From the NCBI RefSeq assembly GCF_030758975.1, contig NZ_CP132359.1:4525528-4589527 (forward strand): DNA of 64,000 nucleotides, in the 5' to 3' direction. How positions within the stretch are numbered: the first letter of the stretch is position 1; each line of letters starts with the position of its first letter. Below are positions 1 through 64,000 of the stretch, one piece after another. The notes beneath the pieces are model-generated. The model saw only the letters and a program-made list of their open reading frames with translations, was not told where the DNA came from and did not search any database. The stretch is from Bosea beijingensis. Its GTDB lineage: Bacteria; Pseudomonadota; Alphaproteobacteria; Rhizobiales; Beijerinckiaceae. A program made the translations under genes and the position numbers.

Positions 1-571
1 CTACTCCTTCACGCCGGGCGCGGCGCAACCAGCGATCGGGTTCGACAACAAAGCTGCGATCTCTCAGCCGATCGATCATCTGTTGGCGCTCGGGCACGAG
101 CGGTTGGCCATGATCTCGGGGCCGTTGAAGGGCAATGACCGGCAATTGGCCCGTGTGGCAGCCTTCCGAGAGGCGCTTGGGAAAAATGGCCTGAGCGAAG
201 ACGCGCCGGTTATCGAGAAGGCCTACTCATTGGCTGACGGCATCGAGGCGATGAAGGAACTGCACGCCAGTCATCCAGACGTAACTGCCGTGGTCTGCAG
301 CAGCGACATCCTCGCGTTCGGTGTTCTTCACGCATGCCGGCAACTCGGTATCCGGGTGCCTGAGGATCTGTCTGTGACAGGCTTCGACGATCTCGATTTT
401 GCTGCGCTGATGGATCCACCGCTGACAACGGTCGTGATCGGCGCAGAGGAAATGGGCAGGCTGGCAGGCGAGAGCATCGCCGGAGCTCTCGATGAGCAGC
501 GTGCCCTAAGGCCGGTCTGCCTGCCCACTACGCTGGCGATCCGCAGTTCCACCGGGCGGCCAAAAGCTTAA
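1..571 (+). CDS. LacI/GalR-family transcriptional regulator, C-terminal part (5' end outside window)
   Basis: The frame is open from base 2 to the TAA at 569-571, so only the C-terminal ~189 residues are present and the helix-turn-helix is off the window. What remains is the periplasmic-binding-like sensor domain. It has IGFDN early, then LGHERLAMISG, VVCSSDILAFGVL, the LSVTGFDDLDFA segment and the PPLTTV stretch, all typical of LacI/GalR proteins. It lies just upstream of, and co-directional with, the cupin-hydrolase-dehydrogenase-racemase genes, so it probably controls that operon in response to a substrate or intermediate. The effector cannot be told from sequence. The internal TTG at 83 is not the real start. 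Confidence 0.9.
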   Translation, partial: YSFTPGAAQPAIGFDNKAAISQPIDHLLALGHERLAMISGPLKGNDRQLARVAAFREALGKNGLSEDAPVIEKAYSLADGIEAMKELHASHPDVTAVVCSSDILAFGVLHACRQLGIRVPEDLSVTGFDDLDFAALMDPPLTTVVIGAEEMGRLAGESIAGALDEQRALRPVCLPTTLAIRSSTGRPKA

Positions 572-750
572 ACCTGACACCCTGGCAATCCGCCCCCTTT
601 TAACTGCGCTCGAGTCAGCGTTGGAATCTGCACTCAAGTTTGAATGAAAAGCTTTACATTGATGCTGGCTCCGATAAGTTGGGCCGAGGAGCGCTGAGAA
701 GATCTGCAAGGGCCTCAACGTCCGATCTACGGGCCGAGTGGAGCATTTCG

Positions 751-1266
751 ATGCCAATCATCACTGCTGCTGACGAAAACGGCGGCGCCACAATGGTTCT
801 CTCGCCGCGTGAAGGCGACAATCATTGGCAGCCCGAGCCGGCAAACGGCTACATTTCGGTTCGTGTTGCGCCGAAGCTGATCGACATGGAGCACCCTATC
901 GGATTGGGCACGCAGACCCTGCCGCCGGGAGGGTTCGTCCGCGAGCACGCGCACGACCAGAATGAAGAGGTGCTGCACTTCATTTCGGGCACGGGAACGG
1001 CGATCGTCGATGGTGTCGAGCATGCCATTACGCCAGGCACAACCATCTTCGTCGGCAAGAACCGTCGCCATAAATTCATCAATACGGGTTCGGTCGAACT
1101 GCATTGGATGTGGTTGATTGTTCCCAATGGTCTCGAAGATTTCTTCGAAGCGATCGGCCGGCGAAAGGTCGAGGGCGGGGAGGATCCTACGCCATTCCCG
1201 CGTCCCGAGAATGTGCTGGAGATTGAGCGTCGAACCGTCTTCGCCGCTGGTAGCGAGAAAGTCTGA
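751..1266 (+). CDS. Cupin-domain protein
   Basis: This is a 171-residue single-domain cupin. The two conserved cupin boxes are visible: an HAHDQNEEVLHFISG segment with metal-ligand-type histidines and glutamate, and PGTTIFVGKNRRHKFINTG with the final histidine. That pattern fits a metal-binding small-molecule isomerase, dioxygenase or sensor cupin. I chose the ATG at 751 because a GGAG lies about ten bases before it. The frame also stays open back to 640, but those residues do not resemble the family. It is the first gene after the LacI-type regulator and ends 5 bases before the hydrolase, so it is probably in the same transcript. The reaction is unknown. Confidence 0.8.
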   Translation: MPIITAADENGGATMVLSPREGDNHWQPEPANGYISVRVAPKLIDMEHPIGLGTQTLPPGGFVREHAHDQNEEVLHFISGTGTAIVDGVEHAITPGTTIFVGKNRRHKFINTGSVELHWMWLIVPNGLEDFFEAIGRRKVEGGEDPTPFPRPENVLEIERRTVFAAGSEKV

Positions 1267-1271
1267 CAGCC

Positions 1272-2066
1272 GTGCCCGCTATTCAGACGCGCGATGGCTA
1301 CAAGCTTCATGTGGAGGTTACTGGGGAGGGGCAGCCCGTTGTCCTGATCCCTGGCCTTGGTGGGTCGGCGAATTTCTGGTCTGGTATCGCACCGAAGCTG
1401 TCCGAACGCTTTCGCGTGGTGCAGTTCGACCACCGTGGCGCCGGACGCAGCGACCGGCCGGTGGCGACCTATTCCGTCGAGGGGCTAGCCGCCGATCTGG
1501 TTGATATTCTGGACCAGCTCTCGATCGATAGCGCGCATCTTGTCGGCCATTCGACTGGTGGTGCCATCGCACAGGTCATGGCGATCGATCATGCCGATCG
1601 CGTCAATCGTTTGGTCCTGTCTGCGACATGGGACAAACCGACCCTTCACTTCGAGGCTCTCTTCGCTGCAAGGCTGAGAATGCTTGAGGTTGATGGTCCT
1701 GAAGCCTACGCGCGGCTGACCCAGTTGATCGGCTTCCCACCTGATTGGATCGATCAGAACCCCAGGATTCTTCGGGACGCGGTCGCGGCGGCCGCCGCCG
1801 ACCTGCATCCCATATCGGTAGCCATGGAACGTCTACGGATGCTTTTCCGGTTTGACCGTTCTGCGGATCTGGATCGGATCGTGGCGCCAACTCTGGTCAT
1901 TGGCTCGCGGGACGACATGATTATTGCCTTTGGCCGCTCGGAGGCTCTTGCGAAGCAGATTCGGGGCGCACGGCTGTTGGCGAGAGATGGAGGTCATTTT
2001 TTCCCTCGCGTCGATCCGGCCCGGTTTGTTCAGGATCTCGCATTTCTGACGGAGTCGGCGGCGTGA
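1272..2066 (+). CDS. Alpha/beta-fold hydrolase (RutD / enol-lactonase-like)
   Basis: This 264-residue protein has the alpha/beta hydrolase plan. The oxyanion-hole region is PGLGGS near residue 28. The nucleophile elbow is GHSTGG with Ser94, the acid is probably in the SRDD segment, and the catalytic His is in GGHFF near the C terminus. The GHSTGG elbow and the DHRGAGRSDRP motif resemble 3-oxoadipate enol-lactonases and the RutD carbamate hydrolase group. The start is a GTG. Its end overlaps the next gene by four bases, implying translational coupling. It likely opens a lactone or cleaves a small ester or amide in the pathway; the substrate is not predictable. Confidence 0.85.
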   Translation: MPAIQTRDGYKLHVEVTGEGQPVVLIPGLGGSANFWSGIAPKLSERFRVVQFDHRGAGRSDRPVATYSVEGLAADLVDILDQLSIDSAHLVGHSTGGAIAQVMAIDHADRVNRLVLSATWDKPTLHFEALFAARLRMLEVDGPEAYARLTQLIGFPPDWIDQNPRILRDAVAAAAADLHPISVAMERLRMLFRFDRSADLDRIVAPTLVIGSRDDMIIAFGRSEALAKQIRGARLLARDGGHFFPRVDPARFVQDLAFLTESAA

Positions 2067-2857
2067 AAAACCCTGTCCGACTGGCACTCATTGGCTACGG
2101 TGCGATGGCCCGGGCCCTCCAGCAAAGGTTGGCTCATGGCACGCCAACCCTGGATGTGGGGGCGGTGCTCGTTCAGGAGACTGGCGTCGTCGAGCCGCCT
2201 TTGCTTGAATTCTCTCGCATTGATCAGCTGCTGGACTGGCGGCCGACACTCGTCGCCGAGTGCGCCGGGCACTCAGCTGTCACCGATGTTGTTCCCCATC
2301 TCTTGGGGGCTGGTATTGACGTTGTAATCGCGTCGGTAGGAGCCTTGTCGGACGACCGGCTGCTATCGCACCTGATGCAAGCCTCCCAAGACGGTGGTGG
2401 ACGATTGATCGTGCCTTCTGGGGCGGTCGGTGGGCTCGACGCGCTTCGCGCTGCTCGCGACACAGGCCTCGATCGCGTCGTCTATACGGGGAAAAAGCCA
2501 CCGCGCGCTTGGGCTGAGACACCAGCGTCGGATGCGTTCGATCTCGATGCGATCGTTTCACCGACGACAATTTTCGAGGGGTCTGCGCGAGAGGCGGCCA
2601 GGCTTTATCCCAAGAATGCCAATGTGACTGCAGCAGTCGCTCTAGCCGGAGCGGGCTTCGACGATACGACAGTCCGGCTGCTTGCCGATCCAACGGCGGA
2701 TCGCAACGAGCACGAAATCAGTGCGCGCGGGGCTTTCGGAGAGATCAACATCCGGCTGCGCAACGTACCCCTGCCTGAAAACCCCAAGACGTCGATGCTC
2801 GCCGCACTCAGCCTTGAGCTGGAAGTGCGCCGAGTTGCCCAAGTTTTAGCTCTCTGA
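2063..2857 (+). CDS. Aspartate dehydrogenase-like NAD(P)-dependent oxidoreductase
   Basis: This 264-residue protein has an N-terminal Rossmann motif (LIGYGAMA near residues 9-16). Family landmarks follow: EFSRIDQLLDW, VVIASVGALSD, PSGAVGGLDALRAA, GKKPPRAW, NANVTAAVALAGAGFD and the P-NPKTSMLAAL segment. These match the L-aspartate dehydrogenase (NadX/DUF108) family, which reversibly deaminates L-aspartate to oxaloacetate or iminoaspartate. No nadA or nadC lies nearby, so an NAD-biosynthesis role is unlikely here. In this setting it more probably handles an aspartate-like amino acid or imine in catabolism. It starts at a GTG overlapping the hydrolase stop. The family call is firm; the substrate is not. 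Confidence 0.85.
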   Translation: MKNPVRLALIGYGAMARALQQRLAHGTPTLDVGAVLVQETGVVEPPLLEFSRIDQLLDWRPTLVAECAGHSAVTDVVPHLLGAGIDVVIASVGALSDDRLLSHLMQASQDGGGRLIVPSGAVGGLDALRAARDTGLDRVVYTGKKPPRAWAETPASDAFDLDAIVSPTTIFEGSAREAARLYPKNANVTAAVALAGAGFDDTTVRLLADPTADRNEHEISARGAFGEINIRLRNVPLPENPKTSMLAALSLELEVRRVAQVLAL

Positions 2858-2866
2858 GAGGGTCAC

Positions 2867-3619
2867 ATGCGTTTCGAGAATAAAGTCGCGATCATCACGG
2901 GCGCTGCAGCCGGCATCGGTGCTGCCACCGCGCGCCAGTTTGCAGCCGAGGGTGCGAAGGTCGTCGTCGCAGACTGGGATGGGGAGGGCGCCAAAGCCAT
3001 TGCTGCCGAGATCGGGCCTTCAGCGCTTGCTGTCACGGTGGACGTTCGGAATTCAGCCGCAGTAGACCAGATGGTCATGGCCACGCTTGATGCATTCGGC
3101 CGGATTGACGTGCTGGTAAACAATGCTGGCAAGGGCTCATTGGGCGATGTGGTGACGATCGCTGAGGAAGATTGGGACGATATCGTCTCTATCAATCTGA
3201 AAAGCGTCTATCTTTGCTCGAAATTCGTCATCCCCGTCATGCGCAAGGCCGGCGGTGGTGCGATCGTCAACACCGCCTCGAATGTCGCTCATGTAGGAAT
3301 TCGTGAGCGCGCTGCTTATGTGGCAGCCAAGGGCGGCGTCGACGCTCTGACCAGAGCGATGGCCCTGGACCACGCGAAGGACAATATCCGGGTGAACGCG
3401 GTTGCCCCGGGGGTTATCTGGTCCAAATACTACGAGCGCATGCTGACGCAGGTACCTGATCCTGATGCTTTCGTCGCCGGTCTCAAGGCGCGCTCGCCCC
3501 TGAACCAGATGGGCAAACCCGAGGATATCTCGTCGATCATCCTCTGGCTCGCTTCGGACGACGCCGTCTTCGCTACTGGGTCCACGTTCACCGTGGACGG
3601 CGGCATGACCGCTCAATAG
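2867..3619 (+). CDS. Short-chain dehydrogenase/reductase (SDR)
   Basis: This 250-residue classical SDR has the glycine-rich cofactor motif TGAAAGIG near residues 11-18, an NNAG motif and the catalytic Tyr151-x3-Lys155 (YVAAK). The C terminus has the usual TVDGG segment. The Asp in VVVADWDGEG after beta-2 suggests NAD(H) over NADP(H). It begins 9 bases after the aspartate-dehydrogenase-like gene, so it is in the same operon. It probably oxidises a hydroxyl on the pathway substrate. The exact alcohol/ketone pair cannot be inferred. Confidence 0.9.
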   Translation: MRFENKVAIITGAAAGIGAATARQFAAEGAKVVVADWDGEGAKAIAAEIGPSALAVTVDVRNSAAVDQMVMATLDAFGRIDVLVNNAGKGSLGDVVTIAEEDWDDIVSINLKSVYLCSKFVIPVMRKAGGGAIVNTASNVAHVGIRERAAYVAAKGGVDALTRAMALDHAKDNIRVNAVAPGVIWSKYYERMLTQVPDPDAFVAGLKARSPLNQMGKPEDISSIILWLASDDAVFATGSTFTVDGGMTAQ

Positions 3620-3649
3620 CTCCCGAGATAGCATGGAGATCAGTGGACC

Positions 3650-4684
3650 ATGCGCTTCAGCCGTATGATCAACGTCGTCGGTGTCCATGCCGAAGGCGAA
3701 CTCAACGAGGTTATCACCGGTGGCGTCATCGACGTTCCGGGCAAAACGATGTTCGAGAAGGCTCGTCACCTGGAAACGAAGGGCGACGAGCTTCGGCAAT
3801 TCCTCCTCCACGAACCGCGGGGGAAGGTCACCCAGTGCGTCAACCTCGTGCTGCCGTCCCAGCATCCGGAAGCGGATGCCGGCTACATCATCATGGAGTC
3901 GGCGTCCTATCCGCCAATGTCCGGCTCCAACACAATCTGCACAGTGACCGCGCTGCTCGAAACCGGAATGCTTCCGATGGTCGAGCCGGTCACCGAAGTT
4001 ACCCTCGAGGCACCTGGCGGCCTCATCCGCGTGCGGGCCGAGTGTGAAGGCGGGCGGGTCAAGAACGTCACTTTCCGCAACGTCCCGTGCTTCGTTTTCG
4101 GACTCGACATCCCGATCGAGGTCGAAGGGCTCGGCACGGTCAAGGTGGATGCGGCCTACGGCGGCATGAACTATGTCTTGGTCGATGCCGCGTCGGTTGG
4201 TTTTGCGATCGATCCGTCCGAGGCACGTGACCTCGTCACGATCGGCGAGAAGATCAAGGCTGCGGCCGCTATCCAGATTCCGGCGGTCCATCCTGAGAAT
4301 CCGGAAATCCACACGATCAATCAGACGCTGTTCGCTGGCCCTCTTGAGAGGAATGCAGGTGGCTGCACGTCGAAGAATACGGTGATCGTTTCACCTGGCC
4401 GCCTGGATCGGTCGCCTTGCGGGACCGGAACCAGTGCGCGTCTGGCCGTCCTCCACGCGCGCGGGCAGGTCAAGCAGGGCGAAACATTCGTCCATCGCTC
4501 GATCATCGATACGGAGTTCCGCGGTCGGATCGAAGAAACAGTCGATGTCGGCGGGCTCGCCGGCATCGTTCCAAGCATCACCGGTCGGGCCTGGATTACT
4601 GCGTTTCACCAATACGTGCTTGATCCCACAGATCCCTTCCCTGTCGGCTACCGGATCGGGGATACCTGGCCGGTCGAGACCTAA
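3650..4684 (+). CDS. Proline racemase-family enzyme with a Ser/Cys catalytic pair
   Basis: This 344-residue protein belongs to the proline racemase / 4-hydroxyproline epimerase / trans-3-hydroxyproline dehydratase superfamily. Its start (VVGVHAEGELNEVITGG) and the DRSPCGTGTSA motif are diagnostic. The second catalytic cysteine is present in SPCGTGTS. The first, normally in an MCGHG-like motif, is a serine here (PPMSGSNT). Family members with changed pairs differ in whether they epimerise or dehydrate hydroxyproline, so the activity should not be read from the family name. It is the last gene of the run starting at 751, 30 bases after the SDR. Confidence 0.88.
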   Translation: MRFSRMINVVGVHAEGELNEVITGGVIDVPGKTMFEKARHLETKGDELRQFLLHEPRGKVTQCVNLVLPSQHPEADAGYIIMESASYPPMSGSNTICTVTALLETGMLPMVEPVTEVTLEAPGGLIRVRAECEGGRVKNVTFRNVPCFVFGLDIPIEVEGLGTVKVDAAYGGMNYVLVDAASVGFAIDPSEARDLVTIGEKIKAAAAIQIPAVHPENPEIHTINQTLFAGPLERNAGGCTSKNTVIVSPGRLDRSPCGTGTSARLAVLHARGQVKQGETFVHRSIIDTEFRGRIEETVDVGGLAGIVPSITGRAWITAFHQYVLDPTDPFPVGYRIGDTWPVET

Positions 4685-5010
4685 TTCGCTTCATTAAACG
4701 GGGGCGATCTAACACGGCCTATGGCCGTGGTGGTTAGACGAATATCTGGTTTTAGGAACACGAGCCGCTTCGCGATCAGCATCCATTTTGGTTTTGGGGT
4801 ATCGCCGGAAGGCCGGAAATCACTTAGCCCGCCGTCGGTGGGGCGGCGGGCCTCTGACTTCTGTCAGGGCTTCAAGGCTCGGGCTATCGCCCCTGCGGTG
4901 TGATCGATCAATCTCGTGGGTTCGAGCGTACGCCTAGATATCCGCACCTGAACGAAAGGGGCTGTTGGCGCTCGCAGTATGCTGCGGATCATGATTGCAT
5001 TTGGCGTCGC
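4685..5010. other. Gene-poor stretch downstream of the racemase
   Basis: About 330 bases with no credible gene: the short open frames have no start signal or recognisable family. The stretch holds one copy of a double-hairpin repeat (4826-4869) that could also serve as a late terminator for the racemase operon. Base composition is less GC-rich than the surroundings, in keeping with a scar next to the truncated gene and IS remnant to the right. Confidence 0.6.
4826..4869 (+). repeat. Double-hairpin repeat, left copy
   Basis: Two adjacent stem-loops. The first has arms GCCCGCCG (4827-4834) and CGGCGGGC (4844-4851). The second has arms CTGAC (4854-4858) and GTCAG (4863-4867). The whole unit recurs in inverted orientation at 6100-6145, differing mainly in the first loop and by one inserted base. 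It may be a terminator, a REP-like repeat, or both. Confidence 0.75.
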
Positions 5011-5418
5011 CTAGGCCACCGGCCGCAATACCTTTCCACCGAGATCAAGCTCCAGCTGCTGCATATGCCGAAATTGGAACATGCCCTCTAGGAGGTAGTC
5101 CTCCCTTTCCTCGCGGAACTGGCGTTTGAAGTTTTTAATGGCCGCCCTCGTAATGACGAATTGTCCAAGACCGCCAGAGTCTTCAATTCGCCCGGCCAGC
5201 TCAGTATGGCCGATGATGATACTCATACACAGCCGGTCGAGGGGCGTGGCGTAGGTGCGCGCAGCCCGTTGAAGCGGCAGGGCTTCGTCCGGGCAGGCAG
5301 TGATCACAGGAGCGCCCTTTCCGAGGAGTTCGAGAAACCCTTCGATGTCATCGCGATGAAACGCATACTCATGGCGATCGCCGCCACCCTTCACCACTGG
5401 CGTGAAAAAGTCGGATCT
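5011..5418 (-). pseudogene. C-terminal fragment of a TniQ-like protein, truncated by the IS remnant
   Basis: On the minus strand the frame runs from the edge of the IS end at 5418 to the stop at 5011, about 135 residues. It has no start of its own beyond an internal GTG at 5397. The pattern YAFHRDDIEGFLELL, then PLQRAARTYATPLDRL, then a GHTELAGRIEDSGGLGQFVI segment resembles the C-terminal half of TniQ-family proteins, which act in target selection for Tn7/Tn5053-type transposons. The frame is continuous with the IS boundary, so the N-terminal half was lost when the element inserted or later. I could not find that half on the far side (5945-6171). The TniQ identity is by eye. Confidence 0.5.
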
Positions 5419-5944
5419 TGTCCTGCTGCCGGTCTCGTGGACGCTCAGTTAAGCTAACCCGGCCTTCTTTTCGAACTCGACCGGGCTGATGTAGCCGATG
5501 GTCGAGTGCCTGCGAACGGCATTGTAGAAGCGCTCGATGTAATCGAACACGTCGGCACGAGCATCGTCACGTGTCCGATACACCTTGCCTCTAATCCGCT
5601 CGGCCTTCGCGAAGTAGGCTGCGGCCTTTTTTAGGATATCGCGCTCCGCCTTGAGTTTGGCCACCTCGCGCCGCAGCTTCTCGATCTCAAGCTGCTCCGG
5701 CTTCATCTGGCCGTGGCCAGGAAAGGCTTGCGCTGGATCGGCAGAAAAGAGCTTCACCCATTTGCGCAACTGGTTCTCATGGACATCCAGGTCCCGAGAC
5801 GCCTGCGCCACACTCACTCCGCGATCCTTGATCAGGCGGACCGCCTCGATCTTGAACTCACGCCCAAACTGTCGTCGCTGCATACGTCACCTCCGGTTTC
5901 ATGAAACACCCAATCTCGGTGTCCACGAAACCGGCGGCAGGACA
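5419..5944 (-). mobile_element. Internally deleted IS3-family insertion sequence with both ends kept
   Basis: The 526-base element is bounded by 30-base terminal inverted repeats at 5419-5448 and 5915-5944. They match at 25 of 30 positions and begin with the TG...CA ends typical of IS3 elements. A full-length element would be about 1.2-1.5 kb, so most of the transposase gene is gone. No convincing target duplication is visible: the flanking trinucleotides are TCT and CCT. It lies against the truncated TniQ-like gene. Confidence 0.88.
5449..5883 (-). pseudogene. IS3 transposase remnant: OrfA fused in frame to the OrfB C terminus
   Basis: Residues 1 to about 93 are a complete IS3 OrfA: an HTH_Tnp_1 domain (RRQFGREFKIEAVRLI, then a helix-turn-helix) and a leucine-zipper region (PEQLEIEKLRREVAKLKAE). 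From about residue 94 the sequence jumps to the last ~50 residues of OrfB (ARADVFDYIERFYN, then RRHSTIGYISPVEFE). The whole DDE catalytic core is deleted. OrfB is normally read in a shifted frame, so the deletion happened to join the two in one frame. The product cannot transpose but could still bind the IS ends. Confidence 0.88.
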
Positions 5945-6099
5945 CCTTGCGGGAACCAAAGGCATCACCATCTCGTTGTCAGCGCGGTGCCATCATGGCG
6001 CCTGCCTGCTCTCCGGTTGGATGCGTTGCCGCGGATGTACCGGCCGCAACCGACAGGAGGGCATAGCCAATTTCCCGGCGATGGCCGGATCCGCCTAGT
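5945..6099. other. Unassigned bases between the IS remnant and htpG
   Basis: I read all six frames here by eye. Short open stretches exist on both strands, but none has a start signal or matches a family I know. The missing N-terminal half of the TniQ-like gene is not recognisable. The bases may be older transposon debris. Confidence 0.5.
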
Positions 6100-6145
6100 C
6101 CTGACAGAAGGTCAGAGGCCCGCCGTTTTCCCGACGGCGGGCCTA
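6100..6145 (-). terminator. Double-hairpin repeat, right copy; probable htpG terminator
   Basis: Stem GCCCGCCG (6118-6125) pairs with CGGCGGGC (6135-6142), and CTGAC (6101-6105) pairs with GTCAG (6111-6115). It sits 27 bases past the htpG stop on the minus strand, where a terminator is expected, although the U-run is poor. It is the inverted counterpart of the copy at 4826-4869. Confidence 0.6.
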
Positions 6146-6171
6146 CTTTGTCCCAAAGCTTCCAGACGCGA

Positions 6172-8049
6172 TTAACTGCCGAGGCTTTTCGCGATCACGC
6201 GGCCGAGCCGATCGGCGAATCCGCCTGCATCGGCTGGGCGCTCGCCGTCCAGGACGCGTGCGGTATCAAGGAGCAGATGAGCGATGTCAGTGCGCAACGC
6301 ATCTTCCTTCACCGCCGCGAGGGCCGTGACCATCGTATGGCGTGGGTTCACCTCGAGGATTGGCTTGGCCGCACTGTCGATGCGGCCAGCTGCGCTGAGC
6401 AGGCGTTCGAATTGACGATCCGGGCCCTTGTCCGACGCAACAAGGCATACCGCGCTGTCGGTCAGCCGATCGGAGGATCGGACATCTGCGACTTCGTTCG
6501 CCAAGGTTTCTTTCATCGAGGCGAGTAGGGATGCGATCTCCTCGCTGATTTCCGATGAGGGTGGTGCAACACCGTCGAGAAGCGGAATCAGACCGAGATC
6601 GGCCGAACCTTGCGTTGCCGACTTGAAGGGCTTCCCTTCGAATTCAGGCGCAGCAGAGGCCCAGAAGCTGTCCACCGGATCGGAAAGTAGCAGCACCTCG
6701 ATGCCACGCGCACGGAACCCTTCGAGCTGTGGCGAGGACGCAATCCGGCCGGCATCATCGCCGGCGATATAGTAGATCGCCGTCTGGTTCTCCTTGAGAC
6801 TGCCAACATAGTCCTTGAGGCTGCGCAAACCCTCACCTGAGGCGGTGCTCCGGAACCGCGCGAGGCCGAGCAGCTGTGCGCGGCGCTCGTAATCCTCGTA
6901 AAGGCCTTCCTTGATGACAGCGCCGAAGTTCTCCCAGATCTTCGCGAAGGCGTCTGCGTCCTGGTCCGTGAGTTTGGTCAGGTCGGACAGCACCCGATTG
7001 GTCACGCCTTTCTTGATGGCGCCGAGCAGGGGGCTATCCTGGATCATCTCGCGAGAGACATTCAGCGGGAGATCGGTCGTGTCGACGATGCCGCGAACGA
7101 ACCGCAGGTAGCGCGGCATCAACTCGGCTTCGTCCGTGATGAAGACGCGCTTCACATAAAGCTTGATCCGGCCCTTGCGGTCGGCGTCGAAGAGGTCGAA
7201 TGGTCGGGCGCCCGGTACGAAGGCTAGCGCGGTATATTCGTGCAGGCCTTCCGCGCGAAAATGGATCGTGGCAGCGGGCTCGTCATATTGTCCGGCAACA
7301 CCGCGATAGAAGTCGGCGTAGTCCTCCTTCGAGATCTGTCCTTTCGGCTTGGTCCAAAGCGCCGCGCCGTCCGCAAGCGTTGTGGCCTCCGCTCCAGGCT
7401 TCTCAATCAGCGTGATCGGGACCGGGACATGGCCAGACTGCTCCCTGACGATACGCTCCAGCGTCCAGCGCTCCGCATAGGTCTTGGCGTCGTCTAGCAA
7501 CTGCAGCGTCACCTTAGTGCCGCGAGAAGGGATGTCGTCCTCCGCGACCGGCGCCACGATGAACTCACCCTTGCCATTCGACGACCAGGCCCAGGCCTCG
7601 TCGCTACCCGCGCGACGGCTGATGACCTCGACCTCTCCCGCGACCATGAAAGCCGAGTAGAAGCCGACGCCGAACTGACCGATGAGCTGAGCGCCTTCCT
7701 TGCCCTCTGCGGCCGCGACGCGCTCCATGAAGTTGCGCGTGCCCGATCGGGCGATCGTCCCCAGAGCCTCGATCATCTCGTCGCGGCTCATGCCGATGCC
7801 ATTATCGGCGATGATCAGTTTGGCTGCCTCGGCATCAGCGGAAATTGTAATCGCGAGCTTAGGTTCGTCGCCGAGAAGTTCCGGCCTGGCGATCGCCTCA
7901 TAGCGCAGCTTTTCGCAGGCGTCCGCGGCGTTTGAGATGAGCTCCCGAAGGAAGACGTCTCGGTCCGAATAGACCGAGTGAACCATCATATGCAGAAGGC
8001 GGGAGACGTCAGCTTCAAAGCTGCGGTGCTCGGTGGTCGCGGCGGTCAT
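6172..8049 (-). CDS. htpG: HtpG, bacterial Hsp90 chaperone
   Basis: This 625-residue protein has the full Hsp90 architecture. The N-terminal GHKL ATPase domain has FLRELISNAADACEKLR with the Mg/ATP-binding Asn, the DNGIGM motif near residue 100, and GQFGVGFYSAFMV forming the ATP lid. The middle domain carries VKRVFITDEAELMPRYLRFVRG and LPLNVSREMIQ with the catalytic-loop arginine. A dimerisation domain ends the protein. It acts as a cytosolic ATP-dependent chaperone for stress-labile clients. The length is normal. No close ribosome-binding site is obvious before the ATG, and I could not identify a convincing RpoH promoter in the ~240 bases upstream. Confidence 0.97.
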   Translation of the reverse strand: MTAATTEHRSFEADVSRLLHMMVHSVYSDRDVFLRELISNAADACEKLRYEAIARPELLGDEPKLAITISADAEAAKLIIADNGIGMSRDEMIEALGTIARSGTRNFMERVAAAEGKEGAQLIGQFGVGFYSAFMVAGEVEVISRRAGSDEAWAWSSNGKGEFIVAPVAEDDIPSRGTKVTLQLLDDAKTYAERWTLERIVREQSGHVPVPITLIEKPGAEATTLADGAALWTKPKGQISKEDYADFYRGVAGQYDEPAATIHFRAEGLHEYTALAFVPGARPFDLFDADRKGRIKLYVKRVFITDEAELMPRYLRFVRGIVDTTDLPLNVSREMIQDSPLLGAIKKGVTNRVLSDLTKLTDQDADAFAKIWENFGAVIKEGLYEDYERRAQLLGLARFRSTASGEGLRSLKDYVGSLKENQTAIYYIAGDDAGRIASSPQLEGFRARGIEVLLLSDPVDSFWASAAPEFEGKPFKSATQGSADLGLIPLLDGVAPPSSEISEEIASLLASMKETLANEVADVRSSDRLTDSAVCLVASDKGPDRQFERLLSAAGRIDSAAKPILEVNPRHTMVTALAAVKEDALRTDIAHLLLDTARVLDGERPADAGGFADRLGRVIAKSLGS

Positions 8050-8288
8050 TGATCGGTGTCCAAGGCCAGTGACGGTGTTGGAACCGAATTTAGGGGCTGG
8101 GCCTCAACGGCGAAAGTGTCGGTTCGTCGATAGCAGCCGGCCATGCGTTCCAGTGCGTGCCCGGAGCGTGTGACGCTCGAAACCACGCGAAATCGTTACG
8201 CAGTTATCGGGTACCACAGCACGCTCTTATAGGGAGAATGACGGATTTATGGGGTGCGTAACAATCATCAACAGCCGGGATGCGAGCC

Positions 8289-8906
8289 TTACGGCTCCAG
8301 CTCGGAATCCCAGTAGAGATAGTCCAGCCAGCTCTCGTGCAGGTAGTTCGGCGGGAAGAGCTTGCCGTTGCGGTGGAGGTCGTTGACGGTCGGCGCATAG
8401 GGCTTCTGGGCGGGAAACATCTCGACAGCGGCCGGCATCTTGTCGCCCTTGCGCAGGTTGCAGGGCGAGCAGGCGGCAACGACGTTCTCCCAGGTGGTCA
8501 GGCCGCCCTTGGAGCGCGGTATGACGTGGTCGAAGGTCAGCTCCTCGCGCGTATTGCAGTACTGGCAGGCGAAGCGATCGCGCAGGAAGACGTTGAAGCG
8601 GGTGAAGGCGGGGGTGCGCGAGGGCTTGATATAACTCTTGAGCGAGACCACCGAGGGCAGCCGCATGTCGAAGCTCGGGCTGCGGACCACGGTGTCGTAT
8701 TCGGAGACGATGTTGACGCGGTCCATGAAGACCGCCTTGATCGCGTCCTGCCAGCTCCACAGCGACAGGGGATAGTAGCTGAGCGGCCGGAAATCGGCGT
8801 TCAGCACCAAGGCCGGACAGCCGTCCGGCGATGCCATCGGATGCATCACATGCGCCGTCAAACCCGTCGCACCTCCGCTTCGTCGAGCGGGACGAATCCC
8901 GTCCAA
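8289..8906 (-). CDS. HNH endonuclease
   Basis: The C-terminal half is an HNH nuclease domain. It has zinc-knuckle cysteines in CQYCNT and CSPCN around the HNH core TFDHVIPRSKGGLTTWENVV, and then NLRKGD. The N-terminal region (NADFRPLSYYPLSLWSWQDAIKAVFM) is shared by a widespread alphaproteobacterial family of ~185 residues. That family has no demonstrated restriction partner, and none is nearby. The start is uncertain. The frame opens at 8906, but a GGAGG precedes a TTG at 8861, and the family usually begins near the ATG at 8846. It is a single gene between htpG and hbd. Confidence 0.85.
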   Translation of the reverse strand: MDGIRPARRSGGATGLTAHVMHPMASPDGCPALVLNADFRPLSYYPLSLWSWQDAIKAVFMDRVNIVSEYDTVVRSPSFDMRLPSVVSLKSYIKPSRTPAFTRFNVFLRDRFACQYCNTREELTFDHVIPRSKGGLTTWENVVAACSPCNLRKGDKMPAAVEMFPAQKPYAPTVNDLHRNGKLFPPNYLHESWLDYLYWDSELEP

Positions 8907-9070
8907 GGATCAATGTAAGCGCGAGACGACAGGAATGTGAAGGAACTTGTTGCGGCTGAAACAAGCGCCTGCGCGCCGGCGAGGATTGTCCTCGTCAGCG
9001 GCAGTGAAACGCAGGATTGTGATGGCTTCTGGCCGGCTTCTGGCCGTTCTTGTGCCGTCGCCCTGATTCG

Positions 9071-9955
9071 TCAGCGGGTCGGGACCGGCTTCTCGCCGCG
9101 GTAGTCATAGAAACCGCGCTTGGTCTTGCGGCCGAGCCAGCCGGCCTCGACATATTTCACAAGCAGCGGGCAGGGGCGGTATTTCGAATCGGCCAGCCCG
9201 TCATGGAGCACCTGCATCACCGAGAGGCAGGTATCGAGGCCGATGAAGTCGGCGAGCTGGAGCGGGCCCATCGGATGGTTGGCGCCGAGCCGCATCGCGG
9301 TGTCGATCGCCTCGACCGAGCCGACGCCCTCATAGAGCGTGTAGACGGCCTCGTTGATCATCGGCAGCAGGATGCGGTTGACGATGAAGGCCGGGAAATC
9401 CTCGGAGACCGAAACGGTCTTGTGCAGGCTGCCGACGAGGTTCTTGGCGCGCTCGAAGGTGCCGTCGTCGGTGGCGATGCCGCGGATCAGCTCGACGAGC
9501 TGCATCAGCGGGACCGGATTCATGAAATGGATGCCGATGAAGTGCTCGGGCCGGTCGGTTGCGGCGGCGAGGCGCGTGATCGAGATCGAGGAGGTGTTGG
9601 AGGCGAGGATCGCATCGGAGCGCAGATGCGGGCAGACCGCCGTGAAGATCTTGCGCTTGACCTCCTCGTTCTCGGTCGCGGCCTCGATGACGAGATCGCA
9701 ATCGCCGAGATCGGCGAGCCCGACGGCGGGGCGGATGCGCGCGATCGCAGCGCGGCGTTCCTCCTCGGCAAGGGCGCCCTTCGAGACCTGACGGGCCATG
9801 TTGCCGTCGATCGTCGCGAGCGCGGCGTTGATCCGCTCCTCGGCGATGTCGTGCAGCCGGATATCGAAGCCGGCCGCCGCCGCGACATGGGCGATGCCGT
9901 TGCCCATCTGGCCTGCACCGATGATGCCGATCGTCTTGATCGCGTGGTCCGACAT
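9071..9955 (-). CDS. hbdA: 3-hydroxybutyryl-CoA dehydrogenase
   Basis: This 294-residue protein has the NAD-binding [10 protein letters not shown] motif near residue 14. The catalytic-site sequence is [13 protein letters not shown], and the 3HCDH C-terminal domain holds [18 protein letters not shown] and the [14 protein letters not shown] helix. It oxidises (S)-3-hydroxyacyl-CoA to 3-oxoacyl-CoA with NAD(P), in butyrate, polyhydroxybutyrate or fatty-acid turnover. It follows etfB and etfA on the same strand with 82 bases between. This arrangement is common in Hyphomicrobiales and ties acyl-CoA oxidation to electron transfer flavoprotein. Confidence 0.95.
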
Positions 9956-9998
9956 GGTTTGATCCCGGATGAACTTTCAGGCTCCCGCAGGAGCGGAA

Positions 9999-10020
9999 CG
10001 GGCCGCCCTGGGGCGGCCCG
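9999..10020. repeat. GC-rich stem-loop between etfA and hbdA
   Basis: The 9-base arms CGGGCCGCC and GGCGGCCCG form a perfect hairpin with a 4-base loop. No U-run follows on the minus strand, so it more likely stabilises or processes the message between the two genes than ends it. Confidence 0.6.
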
Positions 10021-10037
10021 GAAGGGTGGTGCCGGCC

Positions 10038-10982
10038 TTACTTGCCGGCTTTGGCGAGTTCTGCGTCGAGCTCCGGCAGGACGGTAAAGAGGTCGCCGAC
10101 GAGGCCGTAATCGGCGATCTGGAAGATCGGCGCTTCCTCGTCCTTGTTGATGGCGACGATGACCTTGGAGTCCTTCATGCCGGCGAGATGCTGGATCGCG
10201 CCGGAGATGCCGACCGCGATGTAGAGCTCGGGGGCGACGACCTTGCCGGTCTGGCCGACCTGCCAGTCGTTGGGAGCGTAGCCGGCATCGACCGCGGCGC
10301 GCGAGGCGCCCATCGCGGCGCCGAGCTTGTCGGCGACAGGCTCGATCACCTTGCCGAAATTCTCGGCCGAGGCCAGCGCGCGGCCGCCCGAGATGATGAT
10401 CTTGGCCGAGGCCAGCTCCGGACGGTCGGACTTCGCGACCTCCTCGCCCTTGAAGGACGAGTTGCCGGAGTTCTCGGCGGCCGAGACGCTCTCGACCGGG
10501 GCCGAGCCGCCTTCGCCTGCCGCCGCGAAGGAGGCCGTGCGGATGGTGAGCAGCTTCTTGGCGTCGGTCGACTGCACGGTCTGGATGGCATTGCCGGCAT
10601 AGACCGGGCGCTCGAACGTATCGGGCGAGACGATCGCGCTGACATCCGAGACCTGCATCACGTCGAGCAGGGCGGCGACGCGCGGCAGCACGTTCTTGCC
10701 GGTGGTGGTCGAGGGGGCGGCGATGGCGTCGTAAGCCCCCGCGAGCTTGACGATCAGCGCCGCCAGCGGCTCGGCCAGCGCATGGCCGTAAGCCGCGTCA
10801 TCGGCGAGCAGCACCTTCTCGACGCCGGTGAGCTTGGCGGCGGCATCGGCCGCGCCCTTCGAGCCCTGGCCGGCGACGAGGATGTGGACCGGTCCGCCGA
10901 GCTTGGCGGCAGCGGTCAGCGCCTTGGCGGTGGCGTCCTTGATCGAGGCGTTGTCGTGTTCGGCGATCAGCAACGTGGTCAT
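10038..10982 (-). CDS. etfA: Electron transfer flavoprotein alpha subunit
   Basis: The 314-residue protein starts [10 protein letters not shown]. The C-terminal FAD-binding half is clear: [13 protein letters not shown], the [11 protein letters not shown] segment, [29 protein letters not shown], and [14 protein letters not shown]. With EtfB it carries electrons from acyl-CoA and related dehydrogenases to ETF-ubiquinone oxidoreductase. The frame is open upstream to 11360, but the true ATG overlaps the etfB stop as TGATG, and the extra residues lie inside etfB. Translational coupling to etfB is therefore likely. Confidence 0.96.
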
Positions 10983-11728
10983 CAGATCACCCCGGCGGTC
11001 TTGAGCTTGGAGACGAGTTCGGCGGCATTGGCCACCTTGACGCCGGCGGAGCGGCCGGCGGGCTCGACCGTCTTCAGCACCTTGAGACGCGGCGCGACAT
11101 CGACGCCGAGCGCTTCGGCCGTGGTCTCGTCGAGCGGCTTCTTCTTCGCCTTCATGATGTTCGGCAGCGAGGCATAGCGCGGCTCGTTCAGGCGCAGGTC
11201 CGTCGTGACGATCGCGGGGAGCTTGAGCGTCACCGTCTGCAGGCCGCCATCGACCTCGCGGGTGACGTCGACCGAATCCGCGGCCAGCTCGACCTTGGAA
11301 GCGAACGTGCCCTGGCCCCAGCCGAGCAGCGCGGCGAGCATCTGGCCGGTCTGGTTGCAATCGTCGTCGATCGCCTGCTTGCCGAGGATGACGAGGCCGG
11401 GGCCTTCCTGCTCGACGACCTTCTTCAGGAGCTTGGCGACGGCGAGCGGCTCGACGATGCCCTCGACCTTCACCAGGATGCCGCGATCGGCGCCCATGGC
11501 GAGGCCGGTGCGGATCGTCTCGGCAGCCTGCGCCGGGCCGATCGAAACCACGACCACCTCGGTCGCCTTGCCGGCTTCCTTGAGGCGCAGGGCCTCCTCG
11601 ACGGCGATCTCGTCGAACGGGTTCATCGACATCTTGACGTTCGCGAGCTCGACGCCCGACCCGTCCGCCTTCACGCGGATCTTCACGTTGTAATCGACAA
11701 CCCGCTTGACGGGCACCAAGATCTTCAT
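10982..11728 (-). CDS. etfB: Electron transfer flavoprotein beta subunit
   Basis: The 248-residue protein begins [14 protein letters not shown]. It has the ETF-beta signature region ([23 protein letters not shown]), [10 protein letters not shown], and the family segment [26 protein letters not shown], followed by [29 protein letters not shown]. It binds AMP and pairs with EtfA. It is the first gene of the etfB-etfA-hbdA unit. The rhomboid gene upstream ends 164 bases before it, so a promoter may lie in 11729-11892. Confidence 0.96.
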
Positions 11729-11892
11729 CGCCAGATCACCGTTCAGAAAAGATGAGCCTCACACCGCAGCGTACCTGACGGCAGGACAGCGGCATCGCGG
11801 CCCTCGGCTGGAATGCGTTGGGACCGTAACGACGCCCGTTTGCGCTTGTCAACGCCCGGCCAGACACGGCTCGGGGGCAAAACAGCGCGGCT

Positions 11893-12591
11893 TCAGCCAC
11901 GGGCGGGCTTACGTCCGAACAGGGCGATGCTGCGGTGCACGAAGAGCGGGGTCAGTGCGGCGCCCGTCGCCAGCCCGCCGAGATGCGCCCACCAGCCGAC
12001 ATTGCCGTCGGCGCCGAGCAGCGCGGCGGCGGCTTGCAGCAGGATCCAGCCGCCGAGCGCATAGAGCGCCGGGATGTGGATCGGAATCCAGTTGAAGGCG
12101 AGGCCCCAGATCCGGACCTGCGGATAGATCATCAGATAGGAGGCGATGACGCCGGAGATGGCGCCGGATGCGCCGATCAACGGCTGCTGCGAATCCGGAT
12201 ACATGCCGGCATGGAAGAGCGAGCCGCCGAGCCCGCAGAGGAAGAAGAAGGCGAGGAAGCGGGCGTGGCCCATCGCGTCCTCGACATTGTCGCCGAAGAC
12301 CCAGAGGAACAGCATGTTCCCGACGAGATGGGCGAGATTGGCGTGCAGCAGGATGTTGCTGAACAGGGTCGCCCATGCCGGGACATGGGCGAGGCCTTCC
12401 GGCAGTTGCGCCGTGCCGAACAGCACCGAGGGAATCATGCCGAAGCCGGCCATAATCGCCAGCTCCGCCTCCTGGCCCGGCCAGAGCTGCAGCACGATCT
12501 GCAGGGCGAGGCAGGCCCCGATCAGCCCATACGTGATGTAGGGCGTTCGCATGAAACGCAGCGGCACGCCGTCATGCAGGGGGACGAACAT
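11893..12591 (-). CDS. Rhomboid-family intramembrane serine protease
   Basis: The 232-residue protein has about six hydrophobic segments. The rhomboid motifs are present: HANLAHLVGNMLFLWVFGDNVE in the L1/TM2 region, GASGAISGV carrying the nucleophile serine, and WWAHLGGLATG with the catalytic histidine. The dyad is therefore intact and the protein should cleave transmembrane substrates in the inner membrane. The frame extends upstream to 13101, but that part overlaps the adenosyltransferase gene; the ATG at 12591 gives the family-length start MFVPLHDGVP. It starts 8 bases after the adenosyltransferase stop, so the two are probably co-transcribed. Confidence 0.9.
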   Translation of the reverse strand: MFVPLHDGVPLRFMRTPYITYGLIGACLALQIVLQLWPGQEAELAIMAGFGMIPSVLFGTAQLPEGLAHVPAWATLFSNILLHANLAHLVGNMLFLWVFGDNVEDAMGHARFLAFFFLCGLGGSLFHAGMYPDSQQPLIGASGAISGVIASYLMIYPQVRIWGLAFNWIPIHIPALYALGGWILLQAAAALLGADGNVGWWAHLGGLATGAALTPLFVHRSIALFGRKPARG

Positions 12592-12599
12592 GGCTGATC

Positions 12600-13181
12600 T
12601 CAGCGGTTCTGGCCGGGCACCCAGAGCACGTCGCCGGCTGCCTTGGCATTGAGGTAGCGGGAGGCGACGAACAGGAAGTCCGAGAGGCGATTGATGTATT
12701 TCAGGGCGGGCGCGGCGACCGCCTCGCCCTCGGTCGCGGCAAGCTCCGTCATCAGGCGCTCGGCCCGGCGGCTCACGGTGCGGGCGAGATGAAGATGGGT
12801 CGCGGCCGGCGTGCCGCCCGGCAGGACGAAAGAGCGCAAGGGAGCGAGATCGGCATTCAACGCGTCGATCTCGGCCTCGATCCGGTCGACCTGGGCCTGG
12901 ACGATGCGCAGGGGCTCGAAAGCCAGGGGCTTGTCGGTCTCGGGCGTCGAGAGATCGGCGCCGAGATCGAAGAGGTCGTTGCTGATCCGGCCGAGCATGG
13001 CATCGACCAGGGCGTCTTCCGTGGCTGCATGCAGGCGGGCGAGGCCTAGGCAGGCATTGGTCTCGTCGACGGTGCCGTAGGCGGCGACGCGCAGGTCGCA
13101 CTTGGGGCGGCGCGGGCCGCTCGTCAGTCCGGTCGTGCCATTGTCGCCGGTGCGCGTGTAGATGCGGTTGAGCTTGACCAT
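12600..13181 (-). CDS. pduO: PduO-type cob(I)alamin / cobyrinate adenosyltransferase
   Basis: The 193-residue protein begins with the ATP-binding motif of PduO-type enzymes (NRIYTRTGDNGTTGL). It continues with VDETNACLGLARL, an FVLPGGTPAATHLHLARTVSRRAER helix with the conserved arginines, and YINRLSDFLFVASR. It transfers the 5'-deoxyadenosyl group of ATP to cobalt(I), the last activation step to coenzyme B12. The aerobic cobaltochelatase genes cobS and cobT are about 20 kb away on the other strand, so the host likely makes B12 aerobically. Length and motifs are complete. Confidence 0.94.
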   Translation of the reverse strand: MVKLNRIYTRTGDNGTTGLTSGPRRPKCDLRVAAYGTVDETNACLGLARLHAATEDALVDAMLGRISNDLFDLGADLSTPETDKPLAFEPLRIVQAQVDRIEAEIDALNADLAPLRSFVLPGGTPAATHLHLARTVSRRAERLMTELAATEGEAVAAPALKYINRLSDFLFVASRYLNAKAAGDVLWVPGQNR

Positions 13182-13239
13182 GCCACGCTTATAACGCGGC
13201 GGCGGCCGGACGGAAGCGCGTTTGCGCCGGGGCCGGCCG

Positions 13240-13836
13240 TCAGAAAGTGTAGCCGAGCCTTGCGCCGATATTGGCGGGGCCGCGGTTGCCGGTGCCGGGC
13301 TTGTCGGAGCAGCCGACCGTGCTGAAATGCTCGAGCGTGGTGACGAGGCTCCAGCGGTCCGAGAGCCGGAAACCGAGGGCGGCGGCTTCGCGCGTGCCGC
13401 TATTGCAGCCGACGGCGAGGCGATTCTCGGGGACGACCAGCCCGGTCTTGCCGTCGTTCAGGGCGGCGCCGAGGCTCGCCTCGACGAAGATGTCCCGGGT
13501 CACGTCGAAGGACCAGGTCGCGCCGGCATAGGCATAGCGCGTGCCGTTGAGATTGACGTTCGCACCCATGTTGAAGCGCGGGATGAAGGCCGCGGCGATG
13601 CGGTCGCTCAACGGAATGAGGCGTGGCGACAGCAGGTCCGCGCTCAGGTTGGGCAGGCCGCTCTCCCGGCCGCCGGGATTGGCGAGGCCGGCGCCTATGC
13701 GGGCCTCCCAGGCAGGGGCGGGCGCTTCGGCGGCGGGGGCGTAGCTGGAGACACTGCCAGAGAGGGACCGGGTCTGCGCGGGAGCGGCAGAGGCGGCCAG
13801 GCAGACGGCAAGTGACAGCAACGCGACGCGGACCAT
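13240..13836 (-). CDS. Lipid A deacylase (PagL)-like outer-membrane protein
   Basis: The 198-residue protein begins with a signal peptide (VALLSLAVCLAASAAPAQ). A beta-barrel-like pattern with alternating aromatic residues follows (ATWSFDVTRDIFVEASLGAAL). The C-terminal segment LEHFSTVGC holds the His-x-Ser pair of PagL-type 3-O-deacylases, and the chain ends in a phenylalanine, as outer-membrane proteins do. The glutamate of the PagL triad is not obvious: the region reads NRGPANIG. It would remodel lipid A or a related acyl lipid if active. I chose the ATG at 13836 because it opens the signal peptide; the frame is open further upstream without support. Confidence 0.7.
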   Translation of the reverse strand: MVRVALLSLAVCLAASAAPAQTRSLSGSVSSYAPAAEAPAPAWEARIGAGLANPGGRESGLPNLSADLLSPRLIPLSDRIAAAFIPRFNMGANVNLNGTRYAYAGATWSFDVTRDIFVEASLGAALNDGKTGLVVPENRLAVGCNSGTREAAALGFRLSDRWSLVTTLEHFSTVGCSDKPGTGNRGPANIGARLGYTF

Positions 13837-13991
13837 GGGCCTTCGGCAATTGGTGTGTGAGCAGACGTTAGTGAAACACACATACTCGTGTCCGGAATGT
13901 GGCGGAGCCCGGAAAGTCGGGCTCTCATCCACAGCCGGGCAGGAAGCTCGATTCAATTATTTCAAAGGCTTGCGCGCAGTGTCGCAGGTGC

Positions 13992-14180
13992 TCAGCCGTT
14001 GCGCCACCACAGCACGATGACGATCAGAACGATTGCGACGAACTGCAGGATGACGCGCAGGCGCATCAATCGCTGCGAGGTGTTGGCGCTGCCGCCGCGC
14101 AACATGTTGATCAGCCCGACCAGCAGGACGACGGCGACGGCGCCGACCGCGACGGACACGAGGGTGTTGGAAAACGTCAT
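13992..14180 (-). CDS. Small twin-transmembrane protein
   Basis: The 62-residue protein has two hydrophobic helices (residues ~7-27 and ~42-58). They are joined by a positively charged loop containing SQRLMRLR, and the protein ends in WWRNG. Small proteins of this shape sit next to the adenosyltransferase and etf genes in many Hyphomicrobiales and are annotated as twin transmembrane or HIG1-like proteins. That neighbourhood hints at a respiratory or membrane role, but the function is unknown. Here it is separated from the adenosyltransferase by the PagL-like gene. Confidence 0.75.
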   Translation of the reverse strand: MTFSNTLVSVAVGAVAVVLLVGLINMLRGGSANTSQRLMRLRVILQFVAIVLIVIVLWWRNG

Positions 14181-14252
14181 GGCGACAGGCTTAGGACCAT
14201 GAGAGGAGCTTGACCAGCGCCGCGACGCGCCCGGCGTGGCCCGAACGGTGGG

Positions 14253-15533
14253 TCAGCTCGTCGCAGCCGTCTGCGCGAGCGCACGGCCACGGACGGGCAT
14301 GGAGAGGTCGCCGGCAAGAGCGCGGCTGATCGCGGGAAGGCCGTCGAGCAGATCGGGCACGAAGGCTTGCGATGGGGGCGGGCGGCGCGGCAGGGCATGG
14401 AGCGCTGCGGCCATCACCCGCGGGTCGCGTTCGCCCTCGCCGGTCTGGGAGGGGTCGTAGAGGGCATCGACCAGCTTGAGCTCGTCGGCCCGGCCGGCGC
14501 GGATCGCCTGTTCGAGGCGCGGCCGGACGCGCGGCACGATCAGCGCCGGTTTGTCGAAGGAGAGGATCTCGCAGAAGGTGTTGTAGCCGCCCATCGCCAC
14601 GACGCAGTGGGCGCGGTTCATCAGCAATTCGAGGCGCGGCTCGAAGCCGAGGCCTTCGAGCTTGGGATTGCGGGCGATGCGCTCGGCGAATTCCTTGCGC
14701 TTCTCGCGCGACATGAAGGGGCCGAAGACGATGAGCGCAGGCAATTCGATCGTCGGATCGGTCTCATAGGCCGAGATCACCCAGTCGATCACGCCGGCGC
14801 CATCGCCGCCGCCGCCCGGCGTGACGAGGATAAAGGGCTGCTTGGTGATGCGCGGATAGCGGTTCGGCGGCATCGGGCTCGGCACCGCGCGCTTGAGATA
14901 GCCCATGTAGCGGAGCTTGTCGGCGAAGCGGTGCTGGTCCGGCAGGCCGATCAGGGGCTGATAGACGTTCTCCAGACCGTAGACGAAAATGTCGTCATAG
15001 ACCGTGTCGAGCGCTTCCAGCGCGCCGTTGCGGCTCCATTCCTCCAGCACTGCGGCGGGTTCGTCGAGCACGTCGCGCAGGCCGAGCACGATGCGGGCGC
15101 CGCGCCGGCGCAGGATGTCGAGCGAGGGCTTGAGCTCGCCGCGCAGGCCGACCGGTTCCTTGTCGACGATGACCACGTCGGGATCGAAGGACAGCACGGT
15201 CTGCTTGATGATGTCGGCCCGCAGGCGGATCGTGTCGCCGAGGTCGAGATTGAGATGGTGCGGCTCGTAACTGCCGTCGCTCTGCTTCTCGACGCCGGGG
15301 ATGCGGACATAGTCGACGCCGTCGCCGAACTGGAAGCTCGAGATCACCGACGAGCCGGAGACGATGATCACCGAGATATGCGGAAAGCTCGCGATCAGCG
15401 CATTGGCGATGGCGCGGCACCGGCGGATATGGCCGAGCCCGAAGGTGTCGTGGCTGTAGATCAGGACGCGCGGAGCATGGGGGCTACGCGGCGCGCGTTC
15501 GGCGCCGGCAAGGTCGACGACGTTTGAAGGCAT
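14253..15533 (-). CDS. MurG-like (GT28-type) glycosyltransferase
   Basis: The 426-residue protein has a two-Rossmann (GT-B) layout. The N-terminal motif is YSHDTFGLGHIRRCRAIANAL, close to the glycine-rich loop of MurG and related transferases. The C-terminal donor-site segment is HCVVAMGGYNTFCEILSFDKPALIVPR. The mid-protein PGGGGDGAGVIDWVI resembles the GGSxG donor loop. It lacks a membrane helix and is likely a cytosolic or peripheral UDP-sugar transferase. The ATG at 15533 is preceded by GGAGGG at a spacing of about 10. It follows the deacetylase by 151 bases on the same strand and is probably the last gene of the long operon. Confidence 0.85.
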   Translation of the reverse strand: MPSNVVDLAGAERAPRSPHAPRVLIYSHDTFGLGHIRRCRAIANALIASFPHISVIIVSGSSVISSFQFGDGVDYVRIPGVEKQSDGSYEPHHLNLDLGDTIRLRADIIKQTVLSFDPDVVIVDKEPVGLRGELKPSLDILRRRGARIVLGLRDVLDEPAAVLEEWSRNGALEALDTVYDDIFVYGLENVYQPLIGLPDQHRFADKLRYMGYLKRAVPSPMPPNRYPRITKQPFILVTPGGGGDGAGVIDWVISAYETDPTIELPALIVFGPFMSREKRKEFAERIARNPKLEGLGFEPRLELLMNRAHCVVAMGGYNTFCEILSFDKPALIVPRVRPRLEQAIRAGRADELKLVDALYDPSQTGEGERDPRVMAAALHALPRRPPPSQAFVPDLLDGLPAISRALAGDLSMPVRGRALAQTAATS

Positions 15534-15684
15534 CGGAACGCCGCCCTCCGGAAAAGGCCAGACGACCTCTTGGCGAGGACGAACGCAGTTGGAAAACTCT
15601 GTAGTGATTATAACGGGTCGCCGGGGACGATCCAAGCCCATCGACCTGTCGCCGAACGAGAAAAACCTTGGCGGGTCGCAGCGG

Positions 15685-16479
15685 TCATCGCGGCTCGGAA
15701 TCGCCTTGCCGGTCGCTATCCGCCGGTCGGACGAAGCTTGCCGGATCGGTCAGGTGGATGGCTGGGTGACTGGCGGCCTGGAGGAGGTCGGCGAGGGCGG
15801 ACCAGGCGGTGTCATCGTGGTCGCGGTGATGCAGGAGCAGGCCCAGCTCGCAGTCGCCGGCTTCGGCTTGCCGCCGCTGTGCCAGCAGAGCGACGAGTTC
15901 GGCGAGGATGTCCGGCGCCGGGCGGCCGACGCGGCCACCATGCCAGTCCATGATGTCGACATGGGTGTTGAGCAGGCGCGGGCCTCCCTCCGGGCCATGG
16001 CGATAGGTGCGGAAGCAGGAGAGGCCGGCGAAGCCGAGGGCGCCGAGCCGCGCGGCATGGCTCTGGGCGATCCGATTCCATGGCGGCACGAAGACCGGCA
16101 GAACGGCGTCTCCGAGGAGATCATGCAGGCGCTGCCGGCCGTGCATGATGTCTGCATCGACATCGGTGGGGGCGCGTTCTGCGCCGAACTCCGATTTCTT
16201 GCTGCCGGCAGGGGCGTGGTTGCGGTGGCTGCTGCCGTGCTGGCAGGGCCGAAGCAGCGGCATGCCGCGCAAAGCCGTCGCCAGTGCGGACTCGGCCAGC
16301 AGGGGAATGACCGCGAGCAGGACCGGGACGGCGAAACGCTCGGCGAGGCCAGTCAGGCGGTCGAGTGCGGGGCTTGGCGCCACGGCGTCATCGTCGCGCA
16401 GCCAGAGGCGGATCGTGCGGCCGGACGTGCTCCAGTGATCGAGCTCGCCGGTGAGCGCCTGCCAGTGCGAGGCCGTCAT
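15685..16479 (-). CDS. Polysaccharide deacetylase-family protein
   Basis: The 264-residue protein has features of the NodB/CE4-like fold. LWLRDDDAV early holds the acidic catalytic/metal pair. HGSSHRNHAP follows, then FVPPWNRIA (the family motif with PPW), an LNTHVDIMDWHGG segment, and LGLLLHHRDHDD near the end. CE4 enzymes are zinc esterases that remove N- or O-acetyl groups from sugars. No signal peptide is visible, which suggests a cytosolic role on a precursor. It overlaps the upstream glycosyltransferase stop by four bases (ATGA), so the two are translated together. Confidence 0.8.
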   Translation of the reverse strand: MTASHWQALTGELDHWSTSGRTIRLWLRDDDAVAPSPALDRLTGLAERFAVPVLLAVIPLLAESALATALRGMPLLRPCQHGSSHRNHAPAGSKKSEFGAERAPTDVDADIMHGRQRLHDLLGDAVLPVFVPPWNRIAQSHAARLGALGFAGLSCFRTYRHGPEGGPRLLNTHVDIMDWHGGRVGRPAPDILAELVALLAQRRQAEAGDCELGLLLHHRDHDDTAWSALADLLQAASHPAIHLTDPASFVRPADSDRQGDSEPR

Positions 16480-17615
16480 GGCATGGCTTTCCCGGCGGAC
16501 GATTGCGACTTGGCGCGGTGATTCCTCATGGCGAGGGCGAGACCTTGGGCCAGCCTTTCGGCGGCGCGGGCGATCGTGCGCTCCGTCACGATAAAGCGGC
16601 GTGCGGCGGCGCCCATGTCTGCACGCAGCGCCTTGTCGCGCAGCAAGCTGGCGAGTGCCGCTGCGAGAGCCTCTTCGTCGCGCTCCGGGGCGAGCAAGGC
16701 AGTTTCGTCGGCCTTCACCGTCTCGGCGACGCCGCCGCTGTCGAAGGCGACGACCGGCAGTCCCGCGGCCTGGGCTTCGAGATAGACCAATCCGTAGGCC
16801 TCGCCGATGCCCGGCCAAAGGAAGATGTCGTGTCGGGCGAGCTCGGCCTGGATGGCATCGCGGTCGCGCTGGCCGCGCCAGTCGATGCGGCCTTCGGAGA
16901 AGCTGGCGAAAGCCCCGGCGACCTCGGCGCGGCGCGGGCCGTCGCCGATGATGCTGAGCGTCCAGTCTTCTTTCCGGCAGCGGTCGAGGATGCGGGCGAG
17001 CGTAAGATAGCTCTCCAGCTTGACGCCCTCGCGCATCATGGCGACCGTGACGAGGCGCGGCGGGCCTGGCCCGTCGGTCCGGGGCTGATGGTCGGGGCCG
17101 ATCGCGACGAAGGGAGGCAGGGCGAGCAGCGCCGTGCCTTCGTTCTCCCAGCGCACGAGCCCCTGCCTGTCACGGTCGGTGAAGTAGAAATGGACGTCGC
17201 CGGCGGCCAGGGCTTGTCGCACGACGGCGGTGTACTCTGCCCATTGGCCGGTGGCACGCCGGGCGGAATCGCTGGATTCGGCGGTGACATAGGGGATGCC
17301 GAGCACTGCCGCGATCCCGGGACCGAGGAAGTCCGGCGAGCGATAGTAGTTGTGGTATGTGAACCAGAGATCGGGGCGCGGCCGACCCTCACCGTAGCCG
17401 GCGAGCAGGGCATCGCGCAGGTGGGCGGCATCGGCCGAGGCACTGGCGAAGCGGGCGGAATCAGGTTCGCGAAAATAGGTCTTCGGTGCCGCGACCGGCT
17501 CGACGACATGGCCGAGGCTTTCGAGCGCCGCCATGAGCTGGCTGGCCATGCGGCGGTCGCCGGAGACGCCGCCGTCTCCGACCGGATTGAGCGGGGTGTG
17601 GAAAGCGATGCGCAA
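16476..17615 (-). CDS. GT4-family glycosyltransferase
   Basis: The 379-residue protein begins MRIAFHTPLNPVGDGGVSGDRR, a retaining GT-B acceptor domain. The GT4 signature is in the C-terminal half: LSIIGDGPRRAEV, then DIFLWPGIGEAYGLVYLEAQAAGLPVVAFDSGGVAE, with the EX7E-type glutamates. It transfers a sugar from a nucleotide-sugar donor. Context (deacetylase and MurG-like transferase downstream, ABC importer upstream with a 26-base gap) suggests assembly of a small glycan or glycolipid. Neither donor nor acceptor can be read from sequence. Confidence 0.9.
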   Translation of the reverse strand: MRIAFHTPLNPVGDGGVSGDRRMASQLMAALESLGHVVEPVAAPKTYFREPDSARFASASADAAHLRDALLAGYGEGRPRPDLWFTYHNYYRSPDFLGPGIAAVLGIPYVTAESSDSARRATGQWAEYTAVVRQALAAGDVHFYFTDRDRQGLVRWENEGTALLALPPFVAIGPDHQPRTDGPGPPRLVTVAMMREGVKLESYLTLARILDRCRKEDWTLSIIGDGPRRAEVAGAFASFSEGRIDWRGQRDRDAIQAELARHDIFLWPGIGEAYGLVYLEAQAAGLPVVAFDSGGVAETVKADETALLAPERDEEALAAALASLLRDKALRADMGAAARRFIVTERTIARAAERLAQGLALAMRNHRAKSQSSAGKAMP

Positions 17616-17641
17616 GATGGTCTTCGGGGTCGGTGATGCTG

Positions 17642-18829
17642 TCAGCGGTAGGGATCGGCCGCGTCGCGCAGGCCGTCGCCGAGGAAGTTGAAGGCGAGGA
17701 TGATCACGATCACGGGGACGACCGGATAGAGCAGCCAGGGATAGAGCGCCACCACATTGATGTTCTGGGCTTCGTTGAGCATCACGCCCCAGCTCGTGAT
17801 CGGTGGCCGCAAGCCCAAGCCGAGGAAGGACAGCGCCGTCTCGCCCAGGATGGTCTTGGGGATGGTGATCGTGGCGGAGGCGATGAGGTGGCTCATGAAG
17901 CCGGGCACGAGATGCAGTGCGATGATGCGGCGCGGCTTCGCTCCCATGAGCTGGGCGGCGACGACGTAATCCTCCTCGCGCAGCGAGAGCAGCTTCGAGC
18001 GCACGGAGCGGGCAAGGCCGGTCCAGTCCATCAGGCCGAGGATCACGGTGATGCCGAAATAGACCAGCAGCGGGCTCCAGGTCGGCGGCAGGATCGAGGC
18101 CAGCGCCAGCCAGAGCGGGATATGCGGCAACGACTGCACGATCTCGATGATGCGCTGGATGAAGAGATCGACGCGGCCGCCATAATAGCCGGCGATGCCG
18201 CCGATGATGACGCCGAGCACGAAGGAGACGGAGACGCCGAGCAGGCCGATCGAGAGCGAGATGCGCCCGCCATAGAGGATACGCGAGAGCATGTCGCGGC
18301 CGAGCCGGTCGGAGCCGAGCAGGTAAAGCGTGCCGCCCTCGGGTGCGCAGACGAGATGCGTGTTGCCGGGGATCAGGCCCCAGAAATTATAGTCGTCGCC
18401 CTTGCAGAAAAAGCGCAGCTTCTGCGGGCGGGTCGTGTCGACCTCGTATTCGCGCTTCAGGTTCTCCATGTTGAGGCGCAGCGTGTACGGGTAGACGAAC
18501 GGCCCGACGAAATTGCCTTCGTGGAAGAGATTGATGCTCTGGGCCGGCGCCCGGATGAAATCGGTATTGCGCGTCGTGTAGTGATAGGGCGCGAGGAATT
18601 CGGCAAAGGCCGCCATCGCGTAGATGGCGACGATCACGAAGGCGGAGATGACCGCGAGCTTGTGCTTGCGGAACTTCCACCACATCAACTGCCATTGCGA
18701 GGCGAGGTAGACCCGCTCCTGCTCCGGCGTCATCGCCTCGGTGGCATAGGGCTCGAACGGCGCCGTCGAGACCTCGTGGGGCAGGGCTGCGCCGTCCGGT
18801 GGCAGATGGTTGAGCGTCGTCGCCTTCAC
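17642..18829 (-). CDS. Peptide-type ABC transporter permease (OppC/YejE-like)
   Basis: The 395-residue protein has an N-terminal cytosolic extension before the first helix (HKLAVISAFVIVAIYAMAAF). A large periplasmic segment follows, then the DppC-type permease core with five helices. The EAA motif region is LGAKPRRIIALHLVPG. The long insert between the first helix and the core is typical of YejE-like permeases for larger peptides. It overlaps the upstream permease by four bases and is the last transporter gene before the glycosyltransferases. Confidence 0.93.
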   Translation of the reverse strand: MKATTLNHLPPDGAALPHEVSTAPFEPYATEAMTPEQERVYLASQWQLMWWKFRKHKLAVISAFVIVAIYAMAAFAEFLAPYHYTTRNTDFIRAPAQSINLFHEGNFVGPFVYPYTLRLNMENLKREYEVDTTRPQKLRFFCKGDDYNFWGLIPGNTHLVCAPEGGTLYLLGSDRLGRDMLSRILYGGRISLSIGLLGVSVSFVLGVIIGGIAGYYGGRVDLFIQRIIEIVQSLPHIPLWLALASILPPTWSPLLVYFGITVILGLMDWTGLARSVRSKLLSLREEDYVVAAQLMGAKPRRIIALHLVPGFMSHLIASATITIPKTILGETALSFLGLGLRPPITSWGVMLNEAQNINVVALYPWLLYPVVPVIVIILAFNFLGDGLRDAADPYR

Positions 18830-19827
18830 TTGGTCGCCGCTCCCTGGAGACGGATGCGGGGATCCAGGATGGCGAGCGCAATGTCCGATATCAGCACGCC
18901 GATCACGGTCAGGAAGGAGAGGAACATCAGGAAGGAGCCGGCAAGATACATGTCCTGGCTCTGCAGGGCGCGGATCAGCAGCGGGCCGGTGGTCTGCAGG
19001 GAGAGCACGATGGCGACGACCTCTGCGCCCGAGACGATGGAGGGCAGGATGTCGCCGATATCCGAGATGAAGAAGTTGAGCGACATGCGCAGCGGATACT
19101 TGCGCAGGGCCTTGCCTGGCGGCAGCCCCTTGGCGCGGGCGGTGACGTAGTACTGCTTCTGCAATTCGTCGAGGAGGTTGGCTCGCAGCGCCCGGATCAT
19201 GCCGGCGGTACCGCCGGCGCCGATGATGATGACGGGAATCCAGAGATGCTCGAGCACCGACTTGAGCTTGGCCCAGCTCATCGGCTGGTTGAGATAGGCG
19301 GGGTCGACGAGTCCGCCGATCGAGGTGCCGAACCAGATATTGGCGAAATACATGAAGACCAGCGCCAGCAGGAAATGCGGCACGGCAAGCCCGACGAGGC
19401 CGAGGAAGGTCAGGCCGTAATCGCCCCAGCTATACTGGTGCGTGGCCGAGTAGATGCCGATCGGGAAGGCGACGACCCAGGTGAAGATGATGGTGGCGAA
19501 GGAGACCATCATCGTCAGGATCAGGCGGTCGCCGACGATCTCGCGCACCGGGCGCTGGTACTCGAAGGAATAGCCCATGTCGCCCTGGAGCAGGCCGGCG
19601 ACCCAGCGGACATAGCGTTCCACCGGCGGCTTGTCGAAGCCGTATTCCTTCTTCAGGAACTCGATGCGGCTCATGTCCGCCTTCTCGCCCTGGGCCTGCA
19701 TCTCGGCGGCGAGCGTCTCGAAATAATCGCCTTCGGGCAGGTTGATCACGGTGAAGATCAGCGCGCTGGTGACGATCAGCGTCGGGATCATGATCAGGAT
19801 GCGCTTGAGGATGTAGCGGATCAGCAC
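18826..19827 (-). CDS. Peptide-type ABC transporter permease (OppB/YejB-like)
   Basis: The 333-residue protein starts MLIRYILKRILIMIPTLIVTS, the standard OppB N terminus. A long loop includes LKKEYGFDKPPVERYVRW, and then the BPD permease core with the EAA-type loop (TARAKGLPPGKALRKYPLR). It forms the membrane channel with the OppC-like partner. It lies 3 bases after the binding-protein gene and overlaps the next permease, so the subunits are translationally coupled. Confidence 0.94.
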   Translation of the reverse strand: MLIRYILKRILIMIPTLIVTSALIFTVINLPEGDYFETLAAEMQAQGEKADMSRIEFLKKEYGFDKPPVERYVRWVAGLLQGDMGYSFEYQRPVREIVGDRLILTMMVSFATIIFTWVVAFPIGIYSATHQYSWGDYGLTFLGLVGLAVPHFLLALVFMYFANIWFGTSIGGLVDPAYLNQPMSWAKLKSVLEHLWIPVIIIGAGGTAGMIRALRANLLDELQKQYYVTARAKGLPPGKALRKYPLRMSLNFFISDIGDILPSIVSGAEVVAIVLSLQTTGPLLIRALQSQDMYLAGSFLMFLSFLTVIGVLISDIALAILDPRIRLQGAATK

Positions 19828-19830
19828 GCG

Positions 19831-21786
19831 TCAGGCTTTCGTTTCTGGCCTGTCGAACCAGAAGGTGTCAGGCATGTAGCGGCCGATGAAGGCGCCGGGC
19901 TCGAAGCTGTAGAGGCCCTTCTCGGGCACGTTGCGAAGGTCGTTCGAGACGACGATCGGCTGCAAGGTGCTGTTGATCACGCCGATGGTGAAGAGCTGCT
20001 CGGCATTGATCGCCAGCATCTTGTGCCAGATGGCGCGGCGCTGGTCGCGGGTCGAGCTCACGCGCCATTCCTCGTAGAGCCGCACGAGCTCGTTGACCTC
20101 GGCCAAAGCGGGCCGTTCGCCCTCGCGGCCGCCGCTCTCGATGAACTGGCCCCAGCGCGGCCACTGGAACTGGGCCGAGGAGGTCGGCGCCAGCGCGTCC
20201 GGTTCCATGTCGGAGGTGACGAGCGCATTGTCCATGCCCGCCCAGGCCGACATCACGGTCTGGCCGGCGAGGATGCGGCGGCGGAAGACGTCGCGCTGGG
20301 TCGAGCGCGGATAGATCTTGATGCCGACATCGATGAAATCCTGCTTCAGCAGGTCGAGGATGTCGGTCTCCTCGGTGCTCTCGCCGGCGGTCTCGATGGT
20401 GAATTCGAGCCGGCGTCCGTCCGGGAAAAGGCGGATGCCGTCATCATCGCGCTTGGTCAGGCCGATCTCGTCGAGCAGCCGGTTCGCCAGCGCCGGGTCG
20501 TGCTGGGTCCAGAGCTCCGCCAGCCTTGCATCGTAGAGAGGGCTTTCAGGGAGGGCGGTGTTGCCGCTCTCGCGGGCCAGCCCGAAAAAGATGACCTTGT
20601 TGACGTCCTTGCGGCTGATCGCGACCGAGATCGCCTGGCGGTAGCGGATATCGCGGTTGAGGTCGCGCCAGACCGGGTCGATCGCGTTCAGGTTGGGGAG
20701 CAGGGCGAAATAGGCACCCTCGGCCCGCTTCCACAGCTTGACGTCGAAATTCATCCGCTTCGAGGCTTCCTTCAGGAAGGTGTAGTTGTCGAAGCGGATG
20801 TAGCGGGCCTGGAGATCGGCCTCGCCGGCCGCGGTCTTGGCCGGGACGAGCGCGCTGGTGCCGATCGTTATCGTCACCTGGTCGGCATAGGGCAATTGCC
20901 GGCCGTTCTCGTCGACCCGGTGGAAATAGGGGTTGCGCTCGAAGACGAACTGTTCGGCCGGGAGCGGCGTGGTGCTGCGCCAGGGTTCCAGCGTCGGCAG
21001 CTTCGGATTCTCCGGCCGGTACATGCGCGACAGCCGCTCGTGCAGCGCCCCCCAGTCCCGCACCCTGTGTTCCTTCACGCGCTGGGCCAGCTCGTGCTTG
21101 GGGGCGTGCTTCTCGTGGAACTGCTTGAGATAGCCCGAGGGCATGAAGAGATAGGTCGGCTGGGCGCCCGCCAGCGCCGGCAGGAAGACCGGGTTCGGGA
21201 CCCTCCAGCTATAGCGGATCTCCCGCTCGCTCAGGATTTCGAAGACGGGCGGCTCGCCGGCCGAGAGCAGGGCCTGCGGAGGGCCGCCCGGCGAGAGCCG
21301 CTTGTTGTTGGCGATATCCTCCCACCAGTAGCGGAAATCTTCCGAGGTGAAGGGCGATCCATCAGACCAGCGATGGCCCTCACGCAGCTTGAGCGTGAAG
21401 ATGCGGCCTTCCTCGACGTCGCAGCTCTCGAGGATATCGGGCACGAGCTCCAGGTTGTCGTCATAGACCATCAGGCGCGTGTAGCCGTAGAGCGTCATCA
21501 TGCGGATGTCGCGCTGGTCGCCCATGAGCAGCCGGATATTGCCGCCATGGCGGCCGGGCTGCCGGCCGCGCTGCGCGAGATCGATGATGCGCGGATTGGC
21601 GGGCAGGCGCGCCGCGGCCTGCGGCAGGGTGCCGGCTGCGACACGCTCCGCGAAGAACGGGCTGTCGATCACCGGGCCGGAGAAGGGCGCGGCACGCGAC
21701 GGGCGCGGCAGGCTCGCTCCGGCCAGGGCGGCGGTGCCGAGCAGCAGGGCGGTGCGGCGGGTCGGATGGCGGCGGCGCTGCGTCAT
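19831..21786 (-). CDS. Extracellular solute-binding protein of the peptide/YejA class
   Basis: The 651-residue protein has a signal with twin arginines ([17 protein letters not shown]), suggesting Tat export or a long Sec signal. The SBP_bac_5 fold follows: [57 protein letters not shown] contains the family signature, and DTFWF ends the protein. It captures the imported ligand in the periplasm. The large size fits the YejA/microcin-C-type or oligosaccharide-peptide group more than simple dipeptide binders. The start overlaps the ATPase stop by four bases. Confidence 0.9.
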
Positions 21787-23675
21787 GGCACCAGCTCCCG
21801 GATATCGGCATTGCGCCGCGCCAGCACGTAATGGCCGTCGCCGAGTGGCAGATGCGCCAGTGCGTCCTCGTCCGCTCCGGCCTTGAACGCCTTGTCCCAG
21901 TGGCTGTCGTCGGAGGCCCCGCCGGGCGCCGCCAGCTTGAAGTCGAGTCTGCGGTCGAGATCCGCGAAGGGTACCGAGCGCAGCAATGCCTTGGTGTAGG
22001 GGTGGGTCGGACGGGTGAAGAGGGCGTGGCGCGGCGCCAGTTCGACGATCCTGCCATTGGCCATCACCGCGATCCGGTCCGCCATGTAGTTCACCACGGC
22101 GAGATTGTGCGAGATGAAGAGGAAGGTCAGGCCGCGCTCGGCCTGCAGGTCCTTGAGCAGGTTGAGGATCTGGGCCTGAACGGAGACGTCGAGCGCCGAG
22201 ACGGGCTCGTCGCAGATGATCAGTTCCGGATCGAGCGCGAGCGCACGGGCGATGCCGATCCGCTGGCGCTGTCCGCCCGAGAAGGAATGCGGATAGCGGT
22301 TGAGGAAGCGGGTATCGAGCCCGACATCCTGCATCAGATTGCGCACCCGCTCGTCCTGTTCTGCCGCATCGCCCCGGTCATGAATGACCAACGGCTCGCG
22401 CAGGATGTTCATCACGGTCATGCGTGGCGACAGCGACGAGACCGGGTCCTGGAAGATCATCTGGACGCGCGGGCGGAACCTGCGGAGATCCTCGCCGTCG
22501 AGCCCGAGCACGTCGACCCGCTGGCGCCCGTCGTCGAAGACGATCTCGCCGGAATCGGGCGTGACAGCGCGCATGATGATCTTGCTGACGGTGGTCTTGC
22601 CGCAGCCGCTTTCGCCGACGAGGCCAAGGCATTCGCCGCGCCTGATATCGAAAGAGACATCATCGACGGCCTTGACGCTGGTCTGGCTGCCTTTGCCGAA
22701 GAATCCGCGCGACCCGGTGACATAGGTCTTGTGCAGGCCGCGGACGCTGAGCAGCGGGGCTGCGTCCGCAGCGGGCTTCGGCGGGGGCGCGGCGACAACC
22801 GGGCGCGGGCGCGCCTCTCTGAGCGCGACCAGCCGCTCGCCATCCTGCATGTCGAAATGCGGGGAGGCGTCGAGCAGGGCCTTGAGATAGGGATGGCGCG
22901 GGCGCCGGAAGATGTCCTCGACCGGGCCGCGCTCCATGATTTCGCCGTGGAAGATCACGACGACCTCGTCGGCCATGTTGGCGACGACGCCGAGATCATG
23001 GGTGATGAGCAGGATCGCCATGCCCATCTCGGCCTGGAGATCGCGCATCAGGTCGAGCACCTGGGCCTGAATGGTGACGTCGAGCGCGGTGGTCGGCTCG
23101 TCGGCGATCAGCAGGGCCGGCTGGCAGATCAGCGCCATCGCGAGCATGGCACGCTGGCGCAGGCCGCCGGAGAGCTCGAAGGAATAGAGTCCGAAGGCGC
23201 GCTTCGGGTCCTTAAAGCCGACGCGCCTCAGCATCGCCTCGATCAATTCGCGGGCTTCCGCTTTCGGCATCGGCCGGTGCAGGAGCAGCGCTTCCTCGAT
23301 CTGGTCGCCGATGGTGTGGACCGGCGAGAGCGACGACATCGGCTCCTGGAAGATCATGCCGATGCGGCCGCCGCGCAGCGCCCTGATGCCTTCGCCCTCG
23401 GCGGGCAGCGTCGCGATGTCGACGACGGTCTCGGGCGCCTGCGGGTCGCGGAACAGGATCTCGCCGCCGGTGATGCCGCCGGCGCGGGGCAGGAGCCCCA
23501 TGATGGCCTGCGAGATCACCGATTTGCCGGAACCGGATTCGCCGACCAGCGCGACGGTCTTGCCGGCGGGAACGCGCAGGCTGACGCCCTTCACGACGTC
23601 ACGGGCGAGGCCGTGGATCGTGAAGCCGATACGCAGGTCGTTGATGCGCAGGATATCCATGGTCTGCAGCGGCAC
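21783..23675 (-). CDS. Double-domain ABC transporter ATPase (OppD-OppF fusion, YejF-like)
   Basis: The 630-residue protein has two complete nucleotide-binding domains. The first has Walker A GESGSGKS, signature [15 protein letters not shown] and Walker [13 protein letters not shown]. The second has Walker A GESGCGKT, signature [15 protein letters not shown] and Walker [13 protein letters not shown]. Each ends in an oligopeptide-transporter C-terminal motif ([16 protein letters not shown]). Both sites look catalytically intact. It powers the adjacent permease pair. It begins 12 bases after the stop of the lyase-like gene. Confidence 0.95.
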
Positions 23676-23687
23676 GTCCCCGGGAAC

Positions 23688-24752
23688 CTATGGCTCCTTG
23701 GCTTTCTTCACGTCACTAGACGTCGAAAGCGGCGGCTTGCCAATCGCTTTCGACGCCTGTGGCGGTTCGGGCGGGCATTGCCCGATGCGGATGACATCGC
23801 TGCAACGGGGGCCGCGTCGGAAATCGTCGTAGCTGATGCTCCAGGGCAAGGGGGCCGGTGCGCGGTAGGGGCCCATCTTGAAATACTGGTTGTCGTCGAG
23901 CCCCGGGCCGCCATGGCCGATATGGCCCGTGACGGTCACGATATGGACGCCGTCGGCGATGATCTCGATACGGCCATCGCCGTCGGGGCCGGGCCCGGAG
24001 CGGACGACGAAATCGATCCAGCCCTGCTGTGCCGAGGGCAGGTCGGCATGATGCTGGACCTGGATTCCAGGTGCGCAGGCATTGAAATAGCTCGGGTAAT
24101 TCTCCGTGGTCGTGCCGCTCTCGATGGCGACGAGCGCGCGCGTCTGCTGCGCCTCTGTGCGGCTGATGACGAGCGCTTCGCCCGGCAGGCAGCCTGCGGG
24201 GCGTTCGCTGCTGCCGATCGGGTAGGAGGGAATCAGATCGGTCTCGACGGTGATGCCGAGCCGGCCGCGATAGAGGCGCAAAGCCAGAAAGGGCGAGTAG
24301 TCGCCGACGGCCTCCGGCAGAATCTCGCGCTTCCACTGGGCGATCACATATCTGCGATCGTCCTGGGCGAGCGGATCGTTGAGGCGCAGCGCGAAGCCGT
24401 ACCAGACCGTGCTGTAGAAGGGGACGAGCACCTCCGGGCGCTCCCAGATCTCGGCCCGCTCGCTGCATCCCACCGCATGCGGAAGACAGGACGGCGTCGC
24501 GATCAGGGTGACGGCACCGGCGCCGCTATAGGGCGCCGCGCCGTTGAAAATCACGCGCCCGAAACGCTGCTCGGGGTTGGTCTTATAGAAAAGCCCGCCT
24601 TCCGGGGCGAAGCCGCCCTGTTCGAAGCCGTCGCGCAGGATGCGCTGCCTGGGATCGGCGCCGGCTTCGGCGCGCGCCGGGGCCGTCAACGCACCGGCAA
24701 GGCCGATCATCGCCGCGCAGCACAGCATTCCCGATGCGACGATCCTGTTCAC
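23688..24752 (-). CDS. Secreted polysaccharide lyase-like protein (heparin-lyase-I-like fold)
   Basis: The 354-residue protein begins with a signal peptide (IVASGMLCCAAMIGLAGALT) and has the PF14099-type pattern. The segments are RVIFNGAAPYSG, CSERAEIWERPEV, TVWYGFALRLND, VIAQWKREI, PFLALRLYRGRLGI and, late, GPYRAPAPLPWSISYDDFRRG. Jelly-roll lyases of this type cleave acidic polysaccharides. No substrate is assignable. The GTG at 24752 has GGGGGA just before it and opens the signal peptide. The frame is open to 24923 but without support. It is the first gene of the long minus-strand operon into the ABC importer. Confidence 0.75.
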   Translation of the reverse strand: MNRIVASGMLCCAAMIGLAGALTAPARAEAGADPRQRILRDGFEQGGFAPEGGLFYKTNPEQRFGRVIFNGAAPYSGAGAVTLIATPSCLPHAVGCSERAEIWERPEVLVPFYSTVWYGFALRLNDPLAQDDRRYVIAQWKREILPEAVGDYSPFLALRLYRGRLGITVETDLIPSYPIGSSERPAGCLPGEALVISRTEAQQTRALVAIESGTTTENYPSYFNACAPGIQVQHHADLPSAQQGWIDFVVRSGPGPDGDGRIEIIADGVHIVTVTGHIGHGGPGLDDNQYFKMGPYRAPAPLPWSISYDDFRRGPRCSDVIRIGQCPPEPPQASKAIGKPPLSTSSDVKKAKEP

Positions 24753-24912
24753 GCTTCCCCCGACGATCGACCTCGCCTCCACCCTGCAATGCCGGCACGG
24801 CGGCAGCGTGGCGCGCATTGCACTCGGCCGCAACCTCACCACATATGGTCGTTTCGGGCCCGCCGGACCCGGTCGAGCTTGCGCTGCGAGCGCTTCGGTA
24901 CAGGGTTGCCCT

Positions 24913-27639
24913 TTGGAGTCCAATCTCTTCCGTTACATCTGGCAGAAGAGCCGGGCAGAGCAGGTCGTCGTCCTGCTGATCATCCTTGTCTCGATTCCCT
25001 TCAACTGGGCCTCGTTCGACGTGCCCAAGCGCATCGTCAACGATGCGATCCAGGGCGGCGCCTTCAAGGACGGCAGGACCACCGCCACGCTGATGGACTT
25101 CACCCTGCACCTGCCGTCATGGCTGGGCGGGGCCAGCTACAAGATTTCAGACGGCATCCAGGTCGGCCAATACGGGCTGCTGATCGGCCTGAGCAGCTAT
25201 TTCCTGGTGCTGGTCCTGATCAATGGCGGTTTCAAATACGTCATCAACGTGCGCAAGGGCATCCTTGGCGAGCGGATGCTCAGGCGGATGCGCTACGACC
25301 TGTTCAGCCAATTGATGCGCTTCCGGCCGGAGGAGATCCGATCGGTCAAGCCGGCCGAGGTCGCCAGCATGATCAAGGACGAGGTCGAGCCGATCGGCGG
25401 CTTCGTCGGCGATGCCTTCATCCAGCCGGTCTTCCTGCTGAGCCAGGCGCTGACGGCGCTCGTCTTCATCATGGCGCAGAGCTTCTGGCTGGGCTCGATC
25501 GCGCTGCTGATCGTGCTGGCGCAGGCGATCATCATCCCGATCCTGCGGCGCGAGCAGCTCCGGCTCGGCCGTGAGCGCCAGATCGCCTCGCGCCAGCTCG
25601 CGGGCCGGATCGGCGAGATCGTCGATGCCGGGCCGATGATCCAGGGCCATGGCGCGACGGCCTATGTGCAGTCCGACATCGCCGGTCGGCTCGGGCGGCT
25701 CTTCGACATCCGCTACGCGCTCTACAAGCGCAAATTCGCGGTCAAATTCCTGAACAACCTGCTGGCCCAGATCACGCCGTTCTTCTTCTACGCCATCGGC
25801 GGCTTCTTCGCCCTGCAGGGGCGGCTCGATATCGGCCAGCTCGTTGCGGTGATCGCCGCCTATCGCGACCTGCCGCCGCCGATCAAGGAACTGATCGACT
25901 GGGACCAGCAGCGCAACGACGTCACGATCAAGTACGACCAGGTGATCCAGCAGTTCAACAGCGACGAGACGCTGGTCCTCGAGGAGGAGAACGGCGTCTC
26001 GGTCCTGCCGGCCAAGGGCGAGGTCCGGCTCGAATCCGTGCAGATGCTGGACAATCGCGGCCAGCCGCTGCTGACGCCGCTCTCGTTCAGCCTGCAACGA
26101 CCCGGCATGGTCGCGGTGGTCGGTCCGCAAGGCGGCGGCAAGGACGTGCTCGGCCGCATCCTCGGCCGGCAGGCGACGAGCTATACCGGGCGCGTGCTGA
26201 TCGATGGCGAGCCGCTGGCGGGTATGTCGGTGGAGCGGGCAAGCCATCTCATCGGCTATTCCGGCGACGAGCCCGAGATCATCGCCGGCTCGATGCGCGA
26301 CAACATCCTGCTGCCGCTGCGGCGCCGGCGCCCCGACCTGAAGACGGGCGGCACGGTCTCGCAGCCGGAGCATCGCCGCTTCGTCGAGGCGATCCGCTCG
26401 GGCAATTCACCCTTTCCGTTCGAGGCGGACTGGACCGACTATGAAGGGGTCGGCGTGGCCGATGCGGCAGAGCTCGCGGGGCGGGTCCATGAGTTGCTCG
26501 ACGTCTTCGGCTGCACGCAGGAAGTCTACGAGCTCGGTCTCGGCGGCAAGGTGATACGGCCCGTCAGCGAGCAGGCGATCGAGCGCATCATCACGGCGCG
26601 CCGCGTGGTCGCCGCCGAGCTCGCGCGGATTCAGCAGAGCGACCTGATCGAGCCTTTCGTGCTCGACCGCTACAACCGCAATGCGCCGATCATCGAGAAC
26701 CTGATCTTCGGCACGCGGACGACGACGCGCTTCGACAGCGCGACCCTGCTGTTCGAGCCCTATGCCCAGTCGATCCTCAAGGCGGAGTCGCTGGTCGAAC
26801 CCTTGGCCGAGATGGGCGGGCGCATCGTCGCGACGGTCGTCGAAATCTTCGCGGGACTGCCGCAGGGCCACGCGCTGTTCGAGCGCTATTCCTTCGGCGC
26901 CAATTTCGAGTTCGAGCGCCTGAACGAGCTGGCCGATCTGCTGGGCAAGCACGACATGCGCAACCCGCTCGACCAGGAGACCGAGCGCGATCTCGTGGCG
27001 CTGGCACTCGGCTATATCGAGCCCAAGCACAGGCTGAACCTGATCGACGCCCGGCTGGAACGGCGCATCCTCCGGGCGCGCGAGAGCTTCCGCAAGCATC
27101 TGCCGGCCGATGCGGCCGACGATGTCGATTTCTACGATCCCGACAAGGTGATGGTCGGCGCCAGCGTGCGCGACAACCTGATGTTCGGGCGCATCGGCTA
27201 CGGCGTGCCCGATGCCGCCCGCAAGGTCGGCGAGATCGTGCTGCAGGCGCTCTCCCGTTCCGGCTTGGGCGATGCGCTGTACCGGCTTGGGCTCGATACC
27301 GAGAGCGGCATCCGCGGGCGCTTCCTGCCGGCCCGGCTGCGGCAGGCCGTGCCGCTGGTGCAGGCGCTGGTCAAGGCACCGCAGATCGCGGTGCTCGATA
27401 TCTCGGCCCTGCTCGCGATTTCCGACGAGCCGGAGGAGATCGTGGCCCGGCTGCACGGCTATTGCGCGGGCATGACGCTGTTTCTTCTGGTCGGAGATGC
27501 TAATCTTGCGGGAGAGGTCCCGCTGCGCGTGGTGTTCCACGGAGCGACGGGAACGGTCGAGGCGAACGGCGCGCCCGAGGCGGCCAACGACCGGGCGTCG
27601 CACTTCGAGACCACAGGGCGAATGGAGGCGCGGTCATGA
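24913..27639 (+). CDS. ABC-type membrane protein with degenerate, insertion-split nucleotide-binding domain
   Basis: This is a large protein of ~908 residues. About six hydrophobic segments fill the first ~330 residues in an ABC-exporter-like pattern (IALLIVLAQAIIIPILRREQL, FFFYAIGGFFALQG). A nucleotide-binding region follows. Its Walker A is GPQGGGKD at 404-411, with Asp in place of the Ser/Thr that binds Mg. Only about 390 residues later come an eroded signature (LPARLRQAV) and a Walker B without the catalytic Glu (IAVLDIS). SMRDNILLP and SVRDNLMFG occur far apart, so the domain is split by an insertion of a few hundred residues. It probably cannot hydrolyse ATP normally. The start is uncertain: I favour the TTG at 24913, and the frame is open to 24640. 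It overlaps the next gene by four bases. Confidence 0.8.
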   Translation: MESNLFRYIWQKSRAEQVVVLLIILVSIPFNWASFDVPKRIVNDAIQGGAFKDGRTTATLMDFTLHLPSWLGGASYKISDGIQVGQYGLLIGLSSYFLVLVLINGGFKYVINVRKGILGERMLRRMRYDLFSQLMRFRPEEIRSVKPAEVASMIKDEVEPIGGFVGDAFIQPVFLLSQALTALVFIMAQSFWLGSIALLIVLAQAIIIPILRREQLRLGRERQIASRQLAGRIGEIVDAGPMIQGHGATAYVQSDIAGRLGRLFDIRYALYKRKFAVKFLNNLLAQITPFFFYAIGGFFALQGRLDIGQLVAVIAAYRDLPPPIKELIDWDQQRNDVTIKYDQVIQQFNSDETLVLEEENGVSVLPAKGEVRLESVQMLDNRGQPLLTPLSFSLQRPGMVAVVGPQGGGKDVLGRILGRQATSYTGRVLIDGEPLAGMSVERASHLIGYSGDEPEIIAGSMRDNILLPLRRRRPDLKTGGTVSQPEHRRFVEAIRSGNSPFPFEADWTDYEGVGVADAAELAGRVHELLDVFGCTQEVYELGLGGKVIRPVSEQAIERIITARRVVAAELARIQQSDLIEPFVLDRYNRNAPIIENLIFGTRTTTRFDSATLLFEPYAQSILKAESLVEPLAEMGGRIVATVVEIFAGLPQGHALFERYSFGANFEFERLNELADLLGKHDMRNPLDQETERDLVALALGYIEPKHRLNLIDARLERRILRARESFRKHLPADAADDVDFYDPDKVMVGASVRDNLMFGRIGYGVPDAARKVGEIVLQALSRSGLGDALYRLGLDTESGIRGRFLPARLRQAVPLVQALVKAPQIAVLDISALLAISDEPEEIVARLHGYCAGMTLFLLVGDANLAGEVPLRVVFHGATGTVEANGAPEAANDRASHFETTGRMEARS

Positions 27640-28085
27640 GTCTGGAAACCGATATCGGCTGCCTGCGCTGCATGCCGCTGTTTCAGGACATGCCGGCATC
27701 GCGGCTGAAGCTCGTCGCGCTGATGGGCGAGCGGCTGCAATTCGAGCCCGGGGCCGTCCTGATCAGCCCGCAGGAGAAGCTCGCTGGCGTCTATGTCATC
27801 ATGGAAGGCGAGGTCGAGATATCGCAGCCCGGCGAGGGCGGCGAGGAGCGGCGATTTGTGAAGGATACCGGCAGCATAACCGGCGACGTTTCGCTGCTCA
27901 GCGGCAAGCCTTTCATCATCACTGTCAGTGCGAAGTCGCGCGTTTTGGCCCTGCGGATTCCCAAAGACCTGTTCTTCGAACTGCTTCAGACGGTGCCGGA
28001 GTTCAGCCTTGCTGTCTGCCGCGATCTGGCCGACCGGGTGCATCGGCTCGCGGCCGTTCTGCTGCGAGAGCACGAAACCATTTGA
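27636..28085 (+). CDS. Stand-alone cyclic-nucleotide-binding-fold protein
   Basis: The 149-residue protein has a CRP-type beta-roll (GVYVIMEGEVEISQPG near residue 51) and a C-terminal helix pair, but no DNA-binding domain. The phosphate-binding cassette is at about 82-98 (TGDVSLLSGKPFIITVSA). The usual Glu is Asp and the usual phosphate-binding Arg is replaced by a hydrophobic residue, so canonical cAMP binding is doubtful. Its ATG overlaps the stop of the ABC-type gene, and the cyclase gene starts 16 bases later. It may be a regulatory subunit of the ABC-like protein or a partner of the cyclase. Confidence 0.85.
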   Translation: MSLETDIGCLRCMPLFQDMPASRLKLVALMGERLQFEPGAVLISPQEKLAGVYVIMEGEVEISQPGEGGEERRFVKDTGSITGDVSLLSGKPFIITVSAKSRVLALRIPKDLFFELLQTVPEFSLAVCRDLADRVHRLAAVLLREHETI

Positions 28086-28101
28086 CGGGGTCGATCAGCG
28101 C

Positions 28102-29910
28102 ATGAACCGGCCGCAAGCCGCAGGCACGAACCGCACCGGGATGCCTCGCGGCGGCATGGGCGCGAGCATGGACCAGGTCTCGTCCTGGAGCCGCGACATC
28201 CGGTTCGTCTCCGGGCTGATCCTGCTGACCTTCGCCACGAGCCATTTTCTCAACCACGCCGTGGGCATCCTCGGCGTCGATGCGATGGAGAAAGTGCAGA
28301 ACTGGCGTTATGGCGTCTGGCATTCCTGGATCGGAACGGTCCTGCTCTATGGCGCGCTGGTCGTACACCCGGTCTTCGCGCTGCTGCGCGTGGTGCAGCG
28401 GCGCACCTTCAAGATGCCGCTGCGCGAGATGCTGCAGATCGCGCTCGGCCTCGCCATCCCGCTGCTGCTGGTCGACCACATCATCAGCACGCGGATCATG
28501 GGCATCTATTTCGGTGTCGACGAGAGCTACCGTTCCGTGCTGCGCCGGCTCTGGCCGGGGCTGGCGCTGACGCAGTCGCTGCTGCTGCTGCTGGTCTGGA
28601 CGCATGGCATCATCGGCATCCATTTCATGCTGCGCGCCCGCGACAGCTATCGCCACTGGCGCGACCCGTTCCTGCTGGCGGCGATCCTGATCCCGCTGCT
28701 CGCCATCATCGGCTTCTCCGTGGGGGCACGGGAGGCCGAGCAACTGGCGATGCCGGCCGAACTGGTCAGCGATGCGCAGGCGGCGATGTTCGCCCGGGAC
28801 GTGATGTGGGGTAAAGGCGCCTTCTACGGGCTCGTCGCCTCGTTCCTGCTGTTCATCGGCGCCCGGGAGATCAGGGTCCGGACGACCCGTCAGATCACGG
28901 TGCGCTTCGTCGGTCATGGTACGCGCCGGGTGGCGCCGGGGCCGACCGTGCTCGAGATGTTCCGGCGCTTCGGCATTCCCCATGCGGCGCTCTGCGGCGG
29001 GCGGGCGCGCTGCGCCACCTGCCGCGTGCTGGTGATGGACGGCAACGACAACCTGCCGAAGCCTGGCCCGAACGAGGCCAAGCTGCTGCGGCGGATCTCG
29101 GCGCCCGAAGGCGTCCGGCTCGCCTGCCAGATCCGGCCGCGCGAAGACCTGCAGGTGCAGATCCTGCTGGCCTCGCGGCTCAATGCCGGCGCGGGGCGCG
29201 CCCTGGATCTGGACGATGCCGCCGGCAAGCGGGGGCTGACCGTGGTGGTGGCCGATCTCAGGGCGTTCTCCGCGCTCTCCGAGCGGCAATTGCCGCGCGA
29301 ATTGATCGGCCTGCTCAACCGCTTCTTCGACGAGATGGGGCAGGCGATCACCGCGCATGAAGGGCGGATCGATGCCTTCTACGGCGATGGCTTCATGGCC
29401 GTGTTCGGCCTGGAGGGCCCGCCGTCGAAGGGGGCGCAGGCGGCGATCGCGGCGGCCGGCGATATCGTGCGCGCGCTCGATGCGCTCAACCGCGAATATG
29501 GCGCGGCGCTGCCGCTGCCGCTGCGGATCGGCATCGGCATCCATACCGGCGACGCCATCACCGGATCGGTCGAGAACGACAATCTCGGCCGGCGCGAGAT
29601 CACGGTCGGCGAGACGGTGATGGTCGCGAGCCAGCTCGAATCTGCGACGCGGCGCGTGCTTGCCGATGTCGTGGTGTCCGAGGACACGATCCGGGCGAGC
29701 GGGCGCAGCTATGCCGGCACCACGACGTTGAAGATCGCGATCAAGGGGCGCGAGAAGCCGTTGACCGCCTATGGCTTCGCCAGCGCGCCGGAAATCGCCC
29801 GCCGCAAGCGCGAGGATGTGGCGGTGCCGGTGCCAGAGGTCGCCGGCGGCGAGGCGACTGCGTCGGCAGAAGTGGTGCAGGAGCAGGGCGAGACGGGCGA
29901 AAAGGGCTGA
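28102..29910 (+). CDS. cyaC: CyaC-like membrane adenylate cyclase with diheme anchor and [2Fe-2S] domain
   Basis: This 602-residue protein has three parts. First, a six-helix membrane anchor (~33-255) has histidines suited to heme b (H48, H52, H74, H89, H126, H168, H174), like the succinate-dehydrogenase-type anchor reported for Sinorhizobium CyaC. Second, a ferredoxin domain has cysteines at 298, 304, 307 and 342 (C-x5-C-x2-C spacing). Third, a class III cyclase domain spans ~378-550. Both metal aspartates are present (D385 in VADLRAF, D429 in YGDGF). The usual substrate Lys is Ala425, and the usual Asn and Arg of the VNLAAR motif read Met507 and Gln511. It probably senses quinone or redox state; cyclase activity needs proof. 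The ATG at 28102 fits the anchor start. Confidence 0.85.
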   Translation: MNRPQAAGTNRTGMPRGGMGASMDQVSSWSRDIRFVSGLILLTFATSHFLNHAVGILGVDAMEKVQNWRYGVWHSWIGTVLLYGALVVHPVFALLRVVQRRTFKMPLREMLQIALGLAIPLLLVDHIISTRIMGIYFGVDESYRSVLRRLWPGLALTQSLLLLLVWTHGIIGIHFMLRARDSYRHWRDPFLLAAILIPLLAIIGFSVGAREAEQLAMPAELVSDAQAAMFARDVMWGKGAFYGLVASFLLFIGAREIRVRTTRQITVRFVGHGTRRVAPGPTVLEMFRRFGIPHAALCGGRARCATCRVLVMDGNDNLPKPGPNEAKLLRRISAPEGVRLACQIRPREDLQVQILLASRLNAGAGRALDLDDAAGKRGLTVVVADLRAFSALSERQLPRELIGLLNRFFDEMGQAITAHEGRIDAFYGDGFMAVFGLEGPPSKGAQAAIAAAGDIVRALDALNREYGAALPLPLRIGIGIHTGDAITGSVENDNLGRREITVGETVMVASQLESATRRVLADVVVSEDTIRASGRSYAGTTTLKIAIKGREKPLTAYGFASAPEIARRKREDVAVPVPEVAGGEATASAEVVQEQGETGEKG

Positions 29911-29986
29911 TCCTTGCGCGGGCGGCTGGTTTTTTGCGGGCGCGCATGTCTATGGTCCGCCGCCTTCTCCGGATGACGACCGACCC

Positions 29987-30649
29987 ATGACGCCCGAACC
30001 GCCTCAAGAGGCCTTCCACGACCTGCTGCGCGGCATGGCGGCGCTCTCGGGCAACCGCATCGTCGCCGATATCGCGCGGCTCTACGGCAAGGGCGCGCCG
30101 CCGGACCTCTCGATCGCCTGCAACCACAAGCAGATCGCCTCCAAGCAATGGCTGGTCGAGGCGCTGGCCGAGACGTACGCGAAGCCCGCGGGGCCGGTCT
30201 GGGTGCTCGGTGCCTGGTATGGCGTGCTCGGCGCGCTGCTGCTGGATGATGACAGGCTCGTGATCCCCGGCATCGTCAGCCTCGATATCGACCCAACTTG
30301 CGAGCCGGTCGCGGAGATACTCAATCACCGCCATGTCGCGGCCGGCCGGTTCCGCGCGGTGACGGCCGACATGATGGCGGTCGATTTCGCGGCGCAGTCG
30401 CCGGCACCGGGGCTCGTCATCAACACGAGCTGCGAGCATCTCGACGACGTGCCGGGCTGGCTCGCGACCCTGCCGCGGGGTCTGCCGCTGGTGTTGCAGT
30501 CCAACGATTATGTCCGCGAGCCGGATCACCGGAGCTGCGTGCCCTCGCTCGACGCTTTCCGCGAACAGGCAGGGCTGTCGGAGGTCTGGTTTGCAGGTGC
30601 CCGGCCGACGAAGAATTATACGCGCTTCATGCTGATCGGCCGGCGATGA
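29987..30649 (+). CDS. Class I SAM-dependent methyltransferase-like protein
   Basis: The 220-residue protein has a Rossmann-type motif I equivalent (VWVLGAWYGVLGALL near residue 67) and an acidic residue after beta-2 (VSLDIDPTCEPVA), as in SAM binding. LVINTSCEHLDDVPGWLATLP occupies the motif IV region. The glycine-rich loop is atypical, so family membership is moderate. It begins 76 bases after the cyclase and its stop overlaps the next glycosyltransferase start, so it belongs with the glycan genes. A sugar or lipid-linked glycan is a plausible substrate. Confidence 0.65.
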   Translation: MTPEPPQEAFHDLLRGMAALSGNRIVADIARLYGKGAPPDLSIACNHKQIASKQWLVEALAETYAKPAGPVWVLGAWYGVLGALLLDDDRLVIPGIVSLDIDPTCEPVAEILNHRHVAAGRFRAVTADMMAVDFAAQSPAPGLVINTSCEHLDDVPGWLATLPRGLPLVLQSNDYVREPDHRSCVPSLDAFREQAGLSEVWFAGARPTKNYTRFMLIGRR

Positions 30650-31896
30650 CGGCGGCGACGGCGCCGCGCATCGCGGTGGCGATGAAAGGCTATCCGCGCC
30701 TGTCGGAGACCTTCATCGCGCAGGAACTGCTTGGCTTGCAGCAGCGTGGCCTGCCTTTCGAGATCTGGTCGCTGCGCCATCCGACCGATGCGGCCAGGCA
30801 TCTGATGCACCATCAGATCACGGCGCCGGTGCGTTACCTGCCGGAATACCTCCACGACGAGCCGTTGCGCGTGGCGCGCGGCCTGTTCGCTGCCCTGCTG
30901 CGGCCCGGCCTGCTACGGCTGCTGCCGGTCTTCCTGCGCGACCTCTTCCGCGATCGCACGCGCAATCGTTGGCGCCGCTTCGGGCAGGCCTGCGTGATGG
31001 CGCGCGAATTGCCCGATGAGATCCGGCACCTGCATGTGCATTACCTGCACACACCGGCCTCCGTGATCCGCTATGCCGCCCTGCTCGGCGGCCTGACATG
31101 GTCGTTCTCGGCCCATGCCAAGGATATCTGGACGACGCAGGACTGGGAAAAGCGCGAGAAGATCGCCTCGGCGGCCTGGGGCGTGACCTGCACGCGCGAC
31201 GGGCATCGCGAGCTGGAACGCCTCTCCGACCGGCCGGACAAGGTCGCATTGCTCTATCATGGGCTCGATCTCGCGCGCTTTCCGGCACCGGGACCACGGT
31301 CGCAGCGGGACGGCTCCGACGCGAACGATCCCGTGCGTTTCGTCACCATTGGGCGCGCCGTTGCGAAGAAGGGCTTCGACGATCTGCTGGAAGCCTTGGC
31401 CAAGCTGCCTTGCACGCTCAACTGGCACCTCACGCATGTCGGCGGCGGCGAGAAGCTGAAGGCCTTGCAGGCGCAGGCGCAGGCGCTCGGCCTCGATGAC
31501 AAGATCACCTGGGCCGGGCCGAAGGCGCAGGACGAGGTCATCGCCACGCTGCGGGCGGCCGACCTCTTCGTGCTGCCCTCGAAGGAGGCCGGCGACGGCG
31601 ACCGCGATGGCCTGCCCAATGTGGTGATGGAGGCGGCGAGCCAGGGCCTGCCGATCGTCGCGACCGATTTCGCAGGAATACCGGAATTCGTGCGCGATGG
31701 CGTCGAGGGCTCGCTGGTGCCGCCGGGCGATGTGGCGGCACTCGCAGCGGCGCTGGATGGTGTGGCGCGGGTGCCCGATAGGCGTGCGGCGCTGGGCGAG
31801 GCGGCCTACGCCCGGCTGACGGACGCCTTCTCGGCGCAGGCCGGGCTCGACCGGGTCGCGGCGATGCTGCGCCATTCGGCCGGCGAGGCGGCATGA
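30646..31896 (+). CDS. GT4-family glycosyltransferase (WcaL/colanic-acid-type)
   Basis: The 416-residue GT-B transferase has an N terminus VAMKGYPRLSETFIAQEL that is characteristic of exopolysaccharide glycosyltransferases of the WcaL/EpsE kind. HLHVHYLHTPASVIRYAALL and WSFSAHAKDIW follow. The C-terminal donor site has FVTIGRAVAKKGFDDLLEAL, ADLFVLPSKEAGDGDRDGLPNVVMEAASQGLP and VATDFAGIPEFV. Start and stop overlap both neighbours by four bases (ATGA), so the methyltransferase and both transferases are translated as a unit. Confidence 0.9.
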   Translation: MTAATAPRIAVAMKGYPRLSETFIAQELLGLQQRGLPFEIWSLRHPTDAARHLMHHQITAPVRYLPEYLHDEPLRVARGLFAALLRPGLLRLLPVFLRDLFRDRTRNRWRRFGQACVMARELPDEIRHLHVHYLHTPASVIRYAALLGGLTWSFSAHAKDIWTTQDWEKREKIASAAWGVTCTRDGHRELERLSDRPDKVALLYHGLDLARFPAPGPRSQRDGSDANDPVRFVTIGRAVAKKGFDDLLEALAKLPCTLNWHLTHVGGGEKLKALQAQAQALGLDDKITWAGPKAQDEVIATLRAADLFVLPSKEAGDGDRDGLPNVVMEAASQGLPIVATDFAGIPEFVRDGVEGSLVPPGDVAALAAALDGVARVPDRRAALGEAAYARLTDAFSAQAGLDRVAAMLRHSAGEAA

Positions 31897-33053
31897 GCGC
31901 TTCCGTTCTGATCGCGGTGACGCATCTGCTCGGCAGCGGCCATCTGGTCCGCGCCGCCAATCTGGCGCGGGCTTTGGCGCAAAACGGGTTTGCGGTGACG
32001 CTCGCCAGCGGCGGCATGCCGTTGCGTGCGATGGAGGGCGAACCCTTCGCCTTCGTGCAATTGCCGCCGATCAAGACCGAAGGCACCGATTTCCGTACGC
32101 TGCTCGACGAAGCCGGCCAAGCGATCGATCCGCAGCGCAACGCGGCCCGTATCGCGATGCTGGAAGAGCTGGCTGCGCGGCTGCGCCCCGATGCCGTCAT
32201 CGTCGAGCATTTCCCGTTCGGACGGCGGCAACTGGCTGCGGAGTTCCTCGCGCTGATCGCGGCAACGAAAGCGGCGAGGCCAGAGGCGCTCGTGCTCTCC
32301 TCGGTGCGCGATGTGCTGGTGACGCCGCGACCGGACCGGATCGCCGAGGCCGAGGAGCGGATCGCTGGGCTGTTCGATGCGATCCTGGTCCATGGCGATG
32401 CCGGATTCCTCCCGCTCGACCGGTCGTGGCCTGTGGGTAAGGGGTTGGCAGCGAAGCTGCGCTGTACCGGCTATCTCGCTGATGACCGGCCCGTTGGTCC
32501 TGCGCAGGAGAATGGCGAGATCATCGTCTCAGGCGGTGGTTCGGCCACGGCCTTGCCGCTCTTTGCCTGTGCCGTCGCGGCGGCGCGGCTCGACCGATCC
32601 GGGCGTCGCTGGCGGCTGCTCGCTGGGCGCGGCATGGCAGATGCCGATCTGGCGCTGCTAATGGCCGAAGCCCCCGACAAGGTCGTGATCGAGCGGGCGC
32701 GGCCGGATTTTCCCGCGCTGCTGGCCGGTTGCGCGGTCTCGATCAGCCAGGCGGGCTACAACACGGTTCTCGATCTCGTCGCGGCCGGGCGCCCGGCGAT
32801 CGTCGTGCCCTTCGATGCCGGCAACGAGACCGAGCAGACGGTCCGAGCCGAGGCGATGGAGCGGGCCGGACTGGCGCGCTGCTTTCGCCTGTCGGGCGAT
32901 TTCGTCGCGGACACCGTGGCGCTGGCGGACGCCGTCGGGGAAGCGTTCGGTTCCAAACCGCCCACCCTGCCGATCGATCTCGAGGGCGCCGCCCGCTCGG
33001 CCGCGATCGTGACGGAGCTTCTCGCCGAAGTCGCTATCCGCGCCGGACACTGA
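31893..33053 (+). CDS. MurG-like (GT28-type) glycosyltransferase
   Basis: The 386-residue GT-B protein has the N-terminal glycine-rich segment VTHLLGSGHLVRAANLARALAQNGF. The C-terminal donor region is IIVSGGGSATALPLFACAV, and SISQAGYNTVLDLVAAGRPAIVVPFDAGNETEQTVRAE carries the MurG/GT28 hallmark. It resembles the gene at 14253-15533 in overall plan but is clearly diverged. It ends the methyltransferase-transferase-transferase unit, 149 bases before cobS. Confidence 0.85.
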   Translation: MSASVLIAVTHLLGSGHLVRAANLARALAQNGFAVTLASGGMPLRAMEGEPFAFVQLPPIKTEGTDFRTLLDEAGQAIDPQRNAARIAMLEELAARLRPDAVIVEHFPFGRRQLAAEFLALIAATKAARPEALVLSSVRDVLVTPRPDRIAEAEERIAGLFDAILVHGDAGFLPLDRSWPVGKGLAAKLRCTGYLADDRPVGPAQENGEIIVSGGGSATALPLFACAVAAARLDRSGRRWRLLAGRGMADADLALLMAEAPDKVVIERARPDFPALLAGCAVSISQAGYNTVLDLVAAGRPAIVVPFDAGNETEQTVRAEAMERAGLARCFRLSGDFVADTVALADAVGEAFGSKPPTLPIDLEGAARSAAIVTELLAEVAIRAGH

Positions 33054-33202
33054 GCCGGCATGCCCTTTGCGAGGGCCGGGGTGCAGCTTTGCGAATTGCC
33101 GCCTCCGGTCTTTCGCTCTAATGAGGGACGATCCGCCTCCCTCCTCGGTCGGCTCTGGGTTATCCGGCGAATTCCGGTCATGGCCCCGCGCCCGGAGACA
33201 AG

Positions 33203-34189
33203 ATGATGACGACGACGACTGCGCCCGGCCTGCCCGACATGAAGCTGTCGGTGCGCGAGACCTTCGGGATCGATTCCGATCTCGAGGTGCCGGCCTTCTC
33301 CGCAGCCGATCCGCATGTGCCGGACCTCGACCCGGATTACCGATTCGACCGTGACACGACGATCGCGATCCTCGCCGGCTTCGCGCACAACCGCCGCGTG
33401 ATGATCTCGGGCTATCACGGCACCGGCAAGTCGACCCATATCGAGCAGGTCGCTGCCCGCCTCAACTGGCCCTGCGTCCGCGTCAACCTCGACAGCCACG
33501 TCTCGCGCCTCGACCTCGTCGGCAAGGACGCGATCGTGCTGAAGGAAGGCAAGCAGATCACCGAGTTCCAGGACGGCATCCTGCCCTGGGCGCTGCAGAA
33601 CAACATCGCGCTCGTCTTCGACGAATACGATGCCGGCCGCCCGGACGTGATGTTCGTGATCCAGCGCGTGCTGGAGCAGTCCGGCAAGCTGACGCTGCTC
33701 GACCAGAAGCGTGTCATCCGCCCGCACGGCGCCTTCCGCCTGTTCGCCACCGCCAACACGGTCGGCCTCGGCGACACGTCCGGCCTCTATCACGGCACGC
33801 AGCAGATCAACCAGGGCCAGATGGACCGCTGGTCGATCGTTACCACGCTGAACTACCTGCCGCACGACAACGAGGTCGCTATCGTGCTCGCGAAGTCGAA
33901 GCACTACCAGGGCACGCCTGATGGCAAGGACGTCATCAACAAGATGGTCCGTGTCGCCGATCTCACCCGCAACGCCTTCATGAACGGCGATCTCTCGACC
34001 GTGATGAGCCCGCGCACGGTCATCACCTGGGCCGAGAACGCGGCGATCTTCGGCGATATCGGCTTCGCCTTCCGCGTGACCTTCCTGAACAAGTGCGACG
34101 AGATGGAGCGCACGCTGGTCGCCGAGTTCTTCCAGCGCTCCTTCGGCAAGGAACTGCCGGAAAGCGCCGCGAACGTGGTGCTCAGCTAA
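33203..34189 (+). CDS. cobS: Aerobic cobaltochelatase subunit CobS
   Basis: The 328-residue AAA+ ATPase has Walker A at 70-78 (GYHGTGKST), Walker B at about 136-143 (ALVFDEYD) and a sensor-1 region ([14 protein letters not shown]). The N terminus [17 protein letters not shown] is diagnostic of CobS. With CobT it drives CobN to insert cobalt into hydrogenobyrinate a,c-diamide in aerobic cobalamin synthesis. CobN is not in the window. The start is ATG ATG at 33203. No cobalamin riboswitch is recognisable in the 149 bases upstream. Confidence 0.96.
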
Positions 34190-34204
34190 CGGAGGACACG
34201 AGCC

Positions 34205-34555
34205 ATGGCGCAGTATCAGGGAAGCTGCCACTGCGGGCGGGTCACCTACGAGGTCGAAGCCGATCTCGGGCAGACGATCGCCTGCAACTGCTCCTACTGC
34301 CAGCGCCGCGGCTCGATCCTGACGTTCTCGCCCGCCAGCGCCTTCACCCTCACCAAGGGCGAAGATGCGCTGACCGAGTACCGCTTCCACACGCAGAAGA
34401 TCCAGCATCTCTTCTGCGAGACCTGCGGCATCGAATCCTTCGCGAAAGGGTCGATGCCCGACGGGACGCCGATGGTCGCGGTCAATGTGCGCTGCCTTGC
34501 CGGCGTCGAGCCGACCGAATTGTCGCCGACGCAGTATGACGGGCGGTCGCGCTAG
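34205..34555 (+). CDS. GFA-family (glutathione-dependent formaldehyde-activating-like) zinc protein
   Basis: The 116-residue protein has the GFA/CENP-V fold. Zinc ligands are in GSCHCGRVTYEV, ACNCSYCQRRGSI and LFCETCGIESF. The founding member was said to speed conjugation of formaldehyde with glutathione, but most paralogues have no proven reaction. It lies between cobS and cobT, 15 bases after cobS, with a GGAGG just before its ATG. A link to cobalamin work is not implied by the family. Confidence 0.9.
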   Translation: MAQYQGSCHCGRVTYEVEADLGQTIACNCSYCQRRGSILTFSPASAFTLTKGEDALTEYRFHTQKIQHLFCETCGIESFAKGSMPDGTPMVAVNVRCLAGVEPTELSPTQYDGRSR

Positions 34556-34629
34556 GAGGGGTTGTGGTCGCGGTCACGGTCGGTCCTGGGCAGGGCGAGA
34601 CGCGTGCTACATCATTTCACGAAGGCGCT

Positions 34630-35025
34630 ATGAGCATTTCTGCCACTATCGACCTCGAACCAGGGCAAGTGTGGACCTATCACGAGGCCTCTGACGCTGC
34701 TTCGCGGGTGACGATCGGCCGAGTCGACGTTGAGGGCGGCGATGCAATCGTTTCGATCGCAATAAGCGGTGCTCGATCCAAGTCGGAAACGGCACTGCCT
34801 GAGGGGACTGATATCGGGCACATGCCGATCAGGCGGGCTGCATTATTACGGTCTCTCGATCATTATTGCGGCGATGGCCCTCTCCCCGACCACTTTAATG
34901 AGGGCTATCTGCACTGGCGGGGCTTGTATGACAGTGGTCGTGCAGGCGCATTCGATGCCGATCTTGCAGAGGCAATAGAATTTGCCCTGAGCGTGAAGCA
35001 AACCGGAGCGCGGCGTCCGCTATGA
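34630..35025 (+). CDS. Conserved hypothetical protein in the cobS-cobT operon
   Basis: The 131-residue soluble protein has no domain I recognise. It begins [20 protein letters not shown] and has a helical C terminus ([15 protein letters not shown]). The segment [24 protein letters not shown] is the most distinctive. A GAAGG lies six bases before the ATG at 34630. A GTG at 34564 with a stronger AGGAGG is an alternative start adding 22 residues. Its stop overlaps the cobT start (ATGA), so it is translationally tied to the cobaltochelatase subunit. Codon use is less GC-biased than its neighbours', a mild hint of later insertion. Confidence 0.7.
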
Positions 35026-36914
35026 GCATCTCGAACCGCAAGCCAGGAACGCCGAAGGAGGCTCCGGCCGAGCCGCTGAAGCGGGCGATCTCCGGCGCGA
35101 TGAAGGCGATCGCGCGCAAGCCGGAGATGGAAATCGTCTTCGCCGCCGACAAGCCCTCGCTCGTCGGCGAGCGGGCGCGCCTGCCCGAGCCACCGCGCAA
35201 GCTCAGCCCCGGCGATGTCGCGATCCTGCGCGGCCACGCCGATTCGATGGCGCTCCGCCTTGCCTGCCATGATGCAGCGATCCACCGCCGCGCCGCGCCG
35301 GAAGGCGATGCTGCCCGTGCCGTGTTCGATGCCGTCGAGCAGGCGCGTGTCGAGTCAATCGGTGCGCGGCGGATGTCGGGCATGGCCGGCAACATCACCG
35401 CAATGCTGGAAGACCGCTACCACCGCGGCGGGCGTTACGAGGAGGTCACCGACCGGGCCGACGCGCCGCTGGAGGATGCGCTCGCCCTGATGGTGCGCGA
35501 GCGCCTGACCGGCCTGAAGCCGCCGAAAGCGGCGGAAAAGGTCGTCGAGCTGTGGCGCGAGCAGATCGAGGCCAAGGCCGGCTCCGAGCTCGACCGGCTC
35601 ACCAAGGCGATCGAGGACCAGCGCGGCTTCGCCCGCACGGTGCGCGACATGCTGGCCGCGCTCGACATGGCCGAGCAGACGGCGCAGGGCGACGAGCAGG
35701 ACGAGGACGAGGACAACCAGGACCAGTCCTCCGAGGACCAGCAGCAGCAGGAAGGCGAATCCGAGCAGGAGAGCGGTGCCGACCGTTCCGAGGTCGAGGT
35801 CAGCGAGGACGCGACCGAGGAGCTGCAGGAGGGCGCCTCCGAGGCGACCGACGCGCCGGCCGGCGACTGGGACGAGGAAGACGAGAGCTCAGAATCCGAG
35901 GAGGCGGGCGAAGCGCCGCGTCCGCGCGAGAGCCGCGGCAACGAGCGTCCGCAGACCGACTACAAGGCCTATACCCAGAAGTTCGACGAGGTCGTCACCG
36001 CCGAAGAGCTCTGCGACGCCGAGGAGCTGACGCGCCTGCGCGCCTATCTCGACAAGCAGCTCGCCCATCTCCAGGGCGTGGTCGCGCGCCTCGCCAACCG
36101 GCTGCAGCGGCGCCTGATGGCGCAGCAGAATCGCACCTGGGAGTTCGACCTCGAAGAGGGTGCGCTCGATCCGGCCCGCCTGCCGCGCATCATCCTCGAT
36201 CCGTTCCAGCCGCTCTCCTTCCGGCAGGAATCGGACACGAATTTCCGCGACACGGTCGTGACCCTGCTGATCGACAATTCAGGCTCGATGCGCGGCCGGC
36301 CGATCACGGTCGCGGCGACCTGCGCCGACATCCTGGCCCGGACGCTGGAGCGCTGCGGCGTCAAGGTCGAGTTGCTCGGCTTCACGACGCGCGCCTGGAA
36401 GGGCGGGCTGTCGCGCGAGGCCTGGCTGCAGTCGGGCAAGCCGGCCAATCCCGGCCGCCTGAACGATCTCCGCCACATCATCTACAAGGCGGCGGACGCG
36501 CCCTGGCGGCGCGCGCGCAAGAATCTCGGGCTGATGATGCGCGAGGGGCTGCTCAAGGAGAATATCGACGGCGAGGCGCTGGACTGGGCTCACAAGCGCA
36601 TTCTCGGCCGCTCCGAGCAGCGCAAGATCCTGATGGTGATCTCGGACGGCGCGCCGGTCGACGATTCCACCCTCTCGGTCAATGCCGGCAATTATCTCGA
36701 GCGGCATCTGCGCCATGTCATCGCCGAGATCGAGACGCGCTCGCCGGTCGAGCTCATCGCCATCGGCATCGGCCATGACGTGACGCGCTATTACCGCCGC
36801 GCCGTGACCATCGTCGACGCCGAGGAACTGGGCGGGGTGATGACCGAGAAGCTCGCCGAGCTGTTCGAAGAGGACGGGCCTGCGGGCTCCGGTTCCAAGC
36901 GTCGCGGCCACTGA
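35022..36914 (+). CDS. cobT: Aerobic cobaltochelatase subunit CobT
   Basis: The 630-residue protein has three parts. An N-terminal CobT domain spans about 1-215. A very acidic, Glu/Gln/Asp-rich linker spans ~220-300 ([19 protein letters not shown] is typical). The C-terminal von Willebrand A domain has the MIDAS motif [12 protein letters not shown] and a late [12 protein letters not shown]. It forms the chelatase motor with CobS. This is the chelatase subunit named cobT in Pseudomonas denitrificans, not the phosphoribosyltransferase of the same name in enterics. Its TGA overlaps the next ATG (TGATG). Confidence 0.96.
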
Positions 36915-37912
36915 TGGGTCTCACGCGCCGCGCTGCGCTGGCAGGGTTAGGCGCGCTGGCGCTACCCGGCGCCGCGCAGGCGATCGAGCAGACCCGCTTT
37001 CCCGTCGGGGTCACGGCACGGCCGATCGCGGCTTTCGAGCCGCGCCGGCAGGAGCAACGCCGCTTTGGCGGATTGCAATTCCGCAGCGGACTCGTGCTGT
37101 CCTCCGGCCATCCGCGTTTCGGCGGGCTTTCTGGCCTCGCACGTCTGAATGGCGGGCGCGACCTCGTCGCGGTGACGGATCGCGGCTACTGGCTGACCGC
37201 GAAGGTCGCTTCCATCAACGGCAAGCTCACCGGGCTCGACGAGGTCGAGATGGCGGCGATTCTCGGCAGCTCCGGCCGGCCGCTCACCCGCTCGGGACTC
37301 TACGACACCGAAAGCCTCTGCATCCATGACGGCGCGGCTTTCGTGGGGATCGAGCGCAAGCACGAGATCGCCCGCTTCGACTGGGCGCGCGACGGCGTCG
37401 AGGCGCGGGCGCGGCCCGTTCCGGTGCCGCCCGAGCTGAAGCGCCTGCCGCGCAATCGCGGGCTGGAGGCGCTCGGCGTCATGCCGGCAGGGCCGTTGAA
37501 GGGGGCGCTGATCGCGATTGCCGAGCGCTCGGGCAAGGAGGACGAGCCGACGCTCGGCGCCGTTCTCGGCGGTCCGCAGCCCGGCCTGTTCAGGCTCGCC
37601 CGGCATGACGGCTACGACATCACCGATCTTGCCTTCCTGCCCTCCGGCGACATGCTGGTGCTGGAGCGCTGGTACCAGCCGCTGCGCGGCGTCGGCATGC
37701 GGATCAGGCGAATCGCCGGGCGGGATATCCGGCCGGGCGCGCTGGTGGACGGCCAGCGCCTGATCGAGGCGGATATGGGCTTCGAGATCGATAATATGGA
37801 AGGTCTGTCGGTCCATCTGGAGGAGGGGAAGACGATCCTCACCCTGATCTCTGACGACAATTTCTCGTTCCTGCAGCGCACGCTGCTGCTGGAGTTCGAG
37901 CTGCTTCCGTAA
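36914..37912 (+). CDS. Phytase-like / esterase-like secreted protein
   Basis: The 332-residue protein starts with a twin-arginine-like signal (GLTRRAALAGLGALALPGAAQA). Its beta-propeller pattern matches the esterase-like domain of the phytase family (PF13449): FGGLSGLARLNGGRDLVAVTDRGYW, YDTESLCIHDGAAFVGIERKHEIARF, RNRGLEALGVMP and FEIDNMEGLSVHLEEGKTILTLISDDNFS. It is probably a periplasmic phosphoesterase or related hydrolase. It is translationally coupled to cobT by a one-base overlap, but I see no biochemical link to B12. Confidence 0.85.
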   Translation: MGLTRRAALAGLGALALPGAAQAIEQTRFPVGVTARPIAAFEPRRQEQRRFGGLQFRSGLVLSSGHPRFGGLSGLARLNGGRDLVAVTDRGYWLTAKVASINGKLTGLDEVEMAAILGSSGRPLTRSGLYDTESLCIHDGAAFVGIERKHEIARFDWARDGVEARARPVPVPPELKRLPRNRGLEALGVMPAGPLKGALIAIAERSGKEDEPTLGAVLGGPQPGLFRLARHDGYDITDLAFLPSGDMLVLERWYQPLRGVGMRIRRIAGRDIRPGALVDGQRLIEADMGFEIDNMEGLSVHLEEGKTILTLISDDNFSFLQRTLLLEFELLP

Positions 37913-37919
37913 CGGGCGC

Positions 37920-38006
37920 CATGGTCGGGCTTGTCCGGGCCATCCACGTCTTCAGTGATCGAAGGCGGTGTTCAAGACGTGGATGTTCGCCACAAGGGCG
38001 AGCATG
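37920..38006. repeat. Long palindromic intergenic repeat
   Basis: An 87-base imperfect palindrome. The inner arms CATCCACGTCTT (37941-37952) and AAGACGTGGATG (37974-37985) pair perfectly over 12 bases. The outer arms extend the pairing to about 33 bases each with several mismatches. It lies directly after the esterase-like stop. The sequence style, with CGGGCTTGTC beside CCACGTCTT, resembles rhizobial intergenic repeats. Confidence 0.8.
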
Positions 38007-38027
38007 ACGGTGGAGCCAAGCCCAAAA

Positions 38028-38054
38028 CGAAAAAAGCGGCCTCGCGGCCGCTTC
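38028..38054 (-). terminator. Rho-independent terminator of rpmB
   Basis: Stem of six bases (GCGGCC with GGCCGC, 38036-38051) followed on the minus strand by six T residues (38035-38030). It lies 26 bases beyond the rpmB stop. Confidence 0.85.
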
Positions 38055-38079
38055 CTTCAAACCCGACAAGGCAAACCGC

Positions 38080-38367
38080 TCAGTTGGCGGCGAGCTTCTT
38101 CTCGAGGTCGCGCTTCAGCGAGAGAGCGCCGGTCGAGAGGTCGCCGGCCGAAGCCTTGATCAGGAAGGCATCGAGGCCACCGCGATGCTCGACCGAACGC
38201 AGGGCGTTGGCCGAAACGCGCAGGCGCACCGAACGGCCGAGCGCGTCCGACTGCAGCGTGACGTTCACGAGGTTCGGACGGAAGACGGTCTTCGTCTTGC
38301 GGTTCGAGTGGCTGACGAGGTGGCCGGTCTGGGTGGCTTTCCCGGTCAGTTCGCAACGGCGGGCCAT
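38080..38367 (-). CDS. rpmB: 50S ribosomal protein L28
   Basis: The 95-residue protein begins [20 protein letters not shown] and continues through [20 protein letters not shown], the universal L28 pattern. The single C in the start region is the form without the zinc-type CxxC pair. The frame is open to 38445, but the ATG at 38367 is the family start. It is monocistronic with its own terminator. A DUF3108 gene runs divergently at 38656. Confidence 0.97.
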
Positions 38368-38655
38368 GTTATCGTTCCTTACGTTCCCGGGGGCGCTCAA
38401 ACAAAAAAACCGACACGCGACGTGCCGGCGAGCACCGGAAGTCAATTTGAAGTCGGGGTTCCATAGCCAAGGGCGCAGCTTGCGTCAAGGAAAACTCCGG
38501 CAAGCCGTTCACATGGCCTTCAGCGTTAACGGGGTGTAAAGATCGCGGTCCGATGCTTCAACCGGCCGTCGCTTCGCCGCACGGGGAAGACGGTCACGAT
38601 TCGGGCCGATTCAGAGTGCATTCCGCGCAGGATCGCGCCGCTCCGGAGACAATGG

Positions 38656-39465
38656 ATGAAGCCCGCCGCCGCATCGTCCCTCGCAGGCTTCGTCCTCGCC
38701 GCCGGTCTGGGCGCGGGAGCCAATGCGGCTTCGCTCGACGCGCGCTATGACGTCTCGCTCCTGGGAATCACCCTGGGCACGGCGAGCCTCAGCGGCGGAA
38801 TCGACAATTCCGGCTACAAGCTGGACATGTCCGCGAAGCTCACAGGGATAGCCGGCGGCGTTACCGGTGGGCGTGGCTCTGGCGCGGCGACGGGTGCGCT
38901 CGTCGGCGGCCGGCTCGCGCCCAAGACCTTCGCAGTGAGCTCCGCCAATTCCAGCGAGAGCCGGACCGTCCGGATGGCCTTGGCCGAGAACGCCGTCGCC
39001 GGTATCGATATCGAGCCGCCAATCGACGAGAAGCCGGATCGCGTGCCGCTCAACGAAAGCCACAAGCGCAATATCGTCGACCCGCTCAGCGCCTTCCTGA
39101 TGCCGGTCAACGGCAAGGGCAAGGATGGCGCCTGCAACCGCACGCTGCCGATCTTCGACGGCGCGGCGCGCTACGACATCAAGCTGTCGAGCGCCGGCAC
39201 CCGCAACGTCAAGATGGAGGGCTATAGTGGCCCGGTCTCGGTCTGCCAGGCGCGCTATGTGCCGATCGCCGGCCATAGGGCGCTCAGGCCCAGCACCAAG
39301 TTCATGGCCGAGAATCGCGACATCACGACCTGGCTCGCGCCGATCGCCGGCACCGACGTGATGGTGCCGGTGCGCATCTCCGTGAAGACCATGATCGGGA
39401 CCGCCGTGATCGAGGCCTCGAGCTTCAAGGTCGATCCCGGCGTGACCGCCAGCGCGCGGAACTGA
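38656..39465 (+). CDS. DUF3108 domain periplasmic protein
   Basis: The 269-residue protein has a signal peptide (SSLAGFVLAAGLGAGANA) and then ASLDARYDVSLLGITLGTASL, the start of DUF3108 domains. Later segments include DPLSAFLMPVNGKG, CNRTLPIFDGAARYDIKL and the VCQARYVPIAGHR motif. DUF3108 proteins are beta-rich envelope proteins; some are linked to cell-envelope maintenance, but no reaction is established. The stop lies six bases from the convergent NIPSNAP stop. No terminator hairpin fits between them. Confidence 0.85.
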   Translation: MKPAAASSLAGFVLAAGLGAGANAASLDARYDVSLLGITLGTASLSGGIDNSGYKLDMSAKLTGIAGGVTGGRGSGAATGALVGGRLAPKTFAVSSANSSESRTVRMALAENAVAGIDIEPPIDEKPDRVPLNESHKRNIVDPLSAFLMPVNGKGKDGACNRTLPIFDGAARYDIKLSSAGTRNVKMEGYSGPVSVCQARYVPIAGHRALRPSTKFMAENRDITTWLAPIAGTDVMVPVRISVKTMIGTAVIEASSFKVDPGVTASARN

Positions 39466-39471
39466 AGCGAC

Positions 39472-39804
39472 TCAGGGCGCGCGCTTGACGCCCTGATCGT
39501 CCTCGAAGACCGGCCGGAAGAACGAGCGCTCATAGCTGATGATGAAGCGCTCCTTCTCGTTCATCGCGAAGGCCGCCTGGCATTCGGGATCATCGAAGGA
39601 ACGCTTGCGGTAATCCTCATAGGCCGCGAGCGAGGGAAAGCTGAACATGGCGAGCGCCACGTTCGACACGCCTTCGGACGGCATGAAATAGCCGTGGTGC
39701 TTGCCGCCGAATTTCTCGACCAGCCTGATCCAGAGCTTGCCATAGGCCTCGAAGGCATCGAGCTTATGGGGATCGACGACGTAGCGCAGGTAGCAGGTAA
39801 CCAT
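39472..39804 (-). CDS. NIPSNAP-family protein
   Basis: The 110-residue ferredoxin-like alpha/beta barrel has the NIPSNAP pattern: an N-terminal strand (TCYLRYVVDPHKLDAFEAY), then GKHHGYFMPSEG, and FPSLAAYEDYRKRSFDDPECQ. It is usually of unknown function and often dimeric. It starts 2 bases after the aminotransferase stop on the same strand, so it is in that transcript. The ATG at 39804 is the natural start; the longer frame would overlap the aminotransferase. Confidence 0.85.
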   Translation of the reverse strand: MVTCYLRYVVDPHKLDAFEAYGKLWIRLVEKFGGKHHGYFMPSEGVSNVALAMFSFPSLAAYEDYRKRSFDDPECQAAFAMNEKERFIISYERSFFRPVFEDDQGVKRAP

Positions 39805-39806
39805 GG

Positions 39807-40991
39807 TCAGGCGGCCTTCGCGGTGCTGAGGAAGGTCTTCATCCGCTCCAGCGCCTTCTCGATGTTTTCCAGCGAGTTGGCATAGGAGAGGCGGATATAG
39901 CCCTCGCCATGGACGCCGAAATCGGGGCCACCGATGGTGGCGACGCCGGTTTCCTCCAGCAGGGCGGAAGTCAGCTTCTTCGCCTTCCAGCCGGTCTGCG
40001 AGACGTTCGGGAAGGCGTAGAACGCGCCCCTCGGCTCGATGCAGGAGACGCCCGGCAGACCGTTCAGGCCCTTCACCACAGCCTTCCGGCGGCGGTCGAA
40101 TTCCGCCAGCATCATATGGACCGCATCCTGCGGGCCGGTCAGCGCGGCGAGGCCTGCCCATTGCGCGGGGGCGTTGACGCAGGAATGCGAGTTCACCGCG
40201 AGCTTGCGCGCATTGTCGAGCAGGGGCTTGGGCCAGACCGAATAGCCGAGGCGCCAGCCGGTCATCGCATAGGTCTTGGACCAGCCGTTGAGCAGGATCA
40301 GCCGGTCGCGGATCTCGGGATAGCTGAGAAGGCAGACATGCTTCTCCCCATCATAGACCATCTGGTCGTAGATCTCGTCCGACATAACGGCGACATCCGG
40401 GAACTGGCTAAGCCCGGCGACGAGCTTGTCGATCTCGGCCTTCGGCGTGACGCCGCCGGTCGGGTTGGCCGGCGAGTTGATGATGAGGAGCCGGGTCTTC
40501 GGCGTGATCAGCGCCAGCGTCTCCTCGGCCGAGAAGGCGAAGCCGTTCTCCTCGCGGATCGGGACCGGGATCGGCGTCGCGCCGGTGTACTCGATCATCG
40601 AGCGGTAGATCGGGAAACCGGGATCCGGATAGAGGATCTCGGCGCCGGGCTCGCCGAACATCAGGATCGCCATGAACATGGTGACCTTGCCGCCCGGCAC
40701 GATCATCACGCTCTCCGGCGAGACCTCGACGGAAAAGCGCTTGTGCAGGTCGGCGGCGACCGCCTCGCGCAAGGGGAGGATGCCGTTGGCCGGAGTGTAG
40801 CCGTGATGGCCGTCGCGCAGCGCCTTCACAGCGGCTTCGACGATGTGGTCGGGCGTCGAGAAATCCGGCTGGCCGATGCCGAGATTGATGATGTCCTTGC
40901 CCTGGCGCTGCAATTCGGTGGCGCGGGCCAGCACGGCGAAGGCATTCTCCTCGCCGATCCGGGAGAAGGAGGGGACGACGTGAAGGGTCAT
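39807..40991 (-). CDS. Class I/II PLP-dependent aminotransferase
   Basis: The 394-residue protein has fold-type I landmarks. INLGIGQPDFSTPDH is near the N terminus, NSPANPTGGVTPKAEI carries the cofactor/substrate Asn, and MSDEIYDQM carries the Asp and Tyr that hold PLP. The Schiff-base lysine is in NGWSKTYAMTGWRLGY, and the carboxylate-binding Arg is near the C terminus in YIRLSYANS. It is of the aspartate/alanine-type group; the amino donor is not certain. GAGGAAA precedes the ATG at 40991. It is divergent from the dehydratase, with an inverted repeat at 41094-41111 between them. Confidence 0.93.
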   Translation of the reverse strand: MTLHVVPSFSRIGEENAFAVLARATELQRQGKDIINLGIGQPDFSTPDHIVEAAVKALRDGHHGYTPANGILPLREAVAADLHKRFSVEVSPESVMIVPGGKVTMFMAILMFGEPGAEILYPDPGFPIYRSMIEYTGATPIPVPIREENGFAFSAEETLALITPKTRLLIINSPANPTGGVTPKAEIDKLVAGLSQFPDVAVMSDEIYDQMVYDGEKHVCLLSYPEIRDRLILLNGWSKTYAMTGWRLGYSVWPKPLLDNARKLAVNSHSCVNAPAQWAGLAALTGPQDAVHMMLAEFDRRRKAVVKGLNGLPGVSCIEPRGAFYAFPNVSQTGWKAKKLTSALLEETGVATIGGPDFGVHGEGYIRLSYANSLENIEKALERMKTFLSTAKAA

Positions 40992-41093
40992 GGCGCGTTT
41001 CCTCGGGCTTCGCTGGCGTGGCGGCCGGCTCGCTTGTCTTGGCGCCAAACCGGCACGGCTGGCAAGCGCAGGGGGCGCATCTCTGGATTGTTG

Positions 41094-41111
41094 CATGCTG
41101 CATACAGCATG
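41094..41111. promoter_or_regulatory. Candidate operator between divergent aminotransferase and dehydratase
   Basis: Perfect 7-base arms CATGCTG and CAGCATG around CATA. It lies in the AT-richer centre of the 255-base divergent intergenic region, where a repressor such as a GntR-type protein would bind. No regulator gene for it is in the window. Confidence 0.45.
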
Positions 41112-41180
41112 ATTAAATAGTATGACTATCAGCCAGATTGGGCCTTGCCGAGCCGCGGGCGATGGGCATGATGGCTAGTC

Positions 41181-41193
41181 TCAAATCGTTTGA
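41181..41193. promoter_or_regulatory. Candidate operator TCAAA-N3-TTTGA upstream of the dehydratase
   Basis: Perfect 5-base arms with a 3-base centre. Read on the minus strand it contains AAACGATTT, which recurs just before the ICL-family gene at 43379-43392 and, with one change, at 43329-43341. A shared binding site is likely. Confidence 0.5.
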
Positions 41194-41246
41194 ATGTAAG
41201 ATCGGCAAGCGGCCGCCAGCGCCGCGCCGAACGAGAGGAAACGAGG

Positions 41247-43067
41247 ATGGCCAAGGCACCCGGCAAGAAGTCCGTTCGGCGCATCAAGCCCGAGCAACTG
41301 CGCTCGAAGGCATGGTTCGACAATCCCGACAACGCCGACATGACCGCGCTCTATATCGAGCGCACCATGAATTTCGGCCTGTCGCGCGAGGAGCTGCAAT
41401 CGGGCCGGCCGATCATCGGCATCGCCCAGACCGGCTCCGACATCGCGCCGTGCAACCGGCATCATATCGAGCTGGCCTCGCGCGTCCGCGACGGCATCCG
41501 CGAGATGGGCGGCGTGCCCTTCGAGTTCCCGATCCATCCGATCCAGGAAACCTGCAAGCGGCCGACAGCGGCGCTCGATCGCAACCTGCAATATCTCTCG
41601 CTGGTCGAGATCCTCTACGGCTATCCGCTCGACGGCGTCGTGCTGACGACGGGCTGCGACAAGACTACGCCGGCCCAGATCATGGCGGCCGCGACGGTCG
41701 ACATCCCGGCCATCGCGCTGCCGGGCGGGCCGATGCTGAACGGCTCCTTCCGCGGCGAGCGCACCGGCTCCGGCACGATCGTCTGGAAGGCGCGCCAGAT
41801 GATGGCGGCCGGCGAGATCGACTATAAGGGCTTCGTCGACCTCGTCGCTTCGTCGGCGCCGTCCGCCGGCCACTGCAACACGATGGGCACGGCCTCGACG
41901 ATGAATTCGCTGGCCGAGGCCATGGGGATGACGCTGCCCGGCGCCGCCGCCATCCCCGCGCCTTATCGCGATCGCTACGAGATGGCCTATCTCACCGGCA
42001 AGCGCATCGTCGAGATGGTCTGGGAGAACCTGATCCCCTCGAAGATCCTGACGCGCGAGGCGTTCGAGAACACCATCGTCATCAACTCGGCGATCGGCGG
42101 CTCGACCAATGCGCCCGTCCATGTCAACGCCATCGCCAAGCATATCGGCGTCAAGCTCGACAACGAGGACTGGACCAAAGTCGGCTACGACATCCCGCTC
42201 TTGGTCAACCTGCAGCCGGCCGGCGAATATCTTGGCGAGGATTATTACCGCGCCGGCGGCCTGCCCGCCGTGATCGCGGAGCTGATCGAGAAGGGCAAGC
42301 TCAAGCCTGCGATCACCGCCAATGGCAAGACGCTGGAAGAGAATTGCAAGGGCGCCTTCTCGATCGCCCGCGAGGTGATCAAGAGCTACGACCAGCCGAT
42401 GAAGGCCCAGTCGGGCTTCCTCAATCTCTCCGGCAACCTGTTCGATTCCGCGATCATGAAGACCAGCGTGATCACGCCGGAATTCCGCAAGCGCTATCTG
42501 GAGAACCCGAAGGACCCGATGGCCTTCGAGGGCCGCGCCATCGTCTTCGACGGGCCGGAGGATTATCACCACCGCATCGACGACCCGGCGCTCGCCATCG
42601 ACGAGCACTGCATCCTGTTCATCCGCGGCGTCGGCCCGATCGGGTATCCGGGCGCGGCCGAGGTGGTGAACATGCGGCCGCCGGATTACCTGATCAAGAA
42701 AGGCATCACGGCGCTTGCCTGCGTCGGCGACGGCCGCCAGTCCGGCACCTCGGGCTCGCCCTCGATCCTCAACGCCTCGCCGGAAGCGGCGACCGGCGGC
42801 GGGCTCGCCATGCTCAAGATGGGCGACAAGGTCCGCATCGACCTGAAGAAGCGCACGGCGAACATCCTGATCTCGGATGCGGAGCTGGCCGAGCGCAAGG
42901 CGGCGTTCAAGGCGGCCGGCGGCTACAAGTATCCGAAGAGCCAGACGCCCTGGCAGGAGATCCAGCGCAAGATCGTCGACGAACTGTCCGAAGGCATGGT
43001 CCTCAAGCCGGCGGTCAAGTACCAGAAAATCCACAAGAAGTTCGGCATTCCGCGCGATAATCACTGA
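41247..43067 (+). CDS. IlvD/EDD-family dehydratase, probably a sugar-acid dehydratase
   Basis: The 606-residue protein is of the iron-sulfur dehydratase family. The cluster cysteines are in [16 protein letters not shown] and [11 protein letters not shown]. The last motif, with [13 protein letters not shown], is more like the arabonate/xylonate-type group than true dihydroxy-acid dehydratase of valine synthesis. The C-terminal domain has [25 protein letters not shown]. It would remove water from an aldonic acid to give a 2-keto-3-deoxy acid. The ATG at 41247 follows a GAGGAAA at 41235-41241. The downstream dehydrogenases fit a sugar-acid pathway. Confidence 0.88.
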
Positions 43068-43184
43068 GCGGGATGCTGCGTTTGACCGGGCTTTGAAGGT
43101 GTCTTCCCGTGCGCGCTGCGGCATGCGAATGCCGCGGCGCAGACAGGGGACCGTCACCCGGTAAAGGCGCTTTCTCGTTGCGCG

Positions 43185-43231
43185 ATCCCGCATCTGCGCA
43201 GCGTCACTTTGTGCCGCGGCGCGTGCGGGAT
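43185..43231. repeat. REP-like hairpin
   Basis: Arms ATCCCGCA (43185-43192) and TGCGGGAT (43224-43231) flank GC-rich sequence that can pair further (TCTGCGC, GCGCG). No U-run follows. It looks like an intergenic palindromic repeat and could also stop transcription from the dehydratase. Confidence 0.5.
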
Positions 43232-43378
43232 GACACTCTTCGTTGGCGCGCTCGCCGCCCGCGCCGCTCCCCACGCCATTCCGCCCGCGCATCGGCGTTC
43301 GCTGCGCGACGCGCGCCCGACGGGGCTGACAAACGATCTGACCCTCGACACTATGGCAGGCGTTTCTCCCGCCTCCAT

Positions 43379-43392
43379 TTGAAACGATTTAA
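43379..43392. promoter_or_regulatory. Candidate operator just before the ICL-family gene
   Basis: TTGAAACGATTTAA shares AAACGATTT with the site at 41181-41193 read in reverse. It overlaps where a ribosome-binding site would be, so a bound repressor could block both transcription and translation start. A related CAAACGATCTGA lies at 43330-43341. Confidence 0.45.
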
Positions 43393-43394
43393 AG

Positions 43395-44234
43395 ATGGCA
43401 CAGAGCCCGCAGGTCGAAGCCTTCCGCAAGCTCCACGAGGCCGGCTGCTTCGTGATGCCCAACCCTTGGGATTTCGGCTCGGCGCGCTGGCTGCGCGGGC
43501 AGGGCTTCAAGGCGCTGGCGACGACAAGCGCCGGCTATGCCTTTACGCAAGCGCGTGCCGACCAGGACGTGCCGCGCGACATGATGCTTGCCCACCTCGC
43601 CGATATCGTGAAGGCGGTGCCTGACCTGCCGGTCAATGCCGATTTCGAGAACGGCTATGCCGATACGCCCGACGGCGTCGCCGCCAACGTCAAGCTCTGC
43701 GTCGCGACTGGTGTCGCGGGCCTGTCGATCGAGGACGCGACCGGGCGCCAGGACGAGCCCCTCTATCCGTTCGAGCTCGCGGTCGAGCGGATCAAGACTG
43801 CGCGCAAGGCGATCGACGAGACCGGTTCGGGCGTCGTGCTGACGGCGCGGGCCGAATGCTTCCTGACCGGCCATGCCGAGCCGCTGAAGGAATCGGTGCG
43901 GCGGATCGAGGCTTATGCGGCGGCGGGTGCGGACGTGCTCTATGCGCCAGGCCCGAAGACATCCGCCGACATTGCCGCCATCGTCAAGGCGGCCGGCGGC
44001 AAGCCGGTGAACACGCTGATCTATGGCGATTTCGGTTTGTCGGTTTCTGACATCGCAGCGACCGGCACGCGGCGCATCTCGATCGGCGGGGCGCTCGCAC
44101 GCGCTGCCTGGGCCGCCTTCATCGAGGCGACGCGACTGATCGCGGAGGATGGCAGCTTCAAGGGTTTTGCCGGCAACGGCCCCTCGGCGCCACTGAACCC
44201 GTTCTTCACCGCCGATCTGAAGGCGCGCTCGTGA
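43395..44234 (+). CDS. Isocitrate lyase / PEP mutase-family enzyme
   Basis: The 279-residue protein has the ICL/PEPM barrel pattern. FVMPNPWDFGSARWL is near residue 19. ALATTSAGYAF follows, then VNADFENGYADTPDGV (metal-binding Asp/Glu region), and GLSIEDATG. In place of the catalytic KKCGH motif of true isocitrate lyase it reads TARAECFLTG. It therefore belongs to the oxaloacetate-decarboxylase/2,3-dimethylmalate-lyase-like or phosphonate-related branch. It probably cleaves a C-C bond of a 2-keto or hydroxy acid. It sits in the sugar-acid locus and its GTGA stop overlaps the next start. Confidence 0.88.
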   Translation: MAQSPQVEAFRKLHEAGCFVMPNPWDFGSARWLRGQGFKALATTSAGYAFTQARADQDVPRDMMLAHLADIVKAVPDLPVNADFENGYADTPDGVAANVKLCVATGVAGLSIEDATGRQDEPLYPFELAVERIKTARKAIDETGSGVVLTARAECFLTGHAEPLKESVRRIEAYAAAGADVLYAPGPKTSADIAAIVKAAGGKPVNTLIYGDFGLSVSDIAATGTRRISIGGALARAAWAAFIEATRLIAEDGSFKGFAGNGPSAPLNPFFTADLKARS

Positions 44235-44557
44235 GCCAGACCCTGCTCATCGCACCGGCCTGGCTCGGAAATAGCGGTCTTTGGACGATCGACGCGAAAG
44301 GCCGGCGCAAGGCCATCGATGCCGAGGATGCCGGCTTGCCGGACGATCTCGCGGACCGGCTGGAAGCCTGGATGGACGCGTTCGACGCGATCTATGAAGA
44401 GGATGACGAGGCGCGCTCGCGCTTTCCCGATGCCGTCGAGCAACTGGCCTGGGAAGCGGAAGGGGCAGCCATCGTCGAGGCGATCCGCGTCGAGCTGGGC
44501 GCCGGATGGAGCGTGACCGCCGATCTCACCGGCTGGCAGGAGATGACGAAGCCATGA
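44231..44557 (+). CDS. Small acidic hypothetical protein
   Basis: The 108-residue acidic protein starts at a GTG overlapping the previous stop. It begins with a beta-like segment (TLLIAPAWLGNSGLWTID). Helices rich in Asp/Glu follow (LADRLEAWMDAFDAIYEEDDEARSRF), and VEAIRVELGAGWSVTAD comes near the end. I do not recognise the family. It overlaps the next gene by four bases, so it is a coupled part of this operon. Confidence 0.7.
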   Translation: MSQTLLIAPAWLGNSGLWTIDAKGRRKAIDAEDAGLPDDLADRLEAWMDAFDAIYEEDDEARSRFPDAVEQLAWEAEGAAIVEAIRVELGAGWSVTADLTGWQEMTKP

Positions 44558-45726
44558 TGCCGATGATCGCACCGCCCGCTCAGTCCACGGTTCCGGCGGA
44601 CTGGAAGGCACCACCGTTCCCGCCGGCCAAGATTCTCGAAGGCCAGTATTGCCGGCTGGAGCCGCTCGATGTCGCCAGGCATATCGACGATATCTGGGCC
44701 TGCGACGTCGCGCGCGGCGATGTCTGGGACTGGCTGCCGGCCGCGCCGCCGAAGGACAAGGAAGCCTATCGCGCGCTGCTCGACACGATGGTGGCCAAGG
44801 CTGGCATCGTGCCGCTCGCGGTGATCGACAAGGCCGATGGCAAGGCCAAGGGCCATCTCTGGATCATGGAGATCCGCCCCGAGCATGGCGTGTTCGAGGT
44901 CGGCTGGATCACCTATTCGCCGGCGCTGCAGCGGACGCGCGCGGCGACCGAGGCGATCTATCTCGTCGGCGATTACGGCTTCTCGCTCGGCTATCGCCGC
45001 TACGAGTGGAAGTGCAACAACCGGAACGAACCGTCCAAGCGCGCCGCCCTGCGCTTCGGCTTCCTGTACGAGGGCCTGTTCCGCCAGCACATGGTGGTGA
45101 AGGGCGCAAATCGTGACACCGCCTGGTTCTCGATCCTCGACGGCGAATGGCCGGTGCGGGCCCAGGCCTTCCGCCGCTGGCTGGCGCCGTCCAACTTCGA
45201 CAAGCAGGGCCAGCAAAAGCTCTCGCTCGCTGCCTTCAACCAGACCGGCGGCCATGTCGGCGCGGTCGGCCTGCGCCGGGCCGGGCTTGCCGATATCCCG
45301 GCGATCCTCGCCCTCAAGAACGCGGCCTATACGCCGAATGAGAGCATCATCGGTGTGCCCTCGCTGCCGCGCATCGCCGACTACACGCAGGTTGTCGCCG
45401 AGCATGAGGTCTGGCTCGCGGAAGGCGAGGGCGGCGCGCTGGAAGCCGCGCTGGTGCTCGATATCGAGCCGGAGGACTTCACCGTCTGGAGCGTCGCCGT
45501 CGCGCCCGAGGCCGGCGGGCGCAAGCTCGGGGCCGCGCTGATGACCTTTGCCGACGAGCGGGCGCAGGCGCTCGGCTATGCTTCAGTGCATCTCTACACC
45601 CACGCCAAGCTGACCCAGCGCATCGGCTGGTACGGGCGGCTGGGCTTCGCCATCACGCATCATGAGGACATGGCCGACCGGCGGCTGACCCATATGCGCA
45701 AGACCTTCGCAAAAGCCGGGCAATAA
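44554..45726 (+). CDS. Tandem GNAT-domain acetyltransferase
   Basis: The 390-residue protein carries two GNAT units. The N-terminal one (about 15-210) is RimJ/RimL-like, with RLEPLDVARHIDDIW at its start and EVGWITYSPALQRTRAATEA, the acetyl-CoA region, followed by WKCNNRNEPSKRAALRFGF. The C-terminal one (about 235-385) is a classic GNAT, with VWSVAVAPEAGGRKLGAALMTFADERAQALG forming motif A and IGWYGRLGFAITHHEDM forming motif B. Both folds look complete. Such fusions are uncommon; the two halves could act on different amines or one may be regulatory. The ATG is at 44554. Confidence 0.85.
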   Translation: MMPMIAPPAQSTVPADWKAPPFPPAKILEGQYCRLEPLDVARHIDDIWACDVARGDVWDWLPAAPPKDKEAYRALLDTMVAKAGIVPLAVIDKADGKAKGHLWIMEIRPEHGVFEVGWITYSPALQRTRAATEAIYLVGDYGFSLGYRRYEWKCNNRNEPSKRAALRFGFLYEGLFRQHMVVKGANRDTAWFSILDGEWPVRAQAFRRWLAPSNFDKQGQQKLSLAAFNQTGGHVGAVGLRRAGLADIPAILALKNAAYTPNESIIGVPSLPRIADYTQVVAEHEVWLAEGEGGALEAALVLDIEPEDFTVWSVAVAPEAGGRKLGAALMTFADERAQALGYASVHLYTHAKLTQRIGWYGRLGFAITHHEDMADRRLTHMRKTFAKAGQ

Positions 45727-45738
45727 AAGGAAACGAGC

Positions 45739-46485
45739 ATGGCAGGACGTTTGAAGGGCAAGGTCGCGGTCGTCACCGCCGCGGGGCAGGGGATCGGCCG
45801 GGCTATCGCCGAGGCCTTCGTCGCCGAAGGCGCCACCGTCTGGGCGACCGACAAGGACGTCGCCCTACTGGAGGGCATTCCGAAGGCGAAGAAGCGCAAG
45901 CTCGACGTGCTCTCCAGCAAGGCGGTCAATGCCTTCGCCGAGAAGGTCGGTCCCGTCGACATCCTCGTGAACGCCGCCGGCTTCGTCCATCACGGCACGG
46001 TGCTCGACACCGACGACAAGGCCTGGGATTTCTCCTTCGACCTCAACGTCAAGTCGATGCACCGCACGATTCAGGCCTTCCTGCCCGCCATGCTGGCCAA
46101 GGGTTCGGGCTCGATCGTCAATATCGCGTCCGGCGCCGGCTCGGTGCGCGGCATCCCGAACCGCTACGCCTATGGCGCGACCAAGGCGGCGGTGATCGGC
46201 CTGACCAAGGCGGTCGCGGCCGACTACATCAAGAAGGGCGTGCGCGCCAACGCGATCTGCCCCGGCACGATCCAGTCGCCCTCGCTCGATCAGCGCATCA
46301 AGGACCTCGCCCAGGCGACGAAGACGACCGAGGCCGCCGCCCGGCAAGCCTTCATCGATCGTCAGCCCATGGGGCGGCTCGGCACGGCCGAGGAGATCGC
46401 CGCGCTCGCGGTTTATCTCGCCGCGGACGAGTCGAGCTACACGACGGGCCAGATCCATCTGGCGGATGGCGGTTTCGCCCTCTGA
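45739..46485 (+). CDS. SDR dehydrogenase (BDH2/DHRS6-like)
   Basis: The 248-residue SDR has TAAGQGIG as its cofactor motif, WATDKD with the Asp that selects NAD, NAAG, and the catalytic YAYGATKAA region. The overall pattern, with LDVLSSKAVNAFAEKVGPVDILVNAAGFVHHG, is the BDH2/DHRS6-like group. Bacterial members include 3-hydroxybutyrate and 2-keto-3-deoxy-L-fuconate dehydrogenases. With a sugar-acid dehydratase upstream, the latter type of reaction is plausible. AGGAAA precedes the ATG. A strong terminator follows at 46497-46525. Confidence 0.87.
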   Translation: MAGRLKGKVAVVTAAGQGIGRAIAEAFVAEGATVWATDKDVALLEGIPKAKKRKLDVLSSKAVNAFAEKVGPVDILVNAAGFVHHGTVLDTDDKAWDFSFDLNVKSMHRTIQAFLPAMLAKGSGSIVNIASGAGSVRGIPNRYAYGATKAAVIGLTKAVAADYIKKGVRANAICPGTIQSPSLDQRIKDLAQATKTTEAAARQAFIDRQPMGRLGTAEEIAALAVYLAADESSYTTGQIHLADGGFAL

Positions 46486-46496
46486 GGCGTGCTTCC

Positions 46497-46525
46497 GAAT
46501 GGAGGGCGGCCAGCGCCCTCCATTC
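46497..46525 (+). terminator. Terminator after the SDR gene
   Basis: An 11-base perfect stem (46497-46507 with 46515-46525, arms GAATGGAGGGC and GCCCTCCATTC) and a 7-base loop. It is 12 bases past the stop. The trailing U content is low, so efficiency is uncertain. It separates the SDR unit from the tandem dehydrogenase genes. Confidence 0.75.
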
Positions 46526-46582
46526 TCCTGACGCGGTTGCCAGCAAGAGCGACCCGAGACGAGAACCGGACAGGGAGATCTC

Positions 46583-47569
46583 ATGCATGTCCTGATCACG
46601 GGTGCGGCCGGCATGGTCGGCCGCAGGTTGGCGGAGCGTCTGGCCCGCGAAGGCCAATGCGCCGGCCAGGCGATCGACAGGTTGACGCTGACCGATGTGG
46701 TGCCGGCTTCGCTGCCGCCGGAGCTTGCCGATCGCGCGACGATCCGCGTCGAGGATGCCGGCGATGCGGCCGTCGCCAAGCAGCTCGCGGCGCTGCGGCC
46801 GGACCTGATCTTCCACCTCGCAGCGATCATCTCCGGCGAAGCCGAGCGCGATTTCGATAAGGGCTACCGCGTCAATCTCGACGGCATGCTGAACCTGCTG
46901 GAGGCGATCCGGCACGAGGGCGGCTCGGATTACGTGCCGAAGCTCGTCTTCACCAGCTCCAGCGGCATCTTCGGCGCGCCGTTCCCGTCGTCGATCTCCG
47001 ACGAGTTCCACGTTACGCCCCTGACCAGCTACGGCACGCAGAAAGCGATCGGCGAATTGCTGCTGGCCGACTACACCAGGCGCGGCTTCATCGATGGCGT
47101 CGGCATCCGCTTTCCCTCGATCGTGGTTCGGCCGGGCAAGCCCAATGCCTCCGCCGGCGGCTTTTTCTCCGGCATCATCCGCGAGCCGCTGCAGGGCGTG
47201 GAAGCGCTGCTACCGGTTGGCGAGGAGGTGCTCTTCACCCATGCGAGCCCGCGCTCCGCGGTCGGCTTCCTGATCCATGCCGCCGGCCTTTCCCGCGAAC
47301 AGCTCGGCCCGCGCGTCAACCTGACCATGCCGGGTGTCTGCGTCACCGTCGGCGAGCAGATCGAGGCGCTCCGGCGCATCGCCGGCGACAGGGCGGTGAA
47401 GCTGATCCGGCGCGCACCCGATCCGGCTTCGGCGGCGATCGTCGCCGGCTGGCCGACCCGCTTCGATGCGAAGCGCGCGCTGGCGCTGGGCTTCACGGCC
47501 GAGCGCGATTTCGACGAGATCATCCGCGTCCATATCGAAGACGATCTCGGTGGCCATCTTCCGAACTGA
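46583..47569 (+). CDS. denD: D-erythronate dehydrogenase-like NAD-dependent epimerase-family protein, copy 1
   Basis: The 328-residue extended SDR has ITGAAGMVGRRLAERLA at the N terminus (GxxGxxG). FHLAAIISGEAERDFDKGYRVNLDG and FTSSSGIFGAP come next, then the YGTQK catalytic motif (Tyr-x3-Lys), GVGIRFPSIVVRPGKPNASAGGFFSGIIREPL, and HASPRSAVGFLIHAA. This matches the DenD family, which oxidises D-erythronate at C2 or C3 in four-carbon acid-sugar catabolism. No kinase, isomerase or aldolase of the known pathway is nearby, so the substrate remains open. GGGAG precedes the ATG. Copy 2 follows after 34 bases. Confidence 0.8.
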   Translation: MHVLITGAAGMVGRRLAERLAREGQCAGQAIDRLTLTDVVPASLPPELADRATIRVEDAGDAAVAKQLAALRPDLIFHLAAIISGEAERDFDKGYRVNLDGMLNLLEAIRHEGGSDYVPKLVFTSSSGIFGAPFPSSISDEFHVTPLTSYGTQKAIGELLLADYTRRGFIDGVGIRFPSIVVRPGKPNASAGGFFSGIIREPLQGVEALLPVGEEVLFTHASPRSAVGFLIHAAGLSREQLGPRVNLTMPGVCVTVGEQIEALRRIAGDRAVKLIRRAPDPASAAIVAGWPTRFDAKRALALGFTAERDFDEIIRVHIEDDLGGHLPN

Positions 47570-47603
47570 CGACTCTTAAAAGCGAACCCTCAGGACAGAT
47601 AAG

Positions 47604-48584
47604 ATGCATATTCTCGTTCTCGGCGGCGCCGGCATGGTCGGGCGCAAGTTCATCGAGCGGCTGGCGCGCGACGGCCAACTCGGCGGCAAGCCGGTGACGC
47701 GCGTAACGGCGCAGGACGTCGTCGTCGCTTCGCCGCCGCCTGCCGCGCCCTTTGATTTCGAGGCGGTGGTCTCCGATCTCTCGATCCACGGCGAATCCGA
47801 GAAGCTGATCGCGACGCGGCCGGAGGTGATCATCCATCTCGCGGCGGTGGTCTCGGGCGAGGCAGAGGCCGATTTCGACAAGGGCTACCGGATCAATCTC
47901 GACGGCACGCGCTATCTCTTCGAAGCGATCCGCCATGCGGAAGGCTACACGCCGCGCGTCGTGTTTACCTCGTCGGTCGCGGTGTTCGGCGCGCCGTTCC
48001 ACGACAAGATCGAGGACGAGTTCTTCACGACGCCATTGACCAGCTATGGCACGCAGAAGGCGATCGGCGAACTGCTGCTCTGCGACTATTCGCGGCGCGG
48101 CTTCTTCAATGGTGTGGGTATTCGCCTGCCAACGATCTGCGTGCGGCCGGGCAAGCCGAACAAGGCGGCCTCCGGTTTCTTCTCCAACATCATCCGCGAG
48201 CCGCTGAACGGCGAGGAAGCGGTGCTGCCGGTCTCCGACCAGGTCCGCCACTGGCACGCTTCGCCACGCTCGGCCGTCGGATTCCTGATCCATGCCGCGA
48301 CGATGGATACGGCCGCGATCGGCCCACGCCGGGCGCTGACCATGCCAGGCTATTCCTGCACCGTCGCCGAGCAGATCGAGACCCTGCGCAAGGTCGCCGG
48401 CGAGAACGTGGTGAAGCGCATCCGCCGCGAGACCGACCCGGTGATCGACAAGATCGTCGCCGGCTGGCCGCGCAACTTCAATCCGCAGCGGGCGCTGGCG
48501 CTCGGCTTCAAGGCGGAGGCGAATTTCGAGGAGATCATCCGCGTGCATATCGAGGACGAACTGCACGGGACCTTCGTGAAGTAA
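47604..48584 (+). CDS. denD: D-erythronate dehydrogenase-like NAD-dependent epimerase-family protein, copy 2
   Basis: The 326-residue tandem paralogue of the preceding gene shares the landmarks. LGGAGMVGRKFIERLA is the cofactor loop and IIHLAAVVSGEAEADFDKGYRINLDGT follows. FTSSVAVFGAP, YGTQKAIGELLL with the catalytic Tyr/Lys, RLPTICVRPGKPNKAASGFFSNIIREPL and HASPRSAVGFLIHAA complete the set. The two copies are clearly homologous but well diverged, so this is an old duplication, perhaps with different chirality or substrate. It is closed by the terminator at 48591-48621. Confidence 0.8.
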   Translation: MHILVLGGAGMVGRKFIERLARDGQLGGKPVTRVTAQDVVVASPPPAAPFDFEAVVSDLSIHGESEKLIATRPEVIIHLAAVVSGEAEADFDKGYRINLDGTRYLFEAIRHAEGYTPRVVFTSSVAVFGAPFHDKIEDEFFTTPLTSYGTQKAIGELLLCDYSRRGFFNGVGIRLPTICVRPGKPNKAASGFFSNIIREPLNGEEAVLPVSDQVRHWHASPRSAVGFLIHAATMDTAAIGPRRALTMPGYSCTVAEQIETLRKVAGENVVKRIRRETDPVIDKIVAGWPRNFNPQRALALGFKAEANFEEIIRVHIEDELHGTFVK

Positions 48585-48590
48585 GGTAAC

Positions 48591-48621
48591 AAAAAGGGCG
48601 GCCGGTGAGGCCGCCCTTTCC
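48591..48621. terminator. Bidirectional terminator between denD copy 2 and the diguanylate cyclase
   Basis: Perfect 11-base stem AAAGGGCGGCC / GGCCGCCCTTT (48593-48603, 48609-48619) with a 5-base loop. On the minus strand it runs into five T residues, serving the diguanylate cyclase gene. On the plus strand it follows the denD stop by 6 bases. Confidence 0.88.
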
Positions 48622-48642
48622 ATAGGTGGTGCTCGCCTGCGG

Positions 48643-49575
48643 TCAGCTTTCAGGTGAGCTTGTCGTAACCGATGCTGTCTGGATGATCGCTGCGCTGGCC
48701 TCGATCGTCTGCACGCGGTTCCGGCCGTCGCCCTTGGCCTGATAGAGATACTCGTCGGCGATGCGCAGCATGTCCTTGAAATGCTCGCGCAGTATATTCG
48801 CTTCGTGGACGCCGAAGCTCGCCGTGATGCGCCGGCCCCGAAGAGTCTCGATCTGCAGGGCCGCGATGGCCTCACGCAGCCGCTCGGCGATCTGCACGGC
48901 TTCCTTGAGATTCGTTCCCGGCAGGAAGGCGCAGAACTCCTCGCCGCCGAGTCGCGCGACCAGATCATAGGGACGCAGCACGCGCTTCATGGTTTCGGCG
49001 ATGGCGACGAGCACCTCGTCGCCGGCATCATGGCCGAACGTGTCGTTGATGCTCTTGAAGTGGTCGATGTCGAGCACGATGACCGAGAGCGACTTCTGCT
49101 CGCGGCGCGAGCGCGCGATCTCGGAGCTGACGACCTCGGCCAGCCAGCGGCGGTTGCCGAGACCTGTCAGCATGTCCGAAAAGGCCTGGCGCTTCAGGCG
49201 ATTGAGCTTCTCCTCGAGGCTGTTGATCAGCGCGCGTACCTCATCGGTCAGGTGCCCGACATCGTCGTCGCGCTGCTTGACGAGGCGCGGGATGCGGCCT
49301 TCGAGCCGGTAGCTCTTCAAGCCGCGTGCAAGATCGCTCACGGGTAGCAGCAGATGCCGCATTACGATGAAGGCGAATGCAGTCCCGGCGATCGTCGCCA
49401 ACAATATGATGGCCAGGATGGCCTGGGCGCTGATCGCAGCACCAGATGCGACATAGGCTGCGATAGAAATGATCGGGATATGGGTAGCAACGAAACAGCC
49501 GGCAAAAGCCTGAGCCAGCAAGGAAGAACTTAGAAATTCTCGAATCTGCGTCGTCTTACGTTTCACAAGGCACAC
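48643..49575 (-). CDS. Membrane diguanylate cyclase (HAMP-GGDEF)
   Basis: The 310-residue protein has two hydrophobic helices (~23-47 and ~50-72) and a HAMP-like linker (~73-125). A GGDEF domain follows with the active GGEEF motif at 210-214. The inhibitory RxxD site is intact (RPYD at 201-204, five residues before GGEEF). It should make c-di-GMP and be product-inhibited. The short region between the helices gives little room for a periplasmic sensor. It is monocistronic. Confidence 0.93.
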   Translation of the reverse strand: MCLVKRKTTQIREFLSSSLLAQAFAGCFVATHIPIISIAAYVASGAAISAQAILAIILLATIAGTAFAFIVMRHLLLPVSDLARGLKSYRLEGRIPRLVKQRDDDVGHLTDEVRALINSLEEKLNRLKRQAFSDMLTGLGNRRWLAEVVSSEIARSRREQKSLSVIVLDIDHFKSINDTFGHDAGDEVLVAIAETMKRVLRPYDLVARLGGEEFCAFLPGTNLKEAVQIAERLREAIAALQIETLRGRRITASFGVHEANILREHFKDMLRIADEYLYQAKGDGRNRVQTIEASAAIIQTASVTTSSPES

Positions 49576-49672
49576 TCCGCTTGTTCAGAGTGCGCAACGG
49601 CTAGCAGCCGGAGGCTTCACTGAAGGTGATCGAATTCGCTCGCATTTTAACGAGTTGCACCGTTCCGACAGC

Positions 49673-49703
49673 AAAAGAAGTGGCGGTCTCTGGCCGCCAC
49701 TTC
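49673..49703 (-). terminator. Terminator of the GNAT gene
   Basis: Stem GAAGTGGCGG / CCGCCACTTC (49677-49686, 49694-49703) with a 7-base loop, followed on the minus strand by four T residues. It is 30 bases beyond the GNAT stop. Confidence 0.85.
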
Positions 49704-49732
49704 TTCGGGTTGTACAGCCCGATGCCGAGTAA

Positions 49733-50425
49733 TCAGGCCGGGCAGGGCTCGGCCTGTTCCTGCTGGCGGCGCGGGGGTATGCCGAGCGCCGGCGCGCGTG
49801 CCGGCTCCTCGTCCGCCTCCGGATCGGGCGCATGCGCCCAGCCGCTGGCGCTCCAGCTCTTCAGGGCCGCCCAGGTCGAGCGGTCGAGCCGGAACTGCTC
49901 GCACGGGAAAAGTCCGCCACGCGCCGGCAGCGACTTCAGGAACGAGCCCTCGGAGCGGAAGCCGGACTTCTCCAGCACCCGCCGCGAGGCCGGGTTGATG
50001 ACGCGGGTATCCGCCTCGATCGCCGGCAGCTCGATCAGCGAGAACAGGCTGTCGATCAACCCCTGCACCGCCTCGGTCGCGTAGCCCTTGCCCCAATGCG
50101 GGGTGCCGAGCCAGTAGCCGATGAAGGGCACGCCCGTCGCCTGCCTGTGCGCGCTGACCATGCCGATCAGTTCGTTGGGCTTCGAGCGGGGGGTGATGGC
50201 CAGCGCGAGATGCTCGCCCAGGGCATTGCCCTTGCGGGCCCCGAAGATGAAGGGCTCGACCGCCTGGGGCGGGTAGGGATGGGGAATCGATGCCGTCATC
50301 TCCGCCACCGCTTTCTCGCCGGCAAGGCGCAGGATGGCATTGGCATCGGCCATGCGGGGCCAACGCAGCCAGAGACGGCGGGTCTCGAGCCGGAAGACAT
50401 CGTCGCGGGTCAGTTCGGGGAACAT
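49733..50425 (-). CDS. RimJ/RimL-type GNAT N-acetyltransferase
   Basis: The 230-residue protein has a RimJ/RimL-like GNAT fold. LETRRLWLRWPRMADANAILRLAG is at the start, IGYWLGTPHWGKGYATEAVQGLIDSLF is the acetyl-CoA motif A, and NPASRRVLEKSGFRSEG is motif B. A proline/alanine/glutamate-rich tail of ~35 residues follows the domain. It probably acetylates a protein or small-molecule amine. It lies downstream of rpmA, as GNAT genes commonly do in this order; the rpmA terminator separates them. GGAGAG precedes the ATG at 50425. Confidence 0.88.
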   Translation of the reverse strand: MFPELTRDDVFRLETRRLWLRWPRMADANAILRLAGEKAVAEMTASIPHPYPPQAVEPFIFGARKGNALGEHLALAITPRSKPNELIGMVSAHRQATGVPFIGYWLGTPHWGKGYATEAVQGLIDSLFSLIELPAIEADTRVINPASRRVLEKSGFRSEGSFLKSLPARGGLFPCEQFRLDRSTWAALKSWSASGWAHAPDPEADEEPARAPALGIPPRRQQEQAEPCPA

Positions 50426-50449
50426 ATCGTCTCTCCGTCGGCGCAAACG

Positions 50450-50483
50450 AAAAAGGGAGCTGGGACTTTGGTCCCATCTCCCC
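50450..50483 (-). terminator. Rho-independent terminator of rpmA
   Basis: Stem-loop GGGAG-A-TGGGAC / GTCCCA-GCTCCC (50455-50482) followed by five T on the minus strand (50454-50450). It lies ~100 bases after the rpmA stop and just upstream of the GNAT start. Confidence 0.88.
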
Positions 50484-50579
50484 TTCGCTGACCTTCGGGA
50501 GACCCTATTCGGGCCGTTTAACCCTTGATCCGTTCGGTTCGATGGAACCGGCGGATCGAGAGAATTCCCTATCCGCCTT

Positions 50580-50846
50580 TTACTCTGCGGCCTCTTGGGC
50601 CGGGACTACGTTCACGAAAGCTCGGCCGAGTTTCGTCGTGAATCGGACTCGGCCATTCGTCGTCGCAAAGAGGGTATGGTCTTTGCCCATGCCGACATTG
50701 GCGCCGGCATGCCACTTGGTGCCGCGCTGACGAATAATGATGTTGCCGGAAACGACCGCCTGGTCGCCGAACTTCTTCACGCCGAGGCGCTTGCTTTCAG
50801 AATCACGGCCGTTACGCGACGAGCCGCCTGCCTTTTTGTGAGCCAT
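50580..50846 (-). CDS. rpmA: 50S ribosomal protein L27
   Basis: The 88-residue protein begins [20 protein letters not shown] and contains [26 protein letters not shown], the full L27 pattern. The N terminus is the short Proteobacterial form with no cleavable leader. It follows rplU by 170 bases on the same strand, the usual rplU-rpmA pair. The next usual gene, obgE, is not in this window. Confidence 0.97.
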
Positions 50847-50953
50847 AACGCCCTACCTCAAAACTTGTCGTGTCTCTCTAACCCGAATCGGCGGCGAAAG
50901 CCACCCGTCTCGGATACGAAATGCCGGAGCACCATTCTGTCAGGAGCGACAGA

Positions 50954-50972
50954 CCGGGACGAGCAGTCCCGG
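50954..50972. repeat. Perfect hairpin in the rplU-rpmA spacer
   Basis: Arms CCGGGAC and GTCCCGG with a 5-base loop. No U-run follows on the minus strand, so a processing or attenuation role is more likely than full termination. Confidence 0.6.
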
Positions 50973-51016
50973 GGATGGTGATCCGGCGCGGATTATCTGC
51001 GCCGGGAAACCCGGTC

Positions 51017-51505
51017 TCAGGCCTCGGACGCCTCGTCCTTGGCCTTCTTGGCAGGGGCCTTCTTGGCCGCGGCCTTCTTCGGCTTCTCAGCCGCCTCGCC
51101 AGCCTCGGCCTTGGCGGCCTTCGGCGCAGCCTTCGCCTTGGCGGCGGCCGGAGCAGCGGCGGCATCGGCCTTCTTCATCTCCGGCTTCTTGCCGCCGGTG
51201 AGGATGTCGGTGATGCGGATGACCGTCAGCTCGGCGCGGAAGCCGCGCTTGCGCTTGGAGTTCTGGCGGCGGCGCTTCTTGAAGGCGATGACCTTCTCGC
51301 CACGGGCCTGCTCGACGATCTCACCGACGACGGTGATCTCGGAGAGGGCCTTGGCGTCGAGCGTGGTCTTCTCGCCCTCGGTGAGCATCAGCACCGAGTC
51401 GAACGCGACGGTGTCGCCGGCGTTGCCCTCGATCTTGGCAGCGGTGATCTTGTCGTTGGCGGTAACGCGGAACTGCTTCCCGCCGGTCTTGATGACTGCG
51501 AACAT
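51017..51505 (-). CDS. rplU: 50S ribosomal protein L21 with Ala/Lys-rich tail
   Basis: The 162-residue protein starts MFAVIKTGGKQFRV. The L21 core (~residues 1-103) has IVEQARGEKVIAFKKRRRQNSKRKRGFRAE, then RITDILTGGK. Beyond this lies a ~55-residue tail of Ala, Lys and Glu repeats (KAAPKAAKAEAGEAAEKPKK). Such tails are common in Hyphomicrobiales but absent from E. coli L21; they probably form a flexible helix on the ribosome surface. GGAGG precedes the ATG at 51505 at a good spacing. Confidence 0.97.
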   Translation of the reverse strand: MFAVIKTGGKQFRVTANDKITAAKIEGNAGDTVAFDSVLMLTEGEKTTLDAKALSEITVVGEIVEQARGEKVIAFKKRRRQNSKRKRGFRAELTVIRITDILTGGKKPEMKKADAAAAPAAAKAKAAPKAAKAEAGEAAEKPKKAAAKKAPAKKAKDEASEA

Positions 51506-51798
51506 TTTGTCCTCCATGTTCGGCCCCGTCCTGTCGCAGCTTCCGGATGGAGGCCCGCGGGACGGCTTTTTGGCAGTCGATTGCGTGGTCTGGCTTGCTC
51601 TTGCCGGCATGCGACGCAGCGCACATGCCAAAAGAGATCGGGCGCGGGTTTCCCCACGCCGGACGGTGCTCGATAGTCGCAAGGCCGGGTGAGGTCAAGC
51701 GAAAGCGGCTGTGAAGAGTGGATTTCTCTGGGTAGTAAGGCTTGCCCCCTGGGCGCGGCTTGTGTAACAAGCGCCTCGCTTCGACCGAAGGCGACCGC

Positions 51799-51888
51799 GG
51801 ACAGGTGGCAGAGTGGTTGAATGCACCGCACTCGAAATGCGGCATACCTGCAAGGGTATCGGGGGTTCAAATCCCTCCCTGTCCGCCA
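51799..51888 (+). tRNA. tRNA-Ser (anticodon CGA)
   Basis: The acceptor stem GGACAGG pairs with CCTGTCC. The anticodon stem CCGCA/TGCGG carries the loop CTCGAAA with anticodon CGA. A long variable arm typical of class II tRNAs follows. The T-loop is GTTCAAATC. The CCA end is encoded (51886-51888). It decodes UCG serine codons. Confidence 0.97.
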
Positions 51889-52025
51889 CTTCCTCGCGCT
51901 AACAAATTGAAATCGTTAGCGTCATTCTGGCGCTTCGGCGCGCTTCCTCGATTTATCCCCCACTTTCTCGAAGGCATGGACGGAAGCCGGCAAACGCAGA
52001 CGGCTTGGCGTCAAAGGAAACTCCA

Positions 52026-52304
52026 ATGGCGAAGCGCTCAAAGTCAAAAGCCCTGGAAGCTGAATTCACGATGTTCGATGTCGTCTATGAGGATGGCTCA
52101 AGGACCTCGAACCGACGTGTTCCGACCGAATTGCTCGGCGGATTGGATGGCGATGAGCCTGCGCGCGACGCGATAGCCGAGCAGGATCGGATCATTTCGG
52201 AAAAATCCGGCAAGCCTCCGCTGGCGATTACGACGCTGACCCGGTCGACGAAGTCGGCCGCGGAACCGGCCAAGGATGATCGCAAGAAGCGGGCCTTACG
52301 ATAG
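52026..52304 (+). CDS. Small conserved hypothetical protein
   Basis: The 92-residue basic-ended protein starts MAKRSKSKALEAEFTMFDVV. A central segment YEDGSRTSNRRVPTELLGGL looks like a small beta-strand unit, and a lysine-rich C terminus follows. GGAAA lies before the ATG at 52026. Proteins like this are scattered in alphaproteobacteria without known function. It lies between tRNA-Ser and the M20 peptidase gene, which runs the other way. Confidence 0.7.
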   Translation: MAKRSKSKALEAEFTMFDVVYEDGSRTSNRRVPTELLGGLDGDEPARDAIAEQDRIISEKSGKPPLAITTLTRSTKSAAEPAKDDRKKRALR

Positions 52305-52500
52305 GAAGCTTCCGTTTCGCTTCAGGCGATGCCCATCTCCTTGGCGAAGCGCCGGGCGGACGTCATATCCCGCAACCCGGGCGCTCGTTCGGGGCGGCAC
52401 GAAACGAACGGGCCGGGACCCCATGAGCCTCATCCGAAGGGCCACGCGCGGGTCCGCGTAGGGGCCTCGGCAGACCGAGCCCGTCGCCGCGGCCGTGCGG

Positions 52501-53637
52501 TCAATCCGCAAGCCGCGCGAGCAGGCCGGCGATCAGGCGGGTGCGCCGGGCAAGGCTGTCCACCTCGATATGCTCTTCCAGCGTGTGATAGCCGGCGCCG
52601 AGCAGGCTGAGGCCGTCGAGCGAGGGGATACGGGCCGCACCGGTGAAATTGGCATCCGAGCCGCCGCCGGCCGAGGCATGGCTGAGGTCCCAGCCAAGCT
52701 CAGCCGCTATGCTGCGTGCCTGCCGGTAGAGCGCCATCGTGCCTTCGTCCGGTTCCCAGACCGGGCGGGTTACGCCGCGCTCGACCGTGAAGCCTGTGCC
52801 GTCGGCCTCGCGCTGCGACAGAGCTAACATTCGCTCGACGCCGCGATCGAGATCGTCCTGCCGCTTGGCCATGCTCAGCGCCTCGGCCCGGCAGGATGTC
52901 GGTACGCAATTGACCCATTGCCCGCCCTGGATCACGCCGACCGAGAAGGTGCAGTCCTCGCCGGTCATCCCTTCGATGGCAAGGAGCTGCCGGGCCATCA
53001 TGCTGATGGCGGAACGCCCGTCCTTCAGGCGTGAGCCAGCATGGCTCGGCCGGCCCTCGGCTGCGAGATTGAAGCGGGCGATGGCATAGCGCCCGGTGAC
53101 GACGCCGTCGCCCGGCTGGCCGGGCTCCGGCACCAGCACATAGCGGTGGCGCCGCGCCTCCTCCATGATCAGCTCGCGCGTACCGGGGCTGCCGATCTCC
53201 TCGTCCGAGGTGTAGAGCACCGTGATCGGCAGCGGCGTTGCGACGCCTGCCTTTGCCAGCGCGATGATCGCCTGCAGCCCGGCATAGGCCCCGCCCTTCA
53301 TGTCGAGAATGCCCGGCCCGTAGCAACGTCCGCCATCGCGGCGGAAGGGCAGCTTCGCCAGCGTCCCGACCGGATGCACCGTGTCGAGATGCGACATCAC
53401 CAGAATGCCGGGCTCGCCCTGGCGCGGATGCGGGAACGTCGCGCGCACGCAGTCGCCGAGCCCCTCAGGTCCGGGGATGCGGGTGATGGTCGCGCCGGCC
53501 GCCGCGGTATCGGCAGCGGCGAGGTCCATCATCCGGTTGACGGCGGCGGGATCGAAAGTCGGGCTCTCACACTCGATCCAGGGGCGCAGGCCCGCGAGCA
53601 TGGCCTCGGTGTCGAGCGGCAGGCGGGCGAGATCCAT
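52501..53637 (-). CDS. M20-family metallopeptidase (glutamate carboxypeptidase-like)
   Basis: The 378-residue protein has the M20 di-zinc pattern. VMSHLDTVHPVG carries the first His and catalytic Asp, ILDMKGGAY the bridging Asp, and TSDEEIGSPG the catalytic Glu and metal Glu. GSDANFTGAARIP is near the C terminus. The dimerisation domain has the FNLAAEGRPSHAGSRLKDGRSAI stretch. It hydrolyses a peptide, N-acyl amino acid or carbamoyl-type bond. It follows the amidohydrolase gene by 11 bases in the same operon. Confidence 0.92.
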   Translation of the reverse strand: MDLARLPLDTEAMLAGLRPWIECESPTFDPAAVNRMMDLAAADTAAAGATITRIPGPEGLGDCVRATFPHPRQGEPGILVMSHLDTVHPVGTLAKLPFRRDGGRCYGPGILDMKGGAYAGLQAIIALAKAGVATPLPITVLYTSDEEIGSPGTRELIMEEARRHRYVLVPEPGQPGDGVVTGRYAIARFNLAAEGRPSHAGSRLKDGRSAISMMARQLLAIEGMTGEDCTFSVGVIQGGQWVNCVPTSCRAEALSMAKRQDDLDRGVERMLALSQREADGTGFTVERGVTRPVWEPDEGTMALYRQARSIAAELGWDLSHASAGGGSDANFTGAARIPSLDGLSLLGAGYHTLEEHIEVDSLARRTRLIAGLLARLAD

Positions 53638-53648
53638 GATGTCGGCCC

Positions 53649-54809
53649 TCAGGCAGCGGTGCGGGTTTCGACGAGCCGGGCCAGCAGGCTGGCGCCAACC
53701 GGCAGGATACCGTCGTCGAGGACATAGGACGGATTATGCACCGGCACCGTGCCGGCATGGCCGACCCAGGCATAGGCGCCGGGCACGACGCGCAGCATGT
53801 CGGCGAAATCCTCGCTGCCCATCAGCGGCTTGCCGTCGGTCAGCACGCCCTCGCTGCCGACGATCTCGGCGGCTACGGCGAGGACGGCGTCGGTCTGCGC
53901 CTCGTGATTGACCAGCACGTTGAAGATGTTGCGGATATCGACCTCGATGGTGACGCCGAAGCTTGCCGCCGTGCCGGCGGCAATCTCGCGCATGCGGTCG
54001 CGGACCAGCGCGCCGATCTCCGGCGAGAAGGTCCGGATCGTGCCGGCCAGCACCGCCTCCTCCGGGATAACGTTATAGGCCGAGCCGGCATGGATCTGCG
54101 TGATCGAGAGCACGGCGGCCTCGCGCGGATCGGCATTGCGGCTGACGATGGTCTGCAGCGCATTGGCGAGGCTCATCGCCACGACGATCGGATCGCGCCC
54201 CATATGCGGCATGGCGCCATGGCTGCCGCGGCCGGTGATCTTGATGTCGAAGAAATCGGCGCCGGCCATGGCGGGGCCGGGGAAGATCGAGATCTGGCCG
54301 GGATCGAGATCGGGCGAATTGTGAAGCCCATAGATCTCGTCGCAGGGGAAGCGCTCGAACAGCTTCTCGGCGATCATGCTGCGCGCGCCGCCGAGCCCTT
54401 CCTCGGCCGGCTGGAAGACGAAGACGGCCGTGCCCTTGAAGCCGCGATTCTCGGCAAGGTAGCGGGCCGCGCCGAGCAGCATGGTGGTGTGTCCATCATG
54501 GCCGCAGGCATGCATCTTGCCGGCGACGGTCGAGCGCCAGGGCAGGTTGGTGATCTCCTGGATCGGCAGCGCGTCCATGTCGGCACGCAAGCCGATGCGG
54601 CGGCCCGGCCCGCCGGTGCCGTGGAGGATGCCGACCAGGCCGGTCTTGCCGATGCCGCGATGGACCTCGATGCCCCAGGCGGCGAGCTTCTCCGCGACGA
54701 TGCTGGAGGTGCGCACTTCCTCGAAGCCGATCTCGGGATGGGCATGGAGATCGCGGCGGATGGCGACGAGCTCGTCCGTGAAGGACAGGATCTCAGGCAG
54801 GGCGGGCAT
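53649..54809 (-). CDS. M20-family amidohydrolase (hippuricase/IAA-amino-acid hydrolase type)
   Basis: The 386-residue protein begins with the RRDLHAHPEIGFEE motif of this subfamily. ACGHDGHTTMLLGAARYL (metal-binding His and Asp) and QPAEEGLGGARSMI (catalytic and metal Glu) follow, then KITGRGSHGAMPHMGRDPIVVA with the bridging His. A GSEDFADML segment near the end closes the site. Members cleave N-acyl or amide bonds of amino acids. GGAG precedes the ATG at 54809. It lies between the M81 and M20 genes with short gaps. Confidence 0.93.
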   Translation of the reverse strand: MPALPEILSFTDELVAIRRDLHAHPEIGFEEVRTSSIVAEKLAAWGIEVHRGIGKTGLVGILHGTGGPGRRIGLRADMDALPIQEITNLPWRSTVAGKMHACGHDGHTTMLLGAARYLAENRGFKGTAVFVFQPAEEGLGGARSMIAEKLFERFPCDEIYGLHNSPDLDPGQISIFPGPAMAGADFFDIKITGRGSHGAMPHMGRDPIVVAMSLANALQTIVSRNADPREAAVLSITQIHAGSAYNVIPEEAVLAGTIRTFSPEIGALVRDRMREIAAGTAASFGVTIEVDIRNIFNVLVNHEAQTDAVLAVAAEIVGSEGVLTDGKPLMGSEDFADMLRVVPGAYAWVGHAGTVPVHNPSYVLDDGILPVGASLLARLVETRTAA

Positions 54810-54831
54810 GGCGGCTCCAGAAGTCGGATGT

Positions 54832-56331
54832 TCAGGCGAAGGGTTGGCCGAGGGGCGAGGTGCGCAGGCCGGGACGCAAACGGCGCCAGGGCAGGGCGGC
54901 CGGATCGACCGGCATCGGCCCCGGTGCGGCGCAGACAAGGATCGTCTCGGCGATCGGTTCGAAATCGGCGCGAAAATGCACCGAGCTCTTGTTGACGAGG
55001 ATGGCCTGCTCGGTCGGCTCGATCCCGACTTGCCGGTACATCGCCTGATCGGCCATCTGCGCCTTGCGCGAGCCGACGACGATGCGGACATCGCCGATGC
55101 GCAGGCAGGCGCTCGGCCCCAGATTCATGCGCGATCCCCCGTAGAACGGGCCCGGCGCGATGAAGCGCCCGTCCGACAGCTTCTCGACCAGAAACTCGCC
55201 GTCGAGCGGCTTGTCGCCGGGGATGCCGGATTTCGCGCCGAGCGACAGCGCGATCGTACTGCCTTCACCGGCGGCATGCGCGGCTTGGGCTGCAGCAGGA
55301 TCGACGATGACGCCGATGGCAGCGCGCTCAGCGCCGCCCTGCACCAGGGCATGGGCCATGCCCATCGTGTCCGAATCGCCGCCGGCGCCGGGATTGTCCT
55401 GCGTATCGGAGATGACGACGGGCTTGGTCGCCGTCCCGGCTAGCCGCATCGCCTCCGCCACGCCGTCCTCGGGCGAGAAGACCCGGCCTTTGAAGGCGGC
55501 TTCGCTCGCCATCACGCGAGCCAGCACGGCATCGGCCGCACGGTCGGCATCGGCCTGCGTCGCGCCATAGGCCAGCACGGTCGCGCCGCAATCGGGGAAA
55601 TCCGCGGCCGGGAAGCCGGGCAGGAAGGACAGCGTCGGCACGGCCGGGCCTTCGAGCGCGGCGAGCTCGGCATAAATGGTGCGGCAGGGCTCCATCGCCG
55701 TCGCCTGCCAGGCGATGGGGATGAGATAGGGTACCTGCCGGAAGGCCTTTGCCGGGCGGGCGCCCGTCTCGATCAATTGCGCCAGCACATCGGTCGTGCG
55801 GCTGCCGGTCAGGGCCATGTCGACATGCGGATAGGTGCGGTAGGCCACGAGCGCATCGGCCATCGCCATCATCAATGGCGTGACATTGCCATGCAGGTCG
55901 AGGCTGACGACGAGCGGAACGTCCGGGCCGATCGCGGCGCGCACCCGCCGCAGCAATTCGCCTTCGCCGTCATCGTGGCCCTCGGTGACCATGGCGCCGT
56001 GCAGGTCGAGATAAACGCCGTCCAGCGGCAGCGCCGCAGCGAGGCGCTCGACCAGCTCGCCGGCGATGGCTTCGAAGGCCTCTGTCGTGACATGGGCGGA
56101 GGGGCTTGCCGCGCACCAGAGCGTCGGCACGATCTCCCAATCCCGGCCGCGGGCGCTGTCGACGAAGCCGGCCGCGCCGACATTGACGTTCTGCACGGCC
56201 GCAGAGATCGCCTCCTCGCGCGCCAGCGGCGGCCAGCCGCCGCCCTGCAGGAAGGCCTCCATTCCGGCCATGCTGGGCGCGAAGGTGTTGGTCTCGTGCA
56301 GAAATCCGCCAAATGCGATGCGACGCGGCAT
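54832..56331 (-). CDS. M81-family metallopeptidase (MlrC-like)
   Basis: The 499-residue protein opens with IAFGGFLHETNTFAP, the M81 signature. Later parts are DLHGAMVTEGHDDGEGELLRRVRAAIG, SLDLHGNVTPLMM, YRTYPHVDMALTG and VISDTQDNPGAGGDSDTMGMAHALV, with several metal-ligand candidates. The founding member degrades linearised microcystin; most bacterial members act on unknown peptides. It is the first gene of the M81-M20-M20 operon. No transporter is adjacent. Confidence 0.92.
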   Translation of the reverse strand: MPRRIAFGGFLHETNTFAPSMAGMEAFLQGGGWPPLAREEAISAAVQNVNVGAAGFVDSARGRDWEIVPTLWCAASPSAHVTTEAFEAIAGELVERLAAALPLDGVYLDLHGAMVTEGHDDGEGELLRRVRAAIGPDVPLVVSLDLHGNVTPLMMAMADALVAYRTYPHVDMALTGSRTTDVLAQLIETGARPAKAFRQVPYLIPIAWQATAMEPCRTIYAELAALEGPAVPTLSFLPGFPAADFPDCGATVLAYGATQADADRAADAVLARVMASEAAFKGRVFSPEDGVAEAMRLAGTATKPVVISDTQDNPGAGGDSDTMGMAHALVQGGAERAAIGVIVDPAAAQAAHAAGEGSTIALSLGAKSGIPGDKPLDGEFLVEKLSDGRFIAPGPFYGGSRMNLGPSACLRIGDVRIVVGSRKAQMADQAMYRQVGIEPTEQAILVNKSSVHFRADFEPIAETILVCAAPGPMPVDPAALPWRRLRPGLRTSPLGQPFA

Positions 56332-56599
56332 GGGGCCTCCCCTCGGCTGGCGCCGAGGTAATCACAGGCGGCCGTGCTCTCCAACACGCAAAAGCGCCGG
56401 CCCGGGCATGGCCAAATGGTGGGGCTGCGCTCGGCCGGCCGGTGCTCAGAGGAGGGCCGCCAAGACCCCCGCAAGCCGCAAGCGAAGTGGGGCGCAAAAC
56501 TAACCCAACATGCGGATACGTGCCTGCGACGTCGAATGGGGTTGAACCGATCCGGAGGTTTACGCCTTAATCGCCCTTCCCACAGCAAGGAGGCAACCA

Positions 56600-56809
56600 A
56601 TGAGATTGGCGCTCGCCATCATCACCTTGGCTCTCACCGGCTGCAACGGCACGCCGGAATCCAACCACCCCGTGCGGGACTACACGGTCGGCACGGCCGA
56701 ATGCTCGAAATTCGGCTGGGGCACGGCCCAGATGGCCGAATGCCTCGACCGCGCCGCCGAGCGACAGTCGGCGACGGTTTCGCAGGGTCGCTCCGGCGAA
56801 GCCGGTTAA
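56600..56809 (+). CDS. Tiny predicted lipoprotein
   Basis: The 69-residue protein starts MRLALAIITLALTGCNG, a lipoprotein signal with lipobox LTGC (Cys14). The mature part holds TAECSKFGWGTAQMAECLDRAAE, with two cysteines. AAGGAGG lies before the ATG. It probably sits in the envelope. The function is unknown. Confidence 0.75.
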   Translation: MRLALAIITLALTGCNGTPESNHPVRDYTVGTAECSKFGWGTAQMAECLDRAAERQSATVSQGRSGEAG

Positions 56810-56892
56810 GCTTGCAACGAAGGCTGCGCTGGGGGCATCCCCCTTCGCAGGCAGGGTTGCGCGCCGCCGGCAGGCGCGGCAAAGATGGGCCC

Positions 56893-57174
56893 ATGATCAG
56901 GATCTCGATTGTCGCCAGCGTGGTTGCCGTTTTGGCCGCCGGCTGCGTTTCATCCCGCCCCCAGCCGGTCGCGCAGCCCGCGGCGGTTCCCGCCAAGCAT
57001 ATCGTTCGCGAGGGCGCGCAGCTCGTGCTGCCCGACGGCACGCGGGTCACGCCGGACTATACCGGCGGCTTTACGCTGCCGAACGGGGACTATGTGAAGC
57101 GCGAGCGCGGGGCGCTGGTGCTGCCCACGGGCGCGCGTTGCCAGCCCAGCCCGAACGGCTACGCCTGCCCCTGA
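56893..57174 (+). CDS. Small predicted lipoprotein with repeated short motifs
   Basis: The 93-residue protein has a lipoprotein signal (ISIVASVVAVLAAGC, Cys18) and a proline-rich spacer. Two similar strands follow (REGAQLVLPDGTRVTPDYTGGF and RERGALVLPTGARCQP), which look like an internal repeat. The C-terminal cysteines of RCQPSPNGYACP may form a disulfide. It is probably an envelope lipoprotein of unknown role. Confidence 0.7.
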   Translation: MIRISIVASVVAVLAAGCVSSRPQPVAQPAAVPAKHIVREGAQLVLPDGTRVTPDYTGGFTLPNGDYVKRERGALVLPTGARCQPSPNGYACP

Positions 57175-57205
57175 CGGACCGGCGCGGGGGGGCCCTGTCC
57201 GGGCG

Positions 57206-57418
57206 TCAGTTCGCGCTTGAGGCCTGGCGGGATTTTTTCGCCGTTCCGGCGGCGGAATCGTCGGATTCGTCGAGGACGTGGTTGTGGCTGCGGAAGGCCC
57301 AGATTTCCTTGGCGGCTTCCCAGTGCTCGCGGTCGCGGCCCTCGGGCTGGCCGTCCTTGATCCAGAGCCCGTAGGCAATCTTCCGGATTTCGTGCTGGGT
57401 CTTGTCGTCCTGCTTCAT
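57206..57418 (-). CDS. DUF2934-family protein
   Basis: The 70-residue protein contains the DUF2934 core (EIRKIAYGLWIKDGQPEGRDREHWEAAKEIW), a short helical motif of unknown function common in rhizobia and relatives. The ATG at 57418 is the natural start, as the core follows soon after; the frame is open to 57451. A polar tail rich in Ser and Ala ends it. Confidence 0.85.
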   Translation of the reverse strand: MKQDDKTQHEIRKIAYGLWIKDGQPEGRDREHWEAAKEIWAFRSHNHVLDESDDSAAGTAKKSRQASSAN

Positions 57419-57565
57419 GTCTCGCCTCCATGATCGCTCCCCGAAGCGCATCGGGGAATCCTGGTTTCGGAGAGGGTGACGGCCTTGCCGTGTAGAGGAA
57501 CAACCACGGATCGACCGGGGTGTTCCCGCGCGCGATGAAAGATCCGCCCGGAGCGGGCGGGATAG

Positions 57566-58588
57566 TCAGGCCTTTGCTGTGGCCATCTCCGCTTCGCCGG
57601 TCGTTTCGGTTTTCGGCTGGAGAGGACGGCGGGCATAGCGCTGGGCCAGAACCGCGCAGGCGAAGAGCTGAGCCTGGTGGAACAGCATCAGCGGCAGCAC
57701 GATCAGGCCGAGCGCCTGGCCGGGGAACAGGATATTCGCCATCGGGATGCCGCTCGCCATGCTCTTCTTCGAGCCGCAGAAGACGATGGCGATCTCGTCC
57801 TCCTTCGAGAAGCCGAGGCGCCGGCTGGCGAAGGTCGTGATCGCCAGCACAGCGGCGAGCAGAGCGACATCGAGTGCGATGACGAGGCCGAGATCGGCGA
57901 GCGTGACCTGCGACCAGATGCCGGCGACCATGCCCTCGCTGAAGGCGGCGTAGACGACGAGCAGGATCGAGCCGCGATCGACCAGCGAGATCGGCGCCTT
58001 GTGGCGTTGCAGGAACGGCCCGATCAAGCGGCGCAGCAATTGCCCGACGAGGAAGGGCAGCAGCAATTGCAGGGCGATGCTTTCGACGGCGCGCGTGCTG
58101 AAGCCGCCGCCTTTCGAATCGAGCAGCAGCACGACCAGCAGCGGCGTCAGCACCATCCCGAAGAGGTTGGAGACCGAGGCGCTGCACAGGGCCGCCGCGA
58201 CATTGCCGCGCGCGATCGAGGTGAAGGCGATCGAGGATTGCACGGTCGAGGGCAGGATGCAGACGAAGATCAGCCCGGCGATCAGTTCCGATGGCAGGAC
58301 GCCGGCGAAGACACGAGCAAGCACAAGGCCGAGGATCGGAAACAACACATAGGTGCTGGCGAAGACCAGCGATTGCAGGCGCCAATGCAGCAGACCTTCC
58401 CAGACCGCAGCCGGCGACAGCCTCGCGCCATAGAGGAAGAACAGCAGCGCGACGGCGATCGAGACGGCGTCATTGGCGATCACCGCGCCTTCGCCATGCG
58501 CCGGGAACACGGCCGCGATCGCGACGGTCGCCATCAAAGCGATCAGGTAGGGATCGATGCCGAAGCGGGCGAGGGTGCGGCGGATCAT
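57566..58588 (-). CDS. Bile acid:sodium symporter-like transporter (SBF-like)
   Basis: The 340-residue protein has about ten hydrophobic helices. Family segments include LFFLYGARLSPAAVWEGLLHWRLQ, VCILPSTVQSSIAFTSIARGNVAAALCSASVSNLFG and IVFCGSKKSMASGIPMANILFPG. The group resembles the ASBT/SBF-like symporters, which move organic anions with sodium; the natural substrate is not known. It is divergent from the LysR gene with 88 bases between, so it is probably the regulator's target. Confidence 0.88.
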   Translation of the reverse strand: MIRRTLARFGIDPYLIALMATVAIAAVFPAHGEGAVIANDAVSIAVALLFFLYGARLSPAAVWEGLLHWRLQSLVFASTYVLFPILGLVLARVFAGVLPSELIAGLIFVCILPSTVQSSIAFTSIARGNVAAALCSASVSNLFGMVLTPLLVVLLLDSKGGGFSTRAVESIALQLLLPFLVGQLLRRLIGPFLQRHKAPISLVDRGSILLVVYAAFSEGMVAGIWSQVTLADLGLVIALDVALLAAVLAITTFASRRLGFSKEDEIAIVFCGSKKSMASGIPMANILFPGQALGLIVLPLMLFHQAQLFACAVLAQRYARRPLQPKTETTGEAEMATAKA

Positions 58589-58666
58589 CTGCGGTCCTTG
58601 TGGCGGAGTGCCGCGTTGTAATCCCAGCCACGTTCATTTTGATCCCGACTGATGCGGATATCGGCT

Positions 58667-58678
58667 ATGATGTATCAT
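58667..58678. promoter_or_regulatory. Palindrome at the lysR start codon
   Basis: ATGAT-GT-ATCAT, a perfect 5-base inverted repeat that overlaps the LysR start ATG at 58677. It sits 79 bases upstream of the symporter start. It could be an autoregulatory LysR site, though it lacks the full T-N11-A frame. Confidence 0.35.
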
Positions 58679-59578
58679 GATGAGCACCAATTCCGATCCG
58701 AAGCCCCTCGATCCGATCCTCATGCAAAGCTTCCTGAAGGTCTGCGAGACGCTGAGTTTCACCGAGGCTGCTCGCCAGCTCGGTCTGCGCCAATCCTCGG
58801 TGAGCCAGCATGTCGCGCGGCTGGAGAAGCGCCTGGGCCGGCGCCTGCTGGAGCGCGACACCCATGGCGTGCGGCCGACGCCGGATGCGGACGCGATCCT
58901 GCCCTTCGCCCGGCAGGCGCTCGAAGCGGGGCAAAGAATCGAGCGCTATCTTGCGGGATCGACCCTGCGCGGGCGGCTCAGGCTCGGGGTCTCCGAGGAT
59001 TTCGCCTATACGGCGCTGCCGGAGATCCTGGCTGCCTTCGCCATGCAGCATCATGCGATCGATCTGGAATTGACGGTCGGCCTCAGCGGCCTGCTCTACG
59101 AGCAATATGACGCGGGCGACCTCGACCTGATCTTCGCCAAGCGGCGCAAGGGCGATGCGCGCGGCGAGGTCGCCTGGCAGGAGCGCCTCGTCTGGGCCGG
59201 GCGACCCGGCGCGCGGCTGGCCGAGCAGCCGGTCGTGCCGCTCGTGCTCTATCCGCCGCCGAGCATCACGCGCGTCCATGCAATCGAGACGCTGGAGCGG
59301 GCGGGCCGGGCCTGGCGCGTCGCCTGCACCAGCGGCAGCCTTGCGGGCCTGCGCGCGGCGACGGTGGCGGGGCTCGGCATCACCGCGCATTCGGCCCGCC
59401 TGATCCCGCAGGGCCTCGCCGAGGTCGAGCCGCGCGAGGCGCTGCCGCCGCTGGGCACGATCGAGTTCGTCGTCATCGGTGGGCAGTCGCATCAGGCCGC
59501 GGCGCGGGCACTGGCCGACAGCATTCTTTCGAGCGCCGGGCGCCTCATGCCGGAGGCACCGCGCCGCAGCGGGCGCGG

Positions 59579-59582
<4 letters not shown>
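58677..59582 (+). CDS. LysR-family transcriptional regulator
   Basis: The 301-residue protein has an N-terminal winged helix (PILMQSFLKVCETLSFTEAARQLGLRQSSVSQHVARLEKRLG) and a LysR co-inducer-binding domain. In the latter, RLRLGVSEDFAYTALPEIL begins the effector fold. It is divergent from the SBF-like transporter and so probably controls it. Its TAG shares a CTAG palindrome with the convergent macB stop, a four-base overlap of the two genes. ATG ATG at 58677/58680 leaves the exact start uncertain. Confidence 0.93.
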
Positions 59583-61531
<1,949 letters not shown>

Positions 61532-61541
61532 CGCGATCGCC

Positions 61542-62747
61542 TCAGAAACCAAAGGGCGAGCGCCGGGCGCGCGTCGGGCGCGTCGCATCCGGGCCGCCGC
61601 TGCTGCGCGTGGTGACGACGCGCTCGCCCGCCTTCAGGCCGGAGGTGATCTCGACCACGATCTTGTTGTCGAGCCCGGTCGTGACCTTGCGCTGTTCCGA
61701 CTTGCCGTCGGGGCCGAGCACATCGACGAAGGCATTGGGCCCGCGGCGCCGCACCGCGGTCGAGGGAATGGTGACGACGCTCTCGGCCCGCCCGACGATG
61801 ACGGTGACCTGTGCCGTCATCGAGGTCAGCAATCGGCCTTCCGGGTTCGGCACCTCGAACAGCGCGTTGTAGTAGACCGCGCTGGTGCTGGCGGCCGAGG
61901 ACGAGCTGCTCGCGCTGGAGGACGACGTCATGTTCTGCGTCTTCAGCGTATCGGGTGCCGGCTCGACATAGGATATCTTGCCAGGGAAGCGCCGCTCGGG
62001 CGCGCCGAGCACGCTGAAATAGACCTCCTGGCCGGCCTTGACCCGGAGCACGTCGGCTTCCGAGATCTTGGCCTTCACCGTCATGGTCGAAACGTCGCCG
62101 AGCACCACGACCGTCGGCGCGGATTGCACGGCATTCACCGTTTGGCCTTCCTGCGCGACGATGGCCAGCACCGTGCCGGGGCTCGGCGCGGTGATGCGGG
62201 TATAGCCGAGCTTGGCGCGGGCGTCCTCGACCTTCACCTGGCTCGACTGGATCTGCGCATCGAGCGACTCGATCTGGGCGCGGGTCACGCTCACCGTCAT
62301 CTCGGCATTCTCGAAGGCGTCGCGCGAGACGGCGTTCTGCCCGACCATCTGTTTCTGCCGGGCGAGCACGGCCTGGGCATAGGCGAGGCTGGCGCTGCGC
62401 TCGGCGCGCTGGGCCTTGAGGGCGGCCAGATCGGCCTCGGCCGAGCGCAGCGCGTTCTGCTGGGTGATGCCGTCGATCTCGGCGATGAGGTCGCCCGTCG
62501 CGACATTGTCGCCGAGCTTGACCTTCAGGGAGACGATGCGGCCGGTCGCCTGCGCGCCGACGCTGACCTGCCGGACAGGCTCCAGCGCGCCGGAGGCGAG
62601 CACCGCTTCCTCGACATTGCCCATCACCGCTTCGCTGCTCGGCAGGCTCACCGTCTCGGCCGGCGAGGGCTGGCGGGCCTGCCAGACATAGTAGCCGCCG
62701 GCGGCCGCGAGGATCAGGGCGGGAATAAGGAGGCGGCGCAGCCTCAT
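61542..62747 (-). CDS. macA: MacA-type periplasmic adaptor (HlyD family)
   Basis: The 401-residue protein has an N-terminal membrane anchor (RRLLIPALILAAAGGYYVW). A coiled-coil hairpin (~90-190) follows, with LRSAEADLAALKAQRAERSASLAYAQAVLARQKQM. Lipoyl and barrel domains contain ITAPSPGTVLAIVAQEGQTV and later segments. A serine-rich stretch near residue 280 (SSSSASSSSSAAST) is unusual and probably a flexible linker. It links MacB to the NodT channel. Its start overlaps the nodT stop by four bases. Confidence 0.93.
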   Translation of the reverse strand: MRLRRLLIPALILAAAGGYYVWQARQPSPAETVSLPSSEAVMGNVEEAVLASGALEPVRQVSVGAQATGRIVSLKVKLGDNVATGDLIAEIDGITQQNALRSAEADLAALKAQRAERSASLAYAQAVLARQKQMVGQNAVSRDAFENAEMTVSVTRAQIESLDAQIQSSQVKVEDARAKLGYTRITAPSPGTVLAIVAQEGQTVNAVQSAPTVVVLGDVSTMTVKAKISEADVLRVKAGQEVYFSVLGAPERRFPGKISYVEPAPDTLKTQNMTSSSSASSSSSAASTSAVYYNALFEVPNPEGRLLTSMTAQVTVIVGRAESVVTIPSTAVRRRGPNAFVDVLGPDGKSEQRKVTTGLDNKIVVEITSGLKAGERVVTTRSSGGPDATRPTRARRSPFGF

Positions 62748-64000
62748 GGTTGCGGCTCCTCGACGGGAAGAATGCGCAGGCGCGGACCGGTCTCCGCGTC
62801 GATGACGGCCGGGGCCGAGACCTCGACCGGCCTCAGCCAGCCGCCGCCCAGCGCCTTGTTGAGCGCGATGAAGCTCGTGGCGAGCGCAACCCGGCTCTGG
62901 ATCAGCGATTCCTCCGATGCGTAGAGCGTGCGCTGGGCTTCGAGCACATCAAGGAAGCTCGCCGTGCCCGCCGTATAGAGTGCGCGGGAGAGCCGCGCGG
63001 CTTCGCCGGAGGCGCGGGCGGCCTCGGTCAGGCTGCCGAGCCTGAGCCGCTGCTGCCGCAAGCCGACTAGATTGTCCTCGACATCCTGCAGCGCGGTCAG
63101 CACCGCGAGGCGCAAAGCCGCGTCCTGCTGGTCGCGCCGGGCGCGGGCCGCATCCACTGCTGCCGCGAGTTCGCCGCCATTGAAGATGGGCACGCTGAGG
63201 CTCGGGCCGATTGACCAGCCGATGGCACTGTTCTTGGCGAGATCGCCGAGCTTCAGCGCCGAAGTCGAGATATTGCCGGTCAGCGAGACCGACGGATAGC
63301 GATTGGCCTCGGCCTGGCCGATACGGGCGGTCACTTGGGCGAGCACGCGCTCGGCCGAGCGGACATCCGGGCGGCGACGCAGCACATCGGCCGGGATGCC
63401 GGCGCGCGGCGGGGCAGGCGTGCCGGGGACGGCCGCCGTGCGACTGAAATAGCCGGCCATGGCGGCCGGCGGGCGGCCGGTCAGCACGGCAAGACGATGC
63501 TGGCTCTGGGCGAGCGAGGCTTCGAGCGCGGGGATCTGCGCCTCAGTGCTCGCGGCCTGTGCGGTGGCGCGGGCGGTGTCGATCGCCGAGATGTCGCCGG
63601 CCTGGAAGCGGGTGCGGGTCAGCGCCTCGGTCTCGCGCTGGGTCTTGGCCGTGCTGCGGGCGAGGACGATCCGCGCCTGCAGGCCGCGCGCCTCGACATA
63701 GGTCGAGGCGACATCGCCGATCAGCGTCAGCATGACCGTGTCGAGATCGTCGAAGGCGGCATCCGTGCCATAGGTCGCAGCCTCGACGGCGCGGTCGCGC
63801 GCGCCGAACAGGTCGAGTTCCCAGGAGGCGTCGAAGCCGGCGCGGAAGCTGTTGCGGGTGACGGTGGACGAGCGCGAGCGACTGGCAGAGGCGCCGCCAT
63901 CGACCTGCGGGAAGAGCGCGCCGACCGCCTGCTCGCGGGACGCACGCGCCTCGCGGATGCGGGCCTTGGCCTGCGCGACGTCGAGATTGCCGGCGATGGC
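62744..64000 (-). CDS. NodT/TolC-family outer-membrane efflux channel (5' end outside window)
   Basis: The frame is open from the window edge at 64000 to the stop at 62744, so about 418 C-terminal residues are present. The repeat typical of the family is visible: LDVAQAKARIREARASREQAVGALFPQVDGGAS, SWELDLFGARDRAVEAATY, RRPDVRSAERVLAQVTARIGQAEANRYPSVSLTG, and GWSIGPSLSVPIFNGG. It forms a trimeric channel that serves MacAB. The order on the minus strand is nodT, macA, macB, with overlaps or short gaps, so it is one operon. The signal peptide and lipobox are outside. Confidence 0.92.
   Translation of the reverse strand, partial: AIAGNLDVAQAKARIREARASREQAVGALFPQVDGGASASRSRSSTVTRNSFRAGFDASWELDLFGARDRAVEAATYGTDAAFDDLDTVMLTLIGDVASTYVEARGLQARIVLARSTAKTQRETEALTRTRFQAGDISAIDTARATAQAASTEAQIPALEASLAQSQHRLAVLTGRPPAAMAGYFSRTAAVPGTPAPPRAGIPADVLRRRPDVRSAERVLAQVTARIGQAEANRYPSVSLTGNISTSALKLGDLAKNSAIGWSIGPSLSVPIFNGGELAAAVDAARARRDQQDAALRLAVLTALQDVEDNLVGLRQQRLRLGSLTEAARASGEAARLSRALYTAGTASFLDVLEAQRTLYASEESLIQSRVALATSFIALNKALGGGWLRPVEVSAPAVIDAETGPRLRILPVEEPQP

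What the first reader, a model, noticed from the sequence alone, without database searches (positions are those of the whole stretch)
24913..29910. Three linked genes whose canonical nucleotide-handling residues are all eroded: ABC, cNMP-binding fold, cyclase
Seen: an ABC-like protein with Walker A GPQGGGKD, no LSGGQ and no catalytic Glu; a cNMP-fold protein without the phosphate-binding Arg; and a class III cyclase with Ala, Met and Gln where Lys, Asn and Arg are usual. The genes are joined by an ATGA overlap and a 16-base gap. Known: these residues matter for ATP hydrolysis, cNMP binding and cyclisation in their families. Inference: the unit may be a redox-sensing membrane complex in which nucleotides act in a changed way, or as purely structural ligands. 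The same drift in three neighbours is hard to explain as random decay, because the folds and the heme/FeS half are preserved.
Basis: partly seen in the sequence, partly recalled or inferred. Interest (0 to 1): 0.75.

Follow-up and report, generated by a model that had tools for sequence, protein, structure and literature searches.

The report
Redox sensor with dead cAMP machinery
A soil bacterium keeps three neighbouring genes that look like a cAMP-making redox sensor, a cAMP receptor and a transporter, yet all three have lost residues that normally handle nucleotides while staying under selection, which suggests that a chemical-messenger circuit may have become a direct-contact one.

Summary
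The window is Bosea-like. Gene 3 is a relative of the quinone-sensing adenylate cyclase CyaC: haem histidines, FeS cysteines and both metal Asps are kept, but catalytic Lys/Thr/Asn/Arg read Ala/Ile/Met/Gln. Gene 2 is a cNMP-binding fold with Phe for the phosphate-binding Arg. Gene 1 is an ABC-exporter fold with a degenerate ATPase site and a roughly 270-residue insertion repeating the Q-loop/helical segment. 'The same drift in three neighbours' needs correcting. The ABC site is degenerate across a large alphaproteobacterial family. The cyclase was lost once, in a sub-clade. The receptor Arg was lost only in Bosea (kept at 0 of 39 loci; 136 of 140 relatives keep it). At 9 relatives' loci cyclase and receptor are both canonical, and a second Bosea copy keeps the Arg in 18 of 18. 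No sign of decay: the dead cyclase domain is usually the most constrained of its protein's three domains, and ABC and CyaC-like gene occur in the same 59 of 67 Bosea genomes. Two glycosyltransferases lie nearby at 99 of 146 loci. Best reading (inferred): a redox-gated membrane complex for a surface glycan, signalling by protein contact instead of cAMP.

The parts
24913..27639 (+). ABC-exporter-fold membrane protein, 908 aa, TTG start
26122..26145 (+). degenerate Walker A GPQGGGKD (Asp in place of Ser/Thr)
26230..26643 (+). repeat segment 1: Q-loop-like strand, GSMRDNI helix, helical domain (residues 440-577)
   Evidence: hhalign vs segment 3 E 2.8e-8; AF2 secondary structure
26632..27138 (+). 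repeat segment 2: NAPIIENLIFG (residues 574-742)
   Evidence: hhalign vs segment 3 E 8.3e-14; best of 16 controls 0.006
27109..27417 (+). segment 3: GASVRDNLMFGR, eroded signature LPARL, Walker B IAVLD then Ile for the catalytic Glu (residues 733-835)
27636..28085 (+). cNMP-binding-fold protein, 149 aa, no DNA-binding domain matched, no phosphate-binding Arg (Phe93, nt 27912-27914; Asp84 for Glu)
   Evidence: Pfam PF00027; cassette columns
28102..29910 (+). pseudo-CyaC, 602 aa: membrane domain with His48/89/126/168, 2Fe-2S domain with Cys298/304/307/342, class III cyclase homology domain
29215..29787 (+). cyclase homology domain: Asp385 and Asp429 kept; Ala425, Ile500, Met507, Gln511 at the catalytic positions
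29987..30649 (+). conserved protein, no Pfam or NCBIfam match; a relative beside the S. meliloti cassette is annotated class I SAM-dependent methyltransferase
   Evidence: similarity to the S. meliloti protein judged by eye
30646..31896 (+). glycosyltransferase 1 (GT4-like), ATGA overlap with the gene before
   Evidence: Pfam PF00534; conserved neighbour
31893..33053 (+). glycosyltransferase 2 (GT28/MurG-like), ATGA overlap
   Evidence: Pfam PF04101; conserved neighbour

Best explanation
The three proteins form a membrane complex. A CyaC-type sensor (two haem b in the membrane, one 2Fe-2S cluster) reads the redox state of the quinone pool. Its cyclase domain is catalytically dead but still folds and dimerises, and passes the conformational change by contact to the cNMP-fold protein, which no longer binds cAMP and has an aromatic side chain at the lost Arg position. 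That protein acts on the ABC-exporter-fold protein, whose ATP cycle is abolished or strongly altered, and which probably takes part in making or exporting a surface glycan or glycolipid built by the two glycosyltransferases encoded just downstream. Shown here by sequence: the identities, the lost residues, conservation under selection, the order of the losses, linkage and co-occurrence. Inferred: complex formation, loss of catalysis and of cAMP binding, the glycan role, signalling by contact.
For: Four His kept in 56 of 56 CyaC-type rows and four Cys in 55 of 56, the other truncated; 120 of 120 database relatives keep all eight. Catalytic K/T/N/R all absent in the 37 complete Bosea rows; 2 more are truncated. 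CNB Arg in 0 of 39 Bosea loci vs 136 of 140 others with a CNB; F or Y in 106 of 110 database relatives. Tree of 30 of the 56 rows: catalytic loss is one clade (100/98), Arg loss one change nested in it. dN/dS of the cyclase domain 0.03-0.05 in the three closest pairs, below the membrane domain in 10 of 10 pairs and below the FeS domain in 8 of 10. ABC and CyaC-like gene found in the same 59 of 67 Bosea genomes and missing from the same 8. CNB next to ABC in 165 of 189 loci and fused to it in 14 more. Both glycosyltransferases near in 99 of 146 loci, at least one in 106. The window genome shows no other class III cyclase domain and no class I cyclase. In S. meliloti CyaC physically binds a CRP-like cAMP receptor; the K410A/T484A form interacted in two-hybrid tests, and so did the N491A/R495A form, data not shown by the authors (PMC10463352, passages).
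Against: No interaction, activity or phenotype data exist for any member here. Both metal-binding Asps are kept, so NTP-Mg binding may persist. In S. meliloti the CyaC-Clr contact in vitro needed ATP and was lost or weakened in the active-site mutant. The CNB gene is the least constrained of the three in 6 of 10 pairs, dN/dS up to 0.55. The glycosyltransferase link is by neighbourhood; 40 of 146 loci lack both. A cyclase of any kind is found near the cassette at only 52 of 150 non-Bosea loci.
Confidence: 0.45

Rival explanations
1. The complex still uses nucleotides, but as ligands: the cyclase domain binds NTP-Mg through its two Asps as an energy sensor (or turns over very slowly), and the CNB pocket binds a different small molecule.
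For: D385 and D429 kept in 120 of 120 relatives; the cassette Gly-Asp-Val is kept in 39 of 39 Bosea loci; ATP was needed for the CyaC-Clr contact in S. meliloti (PMC10463352).
Against: Lys, Thr, Asn and Arg are all gone; the K410A/T484A and N491A/R495A forms of S. meliloti CyaC were silent in the two-hybrid strain, which the authors ascribe probably to loss of activity (PMC10463352). An aromatic residue replaces the CNB Arg in 106 of 110.
Confidence: 0.3
2. The ABC-CNB part is a glycan-synthesis scaffold that neither transports nor signals, and pseudo-CyaC is a structural or electron-carrying remnant.
For: ABC active site degenerate family-wide: both Walker A Lys and Ser/Thr in 2 of 142 and no SGG signature in 142 non-Bosea rows; repeated NBD segment; glycosyltransferases in 106 of 146 loci.
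Against: Outside Bosea the CNB Arg is kept in 136 of 140; of 42 non-Bosea cyclases read, 11 are fully canonical and 19 differ only by Lys for Arg, so nucleotide signalling looks like the older state; the membrane redox half is invariant.
Confidence: 0.15
3. The pseudo-cyclase forms a heterodimer with another cyclase chain that supplies the missing residues.
For: Class III sites form at dimer interfaces (general knowledge); many Bosea genomes carry further PF00211 domains.
Against: The window genome shows a single PF00211 match and a search with this protein adds only ferredoxin-domain hits. By my count, in 20 of the 59 genomes with the CyaC-like gene the only PF00211 match lies in that gene.
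Confidence: 0.04
4. Decay: the genes are on their way out.
For: Many catalytic residues lost; one MAG locus each with a split ABC (L040) and a split cyclase (L019); one stop each in G807 (ABC) and in the divergent G819 cyclase.
Against: Open frames in nearly all loci, low dN/dS lowest in the dead domain, ABC and CyaC-like gene in the same 59 of 67 genomes.
Confidence: 0.03

Closest known systems
CyaC of Sinorhizobium meliloti (SMc01818), redox-regulated class III adenylate cyclase
   Same: Haem membrane domain, FeS cluster (both from PMC10463352) and class III cyclase domain; catalytic column spacing K-T-N-R is 74/7/4 in CyaC (K410, T484, N491, R495 in PMC10463352) and 75/7/4 here. Its sequence was not aligned here
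   Different: All four non-metal catalytic residues replaced; neighbours are ABC and CNB, not TetR/LysR regulators (PMC10463352 passages)
ABC + Crp/Fnr-like CNB cassette on S. meliloti pSymB (L195; possibly SMb20813, called an msbA homologue in PMC10945364, one passage read; the tag was not matched to the locus)
   Same: Same ABC with insertion (40% identity), CNB next to it, glycosyltransferase and methyltransferase-like neighbours
   Different: CNB keeps the Arg (VGEIAILCNTPRTATV); no cyclase annotated in the 18.6-kb stretch
ABC exporters (MsbA, BmrA, TM287/288)
   Same: Exporter transmembrane domain and complete NBD fold
   Different: Walker A, signature and catalytic Glu degenerate; Q-loop/helical segment repeated in an insertion
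Cyclic-nucleotide-binding homology domains that no longer bind cNMP, as in KCNH channels (recalled)
   Same: CNB fold kept, ligand-binding residues lost
   Different: Stand-alone 149-aa protein beside an ABC gene and a dead cyclase

Membership tests
CyaC-type redox adenylate cyclase | four histidines in the membrane domain (haem ligands; the tetra-His signature is recalled) | tested here: met
   56 of 56 rows and 120 of 120 database relatives; haem binding itself not testable
CyaC-type redox adenylate cyclase | 2Fe-2S domain with four Cys | tested here: met
   Fer2 match; 120 of 120 relatives; 55 of 56 locus rows, one truncated before the fourth Cys
CyaC-type redox adenylate cyclase | class III cyclase fold with both metal Asps | tested here: met
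CyaC-type redox adenylate cyclase | catalytic Lys, Thr/Asp, Asn, Arg | tested here: not met
   Ala, Ile, Met, Gln
CyaC-type redox adenylate cyclase | cAMP formation | not testable with these tools
   needs assay
cNMP-binding protein | CNB fold | tested here: met
   PF00027 E 2.7e-13
cNMP-binding protein | phosphate-binding cassette Glu and Arg | tested here: not met
   Asp and Phe
ABC exporter | exporter transmembrane domain plus complete NBD fold | tested here: met
ABC exporter | Walker A Lys with Ser/Thr, LSGGQ signature, catalytic Glu | tested here: not met
   GKD (Lys kept in the window), LPARL, Ile; Walker B Asp is kept
ABC exporter | ATP-driven export | not testable with these tools
   needs assay; substrate unknown

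The most novel reading that the evidence does not exclude
A second-messenger pathway that has lost its messenger: sensor, receptor and effector of a cAMP circuit persist as interacting folds under selection, and the redox signal passes by protein contact through a dead cyclase and a dead cAMP receptor to a degenerate ABC protein with a repeated Q-loop/helical segment, with intermediate stages of the conversion alive in sister lineages.
Probability: 0.35. Interest if true: 0.87.

Novelty: new variant of a known kind. Interest (0 to 1): 0.68.

Why it matters
It gives a natural series, within one gene cassette, of a nucleotide-signalling circuit at successive stages: canonical cyclase and receptor, degenerate cyclase with canonical receptor, then both degenerate. 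That makes testable whether enzyme-based signalling can turn into contact-based signalling. It also exposes a widespread alphaproteobacterial ABC-CNB cassette, often with glycosyltransferases (found in 131 of 385 sampled genomes of the class), including one in S. meliloti. The literature searches aimed at it (open-licence papers only) showed no described function.

Tried and rejected
Decay was tested by dN/dS, frames and genus-wide presence and rejected. Canonical residues hidden elsewhere were looked for by alignment to solved cyclases and by structure comparison and not found. A heterodimer partner cyclase is disfavoured; of other cyclase classes only class I was searched. Segments 1 and 2 of the ABC insertion match each other over only 22 columns, so a threefold repeat rests on each matching segment 3. 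The hhalign E-values are pairwise and uncalibrated; the best of 16 control comparisons gave 0.006. The sigma-70 scan found 0 sites where 0.6 are expected by chance, so it says nothing. Literature searches for the cluster or for dead cyclases gave no paper or hits of little or no bearing; one search gave the CyaC paper, two papers that name pSymB gene tags. The 2019 CyaC biochemistry paper is known to me only by recall and as reference 5 of PMC10463352.

Six loci (L071, L093, L094, L097, L133, L134) match the insertion profile but score low over the rest and had no adjacent CNB found; they were left out of the residue counts. Two non-Bosea rows and one Bosea row (L040) could not be scored for all ABC motifs. 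L030 and L055 are the same locus, so 39 Bosea loci are 38 distinct. Walker B columns were read after removing alignment gaps and may be off by one in some distant rows. Neighbour families are single-linkage clusters of raw open frames. The first, narrower cyclase search found cyclases downstream at 42 of 150 non-Bosea loci, a wider profile at 52, any strand. In one search the first Asp column of many Bosea rows was cut off by my excerpt; one search replaces it. 19 Bosea genomes show a second ABC match; 18 were fetched, the fragmentary one of G807 was not.

Full report
What is there. Searches confirm the three genes, the ATGA overlap and the 16-base gap. Pfam gives ABC_membrane and ABC_tran for gene 1, cNMP_binding for gene 2, Fer2 and Guanylate_cyc for gene 3. 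The closest named relatives are Bosea, and the window lies in a genome of one 5.56 Mb contig. The unit continues on the same strand with a conserved gene without Pfam match (29987-30649; a relative is annotated methyltransferase) and two glycosyltransferases (30646-31896 and 31893-33053).

Gene 3 is a CyaC relative. S. meliloti CyaC has a six-helix membrane domain with two haem b, redox-sensitive through quinone (PMC10463352; abstract, Background section and passages read). Here the four histidines, four FeS cysteines and both metal Asps are present in 120 of 120 database relatives. In 56 locus rows the histidines are complete in all and the cysteines in 55, one row being truncated. The catalytic columns read Asp-Ala-Asp-Ile-Met-Gln instead of Asp-Lys-Asp-Thr-Asn-Arg. 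In S. meliloti the double mutants K410A/T484A and N491A/R495A were silent in the two-hybrid strain, which the authors ascribe probably to loss of activity; the match of these positions to the columns here rests on spacing, not on an alignment to that protein.

Relatives with canonical residues. Of 17 non-Bosea CyaC-type rows, 9 are fully canonical and 8 are degenerate; all 17 have a neighbouring CNB protein that keeps the Arg. In Bosea the Arg is gone in 39 of 39 loci (38 distinct) and in 110 of 110 database relatives. Across non-Bosea loci with a CNB, 136 of 140 keep it. A tree of 30 of the 56 CyaC-type rows (13 of 39 Bosea, 17 of 17 others) makes the degenerate rows one clade (100/98) and needs one change for the Arg, nested inside it. 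The root is a midpoint, so the direction of change rests on the canonical state being ancestral. On that reading the cyclase site was lost first and the receptor Arg later.

Paralogue control. Nineteen Bosea genomes show a second ABC match; 18 were fetched, and all 18 are fusions of ABC and CNB that keep the Arg. Cyclase domains were found near 12 of the 18 fusions; all keep Asn and Arg, though many have another residue for the Lys. So the Arg loss is specific to this copy.

Selection. Pairwise NG86 dN/dS against ten Bosea relatives is 0.10-0.41 for the ABC, 0.08-0.55 for the CNB and 0.10-0.44 for the cyclase gene. The dead cyclase domain is lower than the membrane domain in 10 of 10 pairs and lower than the FeS domain in 8 of 10. 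The CNB is the least constrained gene in 6 of 10 pairs and the most in the three closest. Genomes are GC-rich and the method is simple, so absolute values are rough. In the genus, the ABC insertion and a CyaC-like gene are each found in 59 of 67 genomes and missing from the same 8. One of the 59, G819, has only a divergent cyclase match (39% identity, a stop inside); catalytic residues were not read in each genome.

Spread and neighbours. A profile of the insertion alone finds the family in 122 of 397 genomes of the order and 131 of 385 of the class. In 189 loci the CNB is adjacent in 165 and fused in 14; a CyaC-type cyclase follows in 56 (39 of them Bosea) and another class III cyclase in 25. 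A wider profile finds a cyclase somewhere in the stretch at 52 of 150 non-Bosea loci, so most relatives have no cyclase found near. Of 42 non-Bosea cyclases read, 11 are fully canonical and 19 differ only by Lys for Arg. In 146 loci (3 of the 39 Bosea kept), 99 have both glycosyltransferases and 41 a metallo-beta-lactamase-fold gene, typically just after the CNB. One such protein matches RNase Z models best and a cyclic-nucleotide phosphodiesterase model more weakly, all far below cut-off. S. meliloti pSymB carries ABC and CNB with glycosyltransferase and methyltransferase-like neighbours, and its CNB keeps the Arg. The near-universal CNB Arg outside Bosea is what makes the Bosea state unusual.

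Interpretation. The evidence shows a conserved unit whose sensing half is intact and whose nucleotide half is not. The working model is contact signalling inside a complex. The precedent is that S. meliloti CyaC binds its CRP-like receptor directly, and that catalytically silent forms still interacted in two-hybrid tests (for N491A/R495A, data not shown by the authors). Against this, the CyaC-Clr contact in vitro depended on ATP, and Bosea keeps both metal Asps, so a nucleotide-binding but non-cyclising domain remains the main rival. The glycan role is inferred from neighbourhood only. I file gene 3 as a pseudo-CyaC, not an adenylate cyclase; gene 2 as a CNB-fold protein, not a cAMP receptor; gene 1 as an ABC-exporter-fold protein, not an ATPase.

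Noticed in passing
window 24913; loci L002-L049: The ABC gene uses TTG at the aligned first residue in 39 of 48 loci (ATG 6, GTG 3), a conserved rare start codon if the start is right.
   Followed up: partly
L061, L062, L079, L108, L109, L117, L125, L181-L185, L192, L193 and L197-L214: ABC and CNB fused in one chain of about 1,000-1,100 residues, in distant lineages and as a second copy in 18 fetched Bosea genomes, at 12 of these 18 near other cyclase domains.
   Followed up: partly
19 loci such as L100, L113, L069: A cyclase next to the cassette reads Asp-Lys-Asp-Thr-Asn-Lys: the transition-state Arg column is Lys.
   Followed up: no
41 loci, for example L121:6366-7217: A metallo-beta-lactamase-fold gene starting RFWGVRGS lies just after the CNB; it could be a local cyclic-nucleotide phosphodiesterase, but RNase Z models score higher.
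   Followed up: partly
window 17642-23675, minus strand: Open frames that read like an oligopeptide-type ABC importer operon (two permeases, binding protein, double ATPase; judged by eye) lie beside the cassette; an ATPase of this kind clusters at 26 of 146 loci.
   Followed up: no
P0096: A family member is labelled Leptospira interrogans by its source; given its otherwise alphaproteobacterial relatives this looks like contamination or mislabelling.
   Followed up: no
L019, L040, genomes G807 and G819: A few draft or MAG copies have split or interrupted ABC or cyclase frames; not mended.
   Followed up: no
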